Origin: Propionicimonas paludicola | GTDB lineage: Bacteria; Actinomycetota; Actinomycetes; Propionibacteriales; Propionibacteriaceae | Length of the DNA stretch: 64,000 bases | Direction of reading: 5' to 3' | NCBI RefSeq assembly: GCF_002563675.1 | Contig: NZ_PDJC01000001.1 | Coordinates: forward strand, 3,038,001-3,102,000 | Part shown: positions 1 to 64,000 of the stretch, piece after piece | How positions within the stretch are numbered: the stretch's first letter is position 1 | Layout of the letters: each line of letters starts with the position of its first letter | Position numbers and translations under genes: made by a program | Notes under the pieces: generated by a model | What the model was told of the DNA's origin: nothing | The model's input: only the letters and a program-made list of their open reading frames with translations | Databases searched by the model: none

Positions 1-329
1 GACTTGCTCTTCATGTCCATGTGCCAGTCCAGCGCCCGTCCCTCCTTGTGCTCGGAGGTTCCACCGACGCTGCAGGCCCGGGAGATGCCGGACGATCCGC
101 CGCCCCAGGTCTTGATCAGCAGGCTCAGCAGAGCCTTGGTGCCGGGCTTGGCCGTCGGCGTGCACCGGGACTGTGGGTCATAGCCGGGATGCGCATCGAT
201 GGTCGCCGTGGCCAGCGTCTTGGGCGGGTAGGGGCTCTTCGCTGCGGCGGACGGCACCGCGACCGGGCTGGTCCAGAGCAGCACGGTTGCACAGATCGCG
301 GCCAGGAGTGCGGTGATTCGTCGGGTCAT
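1..329 (-). CDS. M15-like secreted zinc peptidase, partial (3' end off the window)
   Basis: The reading frame opens at an ATG ending at 329 and runs off the left edge, giving about 109 residues. The N-terminus (MTRRITALLAAICA, then a hydrophobic stretch to an Ala-rich cleavage region) is a signal peptide. It is followed by a segment closely matching the next gene: IDAHPGY, a GISRAC cysteine, and SEHKEGRALDWHMD. SEHKEGRALD fits the SxHxxGxAxD zinc signature of LAS/M15 peptidases, so a cell-wall peptidase is likely. An AAGGGA stretch lies just upstream of the start. The C-terminal half, including any second zinc motif or Ig-like repeats, is not visible. It is a tandem paralog of the gene at 468-2075. 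Confidence 0.8.
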   Translation of the reverse strand, partial: MTRRITALLAAICATVLLWTSPVAVPSAAAKSPYPPKTLATATIDAHPGYDPQSRCTPTAKPGTKALLSLLIKTWGGGSSGISRACSVGGTSEHKEGRALDWHMDMKSK

Positions 330-467
330 GGGATTCCCTTGGAGGTGGTGCTTGCACCCTAGCGACTCGGCCGCCGCCGGTTGGGGCGTCCGCCATCAGA
401 AATTCGGCGGCAGCTCCGACGCTCGACGGTGCCGTGCCCCGGACGTTCGGGACGAGTGGGCGTCCGA

Positions 468-2075
468 TCAGGCCGCAGCCAGCGGAGACGGGTTGGCCTC
501 GGCCGTCGGCGCCCAGGCGGCCGGTGAGCTGGACGGCACCACGGCCGGATCCGGAGTCGCGCTGGCCGACAGGCCGGAGCTCGACACCACGGCGGTGGGC
601 TCGGAGTAGACCTTGATCGTCCGATACCCCGACTTCGCCGCGGTGACCTTCACGGTGATCGTCTTCCCGACCAGGTCGGACGGAAGCACCACGGTGGCTT
701 TGGTTGCCTTGGCGATCGCGACCCCGTCCGCGTACCACTGATAGGTCAGCTTCGACGGCTTGGGCGACCAGGTGCCCGTGATCACACTGAGCGTGGCGCC
801 GGCCACCAGCGAGCCACGCACCTGCGGGATCGGGGCGCTGGTGAACTGGCGTAGCACTGTGGTCTTTGCCGAGGTCAGCGTCGTTGTCTGGTAGCCGGTG
901 CTGGCGCCGGTGATCTTCACTGAGAGCTGGTGCTTGTTGTCGGAGCTCTTCACCTTGTAGGTGGCCTTCGTGGCACCGGAGATCTTCTTGCCGTCGCGCA
1001 GCCACTGGTAGCTGACCTTCTCCGGCTCCGGGGTCCAGCTGCTCACCCCGGCGGTCAGCGTCTTGCCCGGGGAGAACACTCCGGAGATGCCTGCGGCACC
1101 GGTGCTGAACTTCGCCAGGCTGACCTTGGCGGTGGCCGCCGAGGTGCGGGTGGTGGCGCTGCCGCTGCTGGGCTTGGCGGTGATCTGGACGCGCAGAGTC
1201 TTGCCGCCGAGGCTCGGGGCAATCTCGAGCGAGGCCTGGTCGGCACCCTCGATCGAGGTGCCGTTGGCCTGCCACTGGTAGCTCAGCTTCGCGTTTCCGG
1301 TGGCCCAGTTGCCGGTGGTGGCCTGCAGCGTGCGTCCGATCTGGGCGGTGCCGGTGATGATCGGGACGGCCTTGGGAGCGGCCACGAACTTCGCCGGGAC
1401 GAAGGTCTCCTGGTACGGCCAGGTCTTGTCGGTGGACCGCGGGATCACCGGAAGGCAGCCGGGCTGCCCGGTGCCGCCGCAGGCGCCCTCGAGCGGGACG
1501 GTGACCGGCACTCCGGTCCACCAGGACGTCTGTTGGTAGGCGCCGTCCCAGGTCAGCGAGATGTGGACGTGGTCCTTGTGGTTGGCCGTGTAGGAGCCGC
1601 GGTCTGCTTCGTTCCGCCAGCCGCGGTCGGGGGCGTAGGTGGCCCACAGCTGCTGGTTCCAGATGATGTACATGATCCCGAGCCGACGCGCGATCTCGCC
1701 GTTGTTGGCGGTGATCCAGGTCAGTGCCTTGTCGACCTGGGCCACGTCGGAGGCGTTCTTGACGTCCATGTGCCAGTCCAGCGCCCGTCCCTCCTTGTGT
1801 TCGGAGGTGCCGCCGGTGGTGCAGGCGCGCGAGATTCCGGACGACGATCCGCCCCAGGTGGTGATCAGCAGGTTCAGCAGCGCGGTCGCGCCCGGCTTCG
1901 CGCTGGGCGAGCAGGTGGTCTGCGGCTGATAGCCCGGGTGGGCGTCGATCACATTGCTGGACAGGCTGGCCGGCGGTGCCGGGACCGGATCGGCAGCCCG
2001 TGCGGCCGTGGGCACGGCGACCCACAAGGCGATGCTGGTGAGCACCGCGATGCTGGCGCGGACGAGCTTGGGCAT
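468..2075 (-). CDS. Secreted M15-like zinc peptidase with three Ig-like repeats
   Basis: 535 residues. A signal peptide ends near residue 27 (ARA-A). Residues about 43-190 form an M15/LAS-like catalytic domain: SEHKEGRALD gives His93 and Asp100, and KDHVHI gives His169 and His171, the usual His-Asp-His zinc set. By family, it would cut peptidoglycan cross-links or stem peptides outside the cell. Residues about 238-318, 322-408 and 412-497 are three copies of an Ig-like repeat with a central YQW motif and a closing GY. The last 40 residues are a Ser/Pro/Ala tail with no sorting signal, so the protein is probably released. Its 5' leader carries a long hairpin at 2121-2178. The enzymatic role is inferred from motifs. 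Confidence 0.8.
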   Translation of the reverse strand: MPKLVRASIAVLTSIALWVAVPTAARAADPVPAPPASLSSNVIDAHPGYQPQTTCSPSAKPGATALLNLLITTWGGSSSGISRACTTGGTSEHKEGRALDWHMDVKNASDVAQVDKALTWITANNGEIARRLGIMYIIWNQQLWATYAPDRGWRNEADRGSYTANHKDHVHISLTWDGAYQQTSWWTGVPVTVPLEGACGGTGQPGCLPVIPRSTDKTWPYQETFVPAKFVAAPKAVPIITGTAQIGRTLQATTGNWATGNAKLSYQWQANGTSIEGADQASLEIAPSLGGKTLRVQITAKPSSGSATTRTSAATAKVSLAKFSTGAAGISGVFSPGKTLTAGVSSWTPEPEKVSYQWLRDGKKISGATKATYKVKSSDNKHQLSVKITGASTGYQTTTLTSAKTTVLRQFTSAPIPQVRGSLVAGATLSVITGTWSPKPSKLTYQWYADGVAIAKATKATVVLPSDLVGKTITVKVTAAKSGYRTIKVYSEPTAVVSSSGLSASATPDPAVVPSSSPAAWAPTAEANPSPLAAA

Positions 2076-2411
2076 GCACTTCTTCCTGATCGGGGGATCC
2101 GAGTCAGAACGCTAGGCGACCACGGTTCGTCGGCGCCCTTCTGCGTGCAGATATCCGCAGAGAAGGCCGCGAACCGTGAGTAGGGGTTGAGAGTTCGCCG
2201 CGCTCAGTGATTGGTGAATTCGGCTGTCACCACCGGGAACACCGGTGACGCCGTTTGGTCGCAATTTGGCCCGGGCCGGGCGCTGCCTTCGTCTCGACGG
2301 GCTTTCCGGCGGCAGCAATAATGGACCTACTGGGAAGTCCATCGGGGGATGGCGGTGATGTTGTCGCGCCCTCGTGAGATTCTGTTCACAACGTTCGGGG
2401 GGCTGGACGGC
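2076..2411. other. Divergent intergenic region between two Ig-repeat exoprotein genes
   Basis: This 336-base region holds the upstream sequences of the minus-strand peptidase and the plus-strand gene starting at 2412. Visible structure: a long inverted repeat at 2121-2178 (listed separately) and a shorter one with arms GTCACC (2226-2231) and GGTGAC (2244-2249). No convincing coding frame is present. An in-frame ATG at 2349 could extend the downstream gene, but it would put 21 residues in front of a well-formed signal peptide. Confidence 0.5.
2121..2178 (-). promoter_or_regulatory. Long hairpin in the 5' leader of the M15-like peptidase gene
   Basis: Outer arms CACGGTTCG (2121-2129) and CGAACCGTG (2170-2178) pair perfectly. 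Inside, CCTTCTGCG (2137-2145) pairs with CGCAG plus AGAAGG (2156-2166) apart from a two-base bulge. It lies about 46-103 bases before the start codon on the minus strand. That position suits a structured mRNA leader or an operator. I could not match it to a riboswitch class that I know. Confidence 0.4.
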
Positions 2412-3962
2412 ATGTCCAAGAAGCGCATTTCACTGGCTGTGGCCGGACTGCGCGCTGCCCTGATTGCCGTGCTCGGATTGGCCTTTGTGGCCTCCGGCTT
2501 TGCCGCGCCGGCGGTGGCCGGGGGATACGGATCGATTCTCGGAACGGTCACCCTGCCCCAGGGCGGGTCGGCCGCGAATGCCCAGGTATGCCTTTTCACT
2601 GAGCCGTCCGGCGGCTGGTCGAGCGAGTGCACCTCCACCGACGCGTCCGGCGGGTTCCAGTTCGCCGGGCTGGCCCCGGGCAGCTACTCACTGTCGGCAT
2701 CGGCGGACGGCTACGTCACCAGCTATCTGGGCGGCAGCCCCTACCTGAAGGACCGGCTCGTGGTTGAGCTCGGCGGCGGTGCGAGCCTTCACCAGGATCT
2801 GCAGTTGCGCGCCGGGGCCACGATCACCGGGAAGGTGCTCGACAGCGCCGGACGTCCATTCGGCTACGACCTCACGCTCAGCCTGCGGGGACCGGCCGAG
2901 GATCCCCGGCCAGGCTCGGAGTTGCAGCCCGGCACTCCGGCCGACGGACGGCGTCCGTATCGCTTCGGGCCGGTGCCGGACGGCACCTATCGGGTCGTAG
3001 CCGAGTCGACGGTCACCTGCACTCCGCAGCAGGTCGACCCGTGCCAGTGGGCCGAGACCACCGTGGTGGTGGCCGGCGGACGGGCGGTCACCGCACCGAC
3101 CCTGCGGCTGATCGGTGGCACCGGCTTTTCCGGGACGGTCAGTTTCCCGGCCGCCGTCGGACCGGATCAGCCGCCGAGTCGGCTCTACCAACTCGACGTC
3201 TACACCCGCGCCGGCGTGCTGGTGCGCTCCGGGGTCTACGAGGCGTCCACGGTTCGCGGGACAGCGCTGCGGGGCAGCTACCAGCTGCACCTGAAGCCGG
3301 GCCGCTACCAGCTGCGCTTCACTCCGGTGGACGGCAGCGCCAGCTACTGCCTGGGCTGCGCCGGCGGCATGACCACCACCACCGGGCGGCTGCGCAACCT
3401 CGGCACCATCACGTTGGCCGGGCCGGTGAAGGCACTGAGCACCGGCGGGGTCCGGATCGTCGGCACGCCGACGGTCGGTCAGACCCTGACAGCGGTCACC
3501 ACCGGCTGGCCCGTCAGCGCCCGACTGCAGTACCAGTGGTACCGCAACGGTCATCGGATCCGGGGCGCACAGCAGGCCACGCGAGTGCTCACTGCCGGTG
3601 ATCTACATCGCCGGATCTCGGTGCGGGTGCGGGCCAGCCTGGACCGGGCGAGGTCGGCTCAGGTCGTTGCCGGCCTGAGTACCCGGATCAGGTCGGGCCA
3701 ACTCAGCGGCGGCACAGCGACGATCACGGGATCGCCGATGGTCGGCCAGCGACTTGTCGCCGGCAGCACCGGCTGGCAGCCGGCCGGGGTGCGATTGCAC
3801 TACTACTGGCTGCGTGATGGCCGCACGATTCGGCGGGCCACAGGACGCAGCTATCAGGTGCGGGCCGCCGATCTGGGCCATCAGGTTTCGGTGCGGGTGA
3901 CAGCTGAAAAGGCCGGCTATCGGAGTTCCATGGTGATTTCGACGGCGCTGACAATCAACTGA
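2412..3962 (+). CDS. Secreted protein with carboxypeptidase-regulatory-like and Ig-like domains
   Basis: 516 residues from the ATG at 2412, chosen because MSKKRISLAVAG begins a normal signal peptide (cleavage near residue 37, AVA-G) and a G-rich stretch lies about nine bases upstream. An ATG at 2349 is the alternative. Residues about 41-110 (GTVTLPQGG, VCLF, FAGLAPGSYSLSASADGY) resemble the prealbumin-like fold of carboxypeptidase-regulatory domains, and a second such segment follows (GATITGKVLDSAGRPFG). The last roughly 165 residues are two Ig-like repeats with YQWYRNGHRIRGA and YYWLRDGRTIRRA. No catalytic motif is visible. It probably serves cell-surface or matrix binding; the ligand is unknown. 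Confidence 0.75.
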   Translation: MSKKRISLAVAGLRAALIAVLGLAFVASGFAAPAVAGGYGSILGTVTLPQGGSAANAQVCLFTEPSGGWSSECTSTDASGGFQFAGLAPGSYSLSASADGYVTSYLGGSPYLKDRLVVELGGGASLHQDLQLRAGATITGKVLDSAGRPFGYDLTLSLRGPAEDPRPGSELQPGTPADGRRPYRFGPVPDGTYRVVAESTVTCTPQQVDPCQWAETTVVVAGGRAVTAPTLRLIGGTGFSGTVSFPAAVGPDQPPSRLYQLDVYTRAGVLVRSGVYEASTVRGTALRGSYQLHLKPGRYQLRFTPVDGSASYCLGCAGGMTTTTGRLRNLGTITLAGPVKALSTGGVRIVGTPTVGQTLTAVTTGWPVSARLQYQWYRNGHRIRGAQQATRVLTAGDLHRRISVRVRASLDRARSAQVVAGLSTRIRSGQLSGGTATITGSPMVGQRLVAGSTGWQPAGVRLHYYWLRDGRTIRRATGRSYQVRAADLGHQVSVRVTAEKAGYRSSMVISTALTIN

Positions 3963-4118
3963 GCGCTGTCGCTTCCACGCCCAGTCAGCATTAGCGCTGG
4001 CGATCCTCTCATTCCCAGAGGACCGGCCCACCTCGGCCCCTACACTGAGGATCCAGTCTCGGCGGGAGTGTTGAATTTCTCCCGGCCGGTCTTCGAGGAG
4101 CGGACCCGGGGGTGTTGG

Positions 4119-6557
4119 ATGCGGCTATTCCGTCGGACGGCTGTGGCCGTTCTGGCTGTGTTCAGCCTGGCCGTGGGCGCGGCCCCGTCCGCCATGGCCG
4201 CCGACCCGGTGATCACTTTCTCGGTGTCGGGCGCGAGCAACTTCGGGGTCTACCTGTGCCCGTGGTCTGGTTCGACCTACACCTGCGGTGATCCGCTCAC
4301 TCCTACCGCATCGGCAGTCAGTGTGCCGATGGCCGATCTCACTGCCGGAGGTAAGTACGCCATCGGGGTCAAGAAGTCTGGCTACTGGGACCAGTGGTGG
4401 CATCAGTCCGGGTTCAGCACGGTCAAGCCGACCTCGACCGGTTCCGGTGAGTACGTCAGCGCGGGCGCGAGTTCGATCGCCCTGGGCACCGCCACCATGA
4501 AGCGGAAGTACCAGCTATCCGGCTCGGTTACGGCCGATGCGAACACCCGGCTGGGCGGGATCGAGGTCGGCATCTACGCCAACCTGTCCGCAGTCGCAGC
4601 TGGGACCCCGCTGACCGGCCTCACCACCAGTGGCGATGGCACCGACAAGGATCTGGGCACCTACGACATTGACATCCCCTATAGCGCACCCGGCACCTTC
4701 GTCGTCGGCCTTAAGGACCCCAGCGCCGCCTATGCACAAGCCACCGAGACGGTCAGCCTCGCAGCTGCGGCTACCAGCCGCGACTTCACGATGAGGGTCA
4801 ACGACCACATGATCACGGTCGGTGGGACGGTTGTGCTTGGCGATGCCGCTACTCCGAGTGGGGTGTCGGTGGATGCCTTCGTCTGGAACACCGACTCCAC
4901 CTGGGCGCCCGCGGCTTCGGAGGAGAGCATCGTCGACGGCAGCTACCAGCTGTCGATCCCGGAGGGGCGGACCTTCACGCTGCGCTTCAGCAAGGTCGGC
5001 TACCGGACGGTCTGGCTGGGTGGCTCCTATCCGGGCTCGCCGACGGACACCAACAGTCGAGTGGCGAACTCGCTGACCAGCATCGACCTGGTGACGCTGC
5101 CGGAGTGGACGTCCGCCTTCATGTCGGTCGCCGGCCAGAACGAGGACGCCTGCAATCCCACCAAGGGAGGCATGACGCTGGCGGCCGGCGGAGACTTGAA
5201 TCAGGCCGTGATGAACCTCGGCTTTGAGATCTCCTTCTGGGGGAAGAAGGGGTCGAACCTGGTTGTCACCGACCGCGGTATCGCCTTCCTCGCGAACGAT
5301 AAGGACTCCAGCTTCAACCGCACCGAGATCCCCGACCTGGGCACCTGGTCGGGGGCGCCGGTGCTCGCCCCGCTGTGGTTCGACGGTGACCTCTCCGGTG
5401 CCGTCGCCGACTCGGTCACCTACGGCGCCGCAGACGGGGTCGCCTGTATCCGCTGGAACGACGTCGGCCACTACAGCGCGGACGACAGTGCACCGAACAC
5501 CTTCCAGCTGATCATCACCTCCAGGTCCGGCGCGGCCGGACGATCGGCCGGTGACTTTGACCTGACGTTCAACTACGACCAGGTGCAGTGGGACGCCTCC
5601 GGCACAGCGCGGGTCGGCTACACGGCCGGCGATCGGACTCGCGGCCACTACTGGGTGAACCCGGGCGTGGCCGGCGCCATCGTCGACGGTGGCTCGAGCC
5701 CGCTGATCGCGTCCTCGCTGGGCAGCAGCACCCCGGGTCGCTACGTCTTCGAAGTGCACAACGCTCTGGTGGCCGCCGGACCGCCGACGATCACCGGCAC
5801 TCCGATCGTCGGGGCCACCCTCACCGGGCACGCCAGCACCTGGTCGCCCACTCCCGACTCGCTCAGCTACCAGTGGAAGCTGGACGGTCAACCGGTGTCG
5901 ACGGCGTCCAGCTACAAGGTGCCCAGCAAGTCCGAGGGCAAGCCGATCACGCTCACCGTGACCGCGCAGAAGACCGGGCTCACCACGGTCACCTCGACCG
6001 TGTCGGCGGGCACGGTGCTGCGGGTGTTCAGCAGCCAGCCCACCCCGAAGCTGTCCGGGACGGTGAAGGTCGGCTCGACCCTGACCGCCAAGCCGGGTAC
6101 CTGGTCTCCGGCGGCGACCCTGAGCTACCAGTGGTTCCGAGGCAGCTCGGCGATCTCCGGTGCCACCAAGAGCAAGTACAAGGTCCAACTGGCCGACGTG
6201 GGCCAGAAGCTCTCGGCCCGAGTCACCGCCAGCAAGGCCGGCTATCTCGGCGTGACCAAGGCGTCCGCGGCGACCAAGACCGTGCCGAAGGTGACCATGA
6301 AGGCGAGTACGCCGAAGATCACCGGCACCACCAAGGTCGGATCGACGCTGGGGGTGAGCAGTGGCTCGTGGACCTCCGGGGTCACGTTCAGCTACCAGTG
6401 GTACCGCTCGGGCAAGGCGATCAATGGGGCCACCGGCTCGACCTATCTGCTCACGATCGCGGACAAGGGCAAGACGCTCACGGTGAAGGTCACCGGAGTC
6501 CGCGCCGGTTACACGACGGCTGCCAAGACGTCCAAGTCGTCCAAGCGGATTACCTAG
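4119..6557 (+). CDS. Secreted nidogen-domain-like protein with three Ig-like repeats
   Basis: 812 residues from the ATG at 4119 (MRLFRRTAVAVLAVFS, signal peptide to about AMA-A). An earlier ATG at 4068 would add a charged 17-residue front. Residues about 30-330 hold beta-rich repeats of prealbumin or carboxypeptidase-regulatory type. Residues about 345-548 look like a nidogen-like (NIDO) domain: APLWFDGDLSG, GVACIRWNDVGHY, NTFQLIITSR, FDLTFNYDQVQWD and ARVGYTAGD occur in that order. Residues about 555-812 are three Ig-like YQW repeats. There is no membrane anchor. In animals NIDO domains occur in matrix proteins, so adhesion or matrix assembly is plausible but inferred. It is co-oriented with its neighbours. 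Confidence 0.75.
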   Translation: MRLFRRTAVAVLAVFSLAVGAAPSAMAADPVITFSVSGASNFGVYLCPWSGSTYTCGDPLTPTASAVSVPMADLTAGGKYAIGVKKSGYWDQWWHQSGFSTVKPTSTGSGEYVSAGASSIALGTATMKRKYQLSGSVTADANTRLGGIEVGIYANLSAVAAGTPLTGLTTSGDGTDKDLGTYDIDIPYSAPGTFVVGLKDPSAAYAQATETVSLAAAATSRDFTMRVNDHMITVGGTVVLGDAATPSGVSVDAFVWNTDSTWAPAASEESIVDGSYQLSIPEGRTFTLRFSKVGYRTVWLGGSYPGSPTDTNSRVANSLTSIDLVTLPEWTSAFMSVAGQNEDACNPTKGGMTLAAGGDLNQAVMNLGFEISFWGKKGSNLVVTDRGIAFLANDKDSSFNRTEIPDLGTWSGAPVLAPLWFDGDLSGAVADSVTYGAADGVACIRWNDVGHYSADDSAPNTFQLIITSRSGAAGRSAGDFDLTFNYDQVQWDASGTARVGYTAGDRTRGHYWVNPGVAGAIVDGGSSPLIASSLGSSTPGRYVFEVHNALVAAGPPTITGTPIVGATLTGHASTWSPTPDSLSYQWKLDGQPVSTASSYKVPSKSEGKPITLTVTAQKTGLTTVTSTVSAGTVLRVFSSQPTPKLSGTVKVGSTLTAKPGTWSPAATLSYQWFRGSSAISGATKSKYKVQLADVGQKLSARVTASKAGYLGVTKASAATKTVPKVTMKASTPKITGTTKVGSTLGVSSGSWTSGVTFSYQWYRSGKAINGATGSTYLLTIADKGKTLTVKVTGVRAGYTTAAKTSKSSKRIT

Positions 6558-6661
6558 TCAAACGTCCGTTTATTGACCGTTCGGGAGGCCGGATCTGGTC
6601 TCTGGGGTCCTTCGGTATGCGCCAGAATTGAGCCACCACTCAGAGCCAGAAGGACGCCCTC

Positions 6662-7771
6662 ATGCGCCGGATCTTCAGAACTGTCGTCAGCATTGCGCTC
6701 ACCGGACTGCTGACCCTTGGTTTCCTCGCCCCGACCTCGGCCGAAGCCGCCAGCAAGAAGGTCAGCGCCGGCTCGGTGAAGATCAGCGGGACGGCGAAGG
6801 TGGGCGAGACCCTCACGGCGGCAACGGCGTCCTGGAAGCCTGCCGGGGTTGTTCTGAAGTACCAGTGGTACCGCTCGGGCAAGAAGATCGGCGGCGCCAC
6901 GAAGGCGACCTACACCCTCGGCTCGTCCGATCTGAACAAGCAGATCACGGTGAAGGTGACCGGCTCGCTGTCCAAGTACAAGGCCGCGTCGAAGACGTCC
7001 GGGAAGACGAAGAAGGTCGGGCTCGGCACCATCAGCTATGTGGGCATCGACCTCACCGGAGCGGTCGCCGTCGGCGGCACGGTGCGGGTTGTCGGGGCGT
7101 GGAAGCCGGCCGACACGAAGGTGAAGTACCAGTGGTACAGCGACGACGTCCCGATGAAGGGGGCCACCTCGCGGACGTACGCGATTCGCTCGGCGGATGA
7201 GACGCACCGGCTGGGTGTCGTGATCCACGTCAGTCGGAAGGGCTACAAGACCCGCGATCTGTACTGGAAGTTCAACTACGACGTCGGTTCTCGCGGATCT
7301 CAGGACGGCCTGCTGGAGGTTGGCACCGACATCAAGCCGGGCACCTACGTGGCCCCGGGTGGGAGCCTGTGCGAGTGGGATCGCGAAGACCGTGGCTTCT
7401 CGGTCCTTGGTGCGGGCCCGAACTCCGACGGCCAGGTGATCGTCACCATTAATCCTGGTGACCGCTACTTCTACAACCGCGGATGCGGCACGTGGCGCAC
7501 CTTCGAACCGTCCGCCATGAAGCAGATGACCTACTTCATCGACGGCCAGTTCAGCGTGGGCCCGGAGATCAAGCCCGGCACCTACGAGACCAACTGGTGG
7601 AACGGCGAGTGCTACTGGCAGACGAACTCGGGTTTCGATGGGAGTCGAGATGACTTCATCGCCGACGGCCGGGCCACCTATCCGCACGATCCGATCCGAG
7701 TGGTCCTTGACTCCAGCGTCACCGGCTTCGAGTCTCGCGACTGTGGTGGCTGGTACCGAGTGGAGGACTAG
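6662..7771 (+). CDS. Secreted protein: two Ig-like repeats plus a duplicated Cys/Trp C-terminal module
   Basis: 369 residues. Signal peptide [29 protein letters not shown]. Two Ig-like repeats follow ([18 protein letters not shown] and [16 protein letters not shown]), residues about 35-205. Residues about 215-369 contain a duplicated unit, [20 protein letters not shown] and [21 protein letters not shown]. Each unit has a second cysteine further on (GCGTW, DCGGWYR), suggesting two disulfide-linked small domains. It is the last of the plus-strand exoprotein genes before the ribosomal operon. No enzyme motif was recognised. Confidence 0.75.
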
Positions 7772-7836
7772 GCAGAGCGCCGATCGCGTCAGCGATTCGC
7801 CCCGCACAACCCGCGGACGGTAGAGTTGCCTGTCGG

Positions 7837-7911
7837 CCACCGTTCGCGGTGGTTGATGAATACGCCCTCCTGCCACGGGAAGCGCCCGTGGCCGCTCTAG
7901 ACCAGAGGAGG
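7837..7911 (+). promoter_or_regulatory. Structured leader of the rpsF operon with a possible SD-sequestering stem
   Basis: Two perfect hairpins precede rpsF: CCACCG-TTCG-CGGTGG at 7837-7852 and GCCACGGG-aagcg-CCCGTGGC at 7872-7892. Directly 5' of the second, CCTCCT (7866-7871) is complementary to AGGAGG (7906-7911), the rpsF Shine-Dalgarno, so an enclosing stem could hide the ribosome site. rpsF leaders in many bacteria bind the S6:S18 complex for feedback control. Whether this RNA has that binding motif is not established here. Confidence 0.55.
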
Positions 7912-7923
7912 TGGAGTTCGCGT

Positions 7924-8214
7924 ATGCGCAAGTACGAAGTCGTAGTGATCATTGATCCCGACGTCGACGACCGCCAGGTGAACGGCTTGCTGGACAAGCC
8001 GCTGGCCGGACTCACCAAAGCCGGTGGCACTGTGGACCAGACTGATGTGTGGGGCCGGCGTCGCCTGGCCTACCAGATCAAGAAGAAGTCCGAAGGCATC
8101 TACGTGGTGGTCAACGTCACCGCTGAACCGGCCGTCGTGAAGGAGCTGGATCGTCAGCTCACCCTTAACGAGCAGATCCTGCGGACGAAGGTCATCCGCC
8201 CCGATCTGCACTGA
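7924..8214 (+). CDS. rpsF: 30S ribosomal protein S6
   Basis: 96 residues from the ATG at 7924, behind [25 protein letters not shown] and the [23 protein letters not shown] core are typical of S6, which binds S18 in the platform of the small subunit. The upstream in-frame ATG at 7849 lies inside the structured leader and is rejected. First gene of the rpsF-ssb-rpsR-rplI operon. Translation may be feedback controlled through the leader at 7837-7911. Confidence 0.97.
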
Positions 8215-8295
8215 CGCCTGCTGAACCCCTTTCGCCTGTCAGTGTCACCTGAAAGGCTGTGGGGGATAAGCGAAGTCCGATCGAAAGACTGAAAC

Positions 8296-8790
8296 ATGGC
8301 TGGCGAGACTCTCATCACCGTGGTCGGCAACCTCACCGCCGACCCGGAACTGCGGTTCACCCCCTCGGGTGCTCCCGTAGCTAACTTCACCGTCGCTTCG
8401 ACGCCGCGCACCTTTGACCGGGCCAGCGGCGAGTGGAAGGACGGGGATGCCATGTTCCTCAACTGCGCCGTATGGCGCCAGCCGGCTGAGCACGTCGCCG
8501 AATCCCTCACCAAGGGGATGCGTGTGATCGTCCAGGGCCGGCTGCGGTCGCGCAGCTACGAAACCCGTGAGGGTGAGAAGCGCACCGTGTTCGAGGTCGA
8601 GGTCGAAGAGGTCGGTCCCTCGCTGAGGTATGCAACGGCAAAGGTCACGAGGACCTCGTCGGGCAACTTCGGCGGCGGCTCTGCTGGTGGTGGTGGCTCC
8701 TCATGGGGCAACAACGCCGGTGGGTCGCAGGAGCGGACGGCTGGAGCCGACCCCTGGGCGTCCGCCCAGAGCGAGGAACCCCCGTTCTGA
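8296..8790 (+). CDS. ssb: Single-stranded DNA-binding protein
   Basis: 164 residues. An OB-fold fills about residues 1-115 ([72 protein letters not shown]). A Gly/Ser-rich linker follows, ending in the acidic partner-binding tip SEEPPF. It coats single-stranded DNA in replication and repair. Its place between rpsF and rpsR is the classic arrangement. Length and tip are normal for actinobacterial SSB. Confidence 0.97.
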
Positions 8791-8864
8791 TCCGCACGGC
8801 ATCGCACCGCGGTGCCGCGTCATTCCGGCGTGAGCCGGGCTTTCGGTATTAGGAGAGCACCACA

Positions 8865-9104
8865 ATGGCCCAACAACGTAAGCCTATGAAATCGTCGAAG
8901 AAGGTTGCCCCGGCGAAGTCCATTCGCATCGGCAACATCGACTACAAGGACACCGCCACGCTGCGGAGGTTCATCTCCGAGCGCGGCAAGATCCGCGCCC
9001 GTCGTGTCACCGGCCTCTCGGTGCAGGAGCAGCGCAAGGTCGCGATCGCAGTGAAGAATGCTCGCGAACTCGCCCTGCTGCCCTACGCCTCGACCTCTCG
9101 CTGA
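8865..9104 (+). CDS. rpsR: 30S ribosomal protein S18, zinc-ligand-free form
   Basis: 79 residues preceded by TTAGGAGAG. The core [26 protein letters not shown] and the end [11 protein letters not shown] are standard S18. The usual zinc ligands are absent: the N-terminal CxxC-type region reads [18 protein letters not shown], and the normal NCVQHQR is GLSVQEQR. This is therefore the C-minus type, which in mycobacteria is the Zur-repressed zinc-sparing paralog, yet here it sits in the housekeeping operon. It partners S6 on the 30S platform. Confidence 0.96.
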
Positions 9105-9119
9105 TAAGGGGGATTACAG

Positions 9120-9566
9120 ATGAAGTTGATTCTGACTGCCCCGGTTGAGCACCTGGGGATCCCCGGCGACATCGTCGAGGTGAAGGACGGCTACGGCCGT
9201 AACTTCCTGCTGCCCCGTGGCCATGCGATCAGCTGGACCCGCGGTGCGGAGAAGCAGATCGAAGGCATCAAGCGGGCGCGTGACGCCCGTGAGATCCGCG
9301 GCACCGAGCACGCCGTCCAGATCCGTGAGCAGCTGGAGGCCCTCGAGGTCACCCTGCCTGCGCGCGCTGGCGAGGCCGGCAAGCTGTTCGGCGCGGTGAC
9401 CTCGGCCGAGATCGTTCTCGCGGTGAAGAAGGCCGGTGGCCCGGCCCTCGACAAGCGTTCGATCGAGATCACGAAGCCGATCAAGACTGTTGGCAAGCAC
9501 ACCGTCGGCATCAAGCTGACTGCCGGTGTGGTCGCCCACATCAGTGTGGGTGTTGTCGCAGCCTGA
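9120..9566 (+). CDS. rplI: 50S ribosomal protein L9
   Basis: 148 residues, full length. The N-terminal RNA-binding domain has MKLILTAPVEHLGIPGDIVEVKDGYGRNFLLPRGHAI. The central helix about residues 40-75 is charged, and the C-terminal domain contains GKLFGAVTSAEIVLAVKKAG and KTVGKHTVGIKL. Start at AAGGGGGATTACAG-ATG. Last gene of the operon, followed 12 bases later by a strong hairpin terminator. Confidence 0.97.
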   Translation: MKLILTAPVEHLGIPGDIVEVKDGYGRNFLLPRGHAISWTRGAEKQIEGIKRARDAREIRGTEHAVQIREQLEALEVTLPARAGEAGKLFGAVTSAEIVLAVKKAGGPALDKRSIEITKPIKTVGKHTVGIKLTAGVVAHISVGVVAA

Positions 9567-9578
9567 GTTCGTTTCGGG

Positions 9579-9608
9579 AGCGCCGGTCGTCTTCGGACGG
9601 CTGGCGCT
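9579..9608 (+). terminator. Hairpin terminator after rplI
   Basis: A 13-bp stem (9579-9591 with 9596-9608, two G-U pairs) closed by a TTCG tetraloop, followed by a modestly T-rich stretch. It ends the ribosomal protein operon. Confidence 0.7.
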
Positions 9609-9729
9609 TCTGCGTTGTGGTGGCCGAGCCTGGCGCGTCCGCCGGAGATGCCGTTCTGAGTGATTCTGCCCACCCGCCGCACCCGCCGGATCACGTCCGA
9701 GGTCGAGGGCGGCGGCCTAGTCTTCTGCC

Positions 9730-10818
9730 GTGGCGACCTGGGCACCGGCCGAAGGCGACTATGCCGCCGAGGTCGCCGACGGGCGTCGCGACCCCAGCAT
9801 GGACTCACTGCGGTTCATTGCGGTCGTCCTGGTCGTGTTGTTTCACTTCATGGCGTCGATCACGACCCGCGGTGGTGTCCTGGACAGCGCGTTCTACGCG
9901 ACCTGGGCCCTGCGAGTGCCACTCCTGATCTTTGTCTCCGGTTGGTTCTCCAGCGCCGAGCCGCCCACCCGTCGCTCGATGATCCGGCTGCTGCAGTCGA
10001 TCGTCGTGGTCTACCTGTTCTTCGAACTGCTGCAGCGGGTGCAGATCTACCTGATCAACGGCGACCTGCGGCTGGACTGGGACATGCCGATCTTCGGGAT
10101 GTGGTTCCTGCTGACCATCGGTACTCTGCGGGTGATCCTTCCCTACCTCGTGCTGGTGCGCTGGTTCGGGCTGATCGCGATCGTGGCCTCGCTACTGGTG
10201 GGCTTCGCCGGCGGCGTCCAGTCGTTCTCGATCCAGCACAGCGTTGCCCTGATGCCGATCTTCCTGCTCGGTTGGTATGCCCGACAGTCCGGGCTGCGGG
10301 AGCGACTGCAGACACCTCTGGTCCGCCTCCTCGCCGTGGCCGTCCTGCTGGCATCCTTCGCGGCCGGCTGGGCGCTGGTCGGGACGCTCAATCAGCGGAT
10401 GATCGGGATGCACTCCAGCTACCGGGGACACGTCCTCTTCGAACTCGGGATGCGCGTGGTGCTGCTGGCGTGGGCCGCACTGGTCGTGCTGGCCATGCTG
10501 GCGCTGATTCCGCGCGGCGCCATCCCGCTGGTGTCGATCTGTGGCGCGGGCAGCATGTTCGCCTATTTGCTGCATCAGCCGATCCAGCGGCAGTGGCGGA
10601 GCTGGGGAGGGCCGCAGGCGGTCGACGGCTACCTGGGTGTCGCACTGCTGGCGGCGGCGGCCGTGACTCTTGCCATCGTCTTGATGCTCCCCGCCGTGCG
10701 CCGTCCGTTGCGCTGGCTGGTCCAGCCGCGCTGGCTGTGGTTCATCCGGAAGGACGTGGTGCCGCCGTCCATGGCCCAACCGTCGCCCATCACTTCGGAC
10801 CGCGCCGGCGACCGCTGA
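9730..10818 (+). CDS. Acyltransferase 3 family membrane protein
   Basis: Up to 362 residues from a GTG at 9730; the ATG at 9799 (MDSLRFIAVVLVVLFHF) is an alternative start. The DSLRFIAVxxVxxFHF opening matches the first transmembrane segment of Acyltransferase_3 (OafA/YrhL type), whose histidine is part of the active site. About ten hydrophobic segments follow (for example LLIFVSGWF, MWFLLTIGTLRVILPYLVLV, ALMPIFLLGWYARQSGLRERL). The family moves acyl groups from the cytoplasm to surface sugars or peptidoglycan; the substrate here is unknown. It stands alone between the rplI terminator and the DUF3152 gene, with no strong ribosome site at either start. Confidence 0.8.
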   Translation: MATWAPAEGDYAAEVADGRRDPSMDSLRFIAVVLVVLFHFMASITTRGGVLDSAFYATWALRVPLLIFVSGWFSSAEPPTRRSMIRLLQSIVVVYLFFELLQRVQIYLINGDLRLDWDMPIFGMWFLLTIGTLRVILPYLVLVRWFGLIAIVASLLVGFAGGVQSFSIQHSVALMPIFLLGWYARQSGLRERLQTPLVRLLAVAVLLASFAAGWALVGTLNQRMIGMHSSYRGHVLFELGMRVVLLAWAALVVLAMLALIPRGAIPLVSICGAGSMFAYLLHQPIQRQWRSWGGPQAVDGYLGVALLAAAAVTLAIVLMLPAVRRPLRWLVQPRWLWFIRKDVVPPSMAQPSPITSDRAGDR

Positions 10819-10912
10819 GCCGACCTCCCGGTGAGCGGTGTTGGCCGGTCGTTCTGCGGCGCTCCGGAGCGCTGCCGCCGACGCGGTGTGGTCCGCCGGT
10901 TAGGGTGTTCGA

Positions 10913-11740
10913 GTGAGCGTGGAGGACCAACATCGTGCCGAGGCACCCCGAGCCGGGCGGAAGACTCGGCACCGGGCGTCCCCGTTGGTGCCGGTGGCGG
11001 TGCTGCTCGCGCTGGCCCTGATCACGGCCAGCGCCCTCTACTTCCGTGCCTTGTCGACGCCGGTGCAGCGGACGGGACATCCCACGTCCACTGTCGCGGC
11101 GCTGCCGCTGCCGACGTCGGAGGCTTCGGCCGCCGCCGAGCCGAGCCCGTCGGTGTCGAGCCAGGACCCTCCATTGGCCACGGTGAAGGAGACACCGAGC
11201 CCATCGCCGGTGCCGAGTCCGTCCGCTCCGGCGAAGTCATCGGGCAAGTTCGCCACGGCCGCCGTGGACGTGGCTGCAGTGGGTGCGGCCGGGAAGCTGC
11301 ACCGCTACAGCGTTCGGGTGGAGACCAGCCTCGGGCTGAAGCCGGACGCGGTGGGCCGCCTGATTGCCGGTGTGCTGAACGACCCGCGCAGCTGGGCCGG
11401 CTCCGGGGACGTCCGGTTCGCCCTGGTCAGCGACCCGAAGAAGGCTGAGTTCACCATCAGCGTGGCCTCCGTCCCGACCGCCGCCCGGACCTGCCAGCCA
11501 GTGGCCGGTAGTTGCGTGAAGGGCGCCTCGGTACTACTCGACGCCTCGGCCTGGTCGGCCGCTCCGGCAGCCTTCGCCGGCACAGGCGCCTGGCGGGCCT
11601 ACCTGATCAACCGTGCCGCCGGACTGTTCCTCGGCGAGCCCGCCGAACGCTGCCCCAAGAAGGGCAGGCCGGCCCCGGTGATGTCCGACCAATCCGGCAA
11701 CCTCGGCGGTTGCACGGCCAATCCCTGGCCGAACCCGTAG
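10913..11740 (+). CDS. DUF3152-like membrane-anchored protein lacking the HExxH-type motif
   Basis: 275 residues from a GTG. A membrane anchor lies at about residues 25-45 (PLVPVAVLLALALITASALYF), then a Pro/Ser/Thr-rich linker to about residue 115. From there the DUF3152 pattern is clear: YSVRVETSLGLKPDAVGRLIAGVLNDPRSWAGSGDVRF and the end CPKKGRPAPVMSDQS, LGGCTANPWP. Family members usually carry NHEVGH-x-LG-x-x-H before this end. Here the matching stretch reads LINRAAGLFLGEPAERC, so the zinc-binding histidines and catalytic Glu are gone. It is probably an inactive, possibly structural or ligand-binding derivative. Confidence 0.8.
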   Translation: MSVEDQHRAEAPRAGRKTRHRASPLVPVAVLLALALITASALYFRALSTPVQRTGHPTSTVAALPLPTSEASAAAEPSPSVSSQDPPLATVKETPSPSPVPSPSAPAKSSGKFATAAVDVAAVGAAGKLHRYSVRVETSLGLKPDAVGRLIAGVLNDPRSWAGSGDVRFALVSDPKKAEFTISVASVPTAARTCQPVAGSCVKGASVLLDASAWSAAPAAFAGTGAWRAYLINRAAGLFLGEPAERCPKKGRPAPVMSDQSGNLGGCTANPWPNP

Positions 11741-11784
11741 CGGCTGATTTCAGCGCAAGATGACAATCTGAGCGTTCCGGATTA

Positions 11785-11800
11785 GTCTTGTAAGTAAGAC
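11785..11800 (+). promoter_or_regulatory. Inverted repeat upstream of the AbrB-like gene
   Basis: Arms GTCTT and AAGAC flank GTAAGT; TTGT and ACAA also mirror each other just around it. It lies 17-32 bases before the start codon, next to the TTGGAGG ribosome site. A candidate autoregulatory site for the AbrB-like product; no binding data. Confidence 0.35.
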
Positions 11801-11816
11801 AAATCTTGGAGGACTC

Positions 11817-12047
11817 ATGCAGGCAGCGAACGACCCGAACCGACGGTTCTACGGCGCGATCACGGTCAGCGATCGGGGTCAGATCGTCATCCCGGCCCAG
11901 GCGCGGCGCGACTTCGGGATCGAGGTCGGCGACAAGCTGCTGGTCTTCGGGGATCTGCGCTTCGGCTTGGCCTTCGACAAGGCCGAGAACGTGATCGCCC
12001 GGGCCCCGGGGTTCAGCGAAATCATGGGGACCGAGGCCGAGGAATGA
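11817..12047 (+). CDS. AbrB/MazE/SpoVT-family DNA-binding protein
   Basis: 76 residues, ATG behind TTGGAGGACTC. The swapped-hairpin AbrB fold is seen in ITVSDRGQIVIPAQARRDFGIEVGDKLLVFGD, residues about 15-46. It probably acts as a dimeric or tetrameric transcription regulator. Its stop overlaps the start of the next gene by four bases (ATGA), so the two are translationally coupled and probably form one operon. No toxin gene is adjacent, so an antitoxin role is less likely. Confidence 0.85.
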   Translation: MQAANDPNRRFYGAITVSDRGQIVIPAQARRDFGIEVGDKLLVFGDLRFGLAFDKAENVIARAPGFSEIMGTEAEE

Positions 12048-14623
12048 CCGAGCGCGGACGACGAGGGGTCGCTGCTGTCGTCACCAACGGTGCTGCCGCT
12101 CTGGTCGGCTTCAGCGGCGCCTGGCTGGCCGGCTTCCGGCTGCCCTGGTCGATCCTGGCGGCCGTGGTCTGCGGGACGATCGGCTGGCTGCTCGGCGCCT
12201 GGCTGGCGGCGGGCCTGAGTCGCTGGCTGCGCGAGCGCAGCTATGCGCCGTCCGGACGTGCCCACTACCGGCTGACCGATGTGCCGCCCGGCGAGCTCGG
12301 GGCCGGTGGCAAGGCCCGGTCGCTGGCCGCCATGCGCCAAGGGGGGCTGCCGGTCCCCGACGGTGTGGTCCTGCTGCCGGCCAGCTTCGACGGCGACGAG
12401 CTGACCGCCGAGGCGTCGGCCTGGCTGACCGGCGAGCTGTCCCGGTTGGGCCGCGAGCGGCAGTTCGCCGTCCGCTCCTCCGCGCTGAGTGAGGACTCGG
12501 CGTCCGCATCCTTCGCCGGGGCCTATGAGTCGGTGCTCGAGGTGTCGGCCGATCAGGTACCGTCCGCGCTGGCCACAGTCCGGGCGTCCGGACGGGCGGC
12601 TCGAGTCGCCGCCTATGCCGAGGCTCGCGGCGCCGATGACACCGGCCAGGTGGCCGTCGTGGTCCAGCTGATGGTGCCCGCCGAGCGAGCCGGGGTGCTG
12701 TTCACCGTCCATCCGCTGACCCGCGAACTCGACACCATGCTGGGCAACACCGTCCTCGGACTAGGGGAGTCGCTGGTCAGCGGAGCGGCAACCGCGACCG
12801 AGTTCACCCTGCATCGCCCTGACGGCGGCTTCACCGGACCGGACGAGCTGCGTCCCTTCGGTGCGAAGCTGCACAGTCTCGGCCATCAGATCGAGACCGT
12901 CTTCGGCGGCATCCCACAGGACATCGAGTGGGCGATCGCGGACGGCACGGTGTGGGTGTTGCAGGCCCGTCCGATCACCACGCTCAGCGGCTATCAGCCG
13001 CGGATCGCCGAGTACAACGACTCGCTGACCGGCAACTGCCTGTGGTCGGCCACCAACCTGAGCGAGGCGAACCCGGTCCCACAGACGCCGCTGACCATCT
13101 CACTCATGCGATATCAGCAGGCCAACGGCGGCCCGTCCATGGCCATCCGTGGACGCGAGATGGCCGGCTACATCGGCGGACGCCCGTACGCCAACCTGAG
13201 CGTCCAGATCACCGCCCGGCGCGGACGCAATGCAAAGGCCACTCCCCGCGAGGTGTACCAGAAGATGGCTGGCTGGTGGGGTGAACTGCCTAGCCAGGTG
13301 CCAGTCACCCTGGTGCCCATGACGCAGACCGACTGGCAGGACAGCGGCCTGTGGCTGCTCGGATCGTTGGTGAAGATGGTCGGCTACCGGCGTCAGCTGG
13401 ACGGCTACCTGGCTCGAAACCCGGACGACTGCCGACGGCTCAGCGACGAGATCGCCGCCTCCCGGACCGCCGACGAGCTCCTCACCCTGTGGCACGGCCA
13501 GCTCCTGCCGGCGGCGATCCGTTCCTTCTGGATGACCATCGCGCTGTCCTCGGACGGTCCCGCCCAGCTCGAAGCCGAGCTGCGGGCCCGCTATGACGCC
13601 CAGCTGGTCTCGGCACTGTTCGGCAATCTCTCCGGGCTGGCCGGACGGCTGGAGAGCCTCGGCCCGTCCCTCGGGCTGGCCGAGGTGCGGGCCGGCCGAT
13701 TGGCGCCGGCGGACTACCTGGCGCGGTTCGGACATCGCGGCGTGAACGAGATCGAGTTGGCCTGGCCGCGTCCGGTCGAAGACCCGAACTGGCTGGACGC
13801 CCAGCTGGCGGCCGCCACCGGCATCGAGCTCGACGACCTGGCCGCCCGCCGTGCCGCCGGCTACCAGCAGGCGCTGTCGTCCCTGCCGGCCAAGGAGCGG
13901 GCGGGCGTCGAGCGGAAGCTGCGTCGGGCCGCTCGACAGGCCGCTGCCCGGGAGGCGGCGCGCTCGGAGGGCGTCCGTGGCACCTGGGTGCTGCGTCGCT
14001 TCGCGCTGCGAGCCGGCGAGCTGCTCGGGCTCGGTCTGGACGTGTTCTACCTGACCATCGAGGAGTTGCTGGCCGGTCTCGGTGGCCAGCCGGTGGATCG
14101 TGAGCTGCTCGCGGAGCGACGCGCCCGGCACCAGCAGCTGCTCGAACTGCCGCAGTTGCCCGCGGTGATCTATGGCGCCTTCGACCCGTTGGCGTGGGCG
14201 GACGATCCGAACCGCCGCGCCGACTACTGGGTCTTCGGGTCGGGCGAGCGGAGCTCCGACCGTGCCGAGGACTCCGAGGATCCGGCGCTGGTGCATGGCT
14301 TCGCCGGGGCGGTCGGACAGGTGGAAGGCGTGGTCCGGCGCCTGGACGACTTCGCCCAGGCCGACCAACTGCGTCCGGGTGAGGTGCTGGTCACCCAGCT
14401 CACCAACATCGGTTGGACGCCGCTGTTCCCACGGGCCGCAGCGATCGTCACCGACCTGGGTGCACCGCTCAGTCACGCGGCCATCGTGGCCCGCGAGCTG
14501 GGCATCCCGGCTGTGGTCGGCTGCGCGGACGCCACCGCCCGGCTCGCCACCGGTGATCGGGTCCTGGTCGATGGCGCCGCGGGCACCGTCCGGCTGCTGA
14601 CCCGGGCCGGCGCCCCGGCCTAG
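12044..14623 (+). CDS. PEP-synthase/rifampin-phosphotransferase-like enzyme with membrane anchor
   Basis: 859 residues. Residues about 10-60 hold two hydrophobic segments (VTNGAAALVGFSGAWLAGF, WSILAAVVCGTIGWLLGAWLAAGL), unusual for this family. Residues about 80-330 are a PPDK_N ATP-grasp domain (GGKARSLAAMRQGGLPVPDGVVL, FAVRSSALSEDSASASFAGAYESVL, PQDIEWAIADGTVWVLQARPI). The C-terminus is the swivelling phosphohistidine domain, with TDLGAPLSHAAIVARELGIPAVVG placing the acceptor at His811. Such enzymes pass the ATP beta-phosphate through His to pyruvate or to a small molecule such as rifampin. The long middle section has no clear pyruvate-site match, so the acceptor is unknown. It is coupled to the AbrB-like gene. 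Confidence 0.85.
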   Translation: MTERGRRGVAAVVTNGAAALVGFSGAWLAGFRLPWSILAAVVCGTIGWLLGAWLAAGLSRWLRERSYAPSGRAHYRLTDVPPGELGAGGKARSLAAMRQGGLPVPDGVVLLPASFDGDELTAEASAWLTGELSRLGRERQFAVRSSALSEDSASASFAGAYESVLEVSADQVPSALATVRASGRAARVAAYAEARGADDTGQVAVVVQLMVPAERAGVLFTVHPLTRELDTMLGNTVLGLGESLVSGAATATEFTLHRPDGGFTGPDELRPFGAKLHSLGHQIETVFGGIPQDIEWAIADGTVWVLQARPITTLSGYQPRIAEYNDSLTGNCLWSATNLSEANPVPQTPLTISLMRYQQANGGPSMAIRGREMAGYIGGRPYANLSVQITARRGRNAKATPREVYQKMAGWWGELPSQVPVTLVPMTQTDWQDSGLWLLGSLVKMVGYRRQLDGYLARNPDDCRRLSDEIAASRTADELLTLWHGQLLPAAIRSFWMTIALSSDGPAQLEAELRARYDAQLVSALFGNLSGLAGRLESLGPSLGLAEVRAGRLAPADYLARFGHRGVNEIELAWPRPVEDPNWLDAQLAAATGIELDDLAARRAAGYQQALSSLPAKERAGVERKLRRAARQAAAREAARSEGVRGTWVLRRFALRAGELLGLGLDVFYLTIEELLAGLGGQPVDRELLAERRARHQQLLELPQLPAVIYGAFDPLAWADDPNRRADYWVFGSGERSSDRAEDSEDPALVHGFAGAVGQVEGVVRRLDDFAQADQLRPGEVLVTQLTNIGWTPLFPRAAAIVTDLGAPLSHAAIVARELGIPAVVGCADATARLATGDRVLVDGAAGTVRLLTRAGAPA

Positions 14624-14631
14624 CCTCACCC

Positions 14632-14692
14632 GGGGACGGTTCCATTTTCGTCCGCCTTTGGACCCTAATGGGGACGGTTCCTATTGCCGTCC
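14632..14692. repeat. Two copies of a GGACGGT-type palindromic repeat
   Basis: Copies at about 14632-14653 and 14670-14692 both begin GGGGACGGTTCC and end in CGTCC. A third partial copy in opposite orientation, GGAACCGTCCCC, is at 14724-14735 within the last codons of the epimerase. The element resembles those at 16829-16850 and 35193-35274. Sitting between two convergent genes, the copies can fold into GGACGG/CCGTCC hairpins that could end transcription from both sides. Confidence 0.6.
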
Positions 14693-14699
14693 ACCCTTG

Positions 14700-15704
14700 T
14701 CAGCGGGTGGCGCTACGAATTTCGGAACCGTCCCCCAGCAGGGCGCGCTCGAGTTCGGGAGGGAGACCGTGCACCGGACGGTCGGGACGCTGCGCGGGGA
14801 AGCCCTCGGTCTGGAGCCAGGCCCAGGTGTCGGTCACGGTCTGGGCGACCGGGCGGCAACTCAGCCCGGTGCGCGCGGCCAGCGTGGTGTCGGCCTCCAG
14901 GAAGCCGGCGTACTCGCCGGTGGTCGGCACCCAGCAGGGCAACTGGGTCCACGGCTCGACCCCGGCCGCGGCCAGCCGCTCCTCGTCGATCCAGACCAGC
15001 TCGGCGGTCGAGCCGGTGGCCGCTAGGCAGGCTTCCAGCAGGGTCGCGGTGGTGGCGTGACCGGAGCGACTGATCACGTCGACCGGCCCGCGACGTCCGT
15101 TGACAAGCGCATTCAGCAGCCAGGACGCCAGGTCCCGGACGTCCACGTACTGCAGCGGACGATCCGGCGCCCCCGGCGCCACCATCGGCCCGCCGGCAGC
15201 CGCACGGGCCAGCCACCAGGGCAGCCGTCCGATGTCCTCCCCGGGGCCGAGGATCAGCCCGGGTCGGGCCAGCAGTGCGTCCGGGAAGGACTCGAGGATC
15301 CCCAACTCGGCGCCACGCTTGATGGCGGCGTAGTCGCCGCCATCAGCCTCGGGGTCACCGGCCACGACCGGTGAGGCCTCAGCCTCGCGCTGACCGGGTT
15401 GGTAGACCGAGGCCGAGGAGATGTAGCCGTAGTGTCCGGCGCGACCCCGCAGCAGCCGGGCGGCCAGAGTGGCCACCCGCGGTGCCCCCGACCAGGTGTC
15501 CACCACGGCGTCCCAATGGTCAGCGCCCAGTGCCGAGGCCAGGGCGGACGGGTCGGAGCGGTCGGCGAAGCGGGCCTCGACGGCGTCGGGCAGGCGTCCG
15601 GTCAGCCCGCGATGGATCGCGGTCACCGACCAGCCGCGGTCGAGCGCTTCGGTGATCACTGCCCGTCCGACGAACCGGGTCCCGCCCAGCACCAGGAGCT
15701 TCAT
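14700..15704 (-). CDS. NAD-dependent epimerase/reductase-like protein
   Basis: 334 residues from the ATG ending at 15704 (MKLLVLGGTRFVGRAV); a frame opening at 15740 adds 12 poorly supported residues. GGTRFVG is the GxxGxxG-type nucleotide motif, with SSASVYQPGQ in place of the usual SSxxVYG. Extended-SDR features continue with RPGLILGPGEDIGRLPWW and a YVDVRDLA motif. Close to plant CSP41/mRNA-binding-type and bacterial sugar epimerases of about this size; the substrate is unknown. The last codons run through a GGACGGT-type repeat. Convergent with the PEP-synthase-like gene. Confidence 0.8.
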   Translation of the reverse strand: MKLLVLGGTRFVGRAVITEALDRGWSVTAIHRGLTGRLPDAVEARFADRSDPSALASALGADHWDAVVDTWSGAPRVATLAARLLRGRAGHYGYISSASVYQPGQREAEASPVVAGDPEADGGDYAAIKRGAELGILESFPDALLARPGLILGPGEDIGRLPWWLARAAAGGPMVAPGAPDRPLQYVDVRDLASWLLNALVNGRRGPVDVISRSGHATTATLLEACLAATGSTAELVWIDEERLAAAGVEPWTQLPCWVPTTGEYAGFLEADTTLAARTGLSCRPVAQTVTDTWAWLQTEGFPAQRPDRPVHGLPPELERALLGDGSEIRSATR

Positions 15705-15781
15705 GGGCACCAATCTGGTCGCGCGGTCGGGCCGGGGCAAGGCCTTTCACTGTGGGCGGAGCCGATCGCTCCGCGCCGAAC

Positions 15782-16474
15782 TCAGCGAGTCAGCGCCGAG
15801 GAGGGTTGGGTCGCCTCTGGCCCGGGCTGTCCGCCCAGGGCCTTGACGACCGACTCGCGCGCCCGCGCCAGATGTTCGTGCAGCATGGCTGCGGCGGCTT
15901 CCGGATCGCCGCTCTCGATGTCGGCGATGATCTGGGCGTGGTCGGCGGCGATCACCTCGGGGCTGAGCAGCCGACTTGCCTCCAGCTGGGACAGGCACAG
16001 GCGCACCTCGAAGGCCAGCGAGCCGTAGGCCGCACTCGACCGGGGGCTGCCCAGGGCGCTGATCATCGCCGTGTGGAAGCGCAGGTCGGCATCGGCGGTG
16101 TCCCAGCGTCCCTGTTGGGCGGCCAGCGCGATCTCCTCGTTCGCGGCCTTCGCGGCCTCGGGGACCTCGCGGCGCTTGGCCAGCTGGCGCATCGCCTCGC
16201 CCTCGAGGTAGGAGCGGGTCAGGTAGATATCGCGGGCATCGTCAGGGCCGAGAGTGACCACTCGGGCGGTCTTGTGGTTCTTGCGGACCAGCACCTTCTC
16301 GCTGACCAGCCGCTCGATGGCGGCCTTCGCCGTGGCCCGCGCGACGTCATAGCGGGTGGCGACCTCGACCTCCGTCAACGGCGTGCCGGCGGCGAGCTCC
16401 TGAGCCAGGACCTGCGACCTCACGTCCTCGGCGATGGCGTCGATCACCGACAACACCACGATGCTGCGAACCAC
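15782..16474 (-). CDS. GntR-family (FadR/LldR type) regulator, copy 1
   Basis: 230 residues from a GTG placed 4-5 bases after GGAGGAGG; longer starts lack such a site. The winged helix is at about residues 10-70 (RYDVARATAKAAIERLVSEKVLVRKN) and an all-helical FCD ligand domain fills residues 80-220 (RSYLEGEAMR, DLRFHTAMISALGSPRSS, AADHAQIIADIESGD). The FCD metal/ligand residues Asp, His and His are present. A very similar, equally long paralog is at 16855-17547. The adjacent lactate genes and TNGTNNNACNA operators point to lactate or a related hydroxy acid as effector, which is inferred. Confidence 0.9.
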   Translation of the reverse strand: MVRSIVVLSVIDAIAEDVRSQVLAQELAAGTPLTEVEVATRYDVARATAKAAIERLVSEKVLVRKNHKTARVVTLGPDDARDIYLTRSYLEGEAMRQLAKRREVPEAAKAANEEIALAAQQGRWDTADADLRFHTAMISALGSPRSSAAYGSLAFEVRLCLSQLEASRLLSPEVIAADHAQIIADIESGDPEAAAAMLHEHLARARESVVKALGGQPGPEATQPSSALTR

Positions 16475-16540
16475 TGCCCCTCCTCCCGAGCCTTGTAGAG
16501 GACACATTAGGGGATCCTTGCCTAATTGCCCAGCACGTCT

Positions 16541-16555
16541 ACTTGTTAGACAAGT
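16541..16555 (+). promoter_or_regulatory. FadR/LldR-type operator, perfect palindrome
   Basis: ACTTGT-TAG-ACAAGT at 16541-16555; the core TTGTTAGACAA fits the TNGTNNNACNA consensus of FadR-subfamily GntR regulators such as LldR. It is 67 bases upstream of the first GntR start on the minus strand and overlaps a possible plus-strand promoter. Confidence 0.65.
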
Positions 16556-16571
16556 GAACTTTCGCTATGGT
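16543..16571 (+). promoter_or_regulatory. Possible plus-strand sigma70-type promoter overlapping the operator
   Basis: TTGTTA (16543-16548), 17-base spacer, TATGGT (16566-16571). The -35 box lies inside the palindromic operator, so a bound GntR protein would be expected to block it. No gene lies downstream before the terminator at 16694-16727. Confidence 0.4.
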
Positions 16572-16577
16572 TCTTTC

Positions 16578-16727
16578 TGCGAGCTCCAGATGTCAACCCC
16601 CCGACAGCTCGATCAAGTGCCGGCCCAACGGTCGCCTTCTCGATCTGCGACACCTGAGGATCTGCACCCCGCAGCGGATTTCCGCCGCAATGAGTCGTCG
16701 CGCCACCGCCATGGCGCGGCGACTTTT
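16578..16727 (+). ncRNA. Candidate small RNA in the lactate regulator region
   Basis: The stretch between the possible promoter at 16543-16571 and the terminator at 16694-16727 would give a transcript of about 150 bases. Its only sizeable ORF (ATG at 16590) lacks a clear ribosome site and runs through the terminator, so a non-coding RNA is favoured. This is a prediction from signal order only; no known RNA family was recognised. The 380-base gap between the two GntR genes holds nothing else except repeats. Confidence 0.3.
16694..16727 (+). terminator. Rho-independent terminator
   Basis: A 12-bp stem (16694-16705 with 16712-16723, one G-U pair), a six-base loop CCGCCA, then TTTTGCGTT. This is the clearest intrinsic terminator in the window, yet no recognised plus-strand gene precedes it. 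Confidence 0.65.
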
Positions 16728-16756
16728 GCGTTCCGCGGAAGGTGAGCCCGGGGTCG

Positions 16757-16771
16757 CTTCGACAGGCTCAG
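16757..16771. repeat. Short dispersed-repeat-like motif CTTCGACAGGCTCAG
   Basis: The motif sits in TCGCT...AGCGA arms and resembles a short sequence seen repeatedly in intergenic regions of many bacterial genomes. Only one copy was noticed in this window, so its repeat nature rests on memory. Confidence 0.3.
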
Positions 16772-16828
16772 CGATCAGGGGTGGTGGACGCAGCTGGGGT
16801 CTGTCCCCACGACGTGCGCCGACCAGGG

Positions 16829-16850
16829 TGGACGGTGTGGAACCGTCCCC
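16829..16850. repeat. GGACGGT-type palindromic repeat, single copy
   Basis: GGACGGT at about 16830 and ACCGTCCCC to 16850 form a hairpin. It lies five bases past the stop of the second GntR gene on the minus strand, matching the 3'-end placement of the other copies. Confidence 0.55.
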
Positions 16851-16854
16851 AAGG

Positions 16855-17547
16855 TCAGCGGGGCAGCGCGGTGGACGGGCGGAAGGCCTCGGGGCCGGGC
16901 TCGCCGCCCAGCGCGGCGGCCAGGAGTTCACGAGCGCGGGACAGGTGCTCGTCCAGGACCGCGGCCGCGCCGACCGCGTCGCCCTCGGAGATCCGGGTGA
17001 GGATCAGGGCGTGCTCGGCGGCGATGATCTCGGGGCTGAGTCGCTGGCTGCCCTGCAGCTGCGACATGCACAGCTTCACCTCGAAGGCCAGGGACGCGTA
17101 GGCGGCACTGGTCCGCTCGCTGCCCAGGGAGTCGATCAGGCAGGTGTGGAAGCGCATATCCGGGCCGACGATGTCCCAGATGCCCTGCTTCCAGAGATCT
17201 TCGATCTCGGCATTGGCCGCGCGGGCCTCCTCCGGCACTGCCCGTCGGGCGGCCAGCCGGCGCAACACCTCGGACTCCAGGTAGACCCGGGTCTGGTAGA
17301 TGTCGCGGACGTCGTCGGGTCCGAGCTTCACCACGCGAGCGGTCTTGTGATTCTTGCGGACCAGCACCTTTTCGCTGACCAGCCGCTCGATCGCGGCCTT
17401 CGCGGTCGGCCGGGCCACGTCGTAACGGGAGGCCACGTCGGCCTCGGTCAGCGGGTGATCGGCGGGCAGCTCTCGGGCCAGAACTTGGCTGCGCAGATCC
17501 TCTACGACGGCGTCAATCACTGACGTCACGACGATGCTTCGGACCAC
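16855..17547 (-). CDS. GntR-family (FadR/LldR type) regulator, copy 2
   Basis: 230 residues from a GTG, with GAGG eight bases upstream; the equal length and identical VVRSIVV opening of the paralog at 15782-16474 support both starts. The winged helix contains RYDVARPTAKAAIERLVSEKVLVRKNHKTARVV, nearly identical to copy 1. The FCD domain has DMRFHTCLIDSLGSERTS and AAEHALILTRISEGD. It is transcribed divergently from the lactate permease, with an LldR-like operator at 17623-17637 between them. It is the most likely direct repressor of the permease/dehydrogenase genes. The pair looks like a recent tandem duplication that then diverged in the ligand domain. Confidence 0.9.
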   Translation of the reverse strand: MVRSIVVTSVIDAVVEDLRSQVLARELPADHPLTEADVASRYDVARPTAKAAIERLVSEKVLVRKNHKTARVVKLGPDDVRDIYQTRVYLESEVLRRLAARRAVPEEARAANAEIEDLWKQGIWDIVGPDMRFHTCLIDSLGSERTSAAYASLAFEVKLCMSQLQGSQRLSPEIIAAEHALILTRISEGDAVGAAAVLDEHLSRARELLAAALGGEPGPEAFRPSTALPR

Positions 17548-17622
17548 TCGTCCCACCTCACTCAACGCTTGTGAGCATTGTAGACGGGCGGAGTCTGCCA
17601 AAACCTCTTGCGTGACGGGTGT

Positions 17623-17637
17623 ACTTGTCTGACAATC
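17623..17637 (+). promoter_or_regulatory. FadR/LldR-type operator before the lactate permease
   Basis: ACTTGT-CTG-ACAATC with core TTGTCTGACAA (17625-17635), fitting TNGTNNNACNA. It lies in the divergent region between the second GntR gene and the permease, 36 bases before the permease start, where it can repress both. Confidence 0.65.
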
Positions 17638-17672
17638 ATCCCATCGGTCAATCTCAGTGAGGAGATTCCAAG

Positions 17673-19373
17673 GTGTTCACCCAACCGCTCGCGCCGATTG
17701 TAGGGAGCCTCGCCCTCTCGGCCCTTCTGGCAGCTTTACCCCTGCTCCTACTCTTCCTGCTGCTCGGTGTGTTCAAGGTGAAGGCGTGGATCGCTTCCCT
17801 CGTCGCCCTAGTTGTCTCCGTCCTGGTCGCCATCGTCGGCTGGGGCATGCCGGTAGTGCTGGCCTTCAGCGCCACTGCCGAGGGCGTCTTCTACGGCGCC
17901 TTCCCGATCATGTGGATCCTGCTCAACGCGATCTGGGTCTACCAACTCTCCGTGGTCACCGGCTGGTTCGAGCAGCTGGGCCAGCTGATCCGCTCGGTAT
18001 CGGACGACCAGCGCGTGCTGGCCATCCTGATCGCCTTCTGCTTCGGTGCTCTGATGGAGGCCCTGGCTGGCTTCGGCGCCCCGGTGGCGATCTCGGCGGC
18101 CATGCTGATGGCCGCGGGCATGAAGCCGTTGAAGTCGGCGATCGTGTCCCTGCTGGCTAACACCGCCCCGGTCGCCTTCGGGGCCATGGGCGCCCCGATC
18201 ATCGCGCTGTCCGGTGCGGTTAGCTCGACCCACCCGGACCTGACCACCCACCTGCTCTCCCAGATGGCCGGACGGCAGACCCCCTTCGTGGCGATGATCG
18301 TCCCGCTGGTGCTGGTCCTCCTGGTGGACGGCTGGCGCGGCGTCCGGCAGACCTGGCCGGTGGCCATCGTGGCCGGTGTGGTCTTCGGTGCGGCTCAGTA
18401 CGTCACCTCCAACTTCATCACCGTCGAGATCACCGACGTGGTGGCGTCCCTGCTGACCATCGCGGTGGTGCTGGTGATGCTGCGGGTGTGGAAGCCGAAG
18501 AACTCCGTCCCGCTGGATCACGCCATCGAGACCGAAGAGGCCGTCGCGCTGACCTCGGGCAAGCTCGACCACTACGCCGAGATCACCGCCACCGGTGGCA
18601 AGCGGATCTGGGGCGCCATCGCCCCGTACGCCATCATCGTGATCGTCTTCTCGATCAGCCAGATCCCGGCCGTGAAGACCTGGCTGCTGGGGATCGGCCA
18701 GGTGAAGTTCCCCTGGCCCGGCCTGAACGCCCCCGGCGCGGACGGGAAGATGGCCTCGGTCATCATGAACGCCTCCGGCAAGCCGGTCTCGACGGTCTTC
18801 ACCCTCGACCATTTGCGGGCCACCGGCACATTGCTGCTGCTGTCGGGCATCATCACGGCGTTCGTCTACAAGGTGAAGCCGGCTGATGCCGTCCAGGCCT
18901 ACCTGGGCACGCTGAAGCAGCTCCGGTTCACCATCGTCACCGTGCTGAGCGTCCTCGGCCTGGCCTACGTGATGAACCTGTCCGGACAGACCGCCAGCCT
19001 GGGTACTGCCCTGGCAGTCGGGCTGGCCGGAGCATTCGCCTTTGTCTCGCCGCTGATCGGCTGGGTCGGAGTGGCCATCACCGGGTCGGACACCTCGTCC
19101 AACGCCCTGTTCGGAATGCTGCAGGTCACTGCGGCCGAGCAGTCGGGTCTGGATCCGGTCCTGGTCGCGGCCGCCAACTCGTCCGGTGGTGTAATGGGCA
19201 AGATGATCTCCCCACAGAACCTGGCCGTTGCCGCGGCCGCAGTGGGAATGGTGAACAGGGAAGGCGAGATCTTCCGGAAGGTGTTGCCGTGGAGCCTCGG
19301 ACTACTCGCCTACTTCACCGTTCTGGTGGCACTACAGGCAGGAGCGCTGTCCTGGATGGTGCCGACGCCGTGA
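17673..19373 (+). CDS. lctP: L-lactate permease (LctP family)
   Basis: 566 residues from a GTG eight bases after GAGGAG. About 13 hydrophobic segments span the protein. Family motifs include ALMEALAGFGAPVAISAAML, NTAPVAFGAMGAPIIALSG and, near the end, TGSDTSSNALFGMLQVTAAEQSGLDPVLVAAANSSGGVMGKMISPQN. The family imports lactate or glycolate with protons. It is directly followed by, and overlaps, a FAD/Fe-S lactate dehydrogenase-like gene, so the two form an uptake-and-oxidation unit under GntR control. Confidence 0.93.
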   Translation: MFTQPLAPIVGSLALSALLAALPLLLLFLLLGVFKVKAWIASLVALVVSVLVAIVGWGMPVVLAFSATAEGVFYGAFPIMWILLNAIWVYQLSVVTGWFEQLGQLIRSVSDDQRVLAILIAFCFGALMEALAGFGAPVAISAAMLMAAGMKPLKSAIVSLLANTAPVAFGAMGAPIIALSGAVSSTHPDLTTHLLSQMAGRQTPFVAMIVPLVLVLLVDGWRGVRQTWPVAIVAGVVFGAAQYVTSNFITVEITDVVASLLTIAVVLVMLRVWKPKNSVPLDHAIETEEAVALTSGKLDHYAEITATGGKRIWGAIAPYAIIVIVFSISQIPAVKTWLLGIGQVKFPWPGLNAPGADGKMASVIMNASGKPVSTVFTLDHLRATGTLLLLSGIITAFVYKVKPADAVQAYLGTLKQLRFTIVTVLSVLGLAYVMNLSGQTASLGTALAVGLAGAFAFVSPLIGWVGVAITGSDTSSNALFGMLQVTAAEQSGLDPVLVAAANSSGGVMGKMISPQNLAVAAAAVGMVNREGEIFRKVLPWSLGLLAYFTVLVALQAGALSWMVPTP

Positions 19374-22222
19374 CTGCGATGATGACCCAGGAGGTACTCC
19401 TACAGCTGCTGGCCGGCTGCGTGGACGATCCGAACCAGATTCGATCCAGCGAACTGGATCGGCGGGCCTTGGCCCACGATGCCTCGCACTTCCTGCTGCT
19501 GCCTTCTGCGATCATCGCCCCTCGCGGCGCTGAGGAGGTGGCCCGACTCCTTCGGGCCACCTCCGAAGCCGGTATCCCGCTGACCTTCCGTTCCGGCGGC
19601 ACCAGCCTGTCCGGGCAGGCCGGCACCGAAGGCGTCCTGGTGGACGTCCGACGCAACTTCGGGGGCGTCGAGATCCTCGACGGCGGCGCCCGAGTGCGGG
19701 TCCAACCGGGTGTGACGGTGAAGCAACTGAACGCTCACCTGGCCCGCTATGGACGCAAGTTCGGCCCCGACCCGGCCAGTGAAGCCGCCTGCACGATCGG
19801 CGGCGTGGTGGCCAACAACTCCTCCGGGATGGCCTGTGGCACCGTCGAGAACAGCTACCGCACGCTGGAGTCGGTGGTCGCCGTGCTGCCCTCGGGCACG
19901 GTGATCGACACCGGCGCCTCCGACGCGGACGCCAAACTGCGCGCCCTCGAGCCGGACCTCTACCAGGGTCTGCTCAAGCTGCGTCAGCGGGTGATCAGCA
20001 ACCCGGCCTCAGTGGCCAAGATCACCCAGCAGTTCTCGATGAAGAACACCATGGGCTACGGCATCAACGCCCTTGTCGACTTCGACACCGTCCCGGAGAT
20101 CCTCACCCACCTGCTGGTGGGCAGCGAGGGCACCTTGGCCTTCGTGGCCTCGGCCACCTTCCGGACCATCGAACTGCGTACCGAAGTGGCCTCGGCCCTG
20201 GTCGTGTTCGACGATCTCTATGCGGCCAATGCCGCGCTGCCGGCGCTGGTCGCCACCGGTGCGGCCACCCTCGAACTCATGGACGCCACCAGCCTGCGGG
20301 TCGGCCAGGCGTTCCCGGACACCCCGAAGTTGATCAAGGACCTGCAGGTCAGCAAGCAGGCCGCGCTGCTGGTGGAATACCAGGCCACCACCCGGACCGA
20401 GCTCGAGCAGCTGGCCCAGTCCGCCCGTCCGACCCTGGACGACCTGCCGGTGACCGGACCCGTCGAGCTCACCGAGGATCCGGTGCTGCGCGGCAAGCTG
20501 TGGAAGCTGCGCAAGGGCCTGTACACCTCGGTGGCCGGCGCCCGGACGTCCGGCACCACCGCGCTGCTGGAGGACGTCGTGGTGCCGGTGGCCAAGCTGG
20601 CCGACACCTGCGCCGACCTGGCCGTCCTGTTCGACAAGTACGGCTACCGGGACTCGGTCATCTTCGGGCACGCCAAGGACGGCAACATCCACTTCATGCT
20701 CACCGATCGCTTCGAGAACGATGAGCAGATGGGCCGCTACACCGGCTTCACCGAAGACATGGTCGACCTGATCCTCAGCAACGATGGCTCACTGAAGGCC
20801 GAGCACGGCACCGGACGGGTGATGTCGCCCTACGTCCGCCGCCAGTACGGGGACGAGCTGTACCAGGTGATGGTCGACATCAAGGACCTGTTTGACCCGA
20901 GCCGGCTGCTGAACGTCGGCACTATCATCACCGACGACCCCGAGCTGCATCTGAAGCACATCAAGCTGCCGCCGAGCGTGGACGACGAGATCGACCGCTG
21001 CGTCGAATGCGGCTACTGCGAGCCGGTCTGCCCGTCCCGCGATCTCACCCTGACCCCGCGGCAACGGATTGCCCTGCGCCGCGAGATCCGCAACGCCGAA
21101 CTGGCCGGTGACCAGGGCTTGGCCGATCGGCTGGGCTCGGACTACCGCTACGCCGGGGTGCATACCTGTGCGGTGGACGGCATGTGTGGCACGGCCTGCC
21201 CGGTGCTGATCAACACCGGGCTGTATGTGAAGAAGCTGCGCCGCGAACAGACCACACCGGCCCCGACCAAGGCGGTCTGGACGACTCTGTCGAAGCACTG
21301 GAAGGGCACTACGGGGACGTTCTCGACCGTGCTGAACCTGACCAGCCACCTGCCCTCGCCGCTGGAGGCCGCACTGAGCGGGGTGAACAAGCTGGGTCGG
21401 GCCATGCTGGGCGAGGACAACATCCCACTGTGGTCAGCCGAGTTGCCCGGCGGCGGTGCGTCCCGGGCCCGTCCGGTACCGTCCGGTGAGGTGACCGCGG
21501 TCTACTTGCCGGCCTGCGTGAACGTCATGTTCGGGCCGGCCGCGGGTGGGGTGGGCGTCCAGCTCAGCTTCGAGGCGCTGTGCGCGAAGGCCGGGATCAA
21601 CCTGCTGGTTCCCGAGCAGATTGAGTCGGTCTGTTGCGGGACGCCCTGGTCGAGCAAGGGCATTCCGGACGGCTACGCGGCCATGCGTGAGCGCGTCCTG
21701 CCGGTGATCGTGGCCGCCACCGACAACGGACGACTCCCGGTGGTCTGCGATGCGTCCAGTTGCAGCGAGGGCTTCCGGCACATGATCGACACCGCGCCCG
21801 AGCTGAACATCCAGGTGATCGACGCGGTCGCGTTCGTGGCCGAGCACGTCCTGCCGGTGCTCGGTGCCTACGAGAAGCTGGATTCGCTGACCATCCACCA
21901 GACCTGCTCGTCCACCCAGCTGGGCCTCAACCCCGATCTGGTGGCGGTGTCCAAGGCCGTGGCCGAGCAGGTGAACGTCCCGCTGGCCACCGGCTGCTGC
22001 GCTTTCGCCGGCGACCGGGGCATGTTGCACCCCGAGCTCACCGCGTCGGCCACTCGCCGGGAGGCCGAAGAGGTGGCCGCGCTCGGCGCCGAGGCTCACG
22101 CCAGCTGCAACCGGACCTGTGAGCTCGGGATGACCCGGGCCACCGGCATCGAATATCGGCACGTTCTCGAATTGTTAGCAGAACAGGCCCTTGGCAGCGA
22201 CGCTGTGCCGCGACATCGTTGA
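19370..22222 (+). CDS. FAD/Fe-S D-lactate dehydrogenase-like oxidoreductase
   Basis: 950 residues from a GTG overlapping the permease stop (GTGA); ATG at 19379 or 19382 are alternatives. Order of domains: FAD_binding_4 (PRGAEEVARLLRAT, FRSGGTSLSGQAG, GGVVANNSSGMACG), FAD-oxidase C-terminal domain (FGHAKDGNIHFMLTDRF, KAEHGTGRVMSPYV), two 4Fe-4S clusters (CVECGYCEPVCPS about residue 543, CAVDGMCGTACPV about residue 600), and two CCG domains (VCCGTPWSSKG, GCCAFAGDRG). This matches the Dld-II type quinone-linked D-lactate dehydrogenases; D-2-hydroxyglutarate is an alternative substrate. Cotranscribed with lctP. Confidence 0.9.
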   Translation: MTAMMTQEVLLQLLAGCVDDPNQIRSSELDRRALAHDASHFLLLPSAIIAPRGAEEVARLLRATSEAGIPLTFRSGGTSLSGQAGTEGVLVDVRRNFGGVEILDGGARVRVQPGVTVKQLNAHLARYGRKFGPDPASEAACTIGGVVANNSSGMACGTVENSYRTLESVVAVLPSGTVIDTGASDADAKLRALEPDLYQGLLKLRQRVISNPASVAKITQQFSMKNTMGYGINALVDFDTVPEILTHLLVGSEGTLAFVASATFRTIELRTEVASALVVFDDLYAANAALPALVATGAATLELMDATSLRVGQAFPDTPKLIKDLQVSKQAALLVEYQATTRTELEQLAQSARPTLDDLPVTGPVELTEDPVLRGKLWKLRKGLYTSVAGARTSGTTALLEDVVVPVAKLADTCADLAVLFDKYGYRDSVIFGHAKDGNIHFMLTDRFENDEQMGRYTGFTEDMVDLILSNDGSLKAEHGTGRVMSPYVRRQYGDELYQVMVDIKDLFDPSRLLNVGTIITDDPELHLKHIKLPPSVDDEIDRCVECGYCEPVCPSRDLTLTPRQRIALRREIRNAELAGDQGLADRLGSDYRYAGVHTCAVDGMCGTACPVLINTGLYVKKLRREQTTPAPTKAVWTTLSKHWKGTTGTFSTVLNLTSHLPSPLEAALSGVNKLGRAMLGEDNIPLWSAELPGGGASRARPVPSGEVTAVYLPACVNVMFGPAAGGVGVQLSFEALCAKAGINLLVPEQIESVCCGTPWSSKGIPDGYAAMRERVLPVIVAATDNGRLPVVCDASSCSEGFRHMIDTAPELNIQVIDAVAFVAEHVLPVLGAYEKLDSLTIHQTCSSTQLGLNPDLVAVSKAVAEQVNVPLATGCCAFAGDRGMLHPELTASATRREAEEVAALGAEAHASCNRTCELGMTRATGIEYRHVLELLAEQALGSDAVPRHR

Positions 22223-22225
22223 GAT

Positions 22226-22274
22226 AGCGATACCGCCGGTCCCCGGGTCACCCCGCCCGGGGACCGGAATCGCT
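22226..22274 (+). promoter_or_regulatory. Very stable intra-operon hairpin
   Basis: CCGGTCCCCGGG (22236-22247) and CCCGGGGACCGG (22256-22267) pair perfectly, and outside them AGCGAT (22226-22231) pairs with ATCGCT (22269-22274). No T-run follows. Placed between the dehydrogenase and the cysteine hydrolase, it may lower readthrough or protect the 3' end of the upstream mRNA. Confidence 0.55.
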
Positions 22275-22301
22275 CCCGACAAGTCTGCAAAGGAGCAGTA
22301 A

Positions 22302-22934
22302 ATGGATCCCAACAGCACTGCGCTGGTCCTGATCGAGTTCCAGAACGACTTCACCAGCGAGGGCGGCACCCTGCACGGCGCGGTCGCCGACGTGATCGCC
22401 GCCACCGGCACCGTCACCAATGCCAAGAAGGCCCTGGACGCCGCCCGGGCGGCCGAGGTCAGCGTCATCCACAGCCCGATCTCGTTCGCTCCGGGCTACT
22501 ACGAGATCTCCTCCCACCCGTACGGCATCCTGGCCGGCGTGGTCTCGTCCAACTCCTTCGTGAAGGGCACCTGGGGTTGCGAGATCGTCGGCGACGTGGC
22601 GCCGTCGGACGGCGAGATCGTCCTGGAAGGCAAGCGCGGCCTGGACGCCTTCGGCTCCACCAACCTCGACTTCATCCTGCGCAGCAAGGGCATCAAGACC
22701 ATCGTGCTGGCCGGCTTCCTGACCAACTGCTGCGTCGAGTCGACCATGCGTTCGGCCTATGAGAAGGGCTTCGAGGTCTACACCCTGACCGACGCGGTCG
22801 GCGCAACCTCGCTGGAGGAGCACGCCAACGCCATCAAGTACGACTACCCGATGTTCTCCAAGCCGATCACGACCGACGAGTTCGTGGCGGCGCTGTCCGG
22901 GGACGTCACCGCGGACGCGTCCCGCGGCTACTGA
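22302..22934 (+). CDS. Isochorismatase-family cysteine hydrolase
   Basis: 210 residues, ATG behind AAAGGAGCAG. The family triad is visible: Asp16 in IEFQNDF, Lys111 in LEGKRGLDAF, and Cys144 in GFLTNCCVESTMR, with a second cysteine beside it. Such enzymes hydrolyse small amides, for example nicotinamide, N-carbamoylsarcosine or biuret, or isochorismate; the substrate cannot be read from sequence. It follows the lactate genes after a strong hairpin and may share their transcript at a lower level. Confidence 0.88.
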   Translation: MDPNSTALVLIEFQNDFTSEGGTLHGAVADVIAATGTVTNAKKALDAARAAEVSVIHSPISFAPGYYEISSHPYGILAGVVSSNSFVKGTWGCEIVGDVAPSDGEIVLEGKRGLDAFGSTNLDFILRSKGIKTIVLAGFLTNCCVESTMRSAYEKGFEVYTLTDAVGATSLEEHANAIKYDYPMFSKPITTDEFVAALSGDVTADASRGY

Positions 22935-22962
22935 GCGCTGAGTGAACCGGGGGTGCCGGCGC

Positions 22963-24408
22963 CTACTCGGTGACCGGCACCGCCGGGATCGTCCCCGTAG
23001 TCTCGGCGCTGCCCTCGGGTGGCTCGCTGGAGCCGGGCAGCCGGATCGTGAACTCGGCTCCGCCGGCCGCCGAACGTCCGGCTTTCACCCAGCCGCCGTG
23101 CGCCTTGATGGTCTGCGCGACGATCGAAAGGCCGAGCCCGGAGCCGGGGGTGTTCCGCGACGAGGACGAGCGGTAGAAGCGATCGAAGACGTGCGGCAGG
23201 TCCTCATCGGCGATGCCGGGGCCTTCGTCCGAGATCCGCAGCCGATCCCCGATCAGCCGGACGGTGATCGTCCCACCCACCGGAGAGAACTTCACGGCAT
23301 TGTCGAGCAGGTTGGTGATGGCCCGCTCCAGGGTGTCCGGTTCGCCGACCAGGTAGAGCGGATCGAGTTCGACGTCGAAGGTGATGCCGGGACCGCGGCG
23401 CTTGGCCCTGGTCACGGCATTGTCGACCACATCGCGCAGGTCGATCGGCTCGGGATGCGGCTCGACCCGGTCCTCCCGGGACAGGTGCACCAGGTCGCCG
23501 ATCAGCTGGGTGAACTCGCCGAGCTGGGCGGCCACATCACGCAGGATCTCGCCGCGGGCCCCATCGGGCAGCATTCCCTGCCGGTCGTCGGCGATCAGCA
23601 GTTCGACGTTGGTGCGCATCGAGGTCAGCGGGGTGCGCAGCTCGTGGCCGGCGTCGGCGATCAGCCGCTGCTGGCGCTCCCGGGACGACTGCAGCGCGGC
23701 CATCATCTTGTTGAACGACATCGACAGGTCGGTCAGCTCGTCCATGCCGCCGACATCGACGGCCTCCAACTGCTCGGTCTCGCTCACCCGGGTGACCGCC
23801 TCGGTCAGTCGCTGGATCGGTTGCAGGCCCGAGCGCGCGATCACCCAGCCGATGGCACCGGCCACCAGGACGGCCAGCAGGCCGAAGGTGAGCAGCGAGA
23901 ACGCCAGCGAGCGCAGGATGGCGTCCGTGGCGGCCAGCGGACGGCCCAGCACCAGCGCGTAATGGTTGTTCAGGTCGGTCAGTGGCACGGCCACGATCCG
24001 GTACGGCTCACCCTTGGAGTCGGTGCCGGTGCGCGCCGAGGTCCCGGTCTGGGTGCGCGCAATCGCCAACTCGGCCGAGGTGACTGTCAGCACGTCGCTG
24101 GAGCCGGGCGGCGAGAACGTCCGGTTGTCCGAGCGGACCAGCATCAAGGTGACGTTCGCCGTCGCCAAGGCGTCGCTGTTCAGCTGACCCATGCCCTCCA
24201 CATCGTTGGCGATCCATTGGCTGGTCAGCGAAGCGATGTCGATCAGTTCGGCATCGGTCTGCCGATAGATCGTGAAGGTGGTGATCAAGTACGCGGCGAC
24301 GCCGGTCACCGCCACCGCGCCGGCCACGGCGGCCGAAATCAGCGCTGCGAGCCGGTCATGAAGTGGGCGGTTGGTGACGGAGATGATGGAGCGCAGCCAG
24401 CGGATCAC
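22963..24408 (-). CDS. mprB: Sensor histidine kinase, MprB-like
   Basis: 481 residues. Transmembrane segments at about 22-43 and 167-190 bracket an extracellular sensor of about 120 residues, then a HAMP domain, HisKA with phospho-acceptor His255 in [20 protein letters not shown], and HATPase_c ([38 protein letters not shown]). The start overlaps the response regulator stop by four bases. MprAB of mycobacteria senses envelope stress; the ortholog call rests mainly on the regulator's similarity. The sensor domain itself is not recognised. Confidence 0.88.
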
Positions 24409-25094
24409 GGCGGCGTCTCGCGCAGCACGTAGCCGATGCCGCGCACGGTGTGAATCAGTCGGGCCTCGCCCTCACCCTCGGTCTTGCGTCGCAAGTAGCC
24501 GATGTAGACCTCGAGAGAGTTGGCGGTGGTCGGGAAGTCGAAGCCCCAGACTTCGTTCAGCAGCCAAGAGCGCTCCAGCACTCGGCGCGGGTTCTCCAGG
24601 AAGGTCTGCAGCAGGGCGAACTCGGTGCGAGTGAGACTGATCCGGCGACCGGCCCGGATCACTTCGCGTGTCTGCAGATCCAAGGTCAGATCGGCGAAGC
24701 CGAGCACCTCCGAGCCGGGCTCATCGCCGGCCGGACGTCCGCGCCGGGTCAGCGCTCGCAGCCGGGCCATCAGCTCCTCCAGCGAGAACGGCTTGGCCAT
24801 GTAGTCGTCGGCGCCGGCGTCCAGGCCGTCCACCCGGTCACCTACGGCGTCGCGCGCGGTGAGCACCAGGATCGGCACGTCATTGCCGGACGCGCGCAGC
24901 GAGCGGGTGGTCTCCAGCCCGTCCAGCCGCGGCATCATCACATCCATGATCACCGCGTCGGGGCGCAGTGAGGACAGCCGGGCCAGGGCGTCCACGCCGT
25001 CGTTGGCGGTGGTCACCTCATAGCCGGAGTACTGCAGGGAACGGGCCAGCGAGTCGCGGACCGCCTGGTCGTCGTCCACAACGAGGATGTGCAT
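24405..25094 (-). CDS. mprA: OmpR-family response regulator, MprA-like
   Basis: 229 residues from MHILVVDDD. The receiver domain has Asp51 ([12 protein letters not shown]), Thr79 and Lys101 (DDYMAKPF). The winged-helix C-terminus carries [65 protein letters not shown], nearly the mycobacterial MprA ending. The ATG has GGAG only one base upstream, so initiation may be weak or leaderless; a frame extension upstream lacks ATG/GTG near the receiver and is rejected. First gene of the mprAB operon. Confidence 0.9.
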
Positions 25095-25217
25095 GCTCCA
25101 AGACTGCCATGTCAGACCCCCGGCTGCCGTCGCGGCACTGCGGGGGTGGGCTTTGTAACCGTTGCGTGAAGGGTGTGGATCGGGTCTTCCGTGGGGGCGG
25201 ACGGGTGCGCGACAGTT

Positions 25218-25241
25218 GAAGTGGGTCAAATGACCCACTTC
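25218..25241 (+). promoter_or_regulatory. 24-bp perfect palindrome, probable TetR operator
   Basis: Arms GAAGTGGGTCA (25218-25228) and TGACCCACTTC (25231-25241) flank two A residues. It ends 15 bases before the SDR start codon and just ahead of its AGGAG ribosome site. The second gene of the operon encodes a TetR regulator, the natural candidate to bind it. Confidence 0.7.
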
Positions 25242-25256
25242 TAGCGAGGAGCTGAA

Positions 25257-26033
25257 ATGGGACGTCCCATTGCCCTGGTCACCGGAGCGAGCTCCGGCTT
25301 CGGCGCCGGCTTCGCTCGGCGGTTCGCGGCCGAAGGCTACGACCTGGTGTTGGTCGCCCGCCGTGAGGATCGGCTGCGTGCGTTGGCCGACGAACTGGCC
25401 GGTCTCGGCGCGACCGGCCACGTCCTGCCCGCCGACCTCTCCACTCCGGACGGCATCGCCGGCCTGCTCACCCAGCTGAGCGAGCAGCGGCTGCGGATCG
25501 ACGCTCTGGTCAACAACGCCGGCTTCGGCACCTACGGCATCTTCGTCGAGCAGGATCCGGCCCGGATCGCCGAGGAGATCGCGGTCAACGTCACCGCGCT
25601 CACCATGCTCACCCGGGCGCTGCTGCCACAGTTGCTGGCCGCGCCGGCCGGGATCCTGCTCAACGTGAGCAGCACGGCGTCCTATCAGCCCGGGCCGAAC
25701 ATCTCGGTGTACGCCGCCACCAAGGCTTACGTCCGCTTCCTCACCGAGGCCATTTGGCAGGAATCGAAGGGCACCCCACTGCGGGTGTTGAACATCGCGC
25801 CGGGGCCATCGCAGACCGAGTTCTTCGCGGTGGCCGGCTCCGACGCCTTCAACGTCGGACAGCAGATCACCACCGAGGACGTGGTGTCGCTGGCGTTCAG
25901 TGAGTTGGCCAAGGGCGCCAAGCGGCCCAGCCGGATCGTCGGACGCGGCAACGCCTTCCAGGCGATGGCTGCCCGCTTCGCCCCGACCAAGCTCACCTTG
26001 TCAGTGGCCGACAAGCAGTTGGGTCGCGAGTGA
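25257..26033 (+). CDS. Short-chain dehydrogenase/reductase
   Basis: 258 residues. Classical SDR motifs: TGASSGFG (residues 9-16) for NAD(P), NNAGFG from residue 86, and catalytic Ser139, Tyr152 and Lys156 in [11 protein letters not shown]...VYAATK. ARREDRL after beta-2 suggests NADP preference. It resembles the YqjQ/DltE-like group. First gene of a five-gene operon with TetR, an SCP2-like protein, an aminotransferase and a transporter. Substrate unknown. The stop overlaps the tetR GTG start. Confidence 0.9.
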
Positions 26034-26716
26034 AGCGGATCCCGCCGGCGCGGCGTCGCAAGGCCCTGATCGCTGCGGCGATCCGGGTGATCGCGGCCGA
26101 GGGCATGGCCGGCGCCACCACTCGCGCCGTGGCCGCCGAGGCCGGGATGTCGCTGGCCAGCCTGCACTACGTCTTCGGCTCCCGGGACGCGCTGCTGGAG
26201 GCCGTGATCGAGCAGGTGGTCGACGCCGAAGCCCGAGCGGCAGCGGACGTGCTGGCCGTGTTCGATGCCCACGGCGCCTCGATCGGCTTGGACGCCCTAC
26301 TGGCCACCGGCCTGGACCGCTTCGTCGACGGCCTGGTGGCGTCCCCCGATGACGAACTGGCCCTGGCCGAGCTCACCATCCACGCCCGGCGGGCCGGGAT
26401 GACCGAGCTCCTCGATCAGCAGCGCCGGATCTACCTGGACGCCGCCGGACGCACCCTGGCCCGGGCCGCGGCCCAAGCCGGAGTCGAATGGACCGAGCCG
26501 CTGCCCGACATCGCCAAGCTGCTGACCACCCTGCTGGACGGCATCACCTACTCCTGGCTGGCGCACCGTGACGAGGCGTCCGCCCGAACCAGCGGACGAT
26601 TCAGCGCCCGCTCGATGGCGGCCCTGGCCGTCCCTGTGACCATCGCGAAAACCGAACAGTCCGCGGCACTCAGCCCGTCCGCGGACCTCACCACCGAAGG
26701 AGCCGGCACGTGCTGA
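26030..26716 (+). CDS. TetR-family regulator
   Basis: 228 residues from a GTG that overlaps the SDR stop (GTGA). The HTH is in the first 50 residues: RRKALIAAAIRVIAAEGMAGATTRAVAAEAGMSLASLHYVFGSRDALLEAVI. The rest is a helical ligand domain ending in a disordered Ser/Thr tail. As the only regulator in the operon it probably represses it through the palindrome at 25218-25241, with an unknown ligand related to the operon's substrate. Confidence 0.9.
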   Translation: MKRIPPARRRKALIAAAIRVIAAEGMAGATTRAVAAEAGMSLASLHYVFGSRDALLEAVIEQVVDAEARAAADVLAVFDAHGASIGLDALLATGLDRFVDGLVASPDDELALAELTIHARRAGMTELLDQQRRIYLDAAGRTLARAAAQAGVEWTEPLPDIAKLLTTLLDGITYSWLAHRDEASARTSGRFSARSMAALAVPVTIAKTEQSAALSPSADLTTEGAGTC

Positions 26717-27483
26717 CCACTCTGGAACCCAAGGCGAAGGCGTACGTGCAGCTGCACGCACTGCTCGGCGCCCTGCCCGAACTGATCCGGCTGTCTCCGA
26801 AGGCGGCCGAGATCGTCGCTGCCGACCGCAAGCCGACCAGCATCGGTTTCGCCGTCCACGACGGACCACGGGGCGTGCTGAGCTTCGCCGACGGCCTGGC
26901 CAGCTACACCGCGGACGCCACCGGCGCCACGATCCGGCTGCCGTTCGCCTCACCGCAGGCGTTCAGCAAGGTGATCGACGGTGAGGCGCAGCCGATCCCG
27001 GTGACCGGTTTCCACCGGATCGGCTTTCTGCTGAAGGTCTTCGCCCCGCTGACCGAGGAGCTCGAGCGCTTCCTCAAGCCGACCCCTGAGGCCATGAAGG
27101 ACCCGGCCTTCCGCAAGGCCAGCACCCAGCTCACCTTGTACGTGGCCTGTGGCGCGGTGGCCCAGCTGGCCAACCACGACCAGCTCGGCCGCTACAGCGC
27201 CAAGAACACCCCCGACGGCGACATCGCCGTCGAGATCGGCGACGAGCTGGCCTACACGCTGCGGGTGGCCGATCACCAGATGACCTTCCTGCCCGAGCGT
27301 TCGCCGAACCCGCGGGCCGCCATGAGCTTCGCCGACTTCGACATCGCCGCCGGGATCCTCTCCGGCGAGGCCAGTGCCATGGCCTGCATCTGCGCCGGCA
27401 CCGTCGGCATGCGCGGCATGTTGAACATGGTCGACAACCTGAACCGAATCCTTGATCGTGCCGGACAGTACCTGGGAGCCTGA
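26710..27483 (+). CDS. SCP2-like sterol-binding-domain protein
   Basis: 257 residues from a GTG overlapping the tetR stop. The C-terminal third (DELAYTLRVADHQMTFLPE, PNPRAAMSFADFDIAAGILSGEASAMACICAGTVGMRGMLNMVDNLNRILDR) follows the SCP2 fold pattern of a hydrophobic-ligand pocket. The first 150 residues are not recognised and have no catalytic motif or signal peptide. It could bind or present a hydrophobic substrate or product of the operon's enzymes. The assignment is moderate. Confidence 0.6.
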   Translation: MLTTLEPKAKAYVQLHALLGALPELIRLSPKAAEIVAADRKPTSIGFAVHDGPRGVLSFADGLASYTADATGATIRLPFASPQAFSKVIDGEAQPIPVTGFHRIGFLLKVFAPLTEELERFLKPTPEAMKDPAFRKASTQLTLYVACGAVAQLANHDQLGRYSAKNTPDGDIAVEIGDELAYTLRVADHQMTFLPERSPNPRAAMSFADFDIAAGILSGEASAMACICAGTVGMRGMLNMVDNLNRILDRAGQYLGA

Positions 27484-27484
27484 G

Positions 27485-28786
27485 ATGACCATCACCGACA
27501 ACCCGACCGTGACCACCGTCTCCGGCGGCGGCAAGCTGTACGAGTACCCGGCCAGCCAGGCCGCCATGGAGAGGGCGCTCAAGGTCGTCCCGTCCGGCAT
27601 CTACGGACACCAGGGCCCGTCCGAGGGCTGCTACGTCCCGGTGTCGTCCTTCCCGCTGTTCTCCAAGACGGCCAGCGGCACCCGCTTCATCGACGCCGAC
27701 GGCAACGAGTTCATCGACTACATGTGTGGCTACGGCCCGAACGTCCTGGGTTACAAGGACGCCGACGTGGACGCCGCCGCGGCCGCCCAGGCCAAGCTCG
27801 AGGACGTGGTCACCATCCCGAGCACCACGATGGTCGACTTCGCCGAGCTGCTGGTCGACCAGGTGGCCAGTGCCGATTGGGCCTTCTTCGCCAAGAACGG
27901 CGGCGACACCACCACGCTGGCCATCATGACGGCCCGGGCCGCCACCAAGCGCAAGCGGATCGTGTTCATCGCCGGCTACTACCACGGCGTCGCGCCGTGG
28001 ACCCAGAAGCTCGACTACCCGGGCGTCCTGGAAGAGGACGTCACCAACAACATCATCATTCCGTGGAACGACCCGGTGGCCTTCGAGAAGGTGCTCAACG
28101 CCTACTCCGGCGAAATTGCCGCGTTCATCTCCACCCCGTACATGCACGGCAACTTCCTGGACAACGTGCTGCCGGCGCCGGGCTACTGGCAGGCCATCCG
28201 CAAGCTGTGCGACAAGCACGGCGTGGTGTTGATCATGGACGACGTCCGGGCCGGCTTCCGATTGGATCTGGCCGGTTCGGATCATCACTTCGGCTTCGAG
28301 GCCGACCTGATCTGTTTCTGCAAGGCGATCGCCAACGGCTACAACGTGTCCGCGCTGCTCGGCAAGGCGGCGCTGAAGGACGTGGTCAGCTCGATCACCT
28401 ACACCGGCTCGTACTGGATGAGTGCGGTGCCGTTCGCGGCTGGAATCGCCACCCAGACCAAGCTGCGGGAGTTGAACGCACCGGCCCGGTTCGCCGAACT
28501 CGGCACCCGGCTGACCACCGGCCTGGTCGGGGCGGCGGCCGATCAGGGGCTGCATCTGATCGCGTCCGGTGAACCGGCTCTGTTCTATCTGCGGCTGGCC
28601 GACGATGATTCTCTGATGCTGCACCAGGAGTGGGTCGCCCAGATGATGCGGCGCGGGATCTTCCTGACCTCGCATCACAACCACTTCATCAACGCCTCCC
28701 TGACCGAGGCCGATGTGGACCTGACCATCGAGATCGCCCATGAGGCGTTCGGCGTGGTCAAGGCCGCGCATCCGGAACTCGGCTGA
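27485..28786 (+). CDS. Class III PLP aminotransferase (GSA-aminomutase-like)
   Basis: 433 residues from the ATG at 27485, one base after the preceding stop. Fold-type I class III features: GYGPNVLGYKDADVDAA, FFAKNGGDTTTLAIMTARA, AGYYHG, MDDVRAGFRLDLAGSDHHFGFEADLICFCKAIANGY, with Lys280 as the PLP lysine. Closest in pattern to glutamate-1-semialdehyde aminomutase-like enzymes, but haem biosynthesis is unlikely in this operon. It probably aminates or deaminates the carbonyl compound handled by the SDR. Substrate unknown. Confidence 0.85.
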   Translation: MTITDNPTVTTVSGGGKLYEYPASQAAMERALKVVPSGIYGHQGPSEGCYVPVSSFPLFSKTASGTRFIDADGNEFIDYMCGYGPNVLGYKDADVDAAAAAQAKLEDVVTIPSTTMVDFAELLVDQVASADWAFFAKNGGDTTTLAIMTARAATKRKRIVFIAGYYHGVAPWTQKLDYPGVLEEDVTNNIIIPWNDPVAFEKVLNAYSGEIAAFISTPYMHGNFLDNVLPAPGYWQAIRKLCDKHGVVLIMDDVRAGFRLDLAGSDHHFGFEADLICFCKAIANGYNVSALLGKAALKDVVSSITYTGSYWMSAVPFAAGIATQTKLRELNAPARFAELGTRLTTGLVGAAADQGLHLIASGEPALFYLRLADDDSLMLHQEWVAQMMRRGIFLTSHHNHFINASLTEADVDLTIEIAHEAFGVVKAAHPELG

Positions 28787-29961
28787 TGGCGAGCTCCGGC
28801 GGATCGAGGGTCGCGGTCGGCGCGACCTATGCCGCGCAGGGCTTCGGCTATGCGACCGCGGTCACCTCGCTACCCGGCCTGAAGGATCGGGTCGGGATCG
28901 ACGATGCCACGGTGTCGATCGTGATTCTGCTGTGCTGCCTCACCGCGGCCGGCGGGAGCGTGATGGCCGAGCGCCTGGCCGTCCGTCGGGGCTCACACGT
29001 CTCCCTGCTCACCGGGCTCACCCTGCAGGCCATCGGGTTACCGCTGGTGGCGCTGTCGACCTCGCCGGGGATGCTGATGGCCAGCTTCGCGCTGTACGGG
29101 ATCGGCCTGGGCACCGTGGACGCGTCCAGTGCCATGCAGGGCGTCCAGCTGCAACAGCGGCTGGGCACGGCCGTCCTGTCGACGCTGTTCGCCTGTGCCA
29201 CCGGTGCGTCGATCGCCGCTGCGCTGGTGATGTCCGGGCTGGCCACCCTCGGCACCGCCAACGGTGCCATCGCCTCGCTGGTGGTGGCCGCGGTGATCAT
29301 TGCGTCCATCGTGCTCGGAGTGCGCGGACGCCTGGTGCCGGCCCTCGAGCCGGCCGAGGATTCGCTCGGTGCCACCAAGTCGCCGCTGCCGACCGCCGGG
29401 ATCTGGCTGTTCGGCAGCCTGATCATGGTGGCCTACGTGGCCGACTCGGCGGTCTCCACCTGGAGCTCTGTCTACCTGCACGACAACCTGGCCGCCGGTC
29501 CGGTGATCGCTCCGCTGGGCTACGCGGCCTACCAGGCAGCCATCCTGCTGACCCGGCTGGTCGGTGATCGGCTGGTCGCACACAGCCGGGCTCGCTTGCT
29601 CGTCCCGACGGTCATCGTGGCCATCCTCGGTCTGATCGGGGTGTCGCTGCTCGGCAATGCCGTGGCCGTGGTGGCTGCATTTGCCTTCGTCGGCGTCGGA
29701 GTCGGGACCCTGGTCCCGCTCACCTTCTCCGCTGCCGGCGATCTGGCCCCCGAGCAGGTGCACCAGGTGATCGCCCGGATCAACCTGTTCAACTATGTCG
29801 GCGCCGTGTTGGGGGCAGTGGCCCTCGGGCTGCTGTCGGCGTGGCCGGGCCTCGGGCCGGCCTTCCTCCTGCCCGCCATCCTGCTGCTCCCGGCCCTGCT
29901 CTTCGCTCGTCGCTTCGATCGCCCGGGTGCCCGTCCGGAGCCCGTCCCCGAGCCGGTGTAG
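28786..29961 (+). CDS. MFS transporter
   Basis: 391 residues, about 12 hydrophobic segments. ATG overlaps the aminotransferase stop (TGATG). The first half has MAERLAVRRGSHVSLLTGL after TM2, the usual loop 2-3 region, and the second half has RLVGDRLVAHSRARLLVPTVIVAILGLIGVSLL, the matching repeat. Fits the YbjJ-like or FucP-like compact MFS groups. It ends the operon and probably exports its product or imports its substrate. Confidence 0.85.
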   Translation: MASSGGSRVAVGATYAAQGFGYATAVTSLPGLKDRVGIDDATVSIVILLCCLTAAGGSVMAERLAVRRGSHVSLLTGLTLQAIGLPLVALSTSPGMLMASFALYGIGLGTVDASSAMQGVQLQQRLGTAVLSTLFACATGASIAAALVMSGLATLGTANGAIASLVVAAVIIASIVLGVRGRLVPALEPAEDSLGATKSPLPTAGIWLFGSLIMVAYVADSAVSTWSSVYLHDNLAAGPVIAPLGYAAYQAAILLTRLVGDRLVAHSRARLLVPTVIVAILGLIGVSLLGNAVAVVAAFAFVGVGVGTLVPLTFSAAGDLAPEQVHQVIARINLFNYVGAVLGAVALGLLSAWPGLGPAFLLPAILLLPALLFARRFDRPGARPEPVPEPV

Positions 29962-30068
29962 CCGAGTCTTCCTGCCTCTTCTCCCCGACTCGAGCAGGTT
30001 CGGCTCAGGGGGATCATTTTCGACCCCGTTGGCTTGTTCTCGACTGCTGTGGCTGGTTGCCGTCCCAG

Positions 30069-30136
30069 GTGACGTGATTTGCCGTCTCGATGGTCTGTTC
30101 GGGCCCATCCGGGGCCCGATGGGGTATCGATCCGGC
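30069..30136. repeat. 68-bp intergenic direct repeat, copy 1
   Basis: About 60 of 68 bases match the copy at 30296-30363. Both begin GTGACGTGAT and contain CCGTCTCGATGGTCTG and GATGGGGTATCGAT. An internal CCCATC...GATGGG hairpin is kept in the other copy as CCTATC...GATGGG through a G-U pair, and TCGAT/ATCGA arms enclose it. Lies in the 607-base gap 29962-30568, which has no gene. Confidence 0.7.
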
Positions 30137-30164
30137 AAACTGCGTCAGCCTCTTGGGTTGGCTC

Positions 30165-30271
30165 GGCTCAGGGAGGCCGTCCTCGACCTCCGTGGCAGGG
30201 TCGGTCGGCCGGGTGCGGTGGGGTGCGGCTCGGGGTGAAGGGATACGGTTTTCGAACGGCCTCCCTGAGCC
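30165..30271. repeat. 16-bp inverted repeat between the two 68-bp repeats
   Basis: GGCTCAGGGAGGCCGT at 30165-30180 and its exact reverse complement at 30256-30271 enclose 75 bases. The pair sits symmetrically between the direct repeats. The rest of the 29962-30568 gap shows no ORF with a ribosome site and no recognised element. Confidence 0.65.
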
Positions 30272-30295
30272 GGCCTTCCTGCCCAGCTGGCTCTT

Positions 30296-30363
30296 GTGAC
30301 GTGATCCGCCGTCTCGATGGTCTGGTGGGGCCTATCTGGGGCCTGATGGGGTATCGATGCGGC
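30296..30363. repeat. 68-bp intergenic direct repeat, copy 2
   Basis: Second copy of the element at 30069-30136. Similarity fades over the next 20 bases (GCGTC-GCCTC shared). It lies about 205 bases upstream of the fumarase start and could contribute to its leader or promoter. Confidence 0.7.
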
Positions 30364-30568
30364 GGTTCGCGTCGGCCTCCTGAGCCTCACTGGCGGCGGT
30401 GCCCCGGTCGAGCTCCTGGCCAGCCAGCCGCGTCCGCTGGCGCACCGGATGTGCAGCTGTCTCCAGCACACCGCGACGTTCGTCCGCGACCGCGTCCGTC
30501 GGCCTCAGACGGTCGGTCGCCCATCATCAGCGTGGGAGAATAGTCAACGGCTTCAGCAAAGGAGTGAG

Positions 30569-32260
<1,692 letters not shown>

Positions 32261-32276
32261 CGCCTGAGTAGGCCCA

Positions 32277-32891
<615 letters not shown>

Positions 32892-32913
32892 TGCCGTAGA
32901 GCCGCCGACTCGC

Positions 32914-34173
32914 TCAGGGCTTGGTGATCGGGAAGCCGCAGAAGCCCGAGCACAGGGCGTCAAACTGCTCCTCGGTGAAGTTCGGGTAGGAGTCGCTGGA
33001 GACGGTGACCCACTTGCCGTCCTGCCACACGATGTGGTCGACCCGGGCGGTGAGGTCGTTCTCCCATGGGGCCCCCACATTGAGGTAGTCGAGGTGGTGC
33101 ACTCCGTCCACGACGGTCAGGGTGACCTGGGTCAGGCTGTCATCGCCACCCAGCGGCCAGGTGTACGGGGTGCGTCCGGCTTGGCTCTCCGGAGCCGCCT
33201 CAGGGGTCAGCTTGCCATTGCGCCAGGTGAGGACCTCCCCGGACGACGAGTCCAGGCTGATGTAGAGCAGGATCTCGGCCCCGGCGACACCGTCGAAGTC
33301 GGACAGGCCGGTGAGCGGGTGCGGAGTCAGGGCATAGAACCTCCGGGACGACACCGTCCCGGTCGCGGTGGTCACCTTCACCCGGTAGCGGCCTTCGGCA
33401 CCGGTGTCCTGATAGGTGTAGAAGCGGAGCTCGTCGGGTCGCGAGTCACCGTCGATGTCGGCGGTGGTGATGGTCTTGAGTACGTCCGGGCCTGAGTAGC
33501 GCAGATAGGTGAACGCCTTCGCATCGGTGAGCTTCACCTTCCGGGTGGAGACCTTCACCCAGTGGCCCTTGCGCCACACCGAGCGGGTGATCGTGCCGAC
33601 CCACAGGAACTTGCCGCTGTTCTGCTGCTTCAGTGTTGAGACCTCGACGTAGCGGTGCCCGCCCTTGTCGAAGAAGCGATAGCCCTGGCCGTTGCCCCAC
33701 AGCGCCCCGAAATGCCAGCCAGCCACCCGGCCGCCCTTCGGCGCCTTCTCGGCCACGAGCTTGCCGCCGCGCCAGGTGTAAACGATCAGGTCGACGGCGT
33801 CGCTGGTCTCTGTGGCTGAGCGGGTCCAGCGCTGGACGATCACCTCCACGCCGGGGACGCCGTCGAGGTTGGCGGCGCCGTAGAGGGCTGCATCGGCGTC
33901 CATGGACGCCGGCACCGCGGAAGCGAACTCCACCGAGGAGGTCCGACCACTTCCTGCGGCGGTGACGGTCAGCCGGTAGCGGTCGGTGCCGGCGGAGCTC
34001 AGGTCGACCTTGTCGTAGCGACCGTCTCCGGTGACATCGGTGAGCAGGCTTCGCAGCGCGGGGTCGAACTCCTGCGGCGTCATCGTGGGAGCGGCGGACG
34101 CCGCTGTGGGCACAAGTATCGAGCCCAGCAGAGCGAGAACCAGGCCGGCGCAGCTGGCGACGGACGTGCGCAT
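32914..34173 (-). CDS. Secreted protein with FG-GAP/EF-hand-like repeats
   Basis: 419 residues from the ATG ending at 34173 (MRTSVASCAGLVLALLGSILVPTAASA signal peptide), preceded by AAGGGGG; a longer frame to 34224 is rejected. Repeats contain calcium-loop-like motifs DVTGDGRYDKVDL, DIDGDSRPDELRF and FDGVAGAEILLY, spaced like VCBS/FG-GAP blades. Beta-rich throughout, no catalytic motif. Function unknown; surface or exported binding protein. Confidence 0.75.
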   Translation of the reverse strand: MRTSVASCAGLVLALLGSILVPTAASAAPTMTPQEFDPALRSLLTDVTGDGRYDKVDLSSAGTDRYRLTVTAAGSGRTSSVEFASAVPASMDADAALYGAANLDGVPGVEVIVQRWTRSATETSDAVDLIVYTWRGGKLVAEKAPKGGRVAGWHFGALWGNGQGYRFFDKGGHRYVEVSTLKQQNSGKFLWVGTITRSVWRKGHWVKVSTRKVKLTDAKAFTYLRYSGPDVLKTITTADIDGDSRPDELRFYTYQDTGAEGRYRVKVTTATGTVSSRRFYALTPHPLTGLSDFDGVAGAEILLYISLDSSSGEVLTWRNGKLTPEAAPESQAGRTPYTWPLGGDDSLTQVTLTVVDGVHHLDYLNVGAPWENDLTARVDHIVWQDGKWVTVSSDSYPNFTEEQFDALCSGFCGFPITKP

Positions 34174-34260
34174 GAGGCCCCCTTTGGCCACCTGATACCA
34201 ACGATCGGCGAAATCAGTGCACATTCACGATAGGTCCTGGGACCATCTGCGGCTAGGGCT

Positions 34261-35154
34261 TCAGCGAGCGTGCGCGTCCAGCCAGTCCAGGATGGTGGCG
34301 GCGAAGTCCGATCGCAGCGGTGGGACGTGGCCGCCGTCGAGGATCGCCCACAGTTCGGCCTGTGAGGTGCCTTCGCAGTGGGACCAGACGCTGACCCGGG
34401 CTTCGGCACCGTCCGTGGTCAGGTAGCGGCTGGCACCGAGCGTGGGATCGGGCTGGCATCCGTCCAACCGGGCCCATTCGGCCACGGTGTTCACGGCGGA
34501 CGGGTAGCTGTCGGCCCGCTGCGGCGAGCCGGCCCCGGCGAACATCACTGTGTCGTCGCCGGTGCCGTGCACCTGCAACACCGCCACCGGCGCGGACGGG
34601 CGGCAGGCCGCTGGATCGATGTTCTGCATGCCGGCCAGCGAGACGATGCCGGTCACTTGGTCAGCATGCTCGCAGGCCACCCGATGGCTCAGGTAGCCAC
34701 CGTTGGAGTGCCCGATCAGCCAGACTCGGCGCGGGTCGACGGCGTACTGCGCGCTCACTGTGGCGATCACGGCGCTGAGGTAGCCGGAGTCGTCCACCTC
34801 GGAGTGATCGAAGTTGCAGCACGCATCGGTGGCGTTCCAGAACCGATGGCCCTGCAGGTTCCGGGTGCCCTCGGGCAAGGCGAGCAACAGCCCACGCCGT
34901 TCAGTCTCGGCGCTCAGCCCGAAGTAGGAGTCCAGTTCGTCGGCATTGCTGGTGTAGCCGTGCAACCCGATCACCAGCCCGGCCGGACGCCTCGAGTCGT
35001 ACCCCGACGGGATCCGGAGCCGGAACTCGCGGCCCTCGACCGCCAGCGTCCCGACGGTTGCCGGCTGGATTCGGGGCGGCGTGATGCTGGCCGGCAGACA
35101 AAGCAGAGCCAGCAGGGTCAGCCCGACCAGCCACGTCCGCGTCCGTGCGTCCAC
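34261..35154 (-). CDS. Secreted PHB-depolymerase-like alpha/beta hydrolase
   Basis: 297 residues from a GTG, with an N-terminal hydrophobic segment (WLVGLTLLALLCLPASI). GLHGYTSNADE forms the oxyanion region, GHSNGG holds the nucleophile Ser, and VHGTGDDTV and GGHVPP supply candidate Asp and His. FWNATDACCNFD is typical of the LpqC/esterase-PHB depolymerase family. Predicted exported esterase acting on polyester or feruloyl/acetyl esters; substrate unknown. Confidence 0.85.
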   Translation of the reverse strand: MDARTRTWLVGLTLLALLCLPASITPPRIQPATVGTLAVEGREFRLRIPSGYDSRRPAGLVIGLHGYTSNADELDSYFGLSAETERRGLLLALPEGTRNLQGHRFWNATDACCNFDHSEVDDSGYLSAVIATVSAQYAVDPRRVWLIGHSNGGYLSHRVACEHADQVTGIVSLAGMQNIDPAACRPSAPVAVLQVHGTGDDTVMFAGAGSPQRADSYPSAVNTVAEWARLDGCQPDPTLGASRYLTTDGAEARVSVWSHCEGTSQAELWAILDGGHVPPLRSDFAATILDWLDAHAR

Positions 35155-35192
35155 TCACGCATCGTGGCACGGATCGGACGGCTCGGCGGGGC

Positions 35193-35274
35193 GCGACGGC
35201 AATGGAGCTGTCTCCGAGTGATGGCAGTGAACCGTCACCCGGAGATCAGGCCGGACGGTAATGGAACCGTCCCC
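35193..35274. repeat. Three tandem copies of the GGACGGT-type palindromic repeat
   Basis: Copies at 35193-35215, 35220-35240 and 35253-35274. The last is the best formed: GGACGGT and ACCGTCC around AATGGA, followed by CC. Placed directly 3' of the citrate synthase stop, so they could terminate its transcript; the first two are degraded. Confidence 0.6.
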
Positions 35275-35280
35275 AATCGA

Positions 35281-36564
35281 TCAGCCGCGCTGCTCCATCG
35301 GGACGTAAGAGCGCTCGGTCTCGCCGACGTAGATCTGACGAGGCCGGTTGATCTTGGTGGCCGGATCGGAGGCTTGCTCGCGGAAGTGGGCGATCCAGCC
35401 GGGCAGCCGACCCAGGGCGAACAGAACGGTGAACATGTTCTGCGGGAAGCCCATGGCCTGGTAGATCAGGCCGGTGTAGAAGTCCACGTTCGGGTAGAGC
35501 TTGCGCTCCTGGAAGTAGGAGTCGGAGAGGGCCACCTCCTCCAGCTTCAGAGCCAGATCGAGCAGTTCGTCGTTGCCGCCATGAGTGCGCAGGATCTGGT
35601 CGGCGTGCTTCTTCACGATGGCCGCGCGCGGATCGTAGTTCTTGTAGATCCGGTGCCCGAAGCCCATCAGCTTGGTGGTGTCCTTGCGGTCCTTCACCTT
35701 GTTCACGTAGGACGTCACGTCGCCGCCCTCAGCCCGAATGCCCTGCAGCATCTCCAGGACGGCCTGGTTGGCCCCGCCGTGCAGTGGGCCGGACAGTGCC
35801 GACACCCCGGCGGCCACCGACACGTAGATGTTCGCGCCCGACGACCCGACCATCCGGACGGTCGAGGTCGAACAGTTCTGCTCGTGGTCGGCGTGCAGGA
35901 TCAGCAGGACGTCCAGGGCCCGGGTGATGGCGTCGTCGAAGGGGTAGGGATGGGTCGGCAGCCCGAACGACATCCGCAGGAAGTTCTCGATGTAGCTCAG
36001 CTGCCGCTCCGGGTAGAGGAAGGGCTCACCCACGGAGTTCTTGTAGCCGTAGGCGGCCAGGGTGGGCAGCGAGCCGAGCAGCACCTTGGTGGCCCGGTCC
36101 AGGTCGTAAGCGCCTTCACCCCACTTGGAGTAGGCGAAGGTGGACAGCGCGTTCAGGCCGGCCGACAGCACCGGCATCGGGTGCGACTTGCGCGGCAGCG
36201 AGCGGAACATCTCGCGCATCCGCTCGTCCAGCAGGTGATGCTTGGCGATGTCGGAGCTGAAGGCGTCCAGCTGATCGCGGGTCGGCAGCTCGCCGAACAG
36301 GACCAGGTAGGAGACCTCGAGGAAGCTGGAGTTCTCGGCCAGCTGCTCGATCGGATAGCCGCGATAACGCAGGATTCCGGCGTCACCGTCGATGAACGTG
36401 ATCGCCGATTGGCAGGACGCCGTGTTGGCGAAACCCACGTCCAGCGTGGTGTCGCCGGTTGCAGCCAACAGCTTGGTGATGTCGTAGCCATTGTTGCCCT
36501 GAGTGGCCAGCGCCACAGGCAGCTCCAGGCTCACTGAGTCGTGGCTGAACGTCGCGTTTCCCAT
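35281..36564 (-). CDS. gltA: Citrate synthase
   Basis: 427 residues, ATG behind GGAGGATGG. Catalytic histidines appear in LHADHEQNCSTSTVRMVGSS, SGPLHGGANQAVLEML and GFGHRIYKNYDPRA, with the Asp in NVDFYTGLIYQAMG. Length and sequence fit the hexameric, NADH-sensitive type I enzyme of actinobacteria. Condenses acetyl-CoA and oxaloacetate. Monocistronic, with palindromic repeats just after the stop. Confidence 0.97.
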   Translation of the reverse strand: MGNATFSHDSVSLELPVALATQGNNGYDITKLLAATGDTTLDVGFANTASCQSAITFIDGDAGILRYRGYPIEQLAENSSFLEVSYLVLFGELPTRDQLDAFSSDIAKHHLLDERMREMFRSLPRKSHPMPVLSAGLNALSTFAYSKWGEGAYDLDRATKVLLGSLPTLAAYGYKNSVGEPFLYPERQLSYIENFLRMSFGLPTHPYPFDDAITRALDVLLILHADHEQNCSTSTVRMVGSSGANIYVSVAAGVSALSGPLHGGANQAVLEMLQGIRAEGGDVTSYVNKVKDRKDTTKLMGFGHRIYKNYDPRAAIVKKHADQILRTHGGNDELLDLALKLEEVALSDSYFQERKLYPNVDFYTGLIYQAMGFPQNMFTVLFALGRLPGWIAHFREQASDPATKINRPRQIYVGETERSYVPMEQRG

Positions 36565-36675
36565 CCATCCTCCGTCTGGTCTGCACGGGCTTCACCGCCC
36601 GACGCGAATGTGCGCCACCCTACCCGCGGCTACCCGGCTGCGGGAGGGGAAGCGTAGGTGAACTACGTACACCGA

Positions 36676-36728
36676 TTGTTGACGGATCAACAAGCGAGGA
36701 GTACTGTTTTAGTTGAGACTTCAACTAA
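36676..36728 (+). promoter_or_regulatory. yceI promoter with two MarR-like palindromes
   Basis: TTGTTGA-cgga-TCAACAA (36676-36693) overlaps a -35 box TTGACG (36679-36684). After a 17-base spacer comes -10 TACTGT (36702-36707), then TTAGTTGA-gact-TCAACTAA (36709-36728). Two related palindromes 34 bp apart, one over the -35 and one at the transcription start, look like a repressor-controlled promoter. TTGAA-type palindromes of this kind are typical MarR sites; no MarR gene is in the window. Confidence 0.65.
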
Positions 36729-36745
36729 GCAGGAAAGGCAAGACA

Positions 36746-37294
36746 ATGACCAAGCTCAACGAACTCACCGGCACCTACCAGCTGGACGCTTCCCACTCGC
36801 GCGTGGGCTTCATCGCCCGCCACGCCATGATCGCCAAGGTACGCGGTTCCTTCGACCAGGTCGAGGGCAAGGCCGTCATCGATGGCGCCAACCCGGCGAA
36901 CTCCACCCTCGAGGTGACCATCCAGACCACCAGCATCGATACCCGTGACGCCAACCGTGACGGCCACCTGCGCAGCGCCGACTTCTTCGACGTCGAGAAG
37001 TACCCGACCATCACCTTCGTGGGCACCAGCTTCGCCATCATCGACGACGAGACCGTTGAGGTGACCGGCGACCTGACCATCAAGGACGTCACCAAGTCCG
37101 TCACCGTGCCGTTCGAGTTCGGCGGCGCCGCGGTCGATCCGTTCGGCAACTCCCGGATCGGTTTCGAGGGCCAGGTCACTGTGAACCGCAAGGACTGGGG
37201 CCTCACCTGGAACGCCGCGCTGGAGACCGGCGGCGTCCTGGTTGGCGAGAAGGTCGTGCTCGATCTCGAAGTCTCCGCGGTCAAGGCAGCCTGA
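36746..37294 (+). CDS. YceI-family lipocalin-like protein
   Basis: 182 residues from the ATG at 36746, with AGGAAAGG upstream. GTYQLDASHSRVGFIARHAMIAKVRGSF, DTRDANRDGHLRSADFFDVEKYPTITFVGTSF and DLTIKDVTKSVTVPFEF are standard YceI motifs. No signal peptide, so the protein is cytoplasmic. The fold is a beta-barrel that binds polyprenoids or similar lipids. Expression is probably repressor controlled (36676-36728) and ends at the hairpin 37319-37356. Confidence 0.93.
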   Translation: MTKLNELTGTYQLDASHSRVGFIARHAMIAKVRGSFDQVEGKAVIDGANPANSTLEVTIQTTSIDTRDANRDGHLRSADFFDVEKYPTITFVGTSFAIIDDETVEVTGDLTIKDVTKSVTVPFEFGGAAVDPFGNSRIGFEGQVTVNRKDWGLTWNAALETGGVLVGEKVVLDLEVSAVKAA

Positions 37295-37318
37295 CCGTCG
37301 CGGTCGAGCGCCGAGAGG

Positions 37319-37356
37319 CTCGTTCCGCCGGACGCCTTCCGGCCCGGCGGGACGAG
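37319..37356 (+). terminator. Hairpin terminator after yceI
   Basis: CTCGTTCCGCCGG (37319-37331) pairs with CCGGCGGGACGAG (37344-37356), 13 bp with one G-U pair, followed by TCTTC. Confidence 0.6.
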
Positions 37357-37381
37357 TCTTCATCGCGCGGGGGACGTACTC

Positions 37382-37424
37382 AGTCCCGTTTTGCAGCCTC
37401 GGGGGGCGGCTGCAGAACGGGACT
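37382..37424. terminator. Long bidirectional hairpin between yceI and rocD
   Basis: Arms of 17 bases (37382-37398 and 37408-37424) with a single G-U pair and a nine-base loop. It lies between converging genes and should stop transcription from both directions. Confidence 0.6.
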
Positions 37425-37445
37425 TCGTCGTTTCTGAGTATCAGC

Positions 37446-37465
37446 GGACGGCCTGAGAGCCGTCC
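37446..37465 (-). terminator. GGACGGC/GCCGTCC hairpin just after rocD
   Basis: Seven-base arms at 37446-37452 and 37459-37465 around CTGAGA, six bases past the rocD stop on the minus strand. Closely related in sequence to the GGACGGT palindromic repeats. Confidence 0.5.
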
Positions 37466-37470
37466 CGAGG

Positions 37471-38703
37471 TCAGCCGCGGGCCTCGACGAGGACCTCGGC
37501 CAGAGCGGTGATCGCGAGATCGAGCTCTTCACGGGTGATCACCAGCGGCGGGGCCAACCGGATCGTCTGCCCGTGGGTGTCCTTGGCGATGACGCCCTTG
37601 GCCAGCAGCCGCTCGCAGATCGCGCGACCGGTGCCCAGCGCCGGGTCGATGTCGACGCCGGCCCACAGTCCGACGCCACGAACCTCGGTGACACCGTTGC
37701 CGATGAACTCGGCCAGCCGCTGGTGCAGGTAGGCGCCCAGCTCGGCCGAACGGGCCTGCATCTCGCCGGTCTCCAGCAGCTTCACTACGGCCAGTCCGAC
37801 GGCCGCGGCCAGCGGGTTCCCACCGAAGGTCGAGCCGTGCTGACCCGGACGCAGGGTCTCCAGCACCTCGGCATCACCGACCACGGCTGAGACCGGGACG
37901 ACTCCGCCGCCCAGCGCCTTGCCCAGCAGGTAGAGATCAGGGACGACGCCGGCCTGCTCGCAGTAGAAGGTGGTGCCGGTGCGGCCCAGTCCGGACTGGA
38001 TCTCATCGGCGATCATCAGCACCCGGTGCTGGTCGCACAGCTCACGGATGCCAGTCAGGAAACCGTCCGGCGGGACGATGATGCCGGCCTCACCCTGCAC
38101 CGGCTCGACCAGGATGGCGACCGTGTGCTCGTCCATGGCGGCCTCGATGGCGTCCAGATCGCCGTAGGGCACCGGGACGAAGCCGGGGGTGAACGGACCG
38201 TAGCTGTCGGTCGCGTCGGAGTCATTGGAGAAGGAGATGACGCTGATCGTCCGGCCGTGGAAGTTGCCCTCCATGACGATGATGTTGGCCAGGCCCTCCG
38301 GGACACCCTTGACCTCGTAGCCCCACTTGCGGGCCAGCTTCAGGGCCGACTCGACGGCCTCGACGCCGGTATTGGCCGGCAGCACCATGTCCTTGCCGCA
38401 GAGCTTGGCCAGGCCCTCGACGAAGGGGCCGTAGGTGTCGGAGTAGACCGCCCGCGAGGTGATGGCCAGCTTGCTCAGCTGCGCGGTGGCAACCGCGATC
38501 AACTCGGGGTTGCTGTGCCCGAAGTTCACGGCGGAGTAGGCCGAGAGGAAGTCCAAGTAGCGGTTGCCGTCGACGTCGGTCAGCCAGGCCCCCGAGCCGG
38601 ACTCGATCACGACTGGCAGCGGGTGATAGTTGTGGGAACTGAACGTCTCCACCTGCTCGATCGCCTGCTGTTGGGCTCGGCTCCGCGCCGCGCTTGCACT
38701 CAT
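37471..38703 (-). CDS. rocD: Ornithine aminotransferase
   Basis: 410 residues from the second of two adjacent ATGs, chosen because AGGAAGG is then six bases away. Class III PLP fold: FSSHNYHPLPVVIESGSGAWLTDVDGNRYLDFLSAYSAVNFGH, NTGVEAVESALKLARKWGY, EGNFHGRTISVISFS, IADEIQSGLGRTGTTF, and the PLP lysine in LLGKALGGGVVPVSAVV. These match ornithine--oxo-acid transaminases, which make glutamate semialdehyde from ornithine. Arginine/proline catabolism; an ornithine carbamoyltransferase lies 23 kb away. Confidence 0.93.
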   Translation of the reverse strand: MSASAARSRAQQQAIEQVETFSSHNYHPLPVVIESGSGAWLTDVDGNRYLDFLSAYSAVNFGHSNPELIAVATAQLSKLAITSRAVYSDTYGPFVEGLAKLCGKDMVLPANTGVEAVESALKLARKWGYEVKGVPEGLANIIVMEGNFHGRTISVISFSNDSDATDSYGPFTPGFVPVPYGDLDAIEAAMDEHTVAILVEPVQGEAGIIVPPDGFLTGIRELCDQHRVLMIADEIQSGLGRTGTTFYCEQAGVVPDLYLLGKALGGGVVPVSAVVGDAEVLETLRPGQHGSTFGGNPLAAAVGLAVVKLLETGEMQARSAELGAYLHQRLAEFIGNGVTEVRGVGLWAGVDIDPALGTGRAICERLLAKGVIAKDTHGQTIRLAPPLVITREELDLAITALAEVLVEARG

Positions 38704-38780
38704 CATTCGCCTTCCTGCCTAAGGCACAAGATCGTAGCGCTGCCAGCTCTGATCCCCACTTCGAGGGCTAGAGTCGACCC

Positions 38781-39254
38781 ATGACGCAGCAGGCTCCGGT
38801 GGTGATCGGCTACGACGGTTCGGTCTTTGCGGCGCATGCCCTGCGCAAGGGTTTGGCGGTGGCCAGCGCGCTGGGTGCTCCGGTCCGGATCGTCCGAGCC
38901 TGGACGATCAGCAACGCACCGCGTCCGCGCACCTGGGCCCCGGGCTACGTCCCGCCGGTGGACGACTATGCCGAGGCGATTCGCGAGCAGCTCGCCGAAG
39001 AAGTTGCCGCCGAGTTGGCTGCGCATCCCGACCTCGCCGTGAGCCTCGAGGTGCCCCACGGCGCCGCCGGACGAGAGCTGGTCAACGCCTCGCACGACGC
39101 CCAACTGGTGGTGGTCGGCACGCGCGGACTGGGCGGCTTCTCCGGTCTGCTGCTCGGCTCAGTCTCGGACGAGGTCGTCGAGCATGCCCACTGCGACGTC
39201 CTTGTGGTTCGGACGCGGTCCGACGGTGAGGCCGAACTCCCTCTGGCCGACTAG
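38781..39254 (+). CDS. Universal stress protein (UspA family)
   Basis: 157 residues, single Usp domain. VVIGYDGSVFAAHALRKGLAVA at the N-terminus and the ATP-binding pattern VVGTRGLGGFSGLLLGSVSDEVVEHAHCDVLVVR (G-2x-G-9x-G-S type) near the end. Probably ATP-binding, dimeric. Divergent from rocD. Confidence 0.92.
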   Translation: MTQQAPVVIGYDGSVFAAHALRKGLAVASALGAPVRIVRAWTISNAPRPRTWAPGYVPPVDDYAEAIREQLAEEVAAELAAHPDLAVSLEVPHGAAGRELVNASHDAQLVVVGTRGLGGFSGLLLGSVSDEVVEHAHCDVLVVRTRSDGEAELPLAD

Positions 39255-39259
39255 CCGAC

Positions 39260-39904
39260 TCAGGCCAGGCTGGGCAGCACCGTGGGGCCCAGCAGGGCAC
39301 CGATCACGGCTCCGAGGATCATCCACGGCCCGAACGGCAGTGAGTCCTGTCGGCTGATCCTCTTGGTGACCAGCAATAGCACGCTGATGGCGGCCATGCT
39401 CACCCAGGCGGCCAGGAAGCCGAGCGTCCATTGGGCCGGACCGAACCAGCCCAGGAAGCCTCCGACCACCCCGGCCAGCTTCACATCACCGAAGCCGAGA
39501 TCAGGGGCGAACCGCGCCAGAACGAAGTAGACCAAGAGCATTGCCAGGGCACCGATCCCGGCGTGGAGGAGCGGTGCGAAGTCAACCAGTGACCAGGCGG
39601 CTCCGGCCAAGCTGATCGCGAGCACCGGATACAGACCCAAGGTGATCACATCCGGCAGCTCCCAGTCGGCGAAGTCGACGACCACCAGCAGGCTGGCGGC
39701 GACCGCCAGGATCACGAAGGCCACGAACTCCCCGATCGAGCCGGCCAGCCCGGCCAGCCCACCGAGCACGGCGGCGATCGGTACCTGCAGCCAGCGACGG
39801 GTCCATGATGCCGTCGAGCGAATCCGGCGACGAAGGTAGGGGTTGGCTCCGGCGGCTCCAGCCGCTGCCAGTGCGGTGCCCGAGGCGATCAGGAGCCAGT
39901 TCAC
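39260..39904 (-). CDS. tadV: Prepilin peptidase (A24 family, TadV/CpaA)
   Basis: 214 residues with about six membrane segments. The two catalytic aspartates fit DFADWELPDVITLGLYP and LGFGDVKLAGVVGGFLG (GxGD). No N-terminal methylase domain, as usual for TadV/CpaA. It cleaves the Flp prepilin and the TadE/TadG-like pseudopilins. Last gene of the minus-strand tad operon. Confidence 0.9.
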   Translation of the reverse strand: MNWLLIASGTALAAAGAAGANPYLRRRIRSTASWTRRWLQVPIAAVLGGLAGLAGSIGEFVAFVILAVAASLLVVVDFADWELPDVITLGLYPVLAISLAGAAWSLVDFAPLLHAGIGALAMLLVYFVLARFAPDLGFGDVKLAGVVGGFLGWFGPAQWTLGFLAAWVSMAAISVLLLVTKRISRQDSLPFGPWMILGAVIGALLGPTVLPSLA

Positions 39905-39907
39905 AGC

Positions 39908-40810
39908 TCAGAATCGTACGCCGAAGGACTCCATGATCTGGATCGCGCCAGGCCCCATCACCACGATGAAGATGGCCGGCAGGATGAACAGAATCAGGGG
40001 GAAGACCACCTTGACCGGGATCTCCATGGCGCGGCGCTCCGCCGTCTGGCGACGTTCCATCCGCAACTCGTCGGCTTGGGTCTCCAGCACGTCAGACAGC
40101 GCGATGCCGTAGGCCTCGGCCTGAATGATCGAGCGAGTGAACTGGTGCAGCGAGTCGACGCCGGTGCGCGCGGACAGGTCCGCGTAGGCGGCCCGGCGGC
40201 TCTGCCCCACCTGGATGTCCTGCATCGTGCGGACCAACTCCTCGGGCAGCTCACCGCGACCGGTCCGAGCCACTCGGGCCATCGCGGCATCGAAGCCGAG
40301 GCCGGCCTTCACTGCGATGCTCATCTGATCCAGAATGTCCGGCAGCTGCAGGGCGATCGCCTCGCGGCGCTCCAGCGAACGGCTGTAGAGCCGCAACTCG
40401 GGCAGGAAGAACAGCAGCAGAGCCAGGCCGATGCCGAGCAGGACTCCGGTGGTGCTCGGGTTCAGCACGACCGCACCGATCGCCACCGCAATGCCGACCA
40501 GGCCGAGCAGGTACTTGGTGGCGAGCAGCCGCTCCACCGGCCACTTCTCCGGACGTCCGGCTCCGGCCCACAGCTTGGCCATTTGCCGAACCAGCGCCGG
40601 CGGCGTCTGCCGCTGGATGACCTGGTCCAGCGGGCTCAACTCACGGTCGCCGGGCAGGCCGGTAGGGGATGGCTCCTCGGTGTCCCGGCGCAGGTTGGAC
40701 ATCACCTGCCGGTGCGACACCGCGCTCCCACCGAGGACGAACCAGAAGAGGATGGCCAGCCCGATGAACAGGGCGATGATTCCGAAGAAGAGCTGCAGCT
40801 TGGGGTCCAT
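39908..40810 (-). CDS. tadC: Tad pilus inner-membrane platform protein TadC
   Basis: 300 residues. N-terminal membrane segment FFGIIALFIGLAILFWFVLG, a middle segment pair, the T2SSF domain (LPDILDQMSIAVKAGLGFDAAMARVARTGRGELPEEL, SLHQFTRSIIQAEAYGIALSDVLETQADELRMERRQTAERRAMEIPVKVVFPLI) and a final membrane segment. With TadB it forms the platform on which the TadA ATPase works. Confidence 0.9.
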   Translation of the reverse strand: MDPKLQLFFGIIALFIGLAILFWFVLGGSAVSHRQVMSNLRRDTEEPSPTGLPGDRELSPLDQVIQRQTPPALVRQMAKLWAGAGRPEKWPVERLLATKYLLGLVGIAVAIGAVVLNPSTTGVLLGIGLALLLFFLPELRLYSRSLERREAIALQLPDILDQMSIAVKAGLGFDAAMARVARTGRGELPEELVRTMQDIQVGQSRRAAYADLSARTGVDSLHQFTRSIIQAEAYGIALSDVLETQADELRMERRQTAERRAMEIPVKVVFPLILFILPAIFIVVMGPGAIQIMESFGVRF

Positions 40811-40819
40811 GTCAGCCGC

Positions 40820-41763
40820 CTAGAACTTGATGTTGATCAGCTTGGACAGCCAGAACCCACCGATGGCCAACATGACCACGCCACTGCCGACCATCATCCA
40901 GCCGACCGGGCTGGACACCAGTCGGCCGATGTAGGCCGGGCTGAGGATTGCCAGGAAGAGACTGACCACGAAGGGCAGCAGCATCAGGATGATCGCCGAC
41001 AGCTTCCCGTCCGCCGCCAATGCGGCCACCTGACGCTTGATCTCGGAGCGGCCGCGGATGGTCGAGCTGACGTTGTCCAGCACTTCGGCCAGGTTGCCGC
41101 CGACCTCACGGTTGATGCCGATGGCCTGCGTCACCCAGTAGAAGTCCTCGTTGCGCATCCGGACGGCCACGTCGTCCAGCGACTCGGTCAGCGATCGTCC
41201 GACCCGGACTTCATTGGTGACCCGGGTGAACTCGCTCGAGGTCGGTTCCTCACCTTCCTGAGCAACGGTGGCGATCGCCTGCGGCAGGCTGTAGCCCGCG
41301 CGAAGGCTGCCGGCCAGCATCTGCAGCGTCTCGCTGAGCTGCCCTTCGAACTTCTTGCGGCGCCGCTCGGCCAACACTGAGAACACCATCCGGCCCAGAA
41401 TCGGAACCACCAGCGCCAGCACGATAGCCAGCAGGAGCTGGCCGACAACCAGGCCGAATGCGAAGCCGGCCAGGCTGCCGGCACCGACGATGACCACGAT
41501 CTCTTTCAGCGGCATGTTGATGCCGGCCTCGACCAGGACCTCGTTCGGACCGTCGGCGCGAGCGCCGAGGAAGCGTCCGACCAGGTCGGTGGCCCGGTCG
41601 GCGAGCTTCGTGATCCCGGCATCCCGCTCGTCGGGGTTGAACCGGCGCCGCTCGATCGGCAGGCGGTTGCTGGGCAGCAGCAGCAGGACGAAGACCAGGA
41701 TCGCCGCCAACCCGAGCAGGATCGAGCCGACGGTGAGTGCCTGCGAGCTGCCCAGGAATCCGG

Positions 41764-41767
<4 letters not shown>
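40820..41767 (-). CDS. tadB: Tad pilus inner-membrane platform protein TadB
   Basis: 315 residues. Membrane segment near residues 14-32, pair at about 90-125, T2SSF domain ([84 protein letters not shown]) and two C-terminal membrane segments. Start overlaps the tadA stop by four bases. Confidence 0.9.
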
Positions 41768-43319
<1,552 letters not shown>

Positions 43320-43323
<4 letters not shown>

Positions 43324-44528
43324 CGCTGGCCCTCCTTCTTCCCTCCGAAGTCGAAGAACCGGTGCCCCTTGACCGGGGCCGTCTGCTCCGCGGCGATCAG
43401 ATCCACGAGGCTGCGCAACTGCTTGGCCACCGGGTCGCGGCCGTTGCCCTGCAGCAGCGGAACGCCCTGGTTGGTCGAGATCGGCACCGAGTTGGACTGC
43501 GGGAGCTGGACGTCGACCTTGCGGCCGATGGTCGCCTCGACGTCGGCTGCGGTCAGGCCACGGCTGGGATGCATGAAGTTCAGCACCACTACCCGGGACT
43601 CCAGCACGATGCTGATGTCGCGCAGGGTGTCCAGTTCCTTGCGCAGGCCACGCACGCCCGGGACGTCCAGGCTGGTCACCAGGACCAAGGTGTCGGTCTG
43701 ATCCAGTACGGCCAGAGTGTGTTCGCCCAGGCCGGGGGCGGTGTCGACCACCACGTACTTGAACTGCCCGGTGAGGGTCTGCAGCAGGGTGCCGATCTCC
43801 TTGGCTGAGACCGTGTCGGCGGCGGCCGGGGACTCGGAGCCCGGAACGACGAAGAGCCCGGACGAGTGCTCGGTCAGGTAGGACTTCACCGCCACGCTGT
43901 CCCGGCTGACCGGGCCGTGGGCCATGTCCGGCAGTGTGTACTCGGGGTTGATGTTCAGTGCTGAGGCGACGTCACCGAAGTGCAGGTCGATGTCGACCAG
44001 GACCGTCGACTTGGGTTCGCGCATGGCCAGGCCGACGGCGAGGTTCGTCGAGACGGTGGTCTTGCCGACGCCACCCTTCGGCGAGGCGACGGTGATCACC
44101 TTGCCCTGGCCGGTGGCCATCGGCGGAACCGAGTTCACCATCGGCTGCTGGACTCGTCCGGCGTTGAGGGCCGCAGCGCGCTGCAGAGCCTGACGCATCT
44201 CCTCGGGACGGCCGTAGGGCGAAACGATGTCGCGGACGCCGGCGCGCAGCGCCGGCAACGCCAGCTCAGCGCCCTGGTCGCTGACCAGGACCACCGGGAT
44301 GGCCGCGGTCGCGGAGAGCTCGGTGGCCAGGGAGAGCGCTGCTTGGATCTGATCCCCCGGATCGAGCACGGCCACTTCGGGCATGGGTGCGCCCTGCAGC
44401 TCCTGCATCAGCGCGGCCATGGTCGCCGGGAACCGCAGCGGAGCGATCGCATAGCCGTCCGGACCCCAGGCTTGCTGAACCAGGCCGACGACCTGAGGGT
44501 TGGGGCTGATGACCAGGGCGGGACTCAT
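43320..44528 (-). CDS. cpaE: Pilus localisation ATPase CpaE/TadZ-like
   Basis: 402 residues from the ATG ending at 44528, overlapping the cpaB stop; the frame opening at 44606 lies inside cpaB. Residues 1-125 are a receiver-like domain (VLDPGDQIQAALSLATEL, VVLVSDQGAELALPALRAGVRDIVSPYGRPEEM) that lacks a clear phospho-acceptor arrangement. Residues 150-400 are a MinD/ParA-type ATPase with SPKGGVGKTTVSTNLAVGLA and VVVDTAPGLGEHTLAVLDQTD. It positions the pilus machine in the cell. Confidence 0.92.
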
Positions 44529-45226
44529 TGCGATGCCTTGCCCAAGGTAAGTGAGATGGGTGCCTCGGCGCTGCCGTCGTTGTTCTTGGCGTCGAGCACG
44601 ATCCATAGCTGTGCGGTCTGCAGCGAGGCGACCAGCAGGCGGACGTCCTTGGGCTTGAGAGCGAGGGTCAACATCACGCTCGAGCCTGAGGCTGCACCGT
44701 CGGGGGTGGAGCCGCCGTCCACTCGCAGGACCAGGACGTCGCGGAACACCTGGGCGGTCTGATTGCCCTTGGTGACGTTGATAGCGATCTTGTCCCCGGG
44801 GATGATCCGGCCGGCGACGGCGCGCTGAGACTCGGTGACCATCGAGATCTGCTGCATGTCATTGGGGACCGGGATGTCGCCCTTCTTGCCACCGTCGGTG
44901 TCGGGCTTGGCGAAGCGGGAGGCAAGCACCTGCTCGCCCTGCTTGAGGTCGGTGGTGGTGGCCAGGTCCTGGATCTCGACGGTGTTGCTCAGTGCGTTGG
45001 CGGCGACAGCGGCCCGGGGGAGCTTCTTCAGCTCGACGAACGGGGCCAGGTTCTTGCCGAGAGTTCCGGCCGGGACACCGTCCGCAGCCACGACGACCAG
45101 TACATCGGTGGGCTCTTGGCCGGCCATGGCTCGGGCGTCCGCGTTCGACACGTAGGTGAACATCAGGACTGCTCCGACGCCTGCCAGCAACACCGCCGCG
45201 ATCGCTGCGATGACTCGACGTTGCAT
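44525..45226 (-). CDS. cpaB: Pilus assembly protein CpaB/RcpC-like
   Basis: 233 residues from the ATG ending at 45226 (MQRRVIAAIAAVLLAGVGAVLMFTYV, one N-terminal membrane segment), with AAGG upstream. SAF-like domain: VVVAADGVPAGTLGKNLAPFVELKKLP, LKQGEQVLASRFA, and the RcpC part (AVAGRIIPGDKIAINVTK, VMLTLALKPKDVRLLVASLQTAQLWIVLDAKNN). Periplasmic-side pilus assembly factor. First gene of the minus-strand tad operon cpaB-cpaE-tadA-tadB-tadC-tadV, behind three palindromic operators. Confidence 0.88.
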   Translation of the reverse strand: MQRRVIAAIAAVLLAGVGAVLMFTYVSNADARAMAGQEPTDVLVVVAADGVPAGTLGKNLAPFVELKKLPRAAVAANALSNTVEIQDLATTTDLKQGEQVLASRFAKPDTDGGKKGDIPVPNDMQQISMVTESQRAVAGRIIPGDKIAINVTKGNQTAQVFRDVLVLRVDGGSTPDGAASGSSVMLTLALKPKDVRLLVASLQTAQLWIVLDAKNNDGSAEAPISLTLGKASQ

Positions 45227-45380
45227 CTGTAACCGCCTTAACTCGAGTAGCGGAGGTTGGGGTGAAGCCTTCGGCTGCACCATGGCGGGGATCGCTGTCT
45301 CGCGACCACCGCGAGCGGGCTCACCGATCAAGCTGAGTCAGGACCCCGAAGAATCGTACTTTGTTTATTCCTCATATCCG

Positions 45381-45490
45381 GTCATCCGAGAGGGTGACCG
45401 CCCCGTGCTTGAATGTGCGTATTTGTCATCCGTCCGGGTGACAAATGTAGGGATTCGACGGGTTCAACATATGTCGCCCGAATGGGGGAC
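45381..45490. promoter_or_regulatory. Three copies of the Tad-locus palindrome upstream of cpaB
   Basis: GTCATCC-gaga-GGGTGAC (45381-45398), GTCATCC-gtcc-GGGTGAC (45425-45442, extended by ATTT/AAAT outside) and GTCGCCC-gaat-GGGGGAC (45473-45490). Centres are 44 and 48 bp apart, about four to four and a half helical turns. They fill the 396-base gap between cpaB and flp (45227-45622), which has no convincing gene. Confidence 0.75.
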
Positions 45491-45568
45491 AAATGGCGTG
45501 GATTGAGGAGGAAATGTGTGGGCTCGACACAGGCCGCTGGGGACAGCCTGGAGGATCGTCAAGCGTTG

Positions 45569-45607
45569 AGTGAGGCACCCCGCCAGAGTCCTGGGGAGTG
45601 CCTCACT
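45569..45607 (-). terminator. Hairpin after the Flp pilin gene
   Basis: AGTGAGGCAC (45569-45578) pairs with GTGCCTCACT (45598-45607); an inner CCC/GGG part extends it. It lies 16 bases past the pilin stop on the minus strand and separates the pilin message from the cpaB operon. Confidence 0.6.
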
Positions 45608-45622
45608 CGGCTCAGGCGAAGG

Positions 45623-45799
45623 TCAGATGCTGTTCTTCACGTTGTTGAACATGCCGCTCAGCTGGGTGCCGAGCAGGGAGACCACGGTGATGATCACGGC
45701 GGCGATGAGCGCAACCATGATGCCGTACTCGACCGCGGTCGCACCGCGCTCCTTGGTAGCGACGACGGTGCCGACGATCTTGGCGGGCAGGTTCTTCAT
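45623..45799 (-). CDS. flp: Flp/Fap-type major pilin
   Basis: 58 residues from the ATG ending at 45799; AAAGGGG lies seven bases upstream. Short basic leader, then the Flp cleavage region RGATAVEYG with conserved Glu and Tyr, followed by a single hydrophobic helix (IMVALIAAVIITVVSLLGTQL). Cleaved by TadV and polymerised into the Flp pilus. A longer frame to 45928 adds a hydrophilic front with no function. Divergent from the VWA gene at 46008. Confidence 0.93.
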   Translation of the reverse strand: MKNLPAKIVGTVVATKERGATAVEYGIMVALIAAVIITVVSLLGTQLSGMFNNVKNSI

Positions 45800-46007
45800 T
45801 GGGGACCCCTTTCGATGGGTTTGGGATAGGTTCCGCTGTGGCCGGCTTCTGATGTCCATCCCGACTGTGAAGTCCGGCCGCTGAAAAGAATGCACCCAAT
45901 TCATCGCTTGTGTCAAAGGAATGGTCAAGCACTATCTCAAGGCGCAATAATGGGTTCAGACTTGTGGTGATTTGTCACCCATTGGAGGACATCTTTAGGG
46001 GAGCCGC

Positions 46008-47489
46008 GTGTCTTTGCGCGTACGAATTGCGGGGCTGGTCGCCGTCGCCGCCGCCCTGATCGGGTTGCCGGCAGGCGTGGCTTGCGCGACGCCGGGACCC
46101 ACCGACGGCGTGATCAAGGCCCTGGCGCTGCCCGTCCAGACCACTGACTTCATCGTCCTGGTGGACAACAGCGCCTCGATGGCCAAAGGCAAGTCGGCCG
46201 ATACCGTCCACTCTGCGCTGAGCCAACTGCTCAAGATCATGCAGCCCACTGATCGACTGGCCCTGTACAGCTTCGACTCGACGGTCACCGCGCAGTACCG
46301 CGGCCTGGTCGGCGATCAGGGTGCCCGGATGCTCGGCGCACTGCCGAAGGCCACGGTGGGCTGGAGTGATCAGGGGGCCGCGCTGGAGGCTGCGGTTACC
46401 GAGCTCGCCCGGGATGCAGCCAACCCGCAGGCCGTCGTGGTGATGATCACTGACAGCATTCCGGATCCGGCGCCCGGATCGGACTACCAGAGCCAAGAGG
46501 GCAAGGCCTGGCGCGAGCTGGCCGAGAACGGCCGCAGGTTGGCCGGCCAGCGACCGATCGCCAGCTATCTGTTCGGGCTGTCCTCGACCGTCGACGTCAC
46601 CATGCTCGGCCGAGTGTTCCCCACGACCCAGCCGGTGAAGGCCTCGGGCATCAGCCGAGCCGTCGCGTCGATCAACGCCGATGTTGAGCAGCTGCGTGCA
46701 GGCCGTCTGTTGGGTACCGAGCTCCAGGCCCCGATCGCGGTGAGCTGGACCGGCGACTTCAGCTCCGGCTCGACCGGGTGGCTGCCGATCCGGGTCACGG
46801 TCGAGTCGCCTTACCGGCACGTACCGATCGTCCTCAGCGGTCTGCGGGTGGCGGCCGCCGGCGAGCTGTCCGCCGAGGTCAGTGGCCTGCCGAAGGTGAT
46901 CGAGCTCGCGCCCGGGCAGACCAGGAACCTGGATGCTCAGCTTCAGCTCAGCGGGGACGGCGACCTGCGCAACCTCAACCTGACCTTCGACGCTGCGGTG
47001 GACTCGCCTTGGCGTCCTGCGCTCACCGCCGGACTCGGGCTGACTTTCGAACCCAAGTTGGTGACCGTGGCCGGTGCGCGCGCCGATGGCGCTCTGGCTC
47101 GGTCGCTGCCCACGCTGGTCACCGTCGGCGGGCTGCTCGGGCTATCGGTCGTGGTGTGGTGGCTGGGCAGCGCGCTGATCTCGCCGCGGATGCGCGGGGA
47201 GCTGATCTTCAGCCGGCATGCCGAGGTGCTGGCCCGAGTGCAGCTGCGTGGACGGCGCCAGTATCTGGCCGGTGTGCCCGGCGCCGGAACCCTGGCGACG
47301 CTGGGCGGAGCGGTCTACGGCGCGCGTCCGGTTCGGGGCAACGACCGGGAGGTCCGAGTGGATCTGGTTGCCGGCAAGAGCTGGAGTCGCGGCGTCATTC
47401 AAGATGGTCACGTCATCCAAATGGGTGACATGGAAATTGCTTACTCGAGTGAACCCGGCGCAATTGTCCGGCCAGCACTCGTGCATTAA
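46008..47489 (+). CDS. VWA-domain membrane protein of the Tad locus
   Basis: 493 residues from a GTG behind GGGGAG. Signal peptide to about residue 27. VWA domain from residue 46 with MIDAS motif DNSAS (Asp53, Ser55, Ser57). A beta-rich middle domain follows, one membrane segment at about 367-389, and a C-terminal cytoplasmic part (GVIQDGHVIQMGDMEIAY) with the look of an FHA-type or similar beta domain. Probably a surface or assembly factor of the pilus. Its 3' end contains one of the locus palindromes (47412-47429). Confidence 0.8.
   Translation: MSLRVRIAGLVAVAAALIGLPAGVACATPGPTDGVIKALALPVQTTDFIVLVDNSASMAKGKSADTVHSALSQLLKIMQPTDRLALYSFDSTVTAQYRGLVGDQGARMLGALPKATVGWSDQGAALEAAVTELARDAANPQAVVVMITDSIPDPAPGSDYQSQEGKAWRELAENGRRLAGQRPIASYLFGLSSTVDVTMLGRVFPTTQPVKASGISRAVASINADVEQLRAGRLLGTELQAPIAVSWTGDFSSGSTGWLPIRVTVESPYRHVPIVLSGLRVAAAGELSAEVSGLPKVIELAPGQTRNLDAQLQLSGDGDLRNLNLTFDAAVDSPWRPALTAGLGLTFEPKLVTVAGARADGALARSLPTLVTVGGLLGLSVVVWWLGSALISPRMRGELIFSRHAEVLARVQLRGRRQYLAGVPGAGTLATLGGAVYGARPVRGNDREVRVDLVAGKSWSRGVIQDGHVIQMGDMEIAYSSEPGAIVRPALVH
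47412..47429. promoter_or_regulatory. Tad-locus palindrome inside the 3' end of the VWA gene
   Basis: GTCATCC-aaat-GGGTGAC, same layout as the upstream copies, 83 bp centre to centre from the next copy at 47495-47512. It encodes HVIQMGD in the VWA protein, so coding and binding functions may overlap. Confidence 0.65.
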
Positions 47490-47494
47490 CAAAT

Positions 47495-47512
47495 GTCGCC
47501 CGAACGGGTGAC
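47495..47512. promoter_or_regulatory. Tad-locus palindrome upstream of tadE
   Basis: GTCGCCC-gaac-GGGTGAC, six bases past the VWA gene stop and about 250 bases before tadE. Together with 47412-47429 it makes a two-site arrangement ahead of the tadE-tadG unit. Confidence 0.7.
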
Positions 47513-47762
47513 ACTCGCGGTGATTTCTCTAGGAAATGCCTATGAATTACATGGGTGTGCTTCCCGCGAGAGCCGCTCTGACTAGGTACTTCATCCCCTT
47601 GGCGGGAGCTGTGGATGCCCCTAGTGGAGGCTCCTGTGTTCCTGTCGAGCGCTATCATTAGGGCCTTTGGACGGATTGACACCCTTCTTCAACGCTGCCT
47701 AAACTGGTGAGGAATTCTGGAGGGGGTCCGGATTCAACGGTTATCGGCAGAATGAGACATAG

Positions 47763-48203
47763 ATGCGTAGAGGCAAGCCTGCGCAGACATCCGAGCGCGG
47801 AGCGGCAGCAGTGGAGTTCGCACTGGTGCTGCCGGTCCTGATCGTGATGATCTTCGGGATGGTTGACATGGGCATGGCGATCAACGCCCAGGCCATCGTC
47901 GGCAATGCGGCGCGCGAAGGCGCGCGCGCAGCCAGCTTCAGTGGCGCCGACACGACGGCGACCAACAACGCGATCAGCCGGGCTTCGGCAAGCCTGATCG
48001 GTACCGCCCCCACCACCAACATCACGTGCCAGACCATGGTCTCCGGCACCCCCACCGCGATCGCTTGCTCCTCGGTCTCGCCGGGTGACTCAGTGCAGGT
48101 CAAGGTGTCCTATACCTACAAGTGGATCACCCCCGGCGTCCTCGGCCTTCCCGGCCAGAGCGTCATCGTCGCCACTAGCCAGATGCGGATCGAGTCGGCC
48201 TGA
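47763..48203 (+). CDS. tadE: TadE-like pseudopilin
   Basis: 146 residues. Leader then RGAAAVEFALVLPVLIVMIFGMVDMGMAINAQAIVGNAAREGARAAS, the TadE signature with prepilin-like cleavage site, Glu and a hydrophobic helix. The rest is a small extracellular domain with two cysteines. The ribosome site is weak. Its stop overlaps the next start (TGATG). Minor pilin-like component of the Tad pilus. Confidence 0.9.
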   Translation: MRRGKPAQTSERGAAAVEFALVLPVLIVMIFGMVDMGMAINAQAIVGNAAREGARAASFSGADTTATNNAISRASASLIGTAPTTNITCQTMVSGTPTAIACSSVSPGDSVQVKVSYTYKWITPGVLGLPGQSVIVATSQMRIESA

Positions 48204-49927
48204 TGAAATCCTCGCGCGCAACCAAGATCTCTCGAAACCAACGGGGCGTGACCGCAGTCGTGGTCGCGATCTCGATGATGTTGCTGGCCGCGGCCGGCGC
48301 GGTGGGCTTCGACGTGGCCCGGCTGGTCTTCGCGAAGCAGCAGCTGCGCAACGCCGTCGACGCTGCAGCGCAAGCCGTCGCGGTCGACATGCCGGTGTCC
48401 AGCGCGTCCACGGCGATCCAGCTCGCCAAGAGCTACGCGATGGCCAATGACCCCAACCTGACTCAGTCCAACATCTCGGTGGACTTCTTCTGTGTGGTGG
48501 CCAAGGCGTCCGACGGAACGCCGGATCAGCGCCAGATCCCGGCCACCTGCAACCCCGGGACCTGGACCGACAGCGCCACCTTCACGTACAAGGGCAAGAA
48601 GCAGTGCCCGGACACCTCGCCGGTCTGCGCCATTCCGTGCGTCCCGTCGGCCACCGTGAAGTGCAACGCCGTCCAAGTGAGCGCCAGCCGGAACGTTCAG
48701 TTCGTCTTCGGGCCGGCCATCAACATCCCCAGCGCTCCGGTGGGGGTCTCGACTGTGTCCTGCCGGGGGACCTGTGGCGGTGAAGCAGCACCGAACCCGA
48801 TGAACGTGGTGGTCATGGCCGACCGCACCGGTTCGATGCTCGACTGGTCGGGCGGCGACGTGCTGTCGAACATGAAGTCACTGCGCGACGGCATCTCGTC
48901 GATGCTCACCGTCATGGACCAGCGGGTTCAGTACGTGGCGATGGGGGCGATCCACAAGAGCAAGTCGACCGCCAGCAATCCGATCGCACCGCTGACGACG
49001 TCGGACAACTTCTTCACCAGTCTCAGCAACAAGTCGAGCTCGACAACGCCCGCCTCGACCCAGGACACCGGTACGGTCAATGGCTGCAATGCCGCCACCA
49101 ATGCCGGCACCGGCAACAAGTACAAGTATCACAACGACGTCCTCACCGGGACCTGGGTGCCGGTGAACTTCACCAACAGCTACCTGAACACCAATGCCTC
49201 GGGGGCCTACGTCCTGGACGGCTCCGGGTCGCGAACGGTCAAGACCGGGACGAGCCTGCAGACCAGCATCAACAACCTGCCCTACGCGGTGGCCAACTGG
49301 AACACGACCTCGGGGACCAGCTCGTACTGCACCAAGGACGGGTACGACATGGGTACCCACCTGGCTTCGGCGCTGAAGGGCGGCGCGCAGTACCTGCTGA
49401 ACTCCAGCAATCTGACCAACAACATCTCGGCTGCCGACCTGGCCGCTCGGGACGCGTTGGGGATCGTGCCGAGGAAGGTCCTGATCCTGGAGACGGACGG
49501 TCAGCCTGGTGAGAAGTTCACCAACGTGGGAGCCGACGGCACGGTGACCGATCTGAGCAACACCTACGACATCGGCAACACAAACCTGCAGACCGCGTGC
49601 GACAACTTCAAGAAGGTCGCTGACAACGCCAAGGCGGCCGGGATCACGGTCATCACCATCGGCTTTGGTGCGGTGAACTCGGGCTCTTGTGGCAACACCT
49701 CGTCGATCAGCGTCCTGGCCAGCGTCGCGTCCACCAAGGACTCGGTCACCGGTCACGGAGATCCGGGCGACTGCTCGTCACCCGCAGGTGTCGCTGCGGA
49801 GAACAGCGACACCGACTTCTTCTTCTGCGCAGCCTCCGGGGCCGACCTGGCCAACGTGTTCACCACCGCGATGGGCCAGCTCAGTGGTGGCACCAAGTTC
49901 ATGGCGATCGACGGATTCGGAGACTGA
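48203..49927 (+). CDS. TadG-like VWA protein
   Basis: 574 residues. N-terminal QRGVTAVVVAISMMLLAAAGAVGFDVARLVFAKQQLRNAVDAAAQA is the TadG/TadE-type segment (pseudopilin helix). From about residue 200, a VWA domain with MIDAS DRTGS (NVVVMADRTGSML) and ILETDGQPGEKF continues to residue 470, interrupted by an Asn/Thr/Ser-rich insertion. Cysteines occur in pairs through the external part. Such proteins anchor the pilus or bind a ligand at the surface. Ends before a strong hairpin. Confidence 0.88.
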   Translation: MKSSRATKISRNQRGVTAVVVAISMMLLAAAGAVGFDVARLVFAKQQLRNAVDAAAQAVAVDMPVSSASTAIQLAKSYAMANDPNLTQSNISVDFFCVVAKASDGTPDQRQIPATCNPGTWTDSATFTYKGKKQCPDTSPVCAIPCVPSATVKCNAVQVSASRNVQFVFGPAINIPSAPVGVSTVSCRGTCGGEAAPNPMNVVVMADRTGSMLDWSGGDVLSNMKSLRDGISSMLTVMDQRVQYVAMGAIHKSKSTASNPIAPLTTSDNFFTSLSNKSSSTTPASTQDTGTVNGCNAATNAGTGNKYKYHNDVLTGTWVPVNFTNSYLNTNASGAYVLDGSGSRTVKTGTSLQTSINNLPYAVANWNTTSGTSSYCTKDGYDMGTHLASALKGGAQYLLNSSNLTNNISAADLAARDALGIVPRKVLILETDGQPGEKFTNVGADGTVTDLSNTYDIGNTNLQTACDNFKKVADNAKAAGITVITIGFGAVNSGSCGNTSSISVLASVASTKDSVTGHGDPGDCSSPAGVAAENSDTDFFFCAASGADLANVFTTAMGQLSGGTKFMAIDGFGD

Positions 49928-49993
49928 GCCCGCCGCGCAGTGCATGAACTGGATCCACAGCCGGCGGCGTTCGTCCGCCTCCAGCGATCCCCT

Positions 49994-50033
49994 ACTGAGT
50001 CCGTCCCGTAGCCGATAGCGGGGCGGACTCAGT
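49994..50033. terminator. Bidirectional terminator between the TadG-like gene and the amidase
   Basis: 15-base arms (49994-50008 and 50019-50033) with one G-U pair and a ten-base loop; T-rich bases follow on the plus strand. Ends two converging units. Confidence 0.65.
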
Positions 50034-50047
50034 GCTGTCTGGTCGGC

Positions 50048-50923
50048 TCAGTCCAAGAACTCGCTGATCGCATCGGCCAGCGCGGTGGCGGCCTTCGTTC
50101 GCCACGCGGACGAGGTGAGTAGGGCGGCGTCCTTGGCATTGCGCATGTTGCCCATCTCCATCATCACCGCGGGTACTTTCGCGAAGTTGAGGGTGGCAAT
50201 GTCGGATCGGGGGCTGAGTGCGGTGCCTCTGCCGATGTAGGTCGATCGCGGCATCCCGGTCTGCGCGGTGAGCACCGACCGGATCTGCTCGGCGAGCTTC
50301 TTCGACTCGGCCTCGACGCCGGATCCGCCGGCCATCACGGTGGAGAGGATCACGTGGAAACCGCGCGCGCCCTTGCTGAAGCTGCCGTCGGCGTGGATCG
50401 AGATCAGCAGGTCGGCGTGCAGCTGGTTGGCCAGGCTGGCTCGGGTGTTCACGCAGGGGCCGTTGCCGGCGTCGTCCGCCCTGGTCAGCCGGACGGTCGC
50501 GCCGCGCTCGCGCAGCTCTTTGGCCAGCGCGTTGGCCTGGGCCCAGTTGTAGGCATGCTCGGCGTAGTCGGCATTGGTGGCAGTGCCGGTGGAGTTGCAC
50601 GGCTTGGTCTTGCCGTTGCCGGCCGGAACCTTGTGCCGGATGAACGGGCCGTCGGAGTTGCGATTGTGGCCGGGGTCGATCACGATCACCCGTCCGTCGA
50701 GCCGGCCGGCGGCCGGCGGCGCGCTCTGGCTCGGGCTCGGTGCCTTGGTGGGTGTGGCCTGGGTCGGCGTGGACGATGAGGCCGGGCTCGGCGCCGCCGA
50801 GGTTGCTGCCGGCGATGGCCGTTCGGGGTCGGCCGGCGGAGCGGCTGCACAACTGGTCAGGAGCAGGGCGGCGAGCACACCGGCCGTCGTCCGGAGTGCG
50901 ACCGTGGTTCGCTTCGACGTCAC
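50048..50923 (-). CDS. Lipoprotein N-acetylmuramoyl-L-alanine amidase
   Basis: 291 residues from a GTG ending at 50923. Lipobox LLTSC within a short signal peptide, then a Pro/Ser/Thr-rich spacer. The Amidase_3 domain has VIVIDPGHNRNSDG (zinc His), SIHADGSF (zinc His) and MEMGNMRN (catalytic Glu). Cuts the bond between MurNAc and the stem peptide at the outer face of the membrane. The frame stays open far upstream, but the signal peptide fixes the start. Confidence 0.9.
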   Translation of the reverse strand: MTSKRTTVALRTTAGVLAALLLTSCAAAPPADPERPSPAATSAAPSPASSSTPTQATPTKAPSPSQSAPPAAGRLDGRVIVIDPGHNRNSDGPFIRHKVPAGNGKTKPCNSTGTATNADYAEHAYNWAQANALAKELRERGATVRLTRADDAGNGPCVNTRASLANQLHADLLISIHADGSFSKGARGFHVILSTVMAGGSGVEAESKKLAEQIRSVLTAQTGMPRSTYIGRGTALSPRSDIATLNFAKVPAVMMEMGNMRNAKDAALLTSSAWRTKAATALADAISEFLD

Positions 50924-50958
50924 GGCCCCAGCCTGCCACGCGATCGGTGGGGACGCCC

Positions 50959-51849
50959 TCAGCAGGGCTCGACGTCGACCTCGACGCTCAGGGTGGACGA
51001 GTCGGCCTCGGTGAACACCACGCCGCGCAGCGGGGAGACGTCGGAGTAGTCGCGTCCCCAGGCGGTCACGATGTAGCGGGAGTCGGCGAACTGGTCGTTG
51101 GTCGGATCGAGGTCGACCCAGCTCCCGTCCGGGCAGCGCACGGACGCCCAGGCGTGGGTGGCGTCGGCCCCGCGCAGCTTTGGACGTCCCGGCGGCGGCA
51201 CGGTCTCCAGGTAGCCGCTGACGTAGCGGGCCGGCAGCCCGGCCCAGCGCAGGCAGCCCACGGTCAGCTGGGCGAAGTCCTGACAGACCCCCTGCCGGGT
51301 GGCCAGCACCTCGGCCAGTGTGGTCTGCACCGACGTGGCCCCGGTGGTGTAGCGGAAGTCGCGGTGGATCGCGTGCAGCAACTCGGCCAGCGCCGTCCCC
51401 AGCGGACGATCGGGCCCGAGCACCTGCGCGGCGTACTCGCCGAGCCCGGCATCGATGGCCACCAGCGGGGACGGCCAGGTGAACTCGGTGTGCTCGACCG
51501 GATCCAGCTCGGCGGCCAGGACGGCCGCGGCCTCGGCCACGCTCCAGGCGTCCAGGGCGGCCAGATCGGGGGCCGGCCAGCTGACCTGCACCTGGCTGAC
51601 CGCCTCGACCACCAGCTCGGTGACCGGGGCCCGGGTCTCCAGGTAGAGCGACGGGTTGCCGAAGTAGTCCAGGTGTTCGCTGAGCTGCTCGGCGGCCGGC
51701 GTCGAAGTCAGTTCGAAGGACAACACCTGCTGGGTCGCGGTCTCCCGCGGCCGCAGCAGGCCGCGGTTGTAGCCGGCCTCCAGGACGTCGTCGTAGCGGT
51801 AGCTGGTGCGGTGGGTGATCCGGTAGCGCCGGACGTCCGGAGTGCTCAT
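50959..51849 (-). CDS. Transglutaminase-like protein
   Basis: 296 residues. Bacterial transglutaminase-like N-terminal region (YRITHRTSYRYDDVLEAGYNRGLLRPRET) followed by the core with GVCQDFAQLTVGCLR (Cys), DATHAWASV (His) and WVDLDPTND (Asp). Probably a protease or amidase rather than a cross-linker. Start overlaps the ATP-grasp gene stop by four bases; this pairing recurs widely, with unknown product. Confidence 0.92.
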   Translation of the reverse strand: MSTPDVRRYRITHRTSYRYDDVLEAGYNRGLLRPRETATQQVLSFELTSTPAAEQLSEHLDYFGNPSLYLETRAPVTELVVEAVSQVQVSWPAPDLAALDAWSVAEAAAVLAAELDPVEHTEFTWPSPLVAIDAGLGEYAAQVLGPDRPLGTALAELLHAIHRDFRYTTGATSVQTTLAEVLATRQGVCQDFAQLTVGCLRWAGLPARYVSGYLETVPPPGRPKLRGADATHAWASVRCPDGSWVDLDPTNDQFADSRYIVTAWGRDYSDVSPLRGVVFTEADSSTLSVEVDVEPC

Positions 51850-54314
51850 CGCACCTCCAGCGGACGACTCCAGGACGCCTCGGCGGCGTGCCGGGTGGCC
51901 TGCCGGACGAAGTGCCGGGCGGCGATCCGGCGCCCCAGGCCGTCCAAGGCATCGCCGAGTTCGCGCAGCTGGTCGGCCAGCGCGGCGTCCTCGGACAGCC
52001 GGGACGCGATGGCCTCGGCCTGCTCGGCCAGCTGCCCATCGCCGGCCAGCCGCAGGTCGGCGGCCAGCGCGGCCAGCTGGTAGGCCACCGAACGCGGGTT
52101 GGACAGATCGTGCAGCAGCAGCTGGACCGCCGACTCCAGGCCGGTGGCCGGGCCGGTGCCGGCCGCGGCGCGACGGCGGTGGGTGATGATCGACTCACCG
52201 GCACGCAGCACGGCATCGGCCACCAACTCACCGGTCGGCGCGGCCGGGTCGTCCACCTCGAGCAGGCTGGTGGCCAGGAGTTTCACCGTGTGGGCCGCGC
52301 GCTCCAGGCGTCCGCCCGCGTCGAGGAAGGCCCACGACGAGTCGCGCACCATCGATTGGGCCATGATCCCGGCGTAGGCCAGCAGCGACTCCAGCACATC
52401 GGCCAGCAACGGCTGCAGCTGGTCGCTGTCGGCCGGCGGCTCGGCCAGAGTCTGCTCGAGCCGTCCGAAGACGCTCCACAGGTCGACGCTCATCAGGTCG
52501 CGGACGCTCAGCGCCTCCCCGATCAGCCGCCGGACGCTGTGATGGACGCCGCCGATGGCGGTCTCATCGAGAGCCACCCGGGTCAGATAGCCGACCCCGG
52601 ACTCGGCCACCGAGCGCTCCACGCCGGTGATCCGTCCGACCGCGCCGAGCAGGGTCGAAGTGGCCGCCGCGCCGGCCGAACCGGGACGGGAGCCGAAGTC
52701 CTCGGCCAGGTCATCGGCCACCTTGAGCAGCCGGGCGGTGCTCTCGGCGCGCTCGGCGGTGCGTCCGATGGTCATCAGGGCGCGGGCCACTCGGGGCGGG
52801 ACGGCCGACTCGCGGGCCACAGTCAGCCGCGGACGGCGTCCGTCCGAAGCCGAGGTCTCGGCCACCGAGGCCGGCACCCAGACGTCCTTGGCCAGCGCGC
52901 CCAGGTCACTGCTCACGGTCAGTTCGGACGTGCTGGAGGCCACCCGGCCCAGACCGCCGGGCAGGAACCGGTAGCCGTCGGCAGTGGCCACCCCGAAGCT
53001 GCGCAGGACGAATCGGCGCGGCTCCAGCCCGTCGCTGGTCACCACCGGCGCGGTGGACAACTCCACCGGAGCTTGCCCGCACCAGGCCCACGGCTGGGCG
53101 GTGATCCGGGCGAGCAGTTCCTCGCGTTCGGTCGCACTGAGCAGCCAGCCGTAGCGCACCGGAGCGACCCCGGTGCGAGCCACCGGCTTGATCACCAACT
53201 CGTCCAGATGGGCCCGTACATGCGAGGCGGACGCCGGCTCGCCGCACCACCAGGTGTCCGGGCTGGCCAGCAGCGGCTGTTCGCCCAGCAGTGCCGCGCA
53301 GACCTCGGGCAGATGGGCCAGCAGCGCGGGGTTGTCGAGCACCTCGACCCCGATCGGGTTGGCCACCCGGACGTTGCCGAGGCGGCTAGCCTCGACCAGC
53401 CCGGGCAGCCCGACCTCGGAGCTGCTGCGGAACTCCAGCGGATCGGCCTGGTCATCGCTGACCCGGCGCAGGATCACGTCCACGGGCTCGAGCTGATCGC
53501 CGGCCCGCAGCCAGACCCGTCCCTGCCGAATCACCAGGTCGTCGGCCTCGGCCAGCGGGAAGCCGAGCAGGGCGGCCAGGAAGCCCTGGTCGTAGGAGCT
53601 GCGGCTATCCGCGCCCGGCGACAGCAGGACCACCCGGGGCACCTCGGCCGAGCCGGCGGCGTCCAGCAGGGCACCGGTCATTGATACGAAGAAGCCGCGC
53701 AGCCGGGCCAGGTCGCTGGCTCGGTGCAGTCCGGCCAGCACCTTGGAGACGATCCGGCGAGTGGCCATGGCGTAGCCGGCCCCGGCCGGGGTACCCAGCC
53801 GATCGGAGATCACCTGCCAGGTGCCGTCCGGGCTGCGGCCCAGATCAGTGGCCGTGGTCAGCAGCTGCCGCTGTCCGGCCTGGACCGAACCGTCGGCCAC
53901 CCGGGCAAACCCGGGATGACTCAGGATCGCGGCCGGCGGCAACACGCGTTGTCGCAGAAGAGTTCGGGGTCCATAGAGGTCGGCCAGGACGGCGTCCAGT
54001 AGGCGTGCCCGTTGGGCCAGGCCATGCTCCAGCGTCGTCCATTCGGCTTCGTCCAGCGGCAGTGGCAGTGGGTCGACCCGCCACGGACGGCGCCGACTGC
54101 CATAGCTGATCCCCTCGTCGGCCACCTGCCGGGCGGCCTCGGCTCGGGCGGTCAGCAGTTGCGGGAGCCCGAGGGTTCCGATCGTCTCGGCGAGCAGCTG
54201 CGCCTGCGGCTGGACCTCCGGGCCGGCGACCAGTTCGTCCACTCGTCCCAAGCCCGGATGACGCCGGTAGGCATCGAGCAGCGGATTGCTCGGCTCGGCC
54301 ACCGGGACGGACAT
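51846..54314 (-). CDS. Circularly permuted ATP-grasp protein fused to an alpha-E domain
   Basis: 822 residues. The first roughly 480 residues match the circularly permuted ATP-grasp type 2 family (RRPWRVDPLPLPLDEAEWTTLEHGLAQRARLLDAVLADLYGPRTL, VVLLSPGADSRSSYDQGFLAALLGFPLAEADDLVIRQGRVWLR, VANPIGVEVLDNPALLAHLPE). The C-terminal 300 residues are the helical alpha-E (DUF403) domain (RVARALMTIGRTAERAESTARLLKVADDLAEDF, HHSVRRLIGEALSVRDLMSVDLW). Coupled to a transglutaminase-like gene. Such clusters are thought to make and cut a peptide bond in an unknown peptide; this role is unproven. Confidence 0.9.
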   Translation of the reverse strand: MSVPVAEPSNPLLDAYRRHPGLGRVDELVAGPEVQPQAQLLAETIGTLGLPQLLTARAEAARQVADEGISYGSRRRPWRVDPLPLPLDEAEWTTLEHGLAQRARLLDAVLADLYGPRTLLRQRVLPPAAILSHPGFARVADGSVQAGQRQLLTTATDLGRSPDGTWQVISDRLGTPAGAGYAMATRRIVSKVLAGLHRASDLARLRGFFVSMTGALLDAAGSAEVPRVVLLSPGADSRSSYDQGFLAALLGFPLAEADDLVIRQGRVWLRAGDQLEPVDVILRRVSDDQADPLEFRSSSEVGLPGLVEASRLGNVRVANPIGVEVLDNPALLAHLPEVCAALLGEQPLLASPDTWWCGEPASASHVRAHLDELVIKPVARTGVAPVRYGWLLSATEREELLARITAQPWAWCGQAPVELSTAPVVTSDGLEPRRFVLRSFGVATADGYRFLPGGLGRVASSTSELTVSSDLGALAKDVWVPASVAETSASDGRRPRLTVARESAVPPRVARALMTIGRTAERAESTARLLKVADDLAEDFGSRPGSAGAAATSTLLGAVGRITGVERSVAESGVGYLTRVALDETAIGGVHHSVRRLIGEALSVRDLMSVDLWSVFGRLEQTLAEPPADSDQLQPLLADVLESLLAYAGIMAQSMVRDSSWAFLDAGGRLERAAHTVKLLATSLLEVDDPAAPTGELVADAVLRAGESIITHRRRAAAGTGPATGLESAVQLLLHDLSNPRSVAYQLAALAADLRLAGDGQLAEQAEAIASRLSEDAALADQLRELGDALDGLGRRIAARHFVRQATRHAAEASWSRPLEVR

Positions 54315-54404
54315 GGCGCCACCCTACTCAGGGCGTCCGGCCTGCTGCGGGCGGACGACCCTGGCGAGACTCGCCCTCGAGCACCCGTGCACTGCGGGCG
54401 TGCG

Positions 54405-54794
54405 CTACGAGATGACCTGCAGGACGGCCACCTCGCCGGAGCCCAGGCAGGTCGCCGCCTTCGACGCCGACGCCTCGTCGAGGACCACGGCCACGTCCCC
54501 AGCGTTCATGAAGCCACCACCCCCGGAGACTGTCGAGCCGGCCATGAACTCGCGGCCGTCGGCCAGGCGGGCTTTGTCGCGGACGGCGGTCGTTCCGTTC
54601 GGCCAGACCAGCGGCATTCCGTTGAGGAGGTAGCAGCCGTTGTCGGCGCGACTGACCGTCCCGGACAGCGCCGCAGCCATGTGGGTCTGGGCGGGCCGAG
54701 CGGTGAGCAGCGGGGAGTCGGGCGCGGCCTGGCAACCGACCAGGAAACCGAGCAGGACAAGGCTGGCGACTCCGCCGCGAACAGAATCTCTCAC
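54405..54794 (-). CDS. Small lipoprotein, unknown function
   Basis: 129 residues from a GTG; AAGGAG lies six bases upstream. Lipobox LVGC after a short hydrophobic segment. The mature part is about 105 residues with two further cysteines and no recognised domain. Predicted surface lipoprotein. It lies 31 bases downstream of another lipoprotein gene on the same strand. Confidence 0.65.
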   Translation of the reverse strand: MRDSVRGGVASLVLLGFLVGCQAAPDSPLLTARPAQTHMAAALSGTVSRADNGCYLLNGMPLVWPNGTTAVRDKARLADGREFMAGSTVSGGGGFMNAGDVAVVLDEASASKAATCLGSGEVAVLQVIS

Positions 54795-54825
54795 CTCATG
54801 CTCCTTCCAGGCGTCCTCGCCCAGG

Positions 54826-55497
54826 TCACTCGATCAGGGTCACTCCGGCCAGCGCCACGGCGAAGCCCTGCCCGGTCGCGCCGTTACCGCAGATGATGCC
54901 TGTGCTCGCGCTCGCGCACAGGAAGTCGCCGAGCTTCAGCTTCTTGCCGTAGGGCAGGGTGGCCAGCGTCCAGCCGTCGTACTTCACCGAGGCCCACTTG
55001 GTGGGCTTCCACCAGTCGACGTACTCGCCGTTGGTCTGCGGCAGCGACTCGACGCCGCCGCTGCAGAAGTAGCCGACCTCATCGCTGGCGTTGACCCCGG
55101 TCACGTCCAGGCCCTCGCCCGGGCAGACCACGTCCGACTTGGGCACCTTGGTCATGTTCATGCCCTTGGGGAAGTGGCACAGCACGCCGTCTTCGTCCAT
55201 GGCGCACCAGATCCGTCCGGTCGGGCTGGCGAAGTGGGCCTGGCCGTACTTGGTCACGTTCAGGGCGCCGGCCGCACTCGGCACTACCGGCTTGGCGGTG
55301 GTCTTCACCGGGGACGGCGTGGGCTTCGGGCTGGTCGGTGTGGCACTGGGCGATGCGGACGGGCTGTCCACCGGCGCACTCGTCGTCGGGGCGGCGGACG
55401 TGCTGGCGGGGCTCTTGCTCGGAGCCGGTGCGGGCTGGCCGATGGCGCAGCCGGAGAGCACGAACACAGCGACGACGAGCAGGACGCGGGCTCTCAT
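54826..55497 (-). CDS. Lipoprotein with Ser/Thr/Pro linker, unknown function
   Basis: 223 residues from the ATG ending at 55497, with AAGGAG five bases upstream; the longer frame is rejected. Lipobox VLSGC, a 60-residue Ser/Pro/Thr-rich linker, then a compact domain with paired cysteines (RIWCAMDEDGVLCHFP, VVCPGEG, GYFCSGG, FLCASASTGIICGNGATGQGF). The pattern resembles exported actinobacterial lipoproteins of unknown role. Possibly cotranscribed with the small lipoprotein downstream. Confidence 0.75.
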   Translation of the reverse strand: MRARVLLVVAVFVLSGCAIGQPAPAPSKSPASTSAAPTTSAPVDSPSASPSATPTSPKPTPSPVKTTAKPVVPSAAGALNVTKYGQAHFASPTGRIWCAMDEDGVLCHFPKGMNMTKVPKSDVVCPGEGLDVTGVNASDEVGYFCSGGVESLPQTNGEYVDWWKPTKWASVKYDGWTLATLPYGKKLKLGDFLCASASTGIICGNGATGQGFAVALAGVTLIE

Positions 55498-55598
55498 AGC
55501 CACTCCTTGGGCCGGGGAACTGACATCAGTGTGGCGCATCGCAGCACTAACCAGTAGAGAATCGCCCGCGCCGCTCGTCCGCGCGGCACAGTTGGTGC

Positions 55599-56510
55599 AT
55601 GGAGCAGAGTTGGCCGAGCCCACCGGTGACCCCGGCCCCGCTGGTGCTACGCGGACGGGTGTTCGACGCCGGTCATCCGGCGGTGATGGGCATCATCAAC
55701 CGCACTCCGGACTCGTTCTACGCCCCGGCCCGGCACAGCCTGGAGTCCGGTCTGGCCACGCTGAGCCAGATGGTCGCCGACGGTGCCGCGCTGATCGACG
55801 TCGGTGGGGTGCGGGCCGGCCAGGAGGGCGGCCCGGTGTCGGCCGCCGAGGAGATCGAGCGGGTTCGTCCGTTCCTGCTGGCGGCCCGCGAGCAGCACCC
55901 GGACGTTCTGCTCAGCTTGGACACCTGGCGCTCCGAAGTGGCTCTGGCCTGCGCGGACGCCCGGATCGACCTGGTCAACGACACCTGGGCCGGCGCCGAT
56001 CCGGAGCTGGTGAACGTGGCCGCCGAGCTCGAGGCCGGCTATGTGGTCTCGCACACCGGTGGACTCCCGCCGCGCACCGACCCGGTGGCGATCAGCTACG
56101 GCGACCACCCCGACGATGTGGTCTACGACGTGCTGAGGACGATGCAGGCCGGGGCCGAACGGGCCATGGCGGCCGGCGTCCCGGTCGAGCGGGTGCTGCT
56201 CGACCCGACCCTGGACTTCGGCAAGACCACCCGGCATTCACTGCGGGTGCTGCGGGCCACCGGTGCCGTGGCCGGACTCGGTTTCCCGGTACTGCAGGCG
56301 CTCAGCCGCAAGGACTTCGTCGGCGAGACCCTGGATCTGCCGGTCGACCAGCGCTTGTACGGCACCCTGGCGGCCACGGCGATCGCCGCCTGGCTAGGGA
56401 CGACGGTGTTCCGCGCTCACGACGTCCCGGCCACCGTGCAGGTGGCGTCCATGGTGGCGTCCATCCGTGGCGACCGGCCGCCGACTGTCGCGGTCCGCGG
56501 CGAGCCCTAG
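55599..56510 (+). CDS. folP2: FolP2-type dihydropteroate synthase homolog
   Basis: 303 residues. TIM barrel of the pterin-binding family: MGIINRTPDSFY, DGAALIDVGGVRAGQEG, LSLDTWRSEVA, LVNDTWAGADPE, VLLDPTLDFGKTTRHSL, FPVLQALSRKDFVGETL. Active DHPS has GGESTRPG in loop 2, replaced here by GGVRAGQEG as in mycobacterial FolP2, which does not act as a dihydropteroate synthase. A pterin-binding or other role is more likely. Its stop overlaps the convergent kelch-type gene by four bases. Confidence 0.85.
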   Translation: MEQSWPSPPVTPAPLVLRGRVFDAGHPAVMGIINRTPDSFYAPARHSLESGLATLSQMVADGAALIDVGGVRAGQEGGPVSAAEEIERVRPFLLAAREQHPDVLLSLDTWRSEVALACADARIDLVNDTWAGADPELVNVAAELEAGYVVSHTGGLPPRTDPVAISYGDHPDDVVYDVLRTMQAGAERAMAAGVPVERVLLDPTLDFGKTTRHSLRVLRATGAVAGLGFPVLQALSRKDFVGETLDLPVDQRLYGTLAATAIAAWLGTTVFRAHDVPATVQVASMVASIRGDRPPTVAVRGEP

Positions 56511-57820
56511 GGCGAAACCGGCAGGTAGTAGGCGGTGGCCTTGGCCTTGTTGTCCACTCCGGTTACCCGGTAGACGAGCAGGCCGTTTGGGCTGCCGATC
56601 GCGATCTGGTCGGTGAGCTTGGCCTTGGGCAGGTCGGGCAGCGGGACCATCGAGTTGTCGCTCGGGTCGAGGAGATGCCCGTAGAAGACCATCCTGCTGC
56701 CGACCACCGTCCCGTTGGCTGCGAACAGCCCGGAGGCCTTGAGCCGGTCGGTCTCGTCCTGGGAGAAGTCCATGGCCAGCCCGCTCCCGATGCCGTCCGC
56801 CACCCGATAGGTGTCGAGCATCGACGACCCGTCCTTCTGGAAGACCACCGAGCCGCCGACCGCGGTCATGCGGCCGCTCGCGGTGACGTTCGTAACGGGG
56901 GTCCAGGTCTGCGTCGTGAGGTCGAAGGTGGCGTACTTCGTCTCTCCGCTGAGCGTGTAGGCCGACAGCACCAGCCGATCACCGATGGACACCACCGAGC
57001 GGGCCTGGTTGGGGCTGAAGGGGTTGGTTGGCAGCGCCGTCCAGGTGTTGCTGGCCGGGTCGTAGCGCCGGTCAGTGGCGTCGCCGCCGAGCCTGGTGCC
57101 GAGCCCCACGCCGATCAGCTGATCACCGGCAACCACCAGACCATTGAATCGGGCAGGTGCGGCGATCGAGGCCCAGGAGTTGGTGCTCGGGTCATAGACC
57201 ACGAGCGTGCTCGCCGTGGGGTCGGTGGCGCGGGTGAAGTAGAGCTTGCCCTCGAAGGCCACTCCGGTGGTGCCCTGCAGTGAGACCGGCGGCTCGGCAA
57301 TCGACGTCCAGGAGTCGGTGGACGGGTCGTAGGCGACGCCGTCTCGATAGGACTTGCAGTCGGCGCTTGGGCCGCAGGCACCCGCGCCACCGATGAGGTA
57401 GTACCGCCCGTCCAGCCAACCTGTGGCCGGCTCGATCCTCGTGAGCGGGACCTGACTGGTGAGCTTCCAGGCAGACGCGGTGGAGCCAAGCCCGGGGGTT
57501 GGCAGATGAGGCGCCGGCTGGCCCACTCCGCCGCCGAGTTCGCCCTTGTCCTGCGCAGTCATCGACGCCGCCGCGCTGGGTGCCCCCTCGGCCACGGTGG
57601 CACTCACTCCTCGGCCAGCGAACTGGCTGAAGCCGAAGCCGACTCCGGCCACCACGACGATCGCCGCGGCCGCGCTCAGTACCCGATCCCACCGGAGCTT
57701 GCGCCGGGACGGACGGACGAACTGCGCCGGATCCAGCGGCTCGAACTCCTCAGGCTCGGCGAAGGAGGCCCGGAAGGCTTGCTCTTCGCGGCTGAACTCG
57801 TCTTCGGGCGACTCAGTCAT
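56507..57820 (-). CDS. Membrane-anchored kelch-like protein paired with a sigma factor
   Basis: 437 residues from the ATG ending at 57820, overlapping the sigma gene by eight bases. An acidic N-terminus of about 60 residues (DEFSREEQAFRASFAEPEEFEPLDPAQFVRP) is followed by one membrane segment (VLSAAAAIVVVAGVGFGFSQF) and an external beta-propeller of kelch type (repeats YDPSTDSWTSIAEPP, YDPSTNSWASIAAPA, YDPASNTWTALPTNP). Probably controls the SigE-family factor, but a zinc anti-sigma motif is missing. Confidence 0.75.
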   Translation of the reverse strand: MTESPEDEFSREEQAFRASFAEPEEFEPLDPAQFVRPSRRKLRWDRVLSAAAAIVVVAGVGFGFSQFAGRGVSATVAEGAPSAAASMTAQDKGELGGGVGQPAPHLPTPGLGSTASAWKLTSQVPLTRIEPATGWLDGRYYLIGGAGACGPSADCKSYRDGVAYDPSTDSWTSIAEPPVSLQGTTGVAFEGKLYFTRATDPTASTLVVYDPSTNSWASIAAPARFNGLVVAGDQLIGVGLGTRLGGDATDRRYDPASNTWTALPTNPFSPNQARSVVSIGDRLVLSAYTLSGETKYATFDLTTQTWTPVTNVTASGRMTAVGGSVVFQKDGSSMLDTYRVADGIGSGLAMDFSQDETDRLKASGLFAANGTVVGSRMVFYGHLLDPSDNSMVPLPDLPKAKLTDQIAIGSPNGLLVYRVTGVDNKAKATAYYLPVSP

Positions 57821-58340
57821 CGCGGCCCCCTTCCAGCCGAGCCCGCAGCGCGACCAGCGCCCGATGTACATGCGACCGGGCAGTCGCCTCCGGGCAGCCG
57901 AGAATCGTCCCGATCTCGGCGAAACTGCGATCCTCATAGAAGCGCAGCACTACCGCGGCCCGCTGCTGCGGAGGCAACTCTCGGCACAGCCGGGCCGCCT
58001 GATCGGCGTCGGCCAGCACTGCCGAAGCGTCGGCCACGGTCGGAGCCGCGTGCAGCTCAGCCGGGTCTTCGACGACGTGCAGTCGGCGCACCTTGCGCCA
58101 GGCCGAGACGTGCGCGTTCACGATCGAGCGGCGGACGTAGGCCTCCACCTGCCCGGACGCGGCTACCCGCGTCCACTTCGGGTACAGCCCGGCCAGCGCC
58201 TCCTGGACGACGTCGTGGGCGTCCTCGCGGTTGCCGGTGATCAGCGATGCGAACCGCAACAGCGCGGACGAGCGCAGCGTGACGTACTCCTCGAAGGAGC
58301 CGTAGCCGAGCGTGGCCGCGGCCCGGATCGGCTCAGCCAC
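57813..58340 (-). CDS. SigE-family ECF RNA polymerase sigma factor
   Basis: 175 residues from the third of three GTGs (58340), which has AGGGGG five bases upstream; 58364 is an alternative. Region 2: FEEYVTLRSSALLRFASLITGNREDAHDVVQEALAGLYPKWTRV. Region 4: LPPQQRAAVVLRFYEDRSFAEIGTILGCPEATARSHVHRALVALR. Matches the SigE-like ECF group of actinomycetes. Partner gene downstream encodes the likely regulator. Confidence 0.93.
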   Translation of the reverse strand: MAEPIRAAATLGYGSFEEYVTLRSSALLRFASLITGNREDAHDVVQEALAGLYPKWTRVAASGQVEAYVRRSIVNAHVSAWRKVRRLHVVEDPAELHAAPTVADASAVLADADQAARLCRELPPQQRAAVVLRFYEDRSFAEIGTILGCPEATARSHVHRALVALRARLEGGRDD

Positions 58341-58399
58341 CACCACCCCCTGCAGGATCGTCACAACCAGTACACGCCGCTGGCCCGGCTTTCGTTGCG

Positions 58400-59440
58400 C
58401 TACTCGCCAGGGAACCGGACGCCGCGCTGCGCGCGGAGCTCGTCCAGGGTCTCCATGATCGAGACGGACTCGTCCAGCCCCAGCTGCGGCGACTCGGTGA
58501 AGCCGTCGCTGATCAGCTGGGCGAAATGGGCGGCCTCATAGGCCAGCCCCTGATGCCCGGTGATCGGCGCGGACGGGGCGGTCAGGCTCTGCCCGTCCCC
58601 GAACACCAGCCGGACCGGGCCGGGAGTGTAGAAGTCGCCGTCCAACTCGACCCGGGCCTGATCGCCGGCGATCACCGCTGTGGTCGGGGTCTTGGCCGCG
58701 ATCGTGCAGCTGACCAGGGCCTGCGCATGCGGGTGCTCCTCGTAGCCGGAGAAGATCGCCGAGATCTGGCGATCCACTCCGGCGGAGGTCAGCTCGCCGG
58801 CGGAGTGGATCTTGCTCGGGGTGCCCAGGACGAACGAGGCGAATGAGATCGGGTAGATGCCCAGGTCGAGCAGGCCGCCGCCGGCCAGGGACGGATCGAC
58901 CAGCCGCTGGACGTGGGTGAGCGCCTGTCCGTGATCGGCCACCAGCAGCTCCAGCTCGCCGAGCACCCCGTCCTCCAGCAGCTGGCGGACGATGTCGATC
59001 CGCGGCAGGAACCGGGTCCACATGGCCTCCATGAGACCGACGCCATGGCGGCGGGCGGCGTCCACCACGGTGCGGGCTTCGTGCGCGTTGCGGGTGAACG
59101 CCTTCTCGACCAGGACGTGCTTGCCGGCCTGGATCGCCAGCAGTGACTGGGCGGCGTGCTCACTGTGCGGGCTGGCCACGTAGATGGCGTCCACCTGCGG
59201 ATCGGCGACCAACTCTTCATAGCTGCCGTAGGCGCGGGCGATGCCGTAGCGATCGGCGAAGTCGCGGGCCCGTTCGAGGCTCCGCGAACCCACCGCGACC
59301 AGCTGCTGGCTGGTGTGCGTGCGGACCGCGGTGGCGAATGCACTGGCGATCCAGCCCGGGGCGAGAATGCCCCAGCGCAGGGCCGGCGCGGCGGCCGGGT
59401 CCGGAACTCGGGAGAGCGGCAGAGTCTGTGGGAGAGCCAT
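58400..59440 (-). CDS. Gfo/Idh/MocA-family oxidoreductase
   Basis: 346 residues. Rossmann domain: LRWGILAPGWIASAFATAV, VAVGSRSLERARDFADRYGIARAYGSYEELVADPQVDAIYVASPHSEHAAQSLLAIQAGKHVLVEKAFTRN, with the usual EKAF catalytic lysine motif. The C-terminal alpha/beta domain follows (GLMEAMWTRFLP). NAD(P)-dependent oxidation of a sugar or inositol-type substrate, not identifiable here. Confidence 0.9.
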   Translation of the reverse strand: MALPQTLPLSRVPDPAAAPALRWGILAPGWIASAFATAVRTHTSQQLVAVGSRSLERARDFADRYGIARAYGSYEELVADPQVDAIYVASPHSEHAAQSLLAIQAGKHVLVEKAFTRNAHEARTVVDAARRHGVGLMEAMWTRFLPRIDIVRQLLEDGVLGELELLVADHGQALTHVQRLVDPSLAGGGLLDLGIYPISFASFVLGTPSKIHSAGELTSAGVDRQISAIFSGYEEHPHAQALVSCTIAAKTPTTAVIAGDQARVELDGDFYTPGPVRLVFGDGQSLTAPSAPITGHQGLAYEAAHFAQLISDGFTESPQLGLDESVSIMETLDELRAQRGVRFPGE

Positions 59441-59511
59441 GTCTCAAAGCTATCCGTTGGCGGCCCCGTGTGGCCTAGAGTCGACCCAGGTCGTGGACGA
59501 GCGGAGGGTCG

Positions 59512-60414
59512 ATGGCGACCAGGGTGGTGCAGTGGCGCGAGGCCGTGGACCCGGCCGATCTTCGCGAGTACGACGCCTTCGGGCCGTGGATCTATCCGGT
59601 GCGTTCGGCCGCTGAGCTGCCGCGGCGCTTTCGCCGCTACTGGGCCGACCTGGCCTACGCCGAACTCCTGCTGAAGATTCCGCGGGACCGGGATCGCAGC
59701 CAGATCCAGCCGGGCGACGATCTGTATCACAGCGTGCTGGCCGTCTTCCCGGAGCGACTGCAGGTGCTGCGGGCAGAGGTGCCCGACGCTGGTGAGGTGG
59801 AGCGCCTCGACGTCCGCTTCACCGAGGTGGTTGGTGTGGTCACCACCGCCAACCTGCTCCAAGGGCAGTGGACGCTGCTACTGCGCAACGGACGGCGGCT
59901 GGACGTTCCGCATCCGGCGACCGGCGGGGACGTGATGGAACAGGTGTCCGACCTGATCCGGCCCCGGATCAGTGGCCCGGAGCGCCGGTTGCCGACCACC
60001 GGGCAGTTGCAGCCACGGGATCATCTGTTCGGCGTGCACCTGGCCGCGCTGGCCGACAGGTTCGGCTCCGCGCTGGCCCTGCACGTCGATCCGCGCAAAG
60101 CGCCTTGTCGCGGCGGCTTCGGCTGGCCGAAGGTGAGCACGGGGACGATGATCGTGTTCACCCCCACCGAGCTGGTGATCGTGAATCGCGGCGAGGCCGC
60201 CCGTCCGGTGTTCATGCCGAACTACGAGGTCGGCACCGTCGAACTCCCTTATAGCCGACTGGAGTCGTTCGCGGTGCGTCCGCCCGCGCGCTGGTCGAGC
60301 TTCCACCAGCTGGTGCTGCGCTCGGGAATGCAGGACTACGTCCAGCTCTGCCTGAACCCGCCGGACGCCGTGGCCGCCCAGCTTCGCCTGCTGGAGTTCC
60401 TCGAGGACATCTAG
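59512..60414 (+). CDS. Conserved protein of unknown function
   Basis: 300 residues, no signal peptide or membrane segment. The first half is alpha/beta with many charged residues. The second half (RGGFGWPKVSTGTMIVFTPTELVIVNRGEAARPVFMPNYEVGTVELPYSRLESFAVRPP) reads like a PH-type beta barrel. Not recognised. Divergent from the oxidoreductase gene and convergent with argF. Confidence 0.7.
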   Translation: MATRVVQWREAVDPADLREYDAFGPWIYPVRSAAELPRRFRRYWADLAYAELLLKIPRDRDRSQIQPGDDLYHSVLAVFPERLQVLRAEVPDAGEVERLDVRFTEVVGVVTTANLLQGQWTLLLRNGRRLDVPHPATGGDVMEQVSDLIRPRISGPERRLPTTGQLQPRDHLFGVHLAALADRFGSALALHVDPRKAPCRGGFGWPKVSTGTMIVFTPTELVIVNRGEAARPVFMPNYEVGTVELPYSRLESFAVRPPARWSSFHQLVLRSGMQDYVQLCLNPPDAVAAQLRLLEFLEDI

Positions 60415-60449
60415 CCCTCGAGTTTCCGTTGGCCGAGTCCGTCGACGCC

Positions 60450-61442
60450 TCAGGCCAGGGTCGCGACCAGGATCGCCTTGATCGAGTGCATCCGGTTCTC
60501 GGCCTGGTCGAAGACGATCGACGCCTCGGACTCGAACACCTCGTCGGTGACCTCGAGCTCGGGCAGCCCGAACCGGGAGAACACCTGCTCGCCCACCGAG
60601 GTCTCTCGGTTGTGATAGGCGGGAAGGCAGTGCATGAACTTCACCTCGTCCACCCCGGTGCGCTCCATCAGCGAGGTGTTCACCTGGTAGTCCTTCAGCA
60701 GCAGGATCCGCTCGGTCCACACGCTCTCCGGCTCGCCCATCGACACCCAGATGTCGGTGTGCAGGAAGTCGCAGCCCTTCACGCCGTCCAGGTCCTCGGT
60801 GAGAGTGATCCGGGCGCCGGTCTCGATCGCCAGATCGCGCGCTGCGTCCACCACCTCGGTCGGCGGCAGCAGCTTGGCCGGGGCCACCATCCGCACGTCC
60901 ATGCCGAGCAGGGCGCCGCCGATCAGCAGCGAGCAGCCGACGTTGAATCGGGCGTCGCCGACATAGGCGAAGGCGATGTCGTGATCGTCCTTGCCGGACG
61001 CCTCACGCATGGTGAACATGTCGCACAGGCTTTGGGTGGGGTGCCACTCGTCGGTCAGGCCGTTCCAGACCGGCACCGAGGAGTACTTGGCGATGGTCTC
61101 GACCGTGGACTGCTTGGCGCCGCGGTACTCGATGCCGTCGAACAGCCGGGAGAGCACCCGCGCGGTGTCGGCCGGTGACTCCTTGTGGCCGAGCTGGGAC
61201 GAGTTGCCGTCCATCTGGGTCACGTGCGCGCCTTGCTGATGGGCGGCCACCTCGAAAGCCGAGCGAGTGCGGGTGGAGGTCTTCTCGAAGATCAGCGCCA
61301 GGTTCGCCCCGGTCAGCTGCGGACGCTCGGTGCCGGAGTTTCGCTGGGACTTCAGGTCCGCGGTCAGATCGAGCAGCTGTCGCCACTCGGCCGGGCTGAA
61401 GTCGAGTTCCCGCAGGAAGTGCCGTCCACGCAGATTCGTCAC
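60450..61442 (-). CDS. argF: Ornithine carbamoyltransferase
   Basis: 330 residues from a GTG with AAGG about eight bases upstream. [22 protein letters not shown] binds carbamoyl phosphate, [16 protein letters not shown] and [23 protein letters not shown] are conserved, and [18 protein letters not shown] contains the ornithine-site HCLP loop. The sequence type ([18 protein letters not shown]) is close to the E. coli/ArcB group rather than the usual short actinobacterial ArgF, so a catabolic role with the arginine deiminase pathway is possible. No arc genes adjoin. Confidence 0.95.
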
Positions 61443-61580
61443 GATGAGTACCTTTTCGAGGGTCTGAATAGCGCAACTCTGCCAGACTCACGCTCACCGG
61501 ACGTCGCTGATCATTGCGCTGGAGCCAGCTGTTGGTGGAGAGTCTCGCCGCTGCGGCGCCGTCCGTGACAGCATGGGGCC

Positions 61581-61961
61581 ATGCTTGCTCGTCTCCTCGC
61601 CAGCGCGGCCGCCCTCGCCGTAGCCACTTGGTGGCTGCCTGGAATCAGCATTCAGGGCCATCAGGACACCGCAGGTCAGGTGATCACCATGCTCGTGGTG
61701 GCCTTCCTGTTCGGTGTGGTTAATGCCGTCGTGAAGCCGCTGTTCAAGTTCGCTTCTGCCCCGTTGATCCTCCTTTCGCTCGGCATCTTCCTGTTGGTGA
61801 TCAATGCCTGCCTGCTGATGCTGGTCTCCTGGGTTTCCGGGCAGGTGGGCGTCCCCTGGCATGTGGACGACTGGGGGAGCGCTTTCTGGGGCGCCCTGAT
61901 CGTCTCGGTGGTCAGTTTCATCGTCAACGCGTTCTTCAAGCGGGGCGAGGAGCACCGGTGA
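61581..61961 (+). CDS. Phage-holin-4_2-like membrane protein
   Basis: 126 residues with four hydrophobic segments. TWWLPGISIQG, FLFGVVNAVVKPLFKFASAPLILLSLGIFLLVINACLLML match the phage_holin_4_2 (YvlD-like) family, widespread in chromosomes and not usually phage-linked. Overlaps the phosphatase start by four bases. Confidence 0.88.
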   Translation: MLARLLASAAALAVATWWLPGISIQGHQDTAGQVITMLVVAFLFGVVNAVVKPLFKFASAPLILLSLGIFLLVINACLLMLVSWVSGQVGVPWHVDDWGSAFWGALIVSVVSFIVNAFFKRGEEHR

Positions 61962-62440
61962 GTCAACCGGTGATCTGTTTCGTCTGCTGGGGCAATATCT
62001 GCCGCTCACCGATGGCTCAGGTGGTCGCCGAGGCCCGGGCCGCCTACGAGCAGCTGCGCGGCGTGCAGTTCACCAGCGCGGGAGTCAGCTCCGAGGAGCA
62101 GGGCAATCCCATGGACCCGCGGGCAATCGCGGTGCTGCGGGCGAACGGCTACTCGCCGGGGATGCACTCCGCTCACCAGATCACCCCGGACGAGATTCGC
62201 AGCGCGGCGATGCTGATCGGCATGGAGCCGCTGCACCTGTCCCGGATCCGCCAGGTCGTCTCGGATGCGACCAACCTCTATCTGATGTCGGACTTCATCC
62301 CGGCCGCCGAGCCCGGTTCGAGCATCGAAGATCCGTGGTACGGCGACGACTCGGACTTCAAGGTGACCCTTGAGCAGATCCAGTCGGCCATGCCTGAGGT
62401 GATTCGGCGCGCTCGCGAGCTGGCCTCGGGACGGGCGTAG
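61958..62440 (+). CDS. Low-molecular-weight protein-tyrosine phosphatase
   Basis: 160 residues from a GTG (GTGA overlap). P-loop C10-WGNIC-R16-S (VCWGNICRSPMAQ) and the general acid Asp125 in SIEDPWYG. Dephosphorylates phosphotyrosine, or arginine-phosphate in related enzymes. Its tail runs almost to the promoter of the leader peptide for the ligase gene downstream. Confidence 0.94.
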   Translation: MSQPVICFVCWGNICRSPMAQVVAEARAAYEQLRGVQFTSAGVSSEEQGNPMDPRAIAVLRANGYSPGMHSAHQITPDEIRSAAMLIGMEPLHLSRIRQVVSDATNLYLMSDFIPAAEPGSSIEDPWYGDDSDFKVTLEQIQSAMPEVIRRARELASGRA

Positions 62441-62443
62441 CAT
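62438..62443 (+). promoter_or_regulatory. Possible -10 box for a leaderless leader-peptide transcript
   Basis: TAGCAT lies seven bases before the ATG at 62451, the spacing expected when transcription begins at the A of the start codon. It overlaps the stop codon of the phosphatase gene. No clear -35 box. Confidence 0.45.
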
Positions 62444-62450
62444 GGCGTCC

Positions 62451-62522
62451 ATGACCAGCCAGCGATTTTGCTGCCCCCGGCCGGGCGTCGGCCGCGGGGG
62501 CTGCTGCGTGCGCAGGTCCTAG
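62451..62522 (+). CDS. Leader peptide with Phe-Cys-Cys and Cys-Cys codons
   Basis: 23 residues, stop TAG at 62520-62522. It begins MTSQRFCCP and ends GCCVRRS, with four Cys codons as two adjacent pairs and one Phe codon. No ribosome site precedes it, which fits a leaderless start after the -10 box. Short cysteine-rich leader ORFs act as cysteine-sensing attenuators in mycobacteria. It precedes a PheS-like ligase gene, and ribosome position on it would decide pairing of the 62472-62550 segments. Protein itself probably has no other role. Confidence 0.5.
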   Translation: MTSQRFCCPRPGVGRGGCCVRRS

Positions 62523-62550
62523 CGAGTCGTCCTGATCGCCTGGCCGGGGG
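62472..62550 (+). promoter_or_regulatory. Mutually exclusive hairpins in the PheS-like ligase leader
   Basis: GCCCCCGGCC (62472-62481) can pair with the GGCCGCGGGGGC segment just after it (62490-62501, small bulge) or, nine bases, with GGCCGGGGG (62542-62550). The first hairpin lies inside the leader peptide reading frame, so a ribosome stalled on Cys codons could choose between the two. The far segment precedes the ligase ribosome site by about 25 bases. No T-run is seen, so control of translation or of termination by Rho is also possible. Confidence 0.45.
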
Positions 62551-62586
62551 TGTGAACCGCCCGTCCAGACGATCCGAGAGACTCCC

Positions 62587-63702
62587 ATGACTACCTATCT
62601 GACCCCTGACCAACTTGTGCAGGCGTTGACCCTGCGCGATCTGAGCAACCCCGAGAGCGGTCCTCACGCTCTGCAACTCCTGCTGGACGAACTGCTGACC
62701 GCCGTCACCGGACGGCTCGGCTGCAGCCTGCGGCTGGTCCGCAACCCGCCGGTGGTGTCGGTGGGCGACAACTACGACCGGCTCGGCTACCGGCTCGACG
62801 ACGTCACCCGGCAGCAGCGCTACACCCGCTACCTGAGCCCGACCACCATGCTGCGCAGCCACACCAGCGCCGAGCTACCCAAGGCGCTCGAGGCCTACTC
62901 CGGCTGCGGCGACCAGGTGGACGAACTGATTGCCGTGCCCGGCCTGGTCTACCGGCGCGACGTGGTGGACCGGCATCACGTCGGCGAGCCGCACCAGCTG
63001 GACCTGTGGCGGGTCTGGTCGCACCCCGGGGCCGACGACGCCCAGCTCGAGGAACTGATCGAGGTGGTGGTGCAGGCGGTGCTGCCCGGGGTGAGCTGGC
63101 GGACGACGTCGGTCGAGCACCCCTACACCCGAGCCGGCCGGCAGGTGGACGTCCGGCATCAGGGGCAGTGGCTGGAGCTGGCCGAGTGTGGCCTGATTCA
63201 CCCGGACGTGCTGGCCCGCAGCGGGCTGGACCCGTCCGACTGGTCGGGGTTGGCCCTGGGGATGGGCCTGGATCGGGCGCTGATGCTGCGCAAGGGCATT
63301 CCGGACATCCGCTATCTGCGCTCGTCACAGCCGCGAATCAAGGAGCAATTGCTCGACCTGGACCCGTGGCGAGAGGTGTCGCTGCTGCCGCCGATCCGCC
63401 GAGACCTTTCAGTAGTGGTGGACGCCGACCGCTCCGACGAGCTGCTCGGTGACCAGATCCGGCTGGCGCTGCGGGATCGGCTGGACGATATCGAGTCGGT
63501 CGAGGTGCTGGCTCGGACGCCCTATGCCGAACTGCCCACGGCGGCGCGGGAGCGGCTGGGGCTGGCTACCAATCAGGTGAATGCGCTGGTGCGGGTGACG
63601 TTGCGTCCGCTGGGCTGGACGATGACCGACCAGGAGGCCAATGACCTGCGCAACCGGGTGTACCTGGCGATCCACCAGGGGCCCTACCGGGAGTTGGCCT
63701 AG
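62587..63702 (+). CDS. PheS-related ligase of unknown substrate
   Basis: 371 residues. Class II aminoacyl-tRNA-synthetase-like core: motif 2-like TTMLRSHTSAELPKALE and motif 3-like GLALGMGLDRALMLRKGIPDIRYLRSS. The C-terminal 95 residues match the FDX-ACB domain of PheT (LPPIRRDLSVVVDADRSDELLGDQIRLALRDRLDDIESVEVL, LVRVTLRPLGWTMTDQEAND). The PheT subunit and its other domains are absent. A standalone fusion like this is annotated elsewhere in actinobacteria as a PheS-related ligase of unknown role. The leader with Phe and Cys codons suggests a link to cysteine or phenylalanine. Confidence 0.88.
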   Translation: MTTYLTPDQLVQALTLRDLSNPESGPHALQLLLDELLTAVTGRLGCSLRLVRNPPVVSVGDNYDRLGYRLDDVTRQQRYTRYLSPTTMLRSHTSAELPKALEAYSGCGDQVDELIAVPGLVYRRDVVDRHHVGEPHQLDLWRVWSHPGADDAQLEELIEVVVQAVLPGVSWRTTSVEHPYTRAGRQVDVRHQGQWLELAECGLIHPDVLARSGLDPSDWSGLALGMGLDRALMLRKGIPDIRYLRSSQPRIKEQLLDLDPWREVSLLPPIRRDLSVVVDADRSDELLGDQIRLALRDRLDDIESVEVLARTPYAELPTAARERLGLATNQVNALVRVTLRPLGWTMTDQEANDLRNRVYLAIHQGPYRELA

Positions 63703-64000
63703 CGCTGGTCGGCTTTGGGTGCGGCCTGTTCTGCCTTGGACACACCCCGGTCCCGCCGGGTGATCAACACCAGGGCGGTGCCGCCGAGGATGCAGGCCGC
63801 GCTCAGCAGGAGGTGCAGTCGGCGGGTGTCCGAGCATCCGGAGGCCGCCTGCACGCTGGCTTCGAAGAGCTCCTGGACGACGCCGACGGCGATGCCGCAG
63901 AAGGCGCCGTTGACTTCGACCGCGGAGACCAGCAGCCACATGCCGGCACCGCCGAGCACCAAGGCCAGCAGCCCGCCGAGTCGGCGGAGTTCCGAGGAGG
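63699..64000 (-). CDS. Membrane protein, partial (5' end off the window)
   Basis: The frame stays open to the right edge, about 100 residues visible at the C-terminal side. Two hydrophobic segments (GLLALVLGGAGMWLLVSAVEV and LHLLLSAACILGGTALVLIT) separated by a region with cysteines, then a charged tail. Its stop overlaps the ligase stop region on the other strand. A TTG at 63962 is a possible internal start. Family not recognised. Confidence 0.55.
   Translation of the reverse strand, partial: SSELRRLGGLLALVLGGAGMWLLVSAVEVNGAFCGIAVGVVQELFEASVQAASGCSDTRRLHLLLSAACILGGTALVLITRRDRGVSKAEQAAPKADQR

Follow-up and report, generated by a model that had tools for sequence, protein, structure and literature searches.

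A leaderless reading frame with a conserved CGA-UUU codon pair as a probable Phe-tRNA-responsive attenuator of srmL

The leader at positions 62438-62586, directly upstream of the PheS-related ligase gene srmL, is interpreted here as a ribosome-mediated attenuator that senses the supply of Phe-tRNA through a single CGA-UUU codon pair in a leaderless ORF, with a probability of about 0.7. The window is the whole analysed stretch of 64,000 nucleotides from Propionicimonas paludicola, and all of its features described below lie on the forward strand. The leader is real and conserved, and a regulatory role is most likely. The original prediction had proposed an amino-acid attenuator in front of a PheS-like ligase, with cysteine as the signal. 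Its attenuator logic is retained, whereas cysteine is replaced by phenylalanine, which it had named in its title, because conservation falls on the Phe codon and modelling locates the switch at or next to it.

In the proposed mechanism, region 1, which follows closely on the Phe codon, would form the ON structure with region 4, situated some 50 nt upstream of srmL. Region 4 would also be used by the OFF structure, which would be an intrinsic terminator in some lineages and a hairpin sequestering the Shine-Dalgarno (SD) sequence in the window. While Phe-tRNA is lacking, a ribosome held up at UUU would halt just short of region 1 and break the lower stem of the hairpin within the ORF, so that helix 1:4 could form and srmL would be expressed. 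When Phe-tRNA is supplied, the ribosome would advance and cover region 1, and the OFF structure would result. This order of events suggests that a shortage of Phe-tRNA turns srmL on.

The leader ORF and its conservation

The -10-like hexamer TAGCAT (62438-62443) is suitably placed for a leaderless transcript, with a gap of seven bases to the ATG at 62451. This ATG opens an ORF of 23 codons (62451-62522) that encodes MTSQRFCCPRPGVGRGGCCVRRS, ends with a stop codon at 62520-62522 and has no SD site, as originally predicted. The hexamer overlaps the TAG stop codon of an upstream LMW-phosphatase-like gene (61958-62440). A second in-frame ATG at 62442, which would give 26 codons, overlaps the hexamer itself and is therefore excluded as a leaderless start from this promoter. 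The proposed sensor pair CGA UUU (Arg-Phe) is located at 62463-62468, and srmL (62587-63702, 371 aa) starts with the ATG at 62587. A comparison of the window with Rfam at gathering scores, T-box included, gave no matches.

The upstream regions of 77 srmL genes, including the window, were examined. The named sources are actinobacteria, myxobacteria or deltaproteobacteria, one cyanobacterium and one uncultured bacterium. Of these regions, 75 carry the leader, in actinobacteria and myxobacteria; 74 were parsed and one (L074) was recognised by eye. The parse itself returned 76 leaders, and two were dropped: the cyanobacterium Calothrix (L016), a chance parse in whose examined upstream stretch nothing like this leader can be recognised, and L074, for which the wrong ORF was chosen, its real leader exceeding the parse limit of 45 codons. 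The second srmL copy in genome G204 (L089) is without a Phe leader, and the SD-side part of its element nevertheless looks recognisable by eye. The 74 leaders are not independent of each other, as they form 28 clusters at 80% similarity, the largest with 37 members.

The core of the leader consists of an ATG or GTG start, Arg-Phe encoded as CGA TTT, and a C-rich sequence that sets in about 8 nt downstream of the first base of the Phe codon. A Phe codon is present in all 74 parsed leaders, which is partly by construction since the parse was anchored on it; it is TTT in 73 leaders and TTC in one. The Arg codon is CGA in 69 of 74, and the columns of both codons are invariant in the 16 leaders of the window's group. 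As the parse had demanded a Phe codon, the frame test was redone without forcing the frame. This test covered the 64 of the 77 regions in which CGATTT could serve as the anchor and TANNNT marked the start, excluding seven without the anchor and six without the hexamer, and every leader was in frame with CGATTT (64/64), at spacings of 12, 15, 18 and 27 nt. In 65 of the 74 homologs, the leader start has a TANNNT hexamer 5-8 nt upstream, compared with none of the 946 other ATG or GTG codons in the same segments, where it has to be considered that leader starts were scored partly by this hexamer. An SD-like 4-mer precedes 2/74 leader starts and 72/74 srmL starts, the latter being a biased count because these starts were chosen by their SD match. 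The motif CGATTTNNNNNCCCYSG has a single occurrence in the window's genome, which is fitted by the leader itself, and it is too loose for a judgement across the family among the matches listed.

TTT is rare in the long ORFs of the window (16 of 298 Phe codons). A point against the attenuator reading is that 65 of the 74 leaders contain only one Phe codon. The 46 tRNA matches in the window's genome include tRNA-Arg with the anticodons ACG, TCT, CCG and CCT, none with TCG, and a single tRNA-Phe with the anticodon GAA. Therefore, both CGA and UUU need wobble reading. Slow wobble reading would make the pair a sensitive sensor, in which CGA would form part of the ribosome pause.

Competing helices and the position of the ribosome

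The window leader can be divided into segments with alternative partners. Segment 0 (62453-62463) forms the lower stem of hairpin I in the predicted fold, together with segment 0' (62501-62518), which includes the second Cys-Cys codon pair. Region 1 (CCCCCGGCCG, 62474-62483) can pair either with region 2 (CGGCCGCGGGGG, 62489-62500) inside the ORF or with region 4 (TGGCCGGGGG, 62541-62550). Sequence, duplex and fold predictions oppose an anti-SD segment (aSD, 62524-62538) to a sequestered segment (62570-62584) that carries the SD-like GAGAGA of srmL (62576-62581). Since RNAalifold gave a poor global consensus for the window's group, the helices were tested singly.

For this, a partner-swap test was used, in which the duplex energy of partners from the same species was compared with that of permuted partners (5000 permutations), with segments chosen by position, in 35 of the 74 leaders after thinning for close relatives. 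The strongest signals, expressed as z values that are not strict probabilities because the sequences are related, were obtained for 1:4 (z -9.4, 0/5000 permutations as good), aSD:SD (z -7.6, 0/5000) and 1:2 (z -7.4, 0/5000), followed by 4:5 (z -3.7, 0/5000) and the lower stem 0:0' (z -3.7, 1/5000). The control pairings 2:4, 2:aSD, 2:5, 0:SD and 1:SD were unsupported, with 392 to 4971 of 5000 permutations as good. A pairing of region 2 with the aSD segment had looked good by eye as an anti-sequestor and was discarded as the swap tests gave it no support. When the 16 leaders of the window's group were tested alone, 1:4 (1/5000) and aSD:SD (0/5000) held, and 1:2 (415/5000) and 0:0' (314/5000) were weak.

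Region 4 was taken as the best-matching 10-mer, which has to be kept in mind both for its 10/10 pairs with region 1 in the window and for the paired changes in helix 1:4, namely a change from C-G to T-A in four of the 16 leaders of the window's group and the changes CCCCCGGACC/GGTCCGGGGG in L005, CCCCGTGCCC/GGGCACGGGG in L010 and CCCCGACCGG/CCGGTCGGGG in L062. The complementarity is just 8/10 in L004, L007 and L013. At the level of sequence comparison, the helices 1:2, 1:4 and aSD:SD are conserved, as are the in-frame ORF, the promoter position and the CGA-UUU pair. The embedded, mutually exclusive hairpins that had been predicted from the window alone are thus supported across orthologous leaders by the swap tests of 1:2, 1:4 and aSD:SD.

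The effect of the ribosome position on helix 1:4 was modelled with truncated transcripts that end just after region 4 and a ribosome footprint reaching to A-site +8. The placement of the helix edge near A+8 follows studies of the ribosomal helicase site. In this model, 37 of 40 leaders had a probability of 1:4 above 0.5 when UUU occupied the A site, and none of the 40 did when the ribosome was at codons +2, +4 or +8. The model also favours 1:4 (>0.5) without a ribosome (29/40) and with the ribosome at the stop codon (27/40). With a footprint of A+11, the threshold was passed in 22/40 leaders at Phe and in 38/40 one codon earlier.

Intrinsic terminators in which region 4 is the 3' arm were found in L004, L008, L012 and L166, the last from an Azotobacter plasmid. 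These four leaders and the phage leader L167 were scanned for the terminator probability at each ribosome position; L013 and L014, which have imperfect hairpins, were left out. With the A+8 footprint, the modelled terminator probability rose between Phe in the A site and the next codon from 0.00 to 0.96 in Azotobacter, from 0.04 to 1.00 in L012, from 0.17 to 1.00 in L008 and from 0.63 to 0.99 in L004. With A+11, the same rise occurred between the preceding codon and Phe (L166 0.00 to 0.96, L004 0.10 to 0.99, L008 0.12 to 1.00, L012 0.04 to 1.00). Some results do not fit. For ribosome positions farther upstream than Phe, L008 and L012 yield mixed values. Without a ribosome, the model predicts the ON state for Azotobacter (0.00) and the OFF state for L004, L008 and L012 (0.95-1.00). 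The models place the switch at the Phe codon or one codon before, and the Phe codon appears to sit at the hinge in all four terminator leaders, which are homologous and do not count as four independent proofs.

The leading rival explanation is positive translational coupling. Here, a ribosome finishing the leader would mask the anti-SD segment and region 2 and open the srmL SD, and the CGA-UUU pair would act as a gate, so that a shortage of Phe-tRNA keeps srmL OFF. An SD-opening-energy scan is in line with this: opening was favoured when the ribosome occupied the last codons or the stop, with a median of about -3 kcal/mol in the window's group, and not when it occupied Phe. Full-length equilibrium folding of the window's group likewise shows no SD opening at Phe: the SD is on average 73-79% paired at every ribosome position tested, and the probability of 1:4 is 0.16 with the ribosome at Phe. 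In the group of genus g30, SD pairing falls to 0.44 with the ribosome at the stop codon. In L004 and Azotobacter, read-through is also predicted when the ribosome has reached the last codons or the stop (terminator probability 0.00-0.02; at the stop codon, 0.00 and 0.01, respectively). However, in L008 and L012 the terminator stays formed with the ribosome at the stop codon (0.97 and 0.98), and all four terminator-type leaders flip to termination right at or after the Phe codon. Moreover, coupling would induce srmL with every completed round of translation. For these reasons, coupling is considered unlikely. For the preferred reading, in which Phe-tRNA shortage activates srmL, equilibrium SD accessibility was discarded as a read-out of stalling at Phe, as it showed no effect in the window's group. 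Because the equilibrium folds show no switch, the SD-type version in the window needs a kinetic argument, namely that 1:4 would form before the SD is made.

Cysteine, arrest peptides and related leaders

The window leader does contain the two Cys-Cys codon pairs of the original prediction, as TGCTGC at 62469-62474 and 62502-62507. They could point to a leaderless attenuator that senses cysteine, of the polycysteine type known from mycobacteria, in which pausing at Cys codons near the stop would open the SD hairpin. Both the window and genus g30 have Cys codons close to the stop, SD opening costs less energy with the ribosome on the last codons, as described above, and, in the available part of a 2005 actinobacterial survey, Cys runs near the stop of cys leaders provide a precedent (PMC1262725). 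Counted over all leaders, at least one Cys is present in 49/74 and a Cys-Cys pair in 36/74, but by cluster, any Cys occurs in 11 of 28, Cys-Cys in all members of only one and in any member of two, and a Cys within the last seven residues in five to six. Conservation of the Cys codons in orthologs therefore fails, and Cys sensing was rejected as a general logic. Among the leaders compared, the Cys-Cys pairs are a feature of the window and one genus. In genus g30, the second lineage with Cys runs, the codons CTGCTGCTG belong to a strand capable of pairing with sequence 5' of the Phe codon, according to the folds and the 0:0' swap test, and may for this reason be a by-product of pairing. Furthermore, no annotation ties srmL to sulphur metabolism. 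Overall, sensing of cysteine is judged improbable.

Still less weight is given to arrest of the ribosome by the nascent peptide, in which an RFxxPRPG-like peptide would stall on a drug or metabolite. Arg-Phe and, in many leaders, a downstream Pro are conserved at the peptide level, and a Cmx-type efflux gene adjoins srmL on one plasmid. Against this, the synonymous choices CGA and UUU are nearly fixed, beyond the needs of a peptide, and the distance from Phe to the stop varies from 18 to 102 nt. The least probable alternative, and a very improbable one, is autogenous control by SrmL binding to an RNA element with an incidental ORF, which would fit the conserved internal loop and helices but neither the 64 of 64 frames kept at four different spacings nor a leaderless promoter position that tracks the ORF start.

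A Phe-tRNA-responsive attenuator of srmL would have relatives among known systems. Vecchione and Sello reportedly described, in 2010, a ribosome-mediated attenuator of an auxiliary tryptophanyl-tRNA synthetase gene in Streptomyces. The srmL leader resembles it in preceding an auxiliary synthetase-type gene and in the proposed ribosome-mediated attenuation, and differs in its single CGA-UUU pair, its leaderless start and the use of region 1, just past the control codon, as the ON arm. The Phe attenuators of E. coli, the PheM leader of pheST and the pheA leader, share with it a Phe-coding leader before a PheS-type or Phe gene, and they have runs of Phe codons and SD-led starts. The polycysteine leaderless sORFs of mycobacteria, said to have been reported by Canestrari in 2020, are likewise leaderless short ORFs with control codons and SD-type translational control; unlike them, the srmL leader has no conserved Cys and a conserved Phe codon near the ORF start.

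As far as the available part of the 2005 survey describes it, the LEU element of actinobacterial leuA also combines a leader ORF, control codons and alternative folds involving the SD of the next gene, but gene and sequence are different, and only in LEU does the control codon run itself pair with the SD (PMC1262725). In the same part of this source, no conserved RNA structures are reported upstream of phenylalanine operons (PMC1262725). A literature search at the level of titles and abstract openings found no description of the srmL leader. It would be a Phe attenuator in Actinobacteria that senses by one rare codon pair instead of a codon run.

SrmL, its distribution and mobile copies

SrmL is a full member of the NCBIfam family NF051887, 'PheS-related mystery ligase SrmL' (519.9 bits, cut-off 300). 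The best PDB matches of its AlphaFold2 model (pLDDT 93.6) are structures of human mitochondrial PheRS (3cmq, TM 0.76 by query length, 21% identity), a monomer with a PheS core and an anticodon-binding tail. As in the mitochondrial enzyme, a PheS catalytic fold is combined with FDX-ACB; PF01409 scores above its cut-off, and PF03147 is weak (19.4 vs 31.1 bits). The curated pheS models remain below their cut-offs (91.6 vs 237.45 and 112.7 vs 258.35 bits), and the genome encodes a separate, ordinary PheS. The F-P-F motif, which forms the Phe pocket of PheRS, is replaced by H-P-Y in the window's SrmL, with H and Y invariant and P nearly so in 26 SrmL proteins. As this pocket differs from that of PheRS, Phe may not be the substrate of SrmL. 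Taken together, the PheRS-like model, the H-P-Y pocket and the separate PheS make it probable that SrmL serves as an auxiliary or specialised ligase connected with tRNA-Phe, on which it would be expected to act.

The distribution of srmL is patchy. With the window's own genome counted in each case, the gene is present in 1/30 genomes from the genus and 14/198 from the family, and in samples of the order and the phylum it was found in 60/391 and 3/396 genomes, respectively. Given its presence in only one of 30 genomes of the genus, srmL may have been acquired by the window's species. A scan of nine proteins flanking srmL at five loci revealed no partner common to the loci, and there are no tRNA genes near bacterial srmL in 34 loci.

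Beyond the 77 regions, two plasmid copies of srmL, from Glutamicibacter and Azotobacter, each carry a leader with the gene. On the Glutamicibacter plasmid (L165, 1323-2504), srmL is the copy that adjoins the Cmx-type gene, which is a chloramphenicol efflux gene. The L165 leader is nearly identical to that of L022. The Glutamicibacter plasmid unit appears to have been recently transferred.

Copies of srmL also occur in phages. In a 635-kb uncultured jumbo phage (L167), srmL is preceded both by a Phe-rich leader, MNTNTTFNFFFSHKMV, and by an intrinsic terminator that has a U run. With its FNFFF sequence, this leader is nearer to the E. coli Phe attenuators than the window leader is. By eye, the end of its ORF (GTCTGAG) can pair with the 5' arm of the terminator; the fold model of L167 showed no switch, with a terminator probability of 0.98-0.99 throughout. 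On two other jumbo-phage contigs, srmL lies inside dense tRNA arrays (L168, 2214-2288 and 3740-3814; L170, 639-715 and 2306-2380). The nearest tRNA gene on either side of srmL in L168 is tRNA-Phe(GAA), and in L170 the nearest upstream is tRNA-Val, followed by tRNA-Phe. No leader of either kind was found in the stretches examined of the phage loci L168-L170, and an Rfam search of L166, L167, L168 and L170 gave tRNA matches only.

The Phe-codon leader, the FNFFF leader of the phage and the tRNA-Phe neighbours in phages point to tRNA-Phe biology, so that the function of the 'mystery ligase' becomes directly testable. A broader and more doubtful proposal, put forward only tentatively, is that these leaders belong to a widely transferred attenuator class. 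In this class, a deliberately slow CGA-UUU pair would park the ribosome at the edge of an antiterminator or anti-sequestor arm and thereby control a PheRS-like enzyme that is mobile and monomeric, has a changed pocket and is also found on plasmids and in jumbo phages near tRNA-Phe. If this were true, SrmL would serve as a reserve or specialised ligase for tRNA-Phe, such as one that is resistant to an inhibitor or loads a Phe analogue. A more distant PheS-like protein with 27% identity and, by eye, an FPF-type pocket is encoded on a 121-kb viral contig (L171, 35-943).
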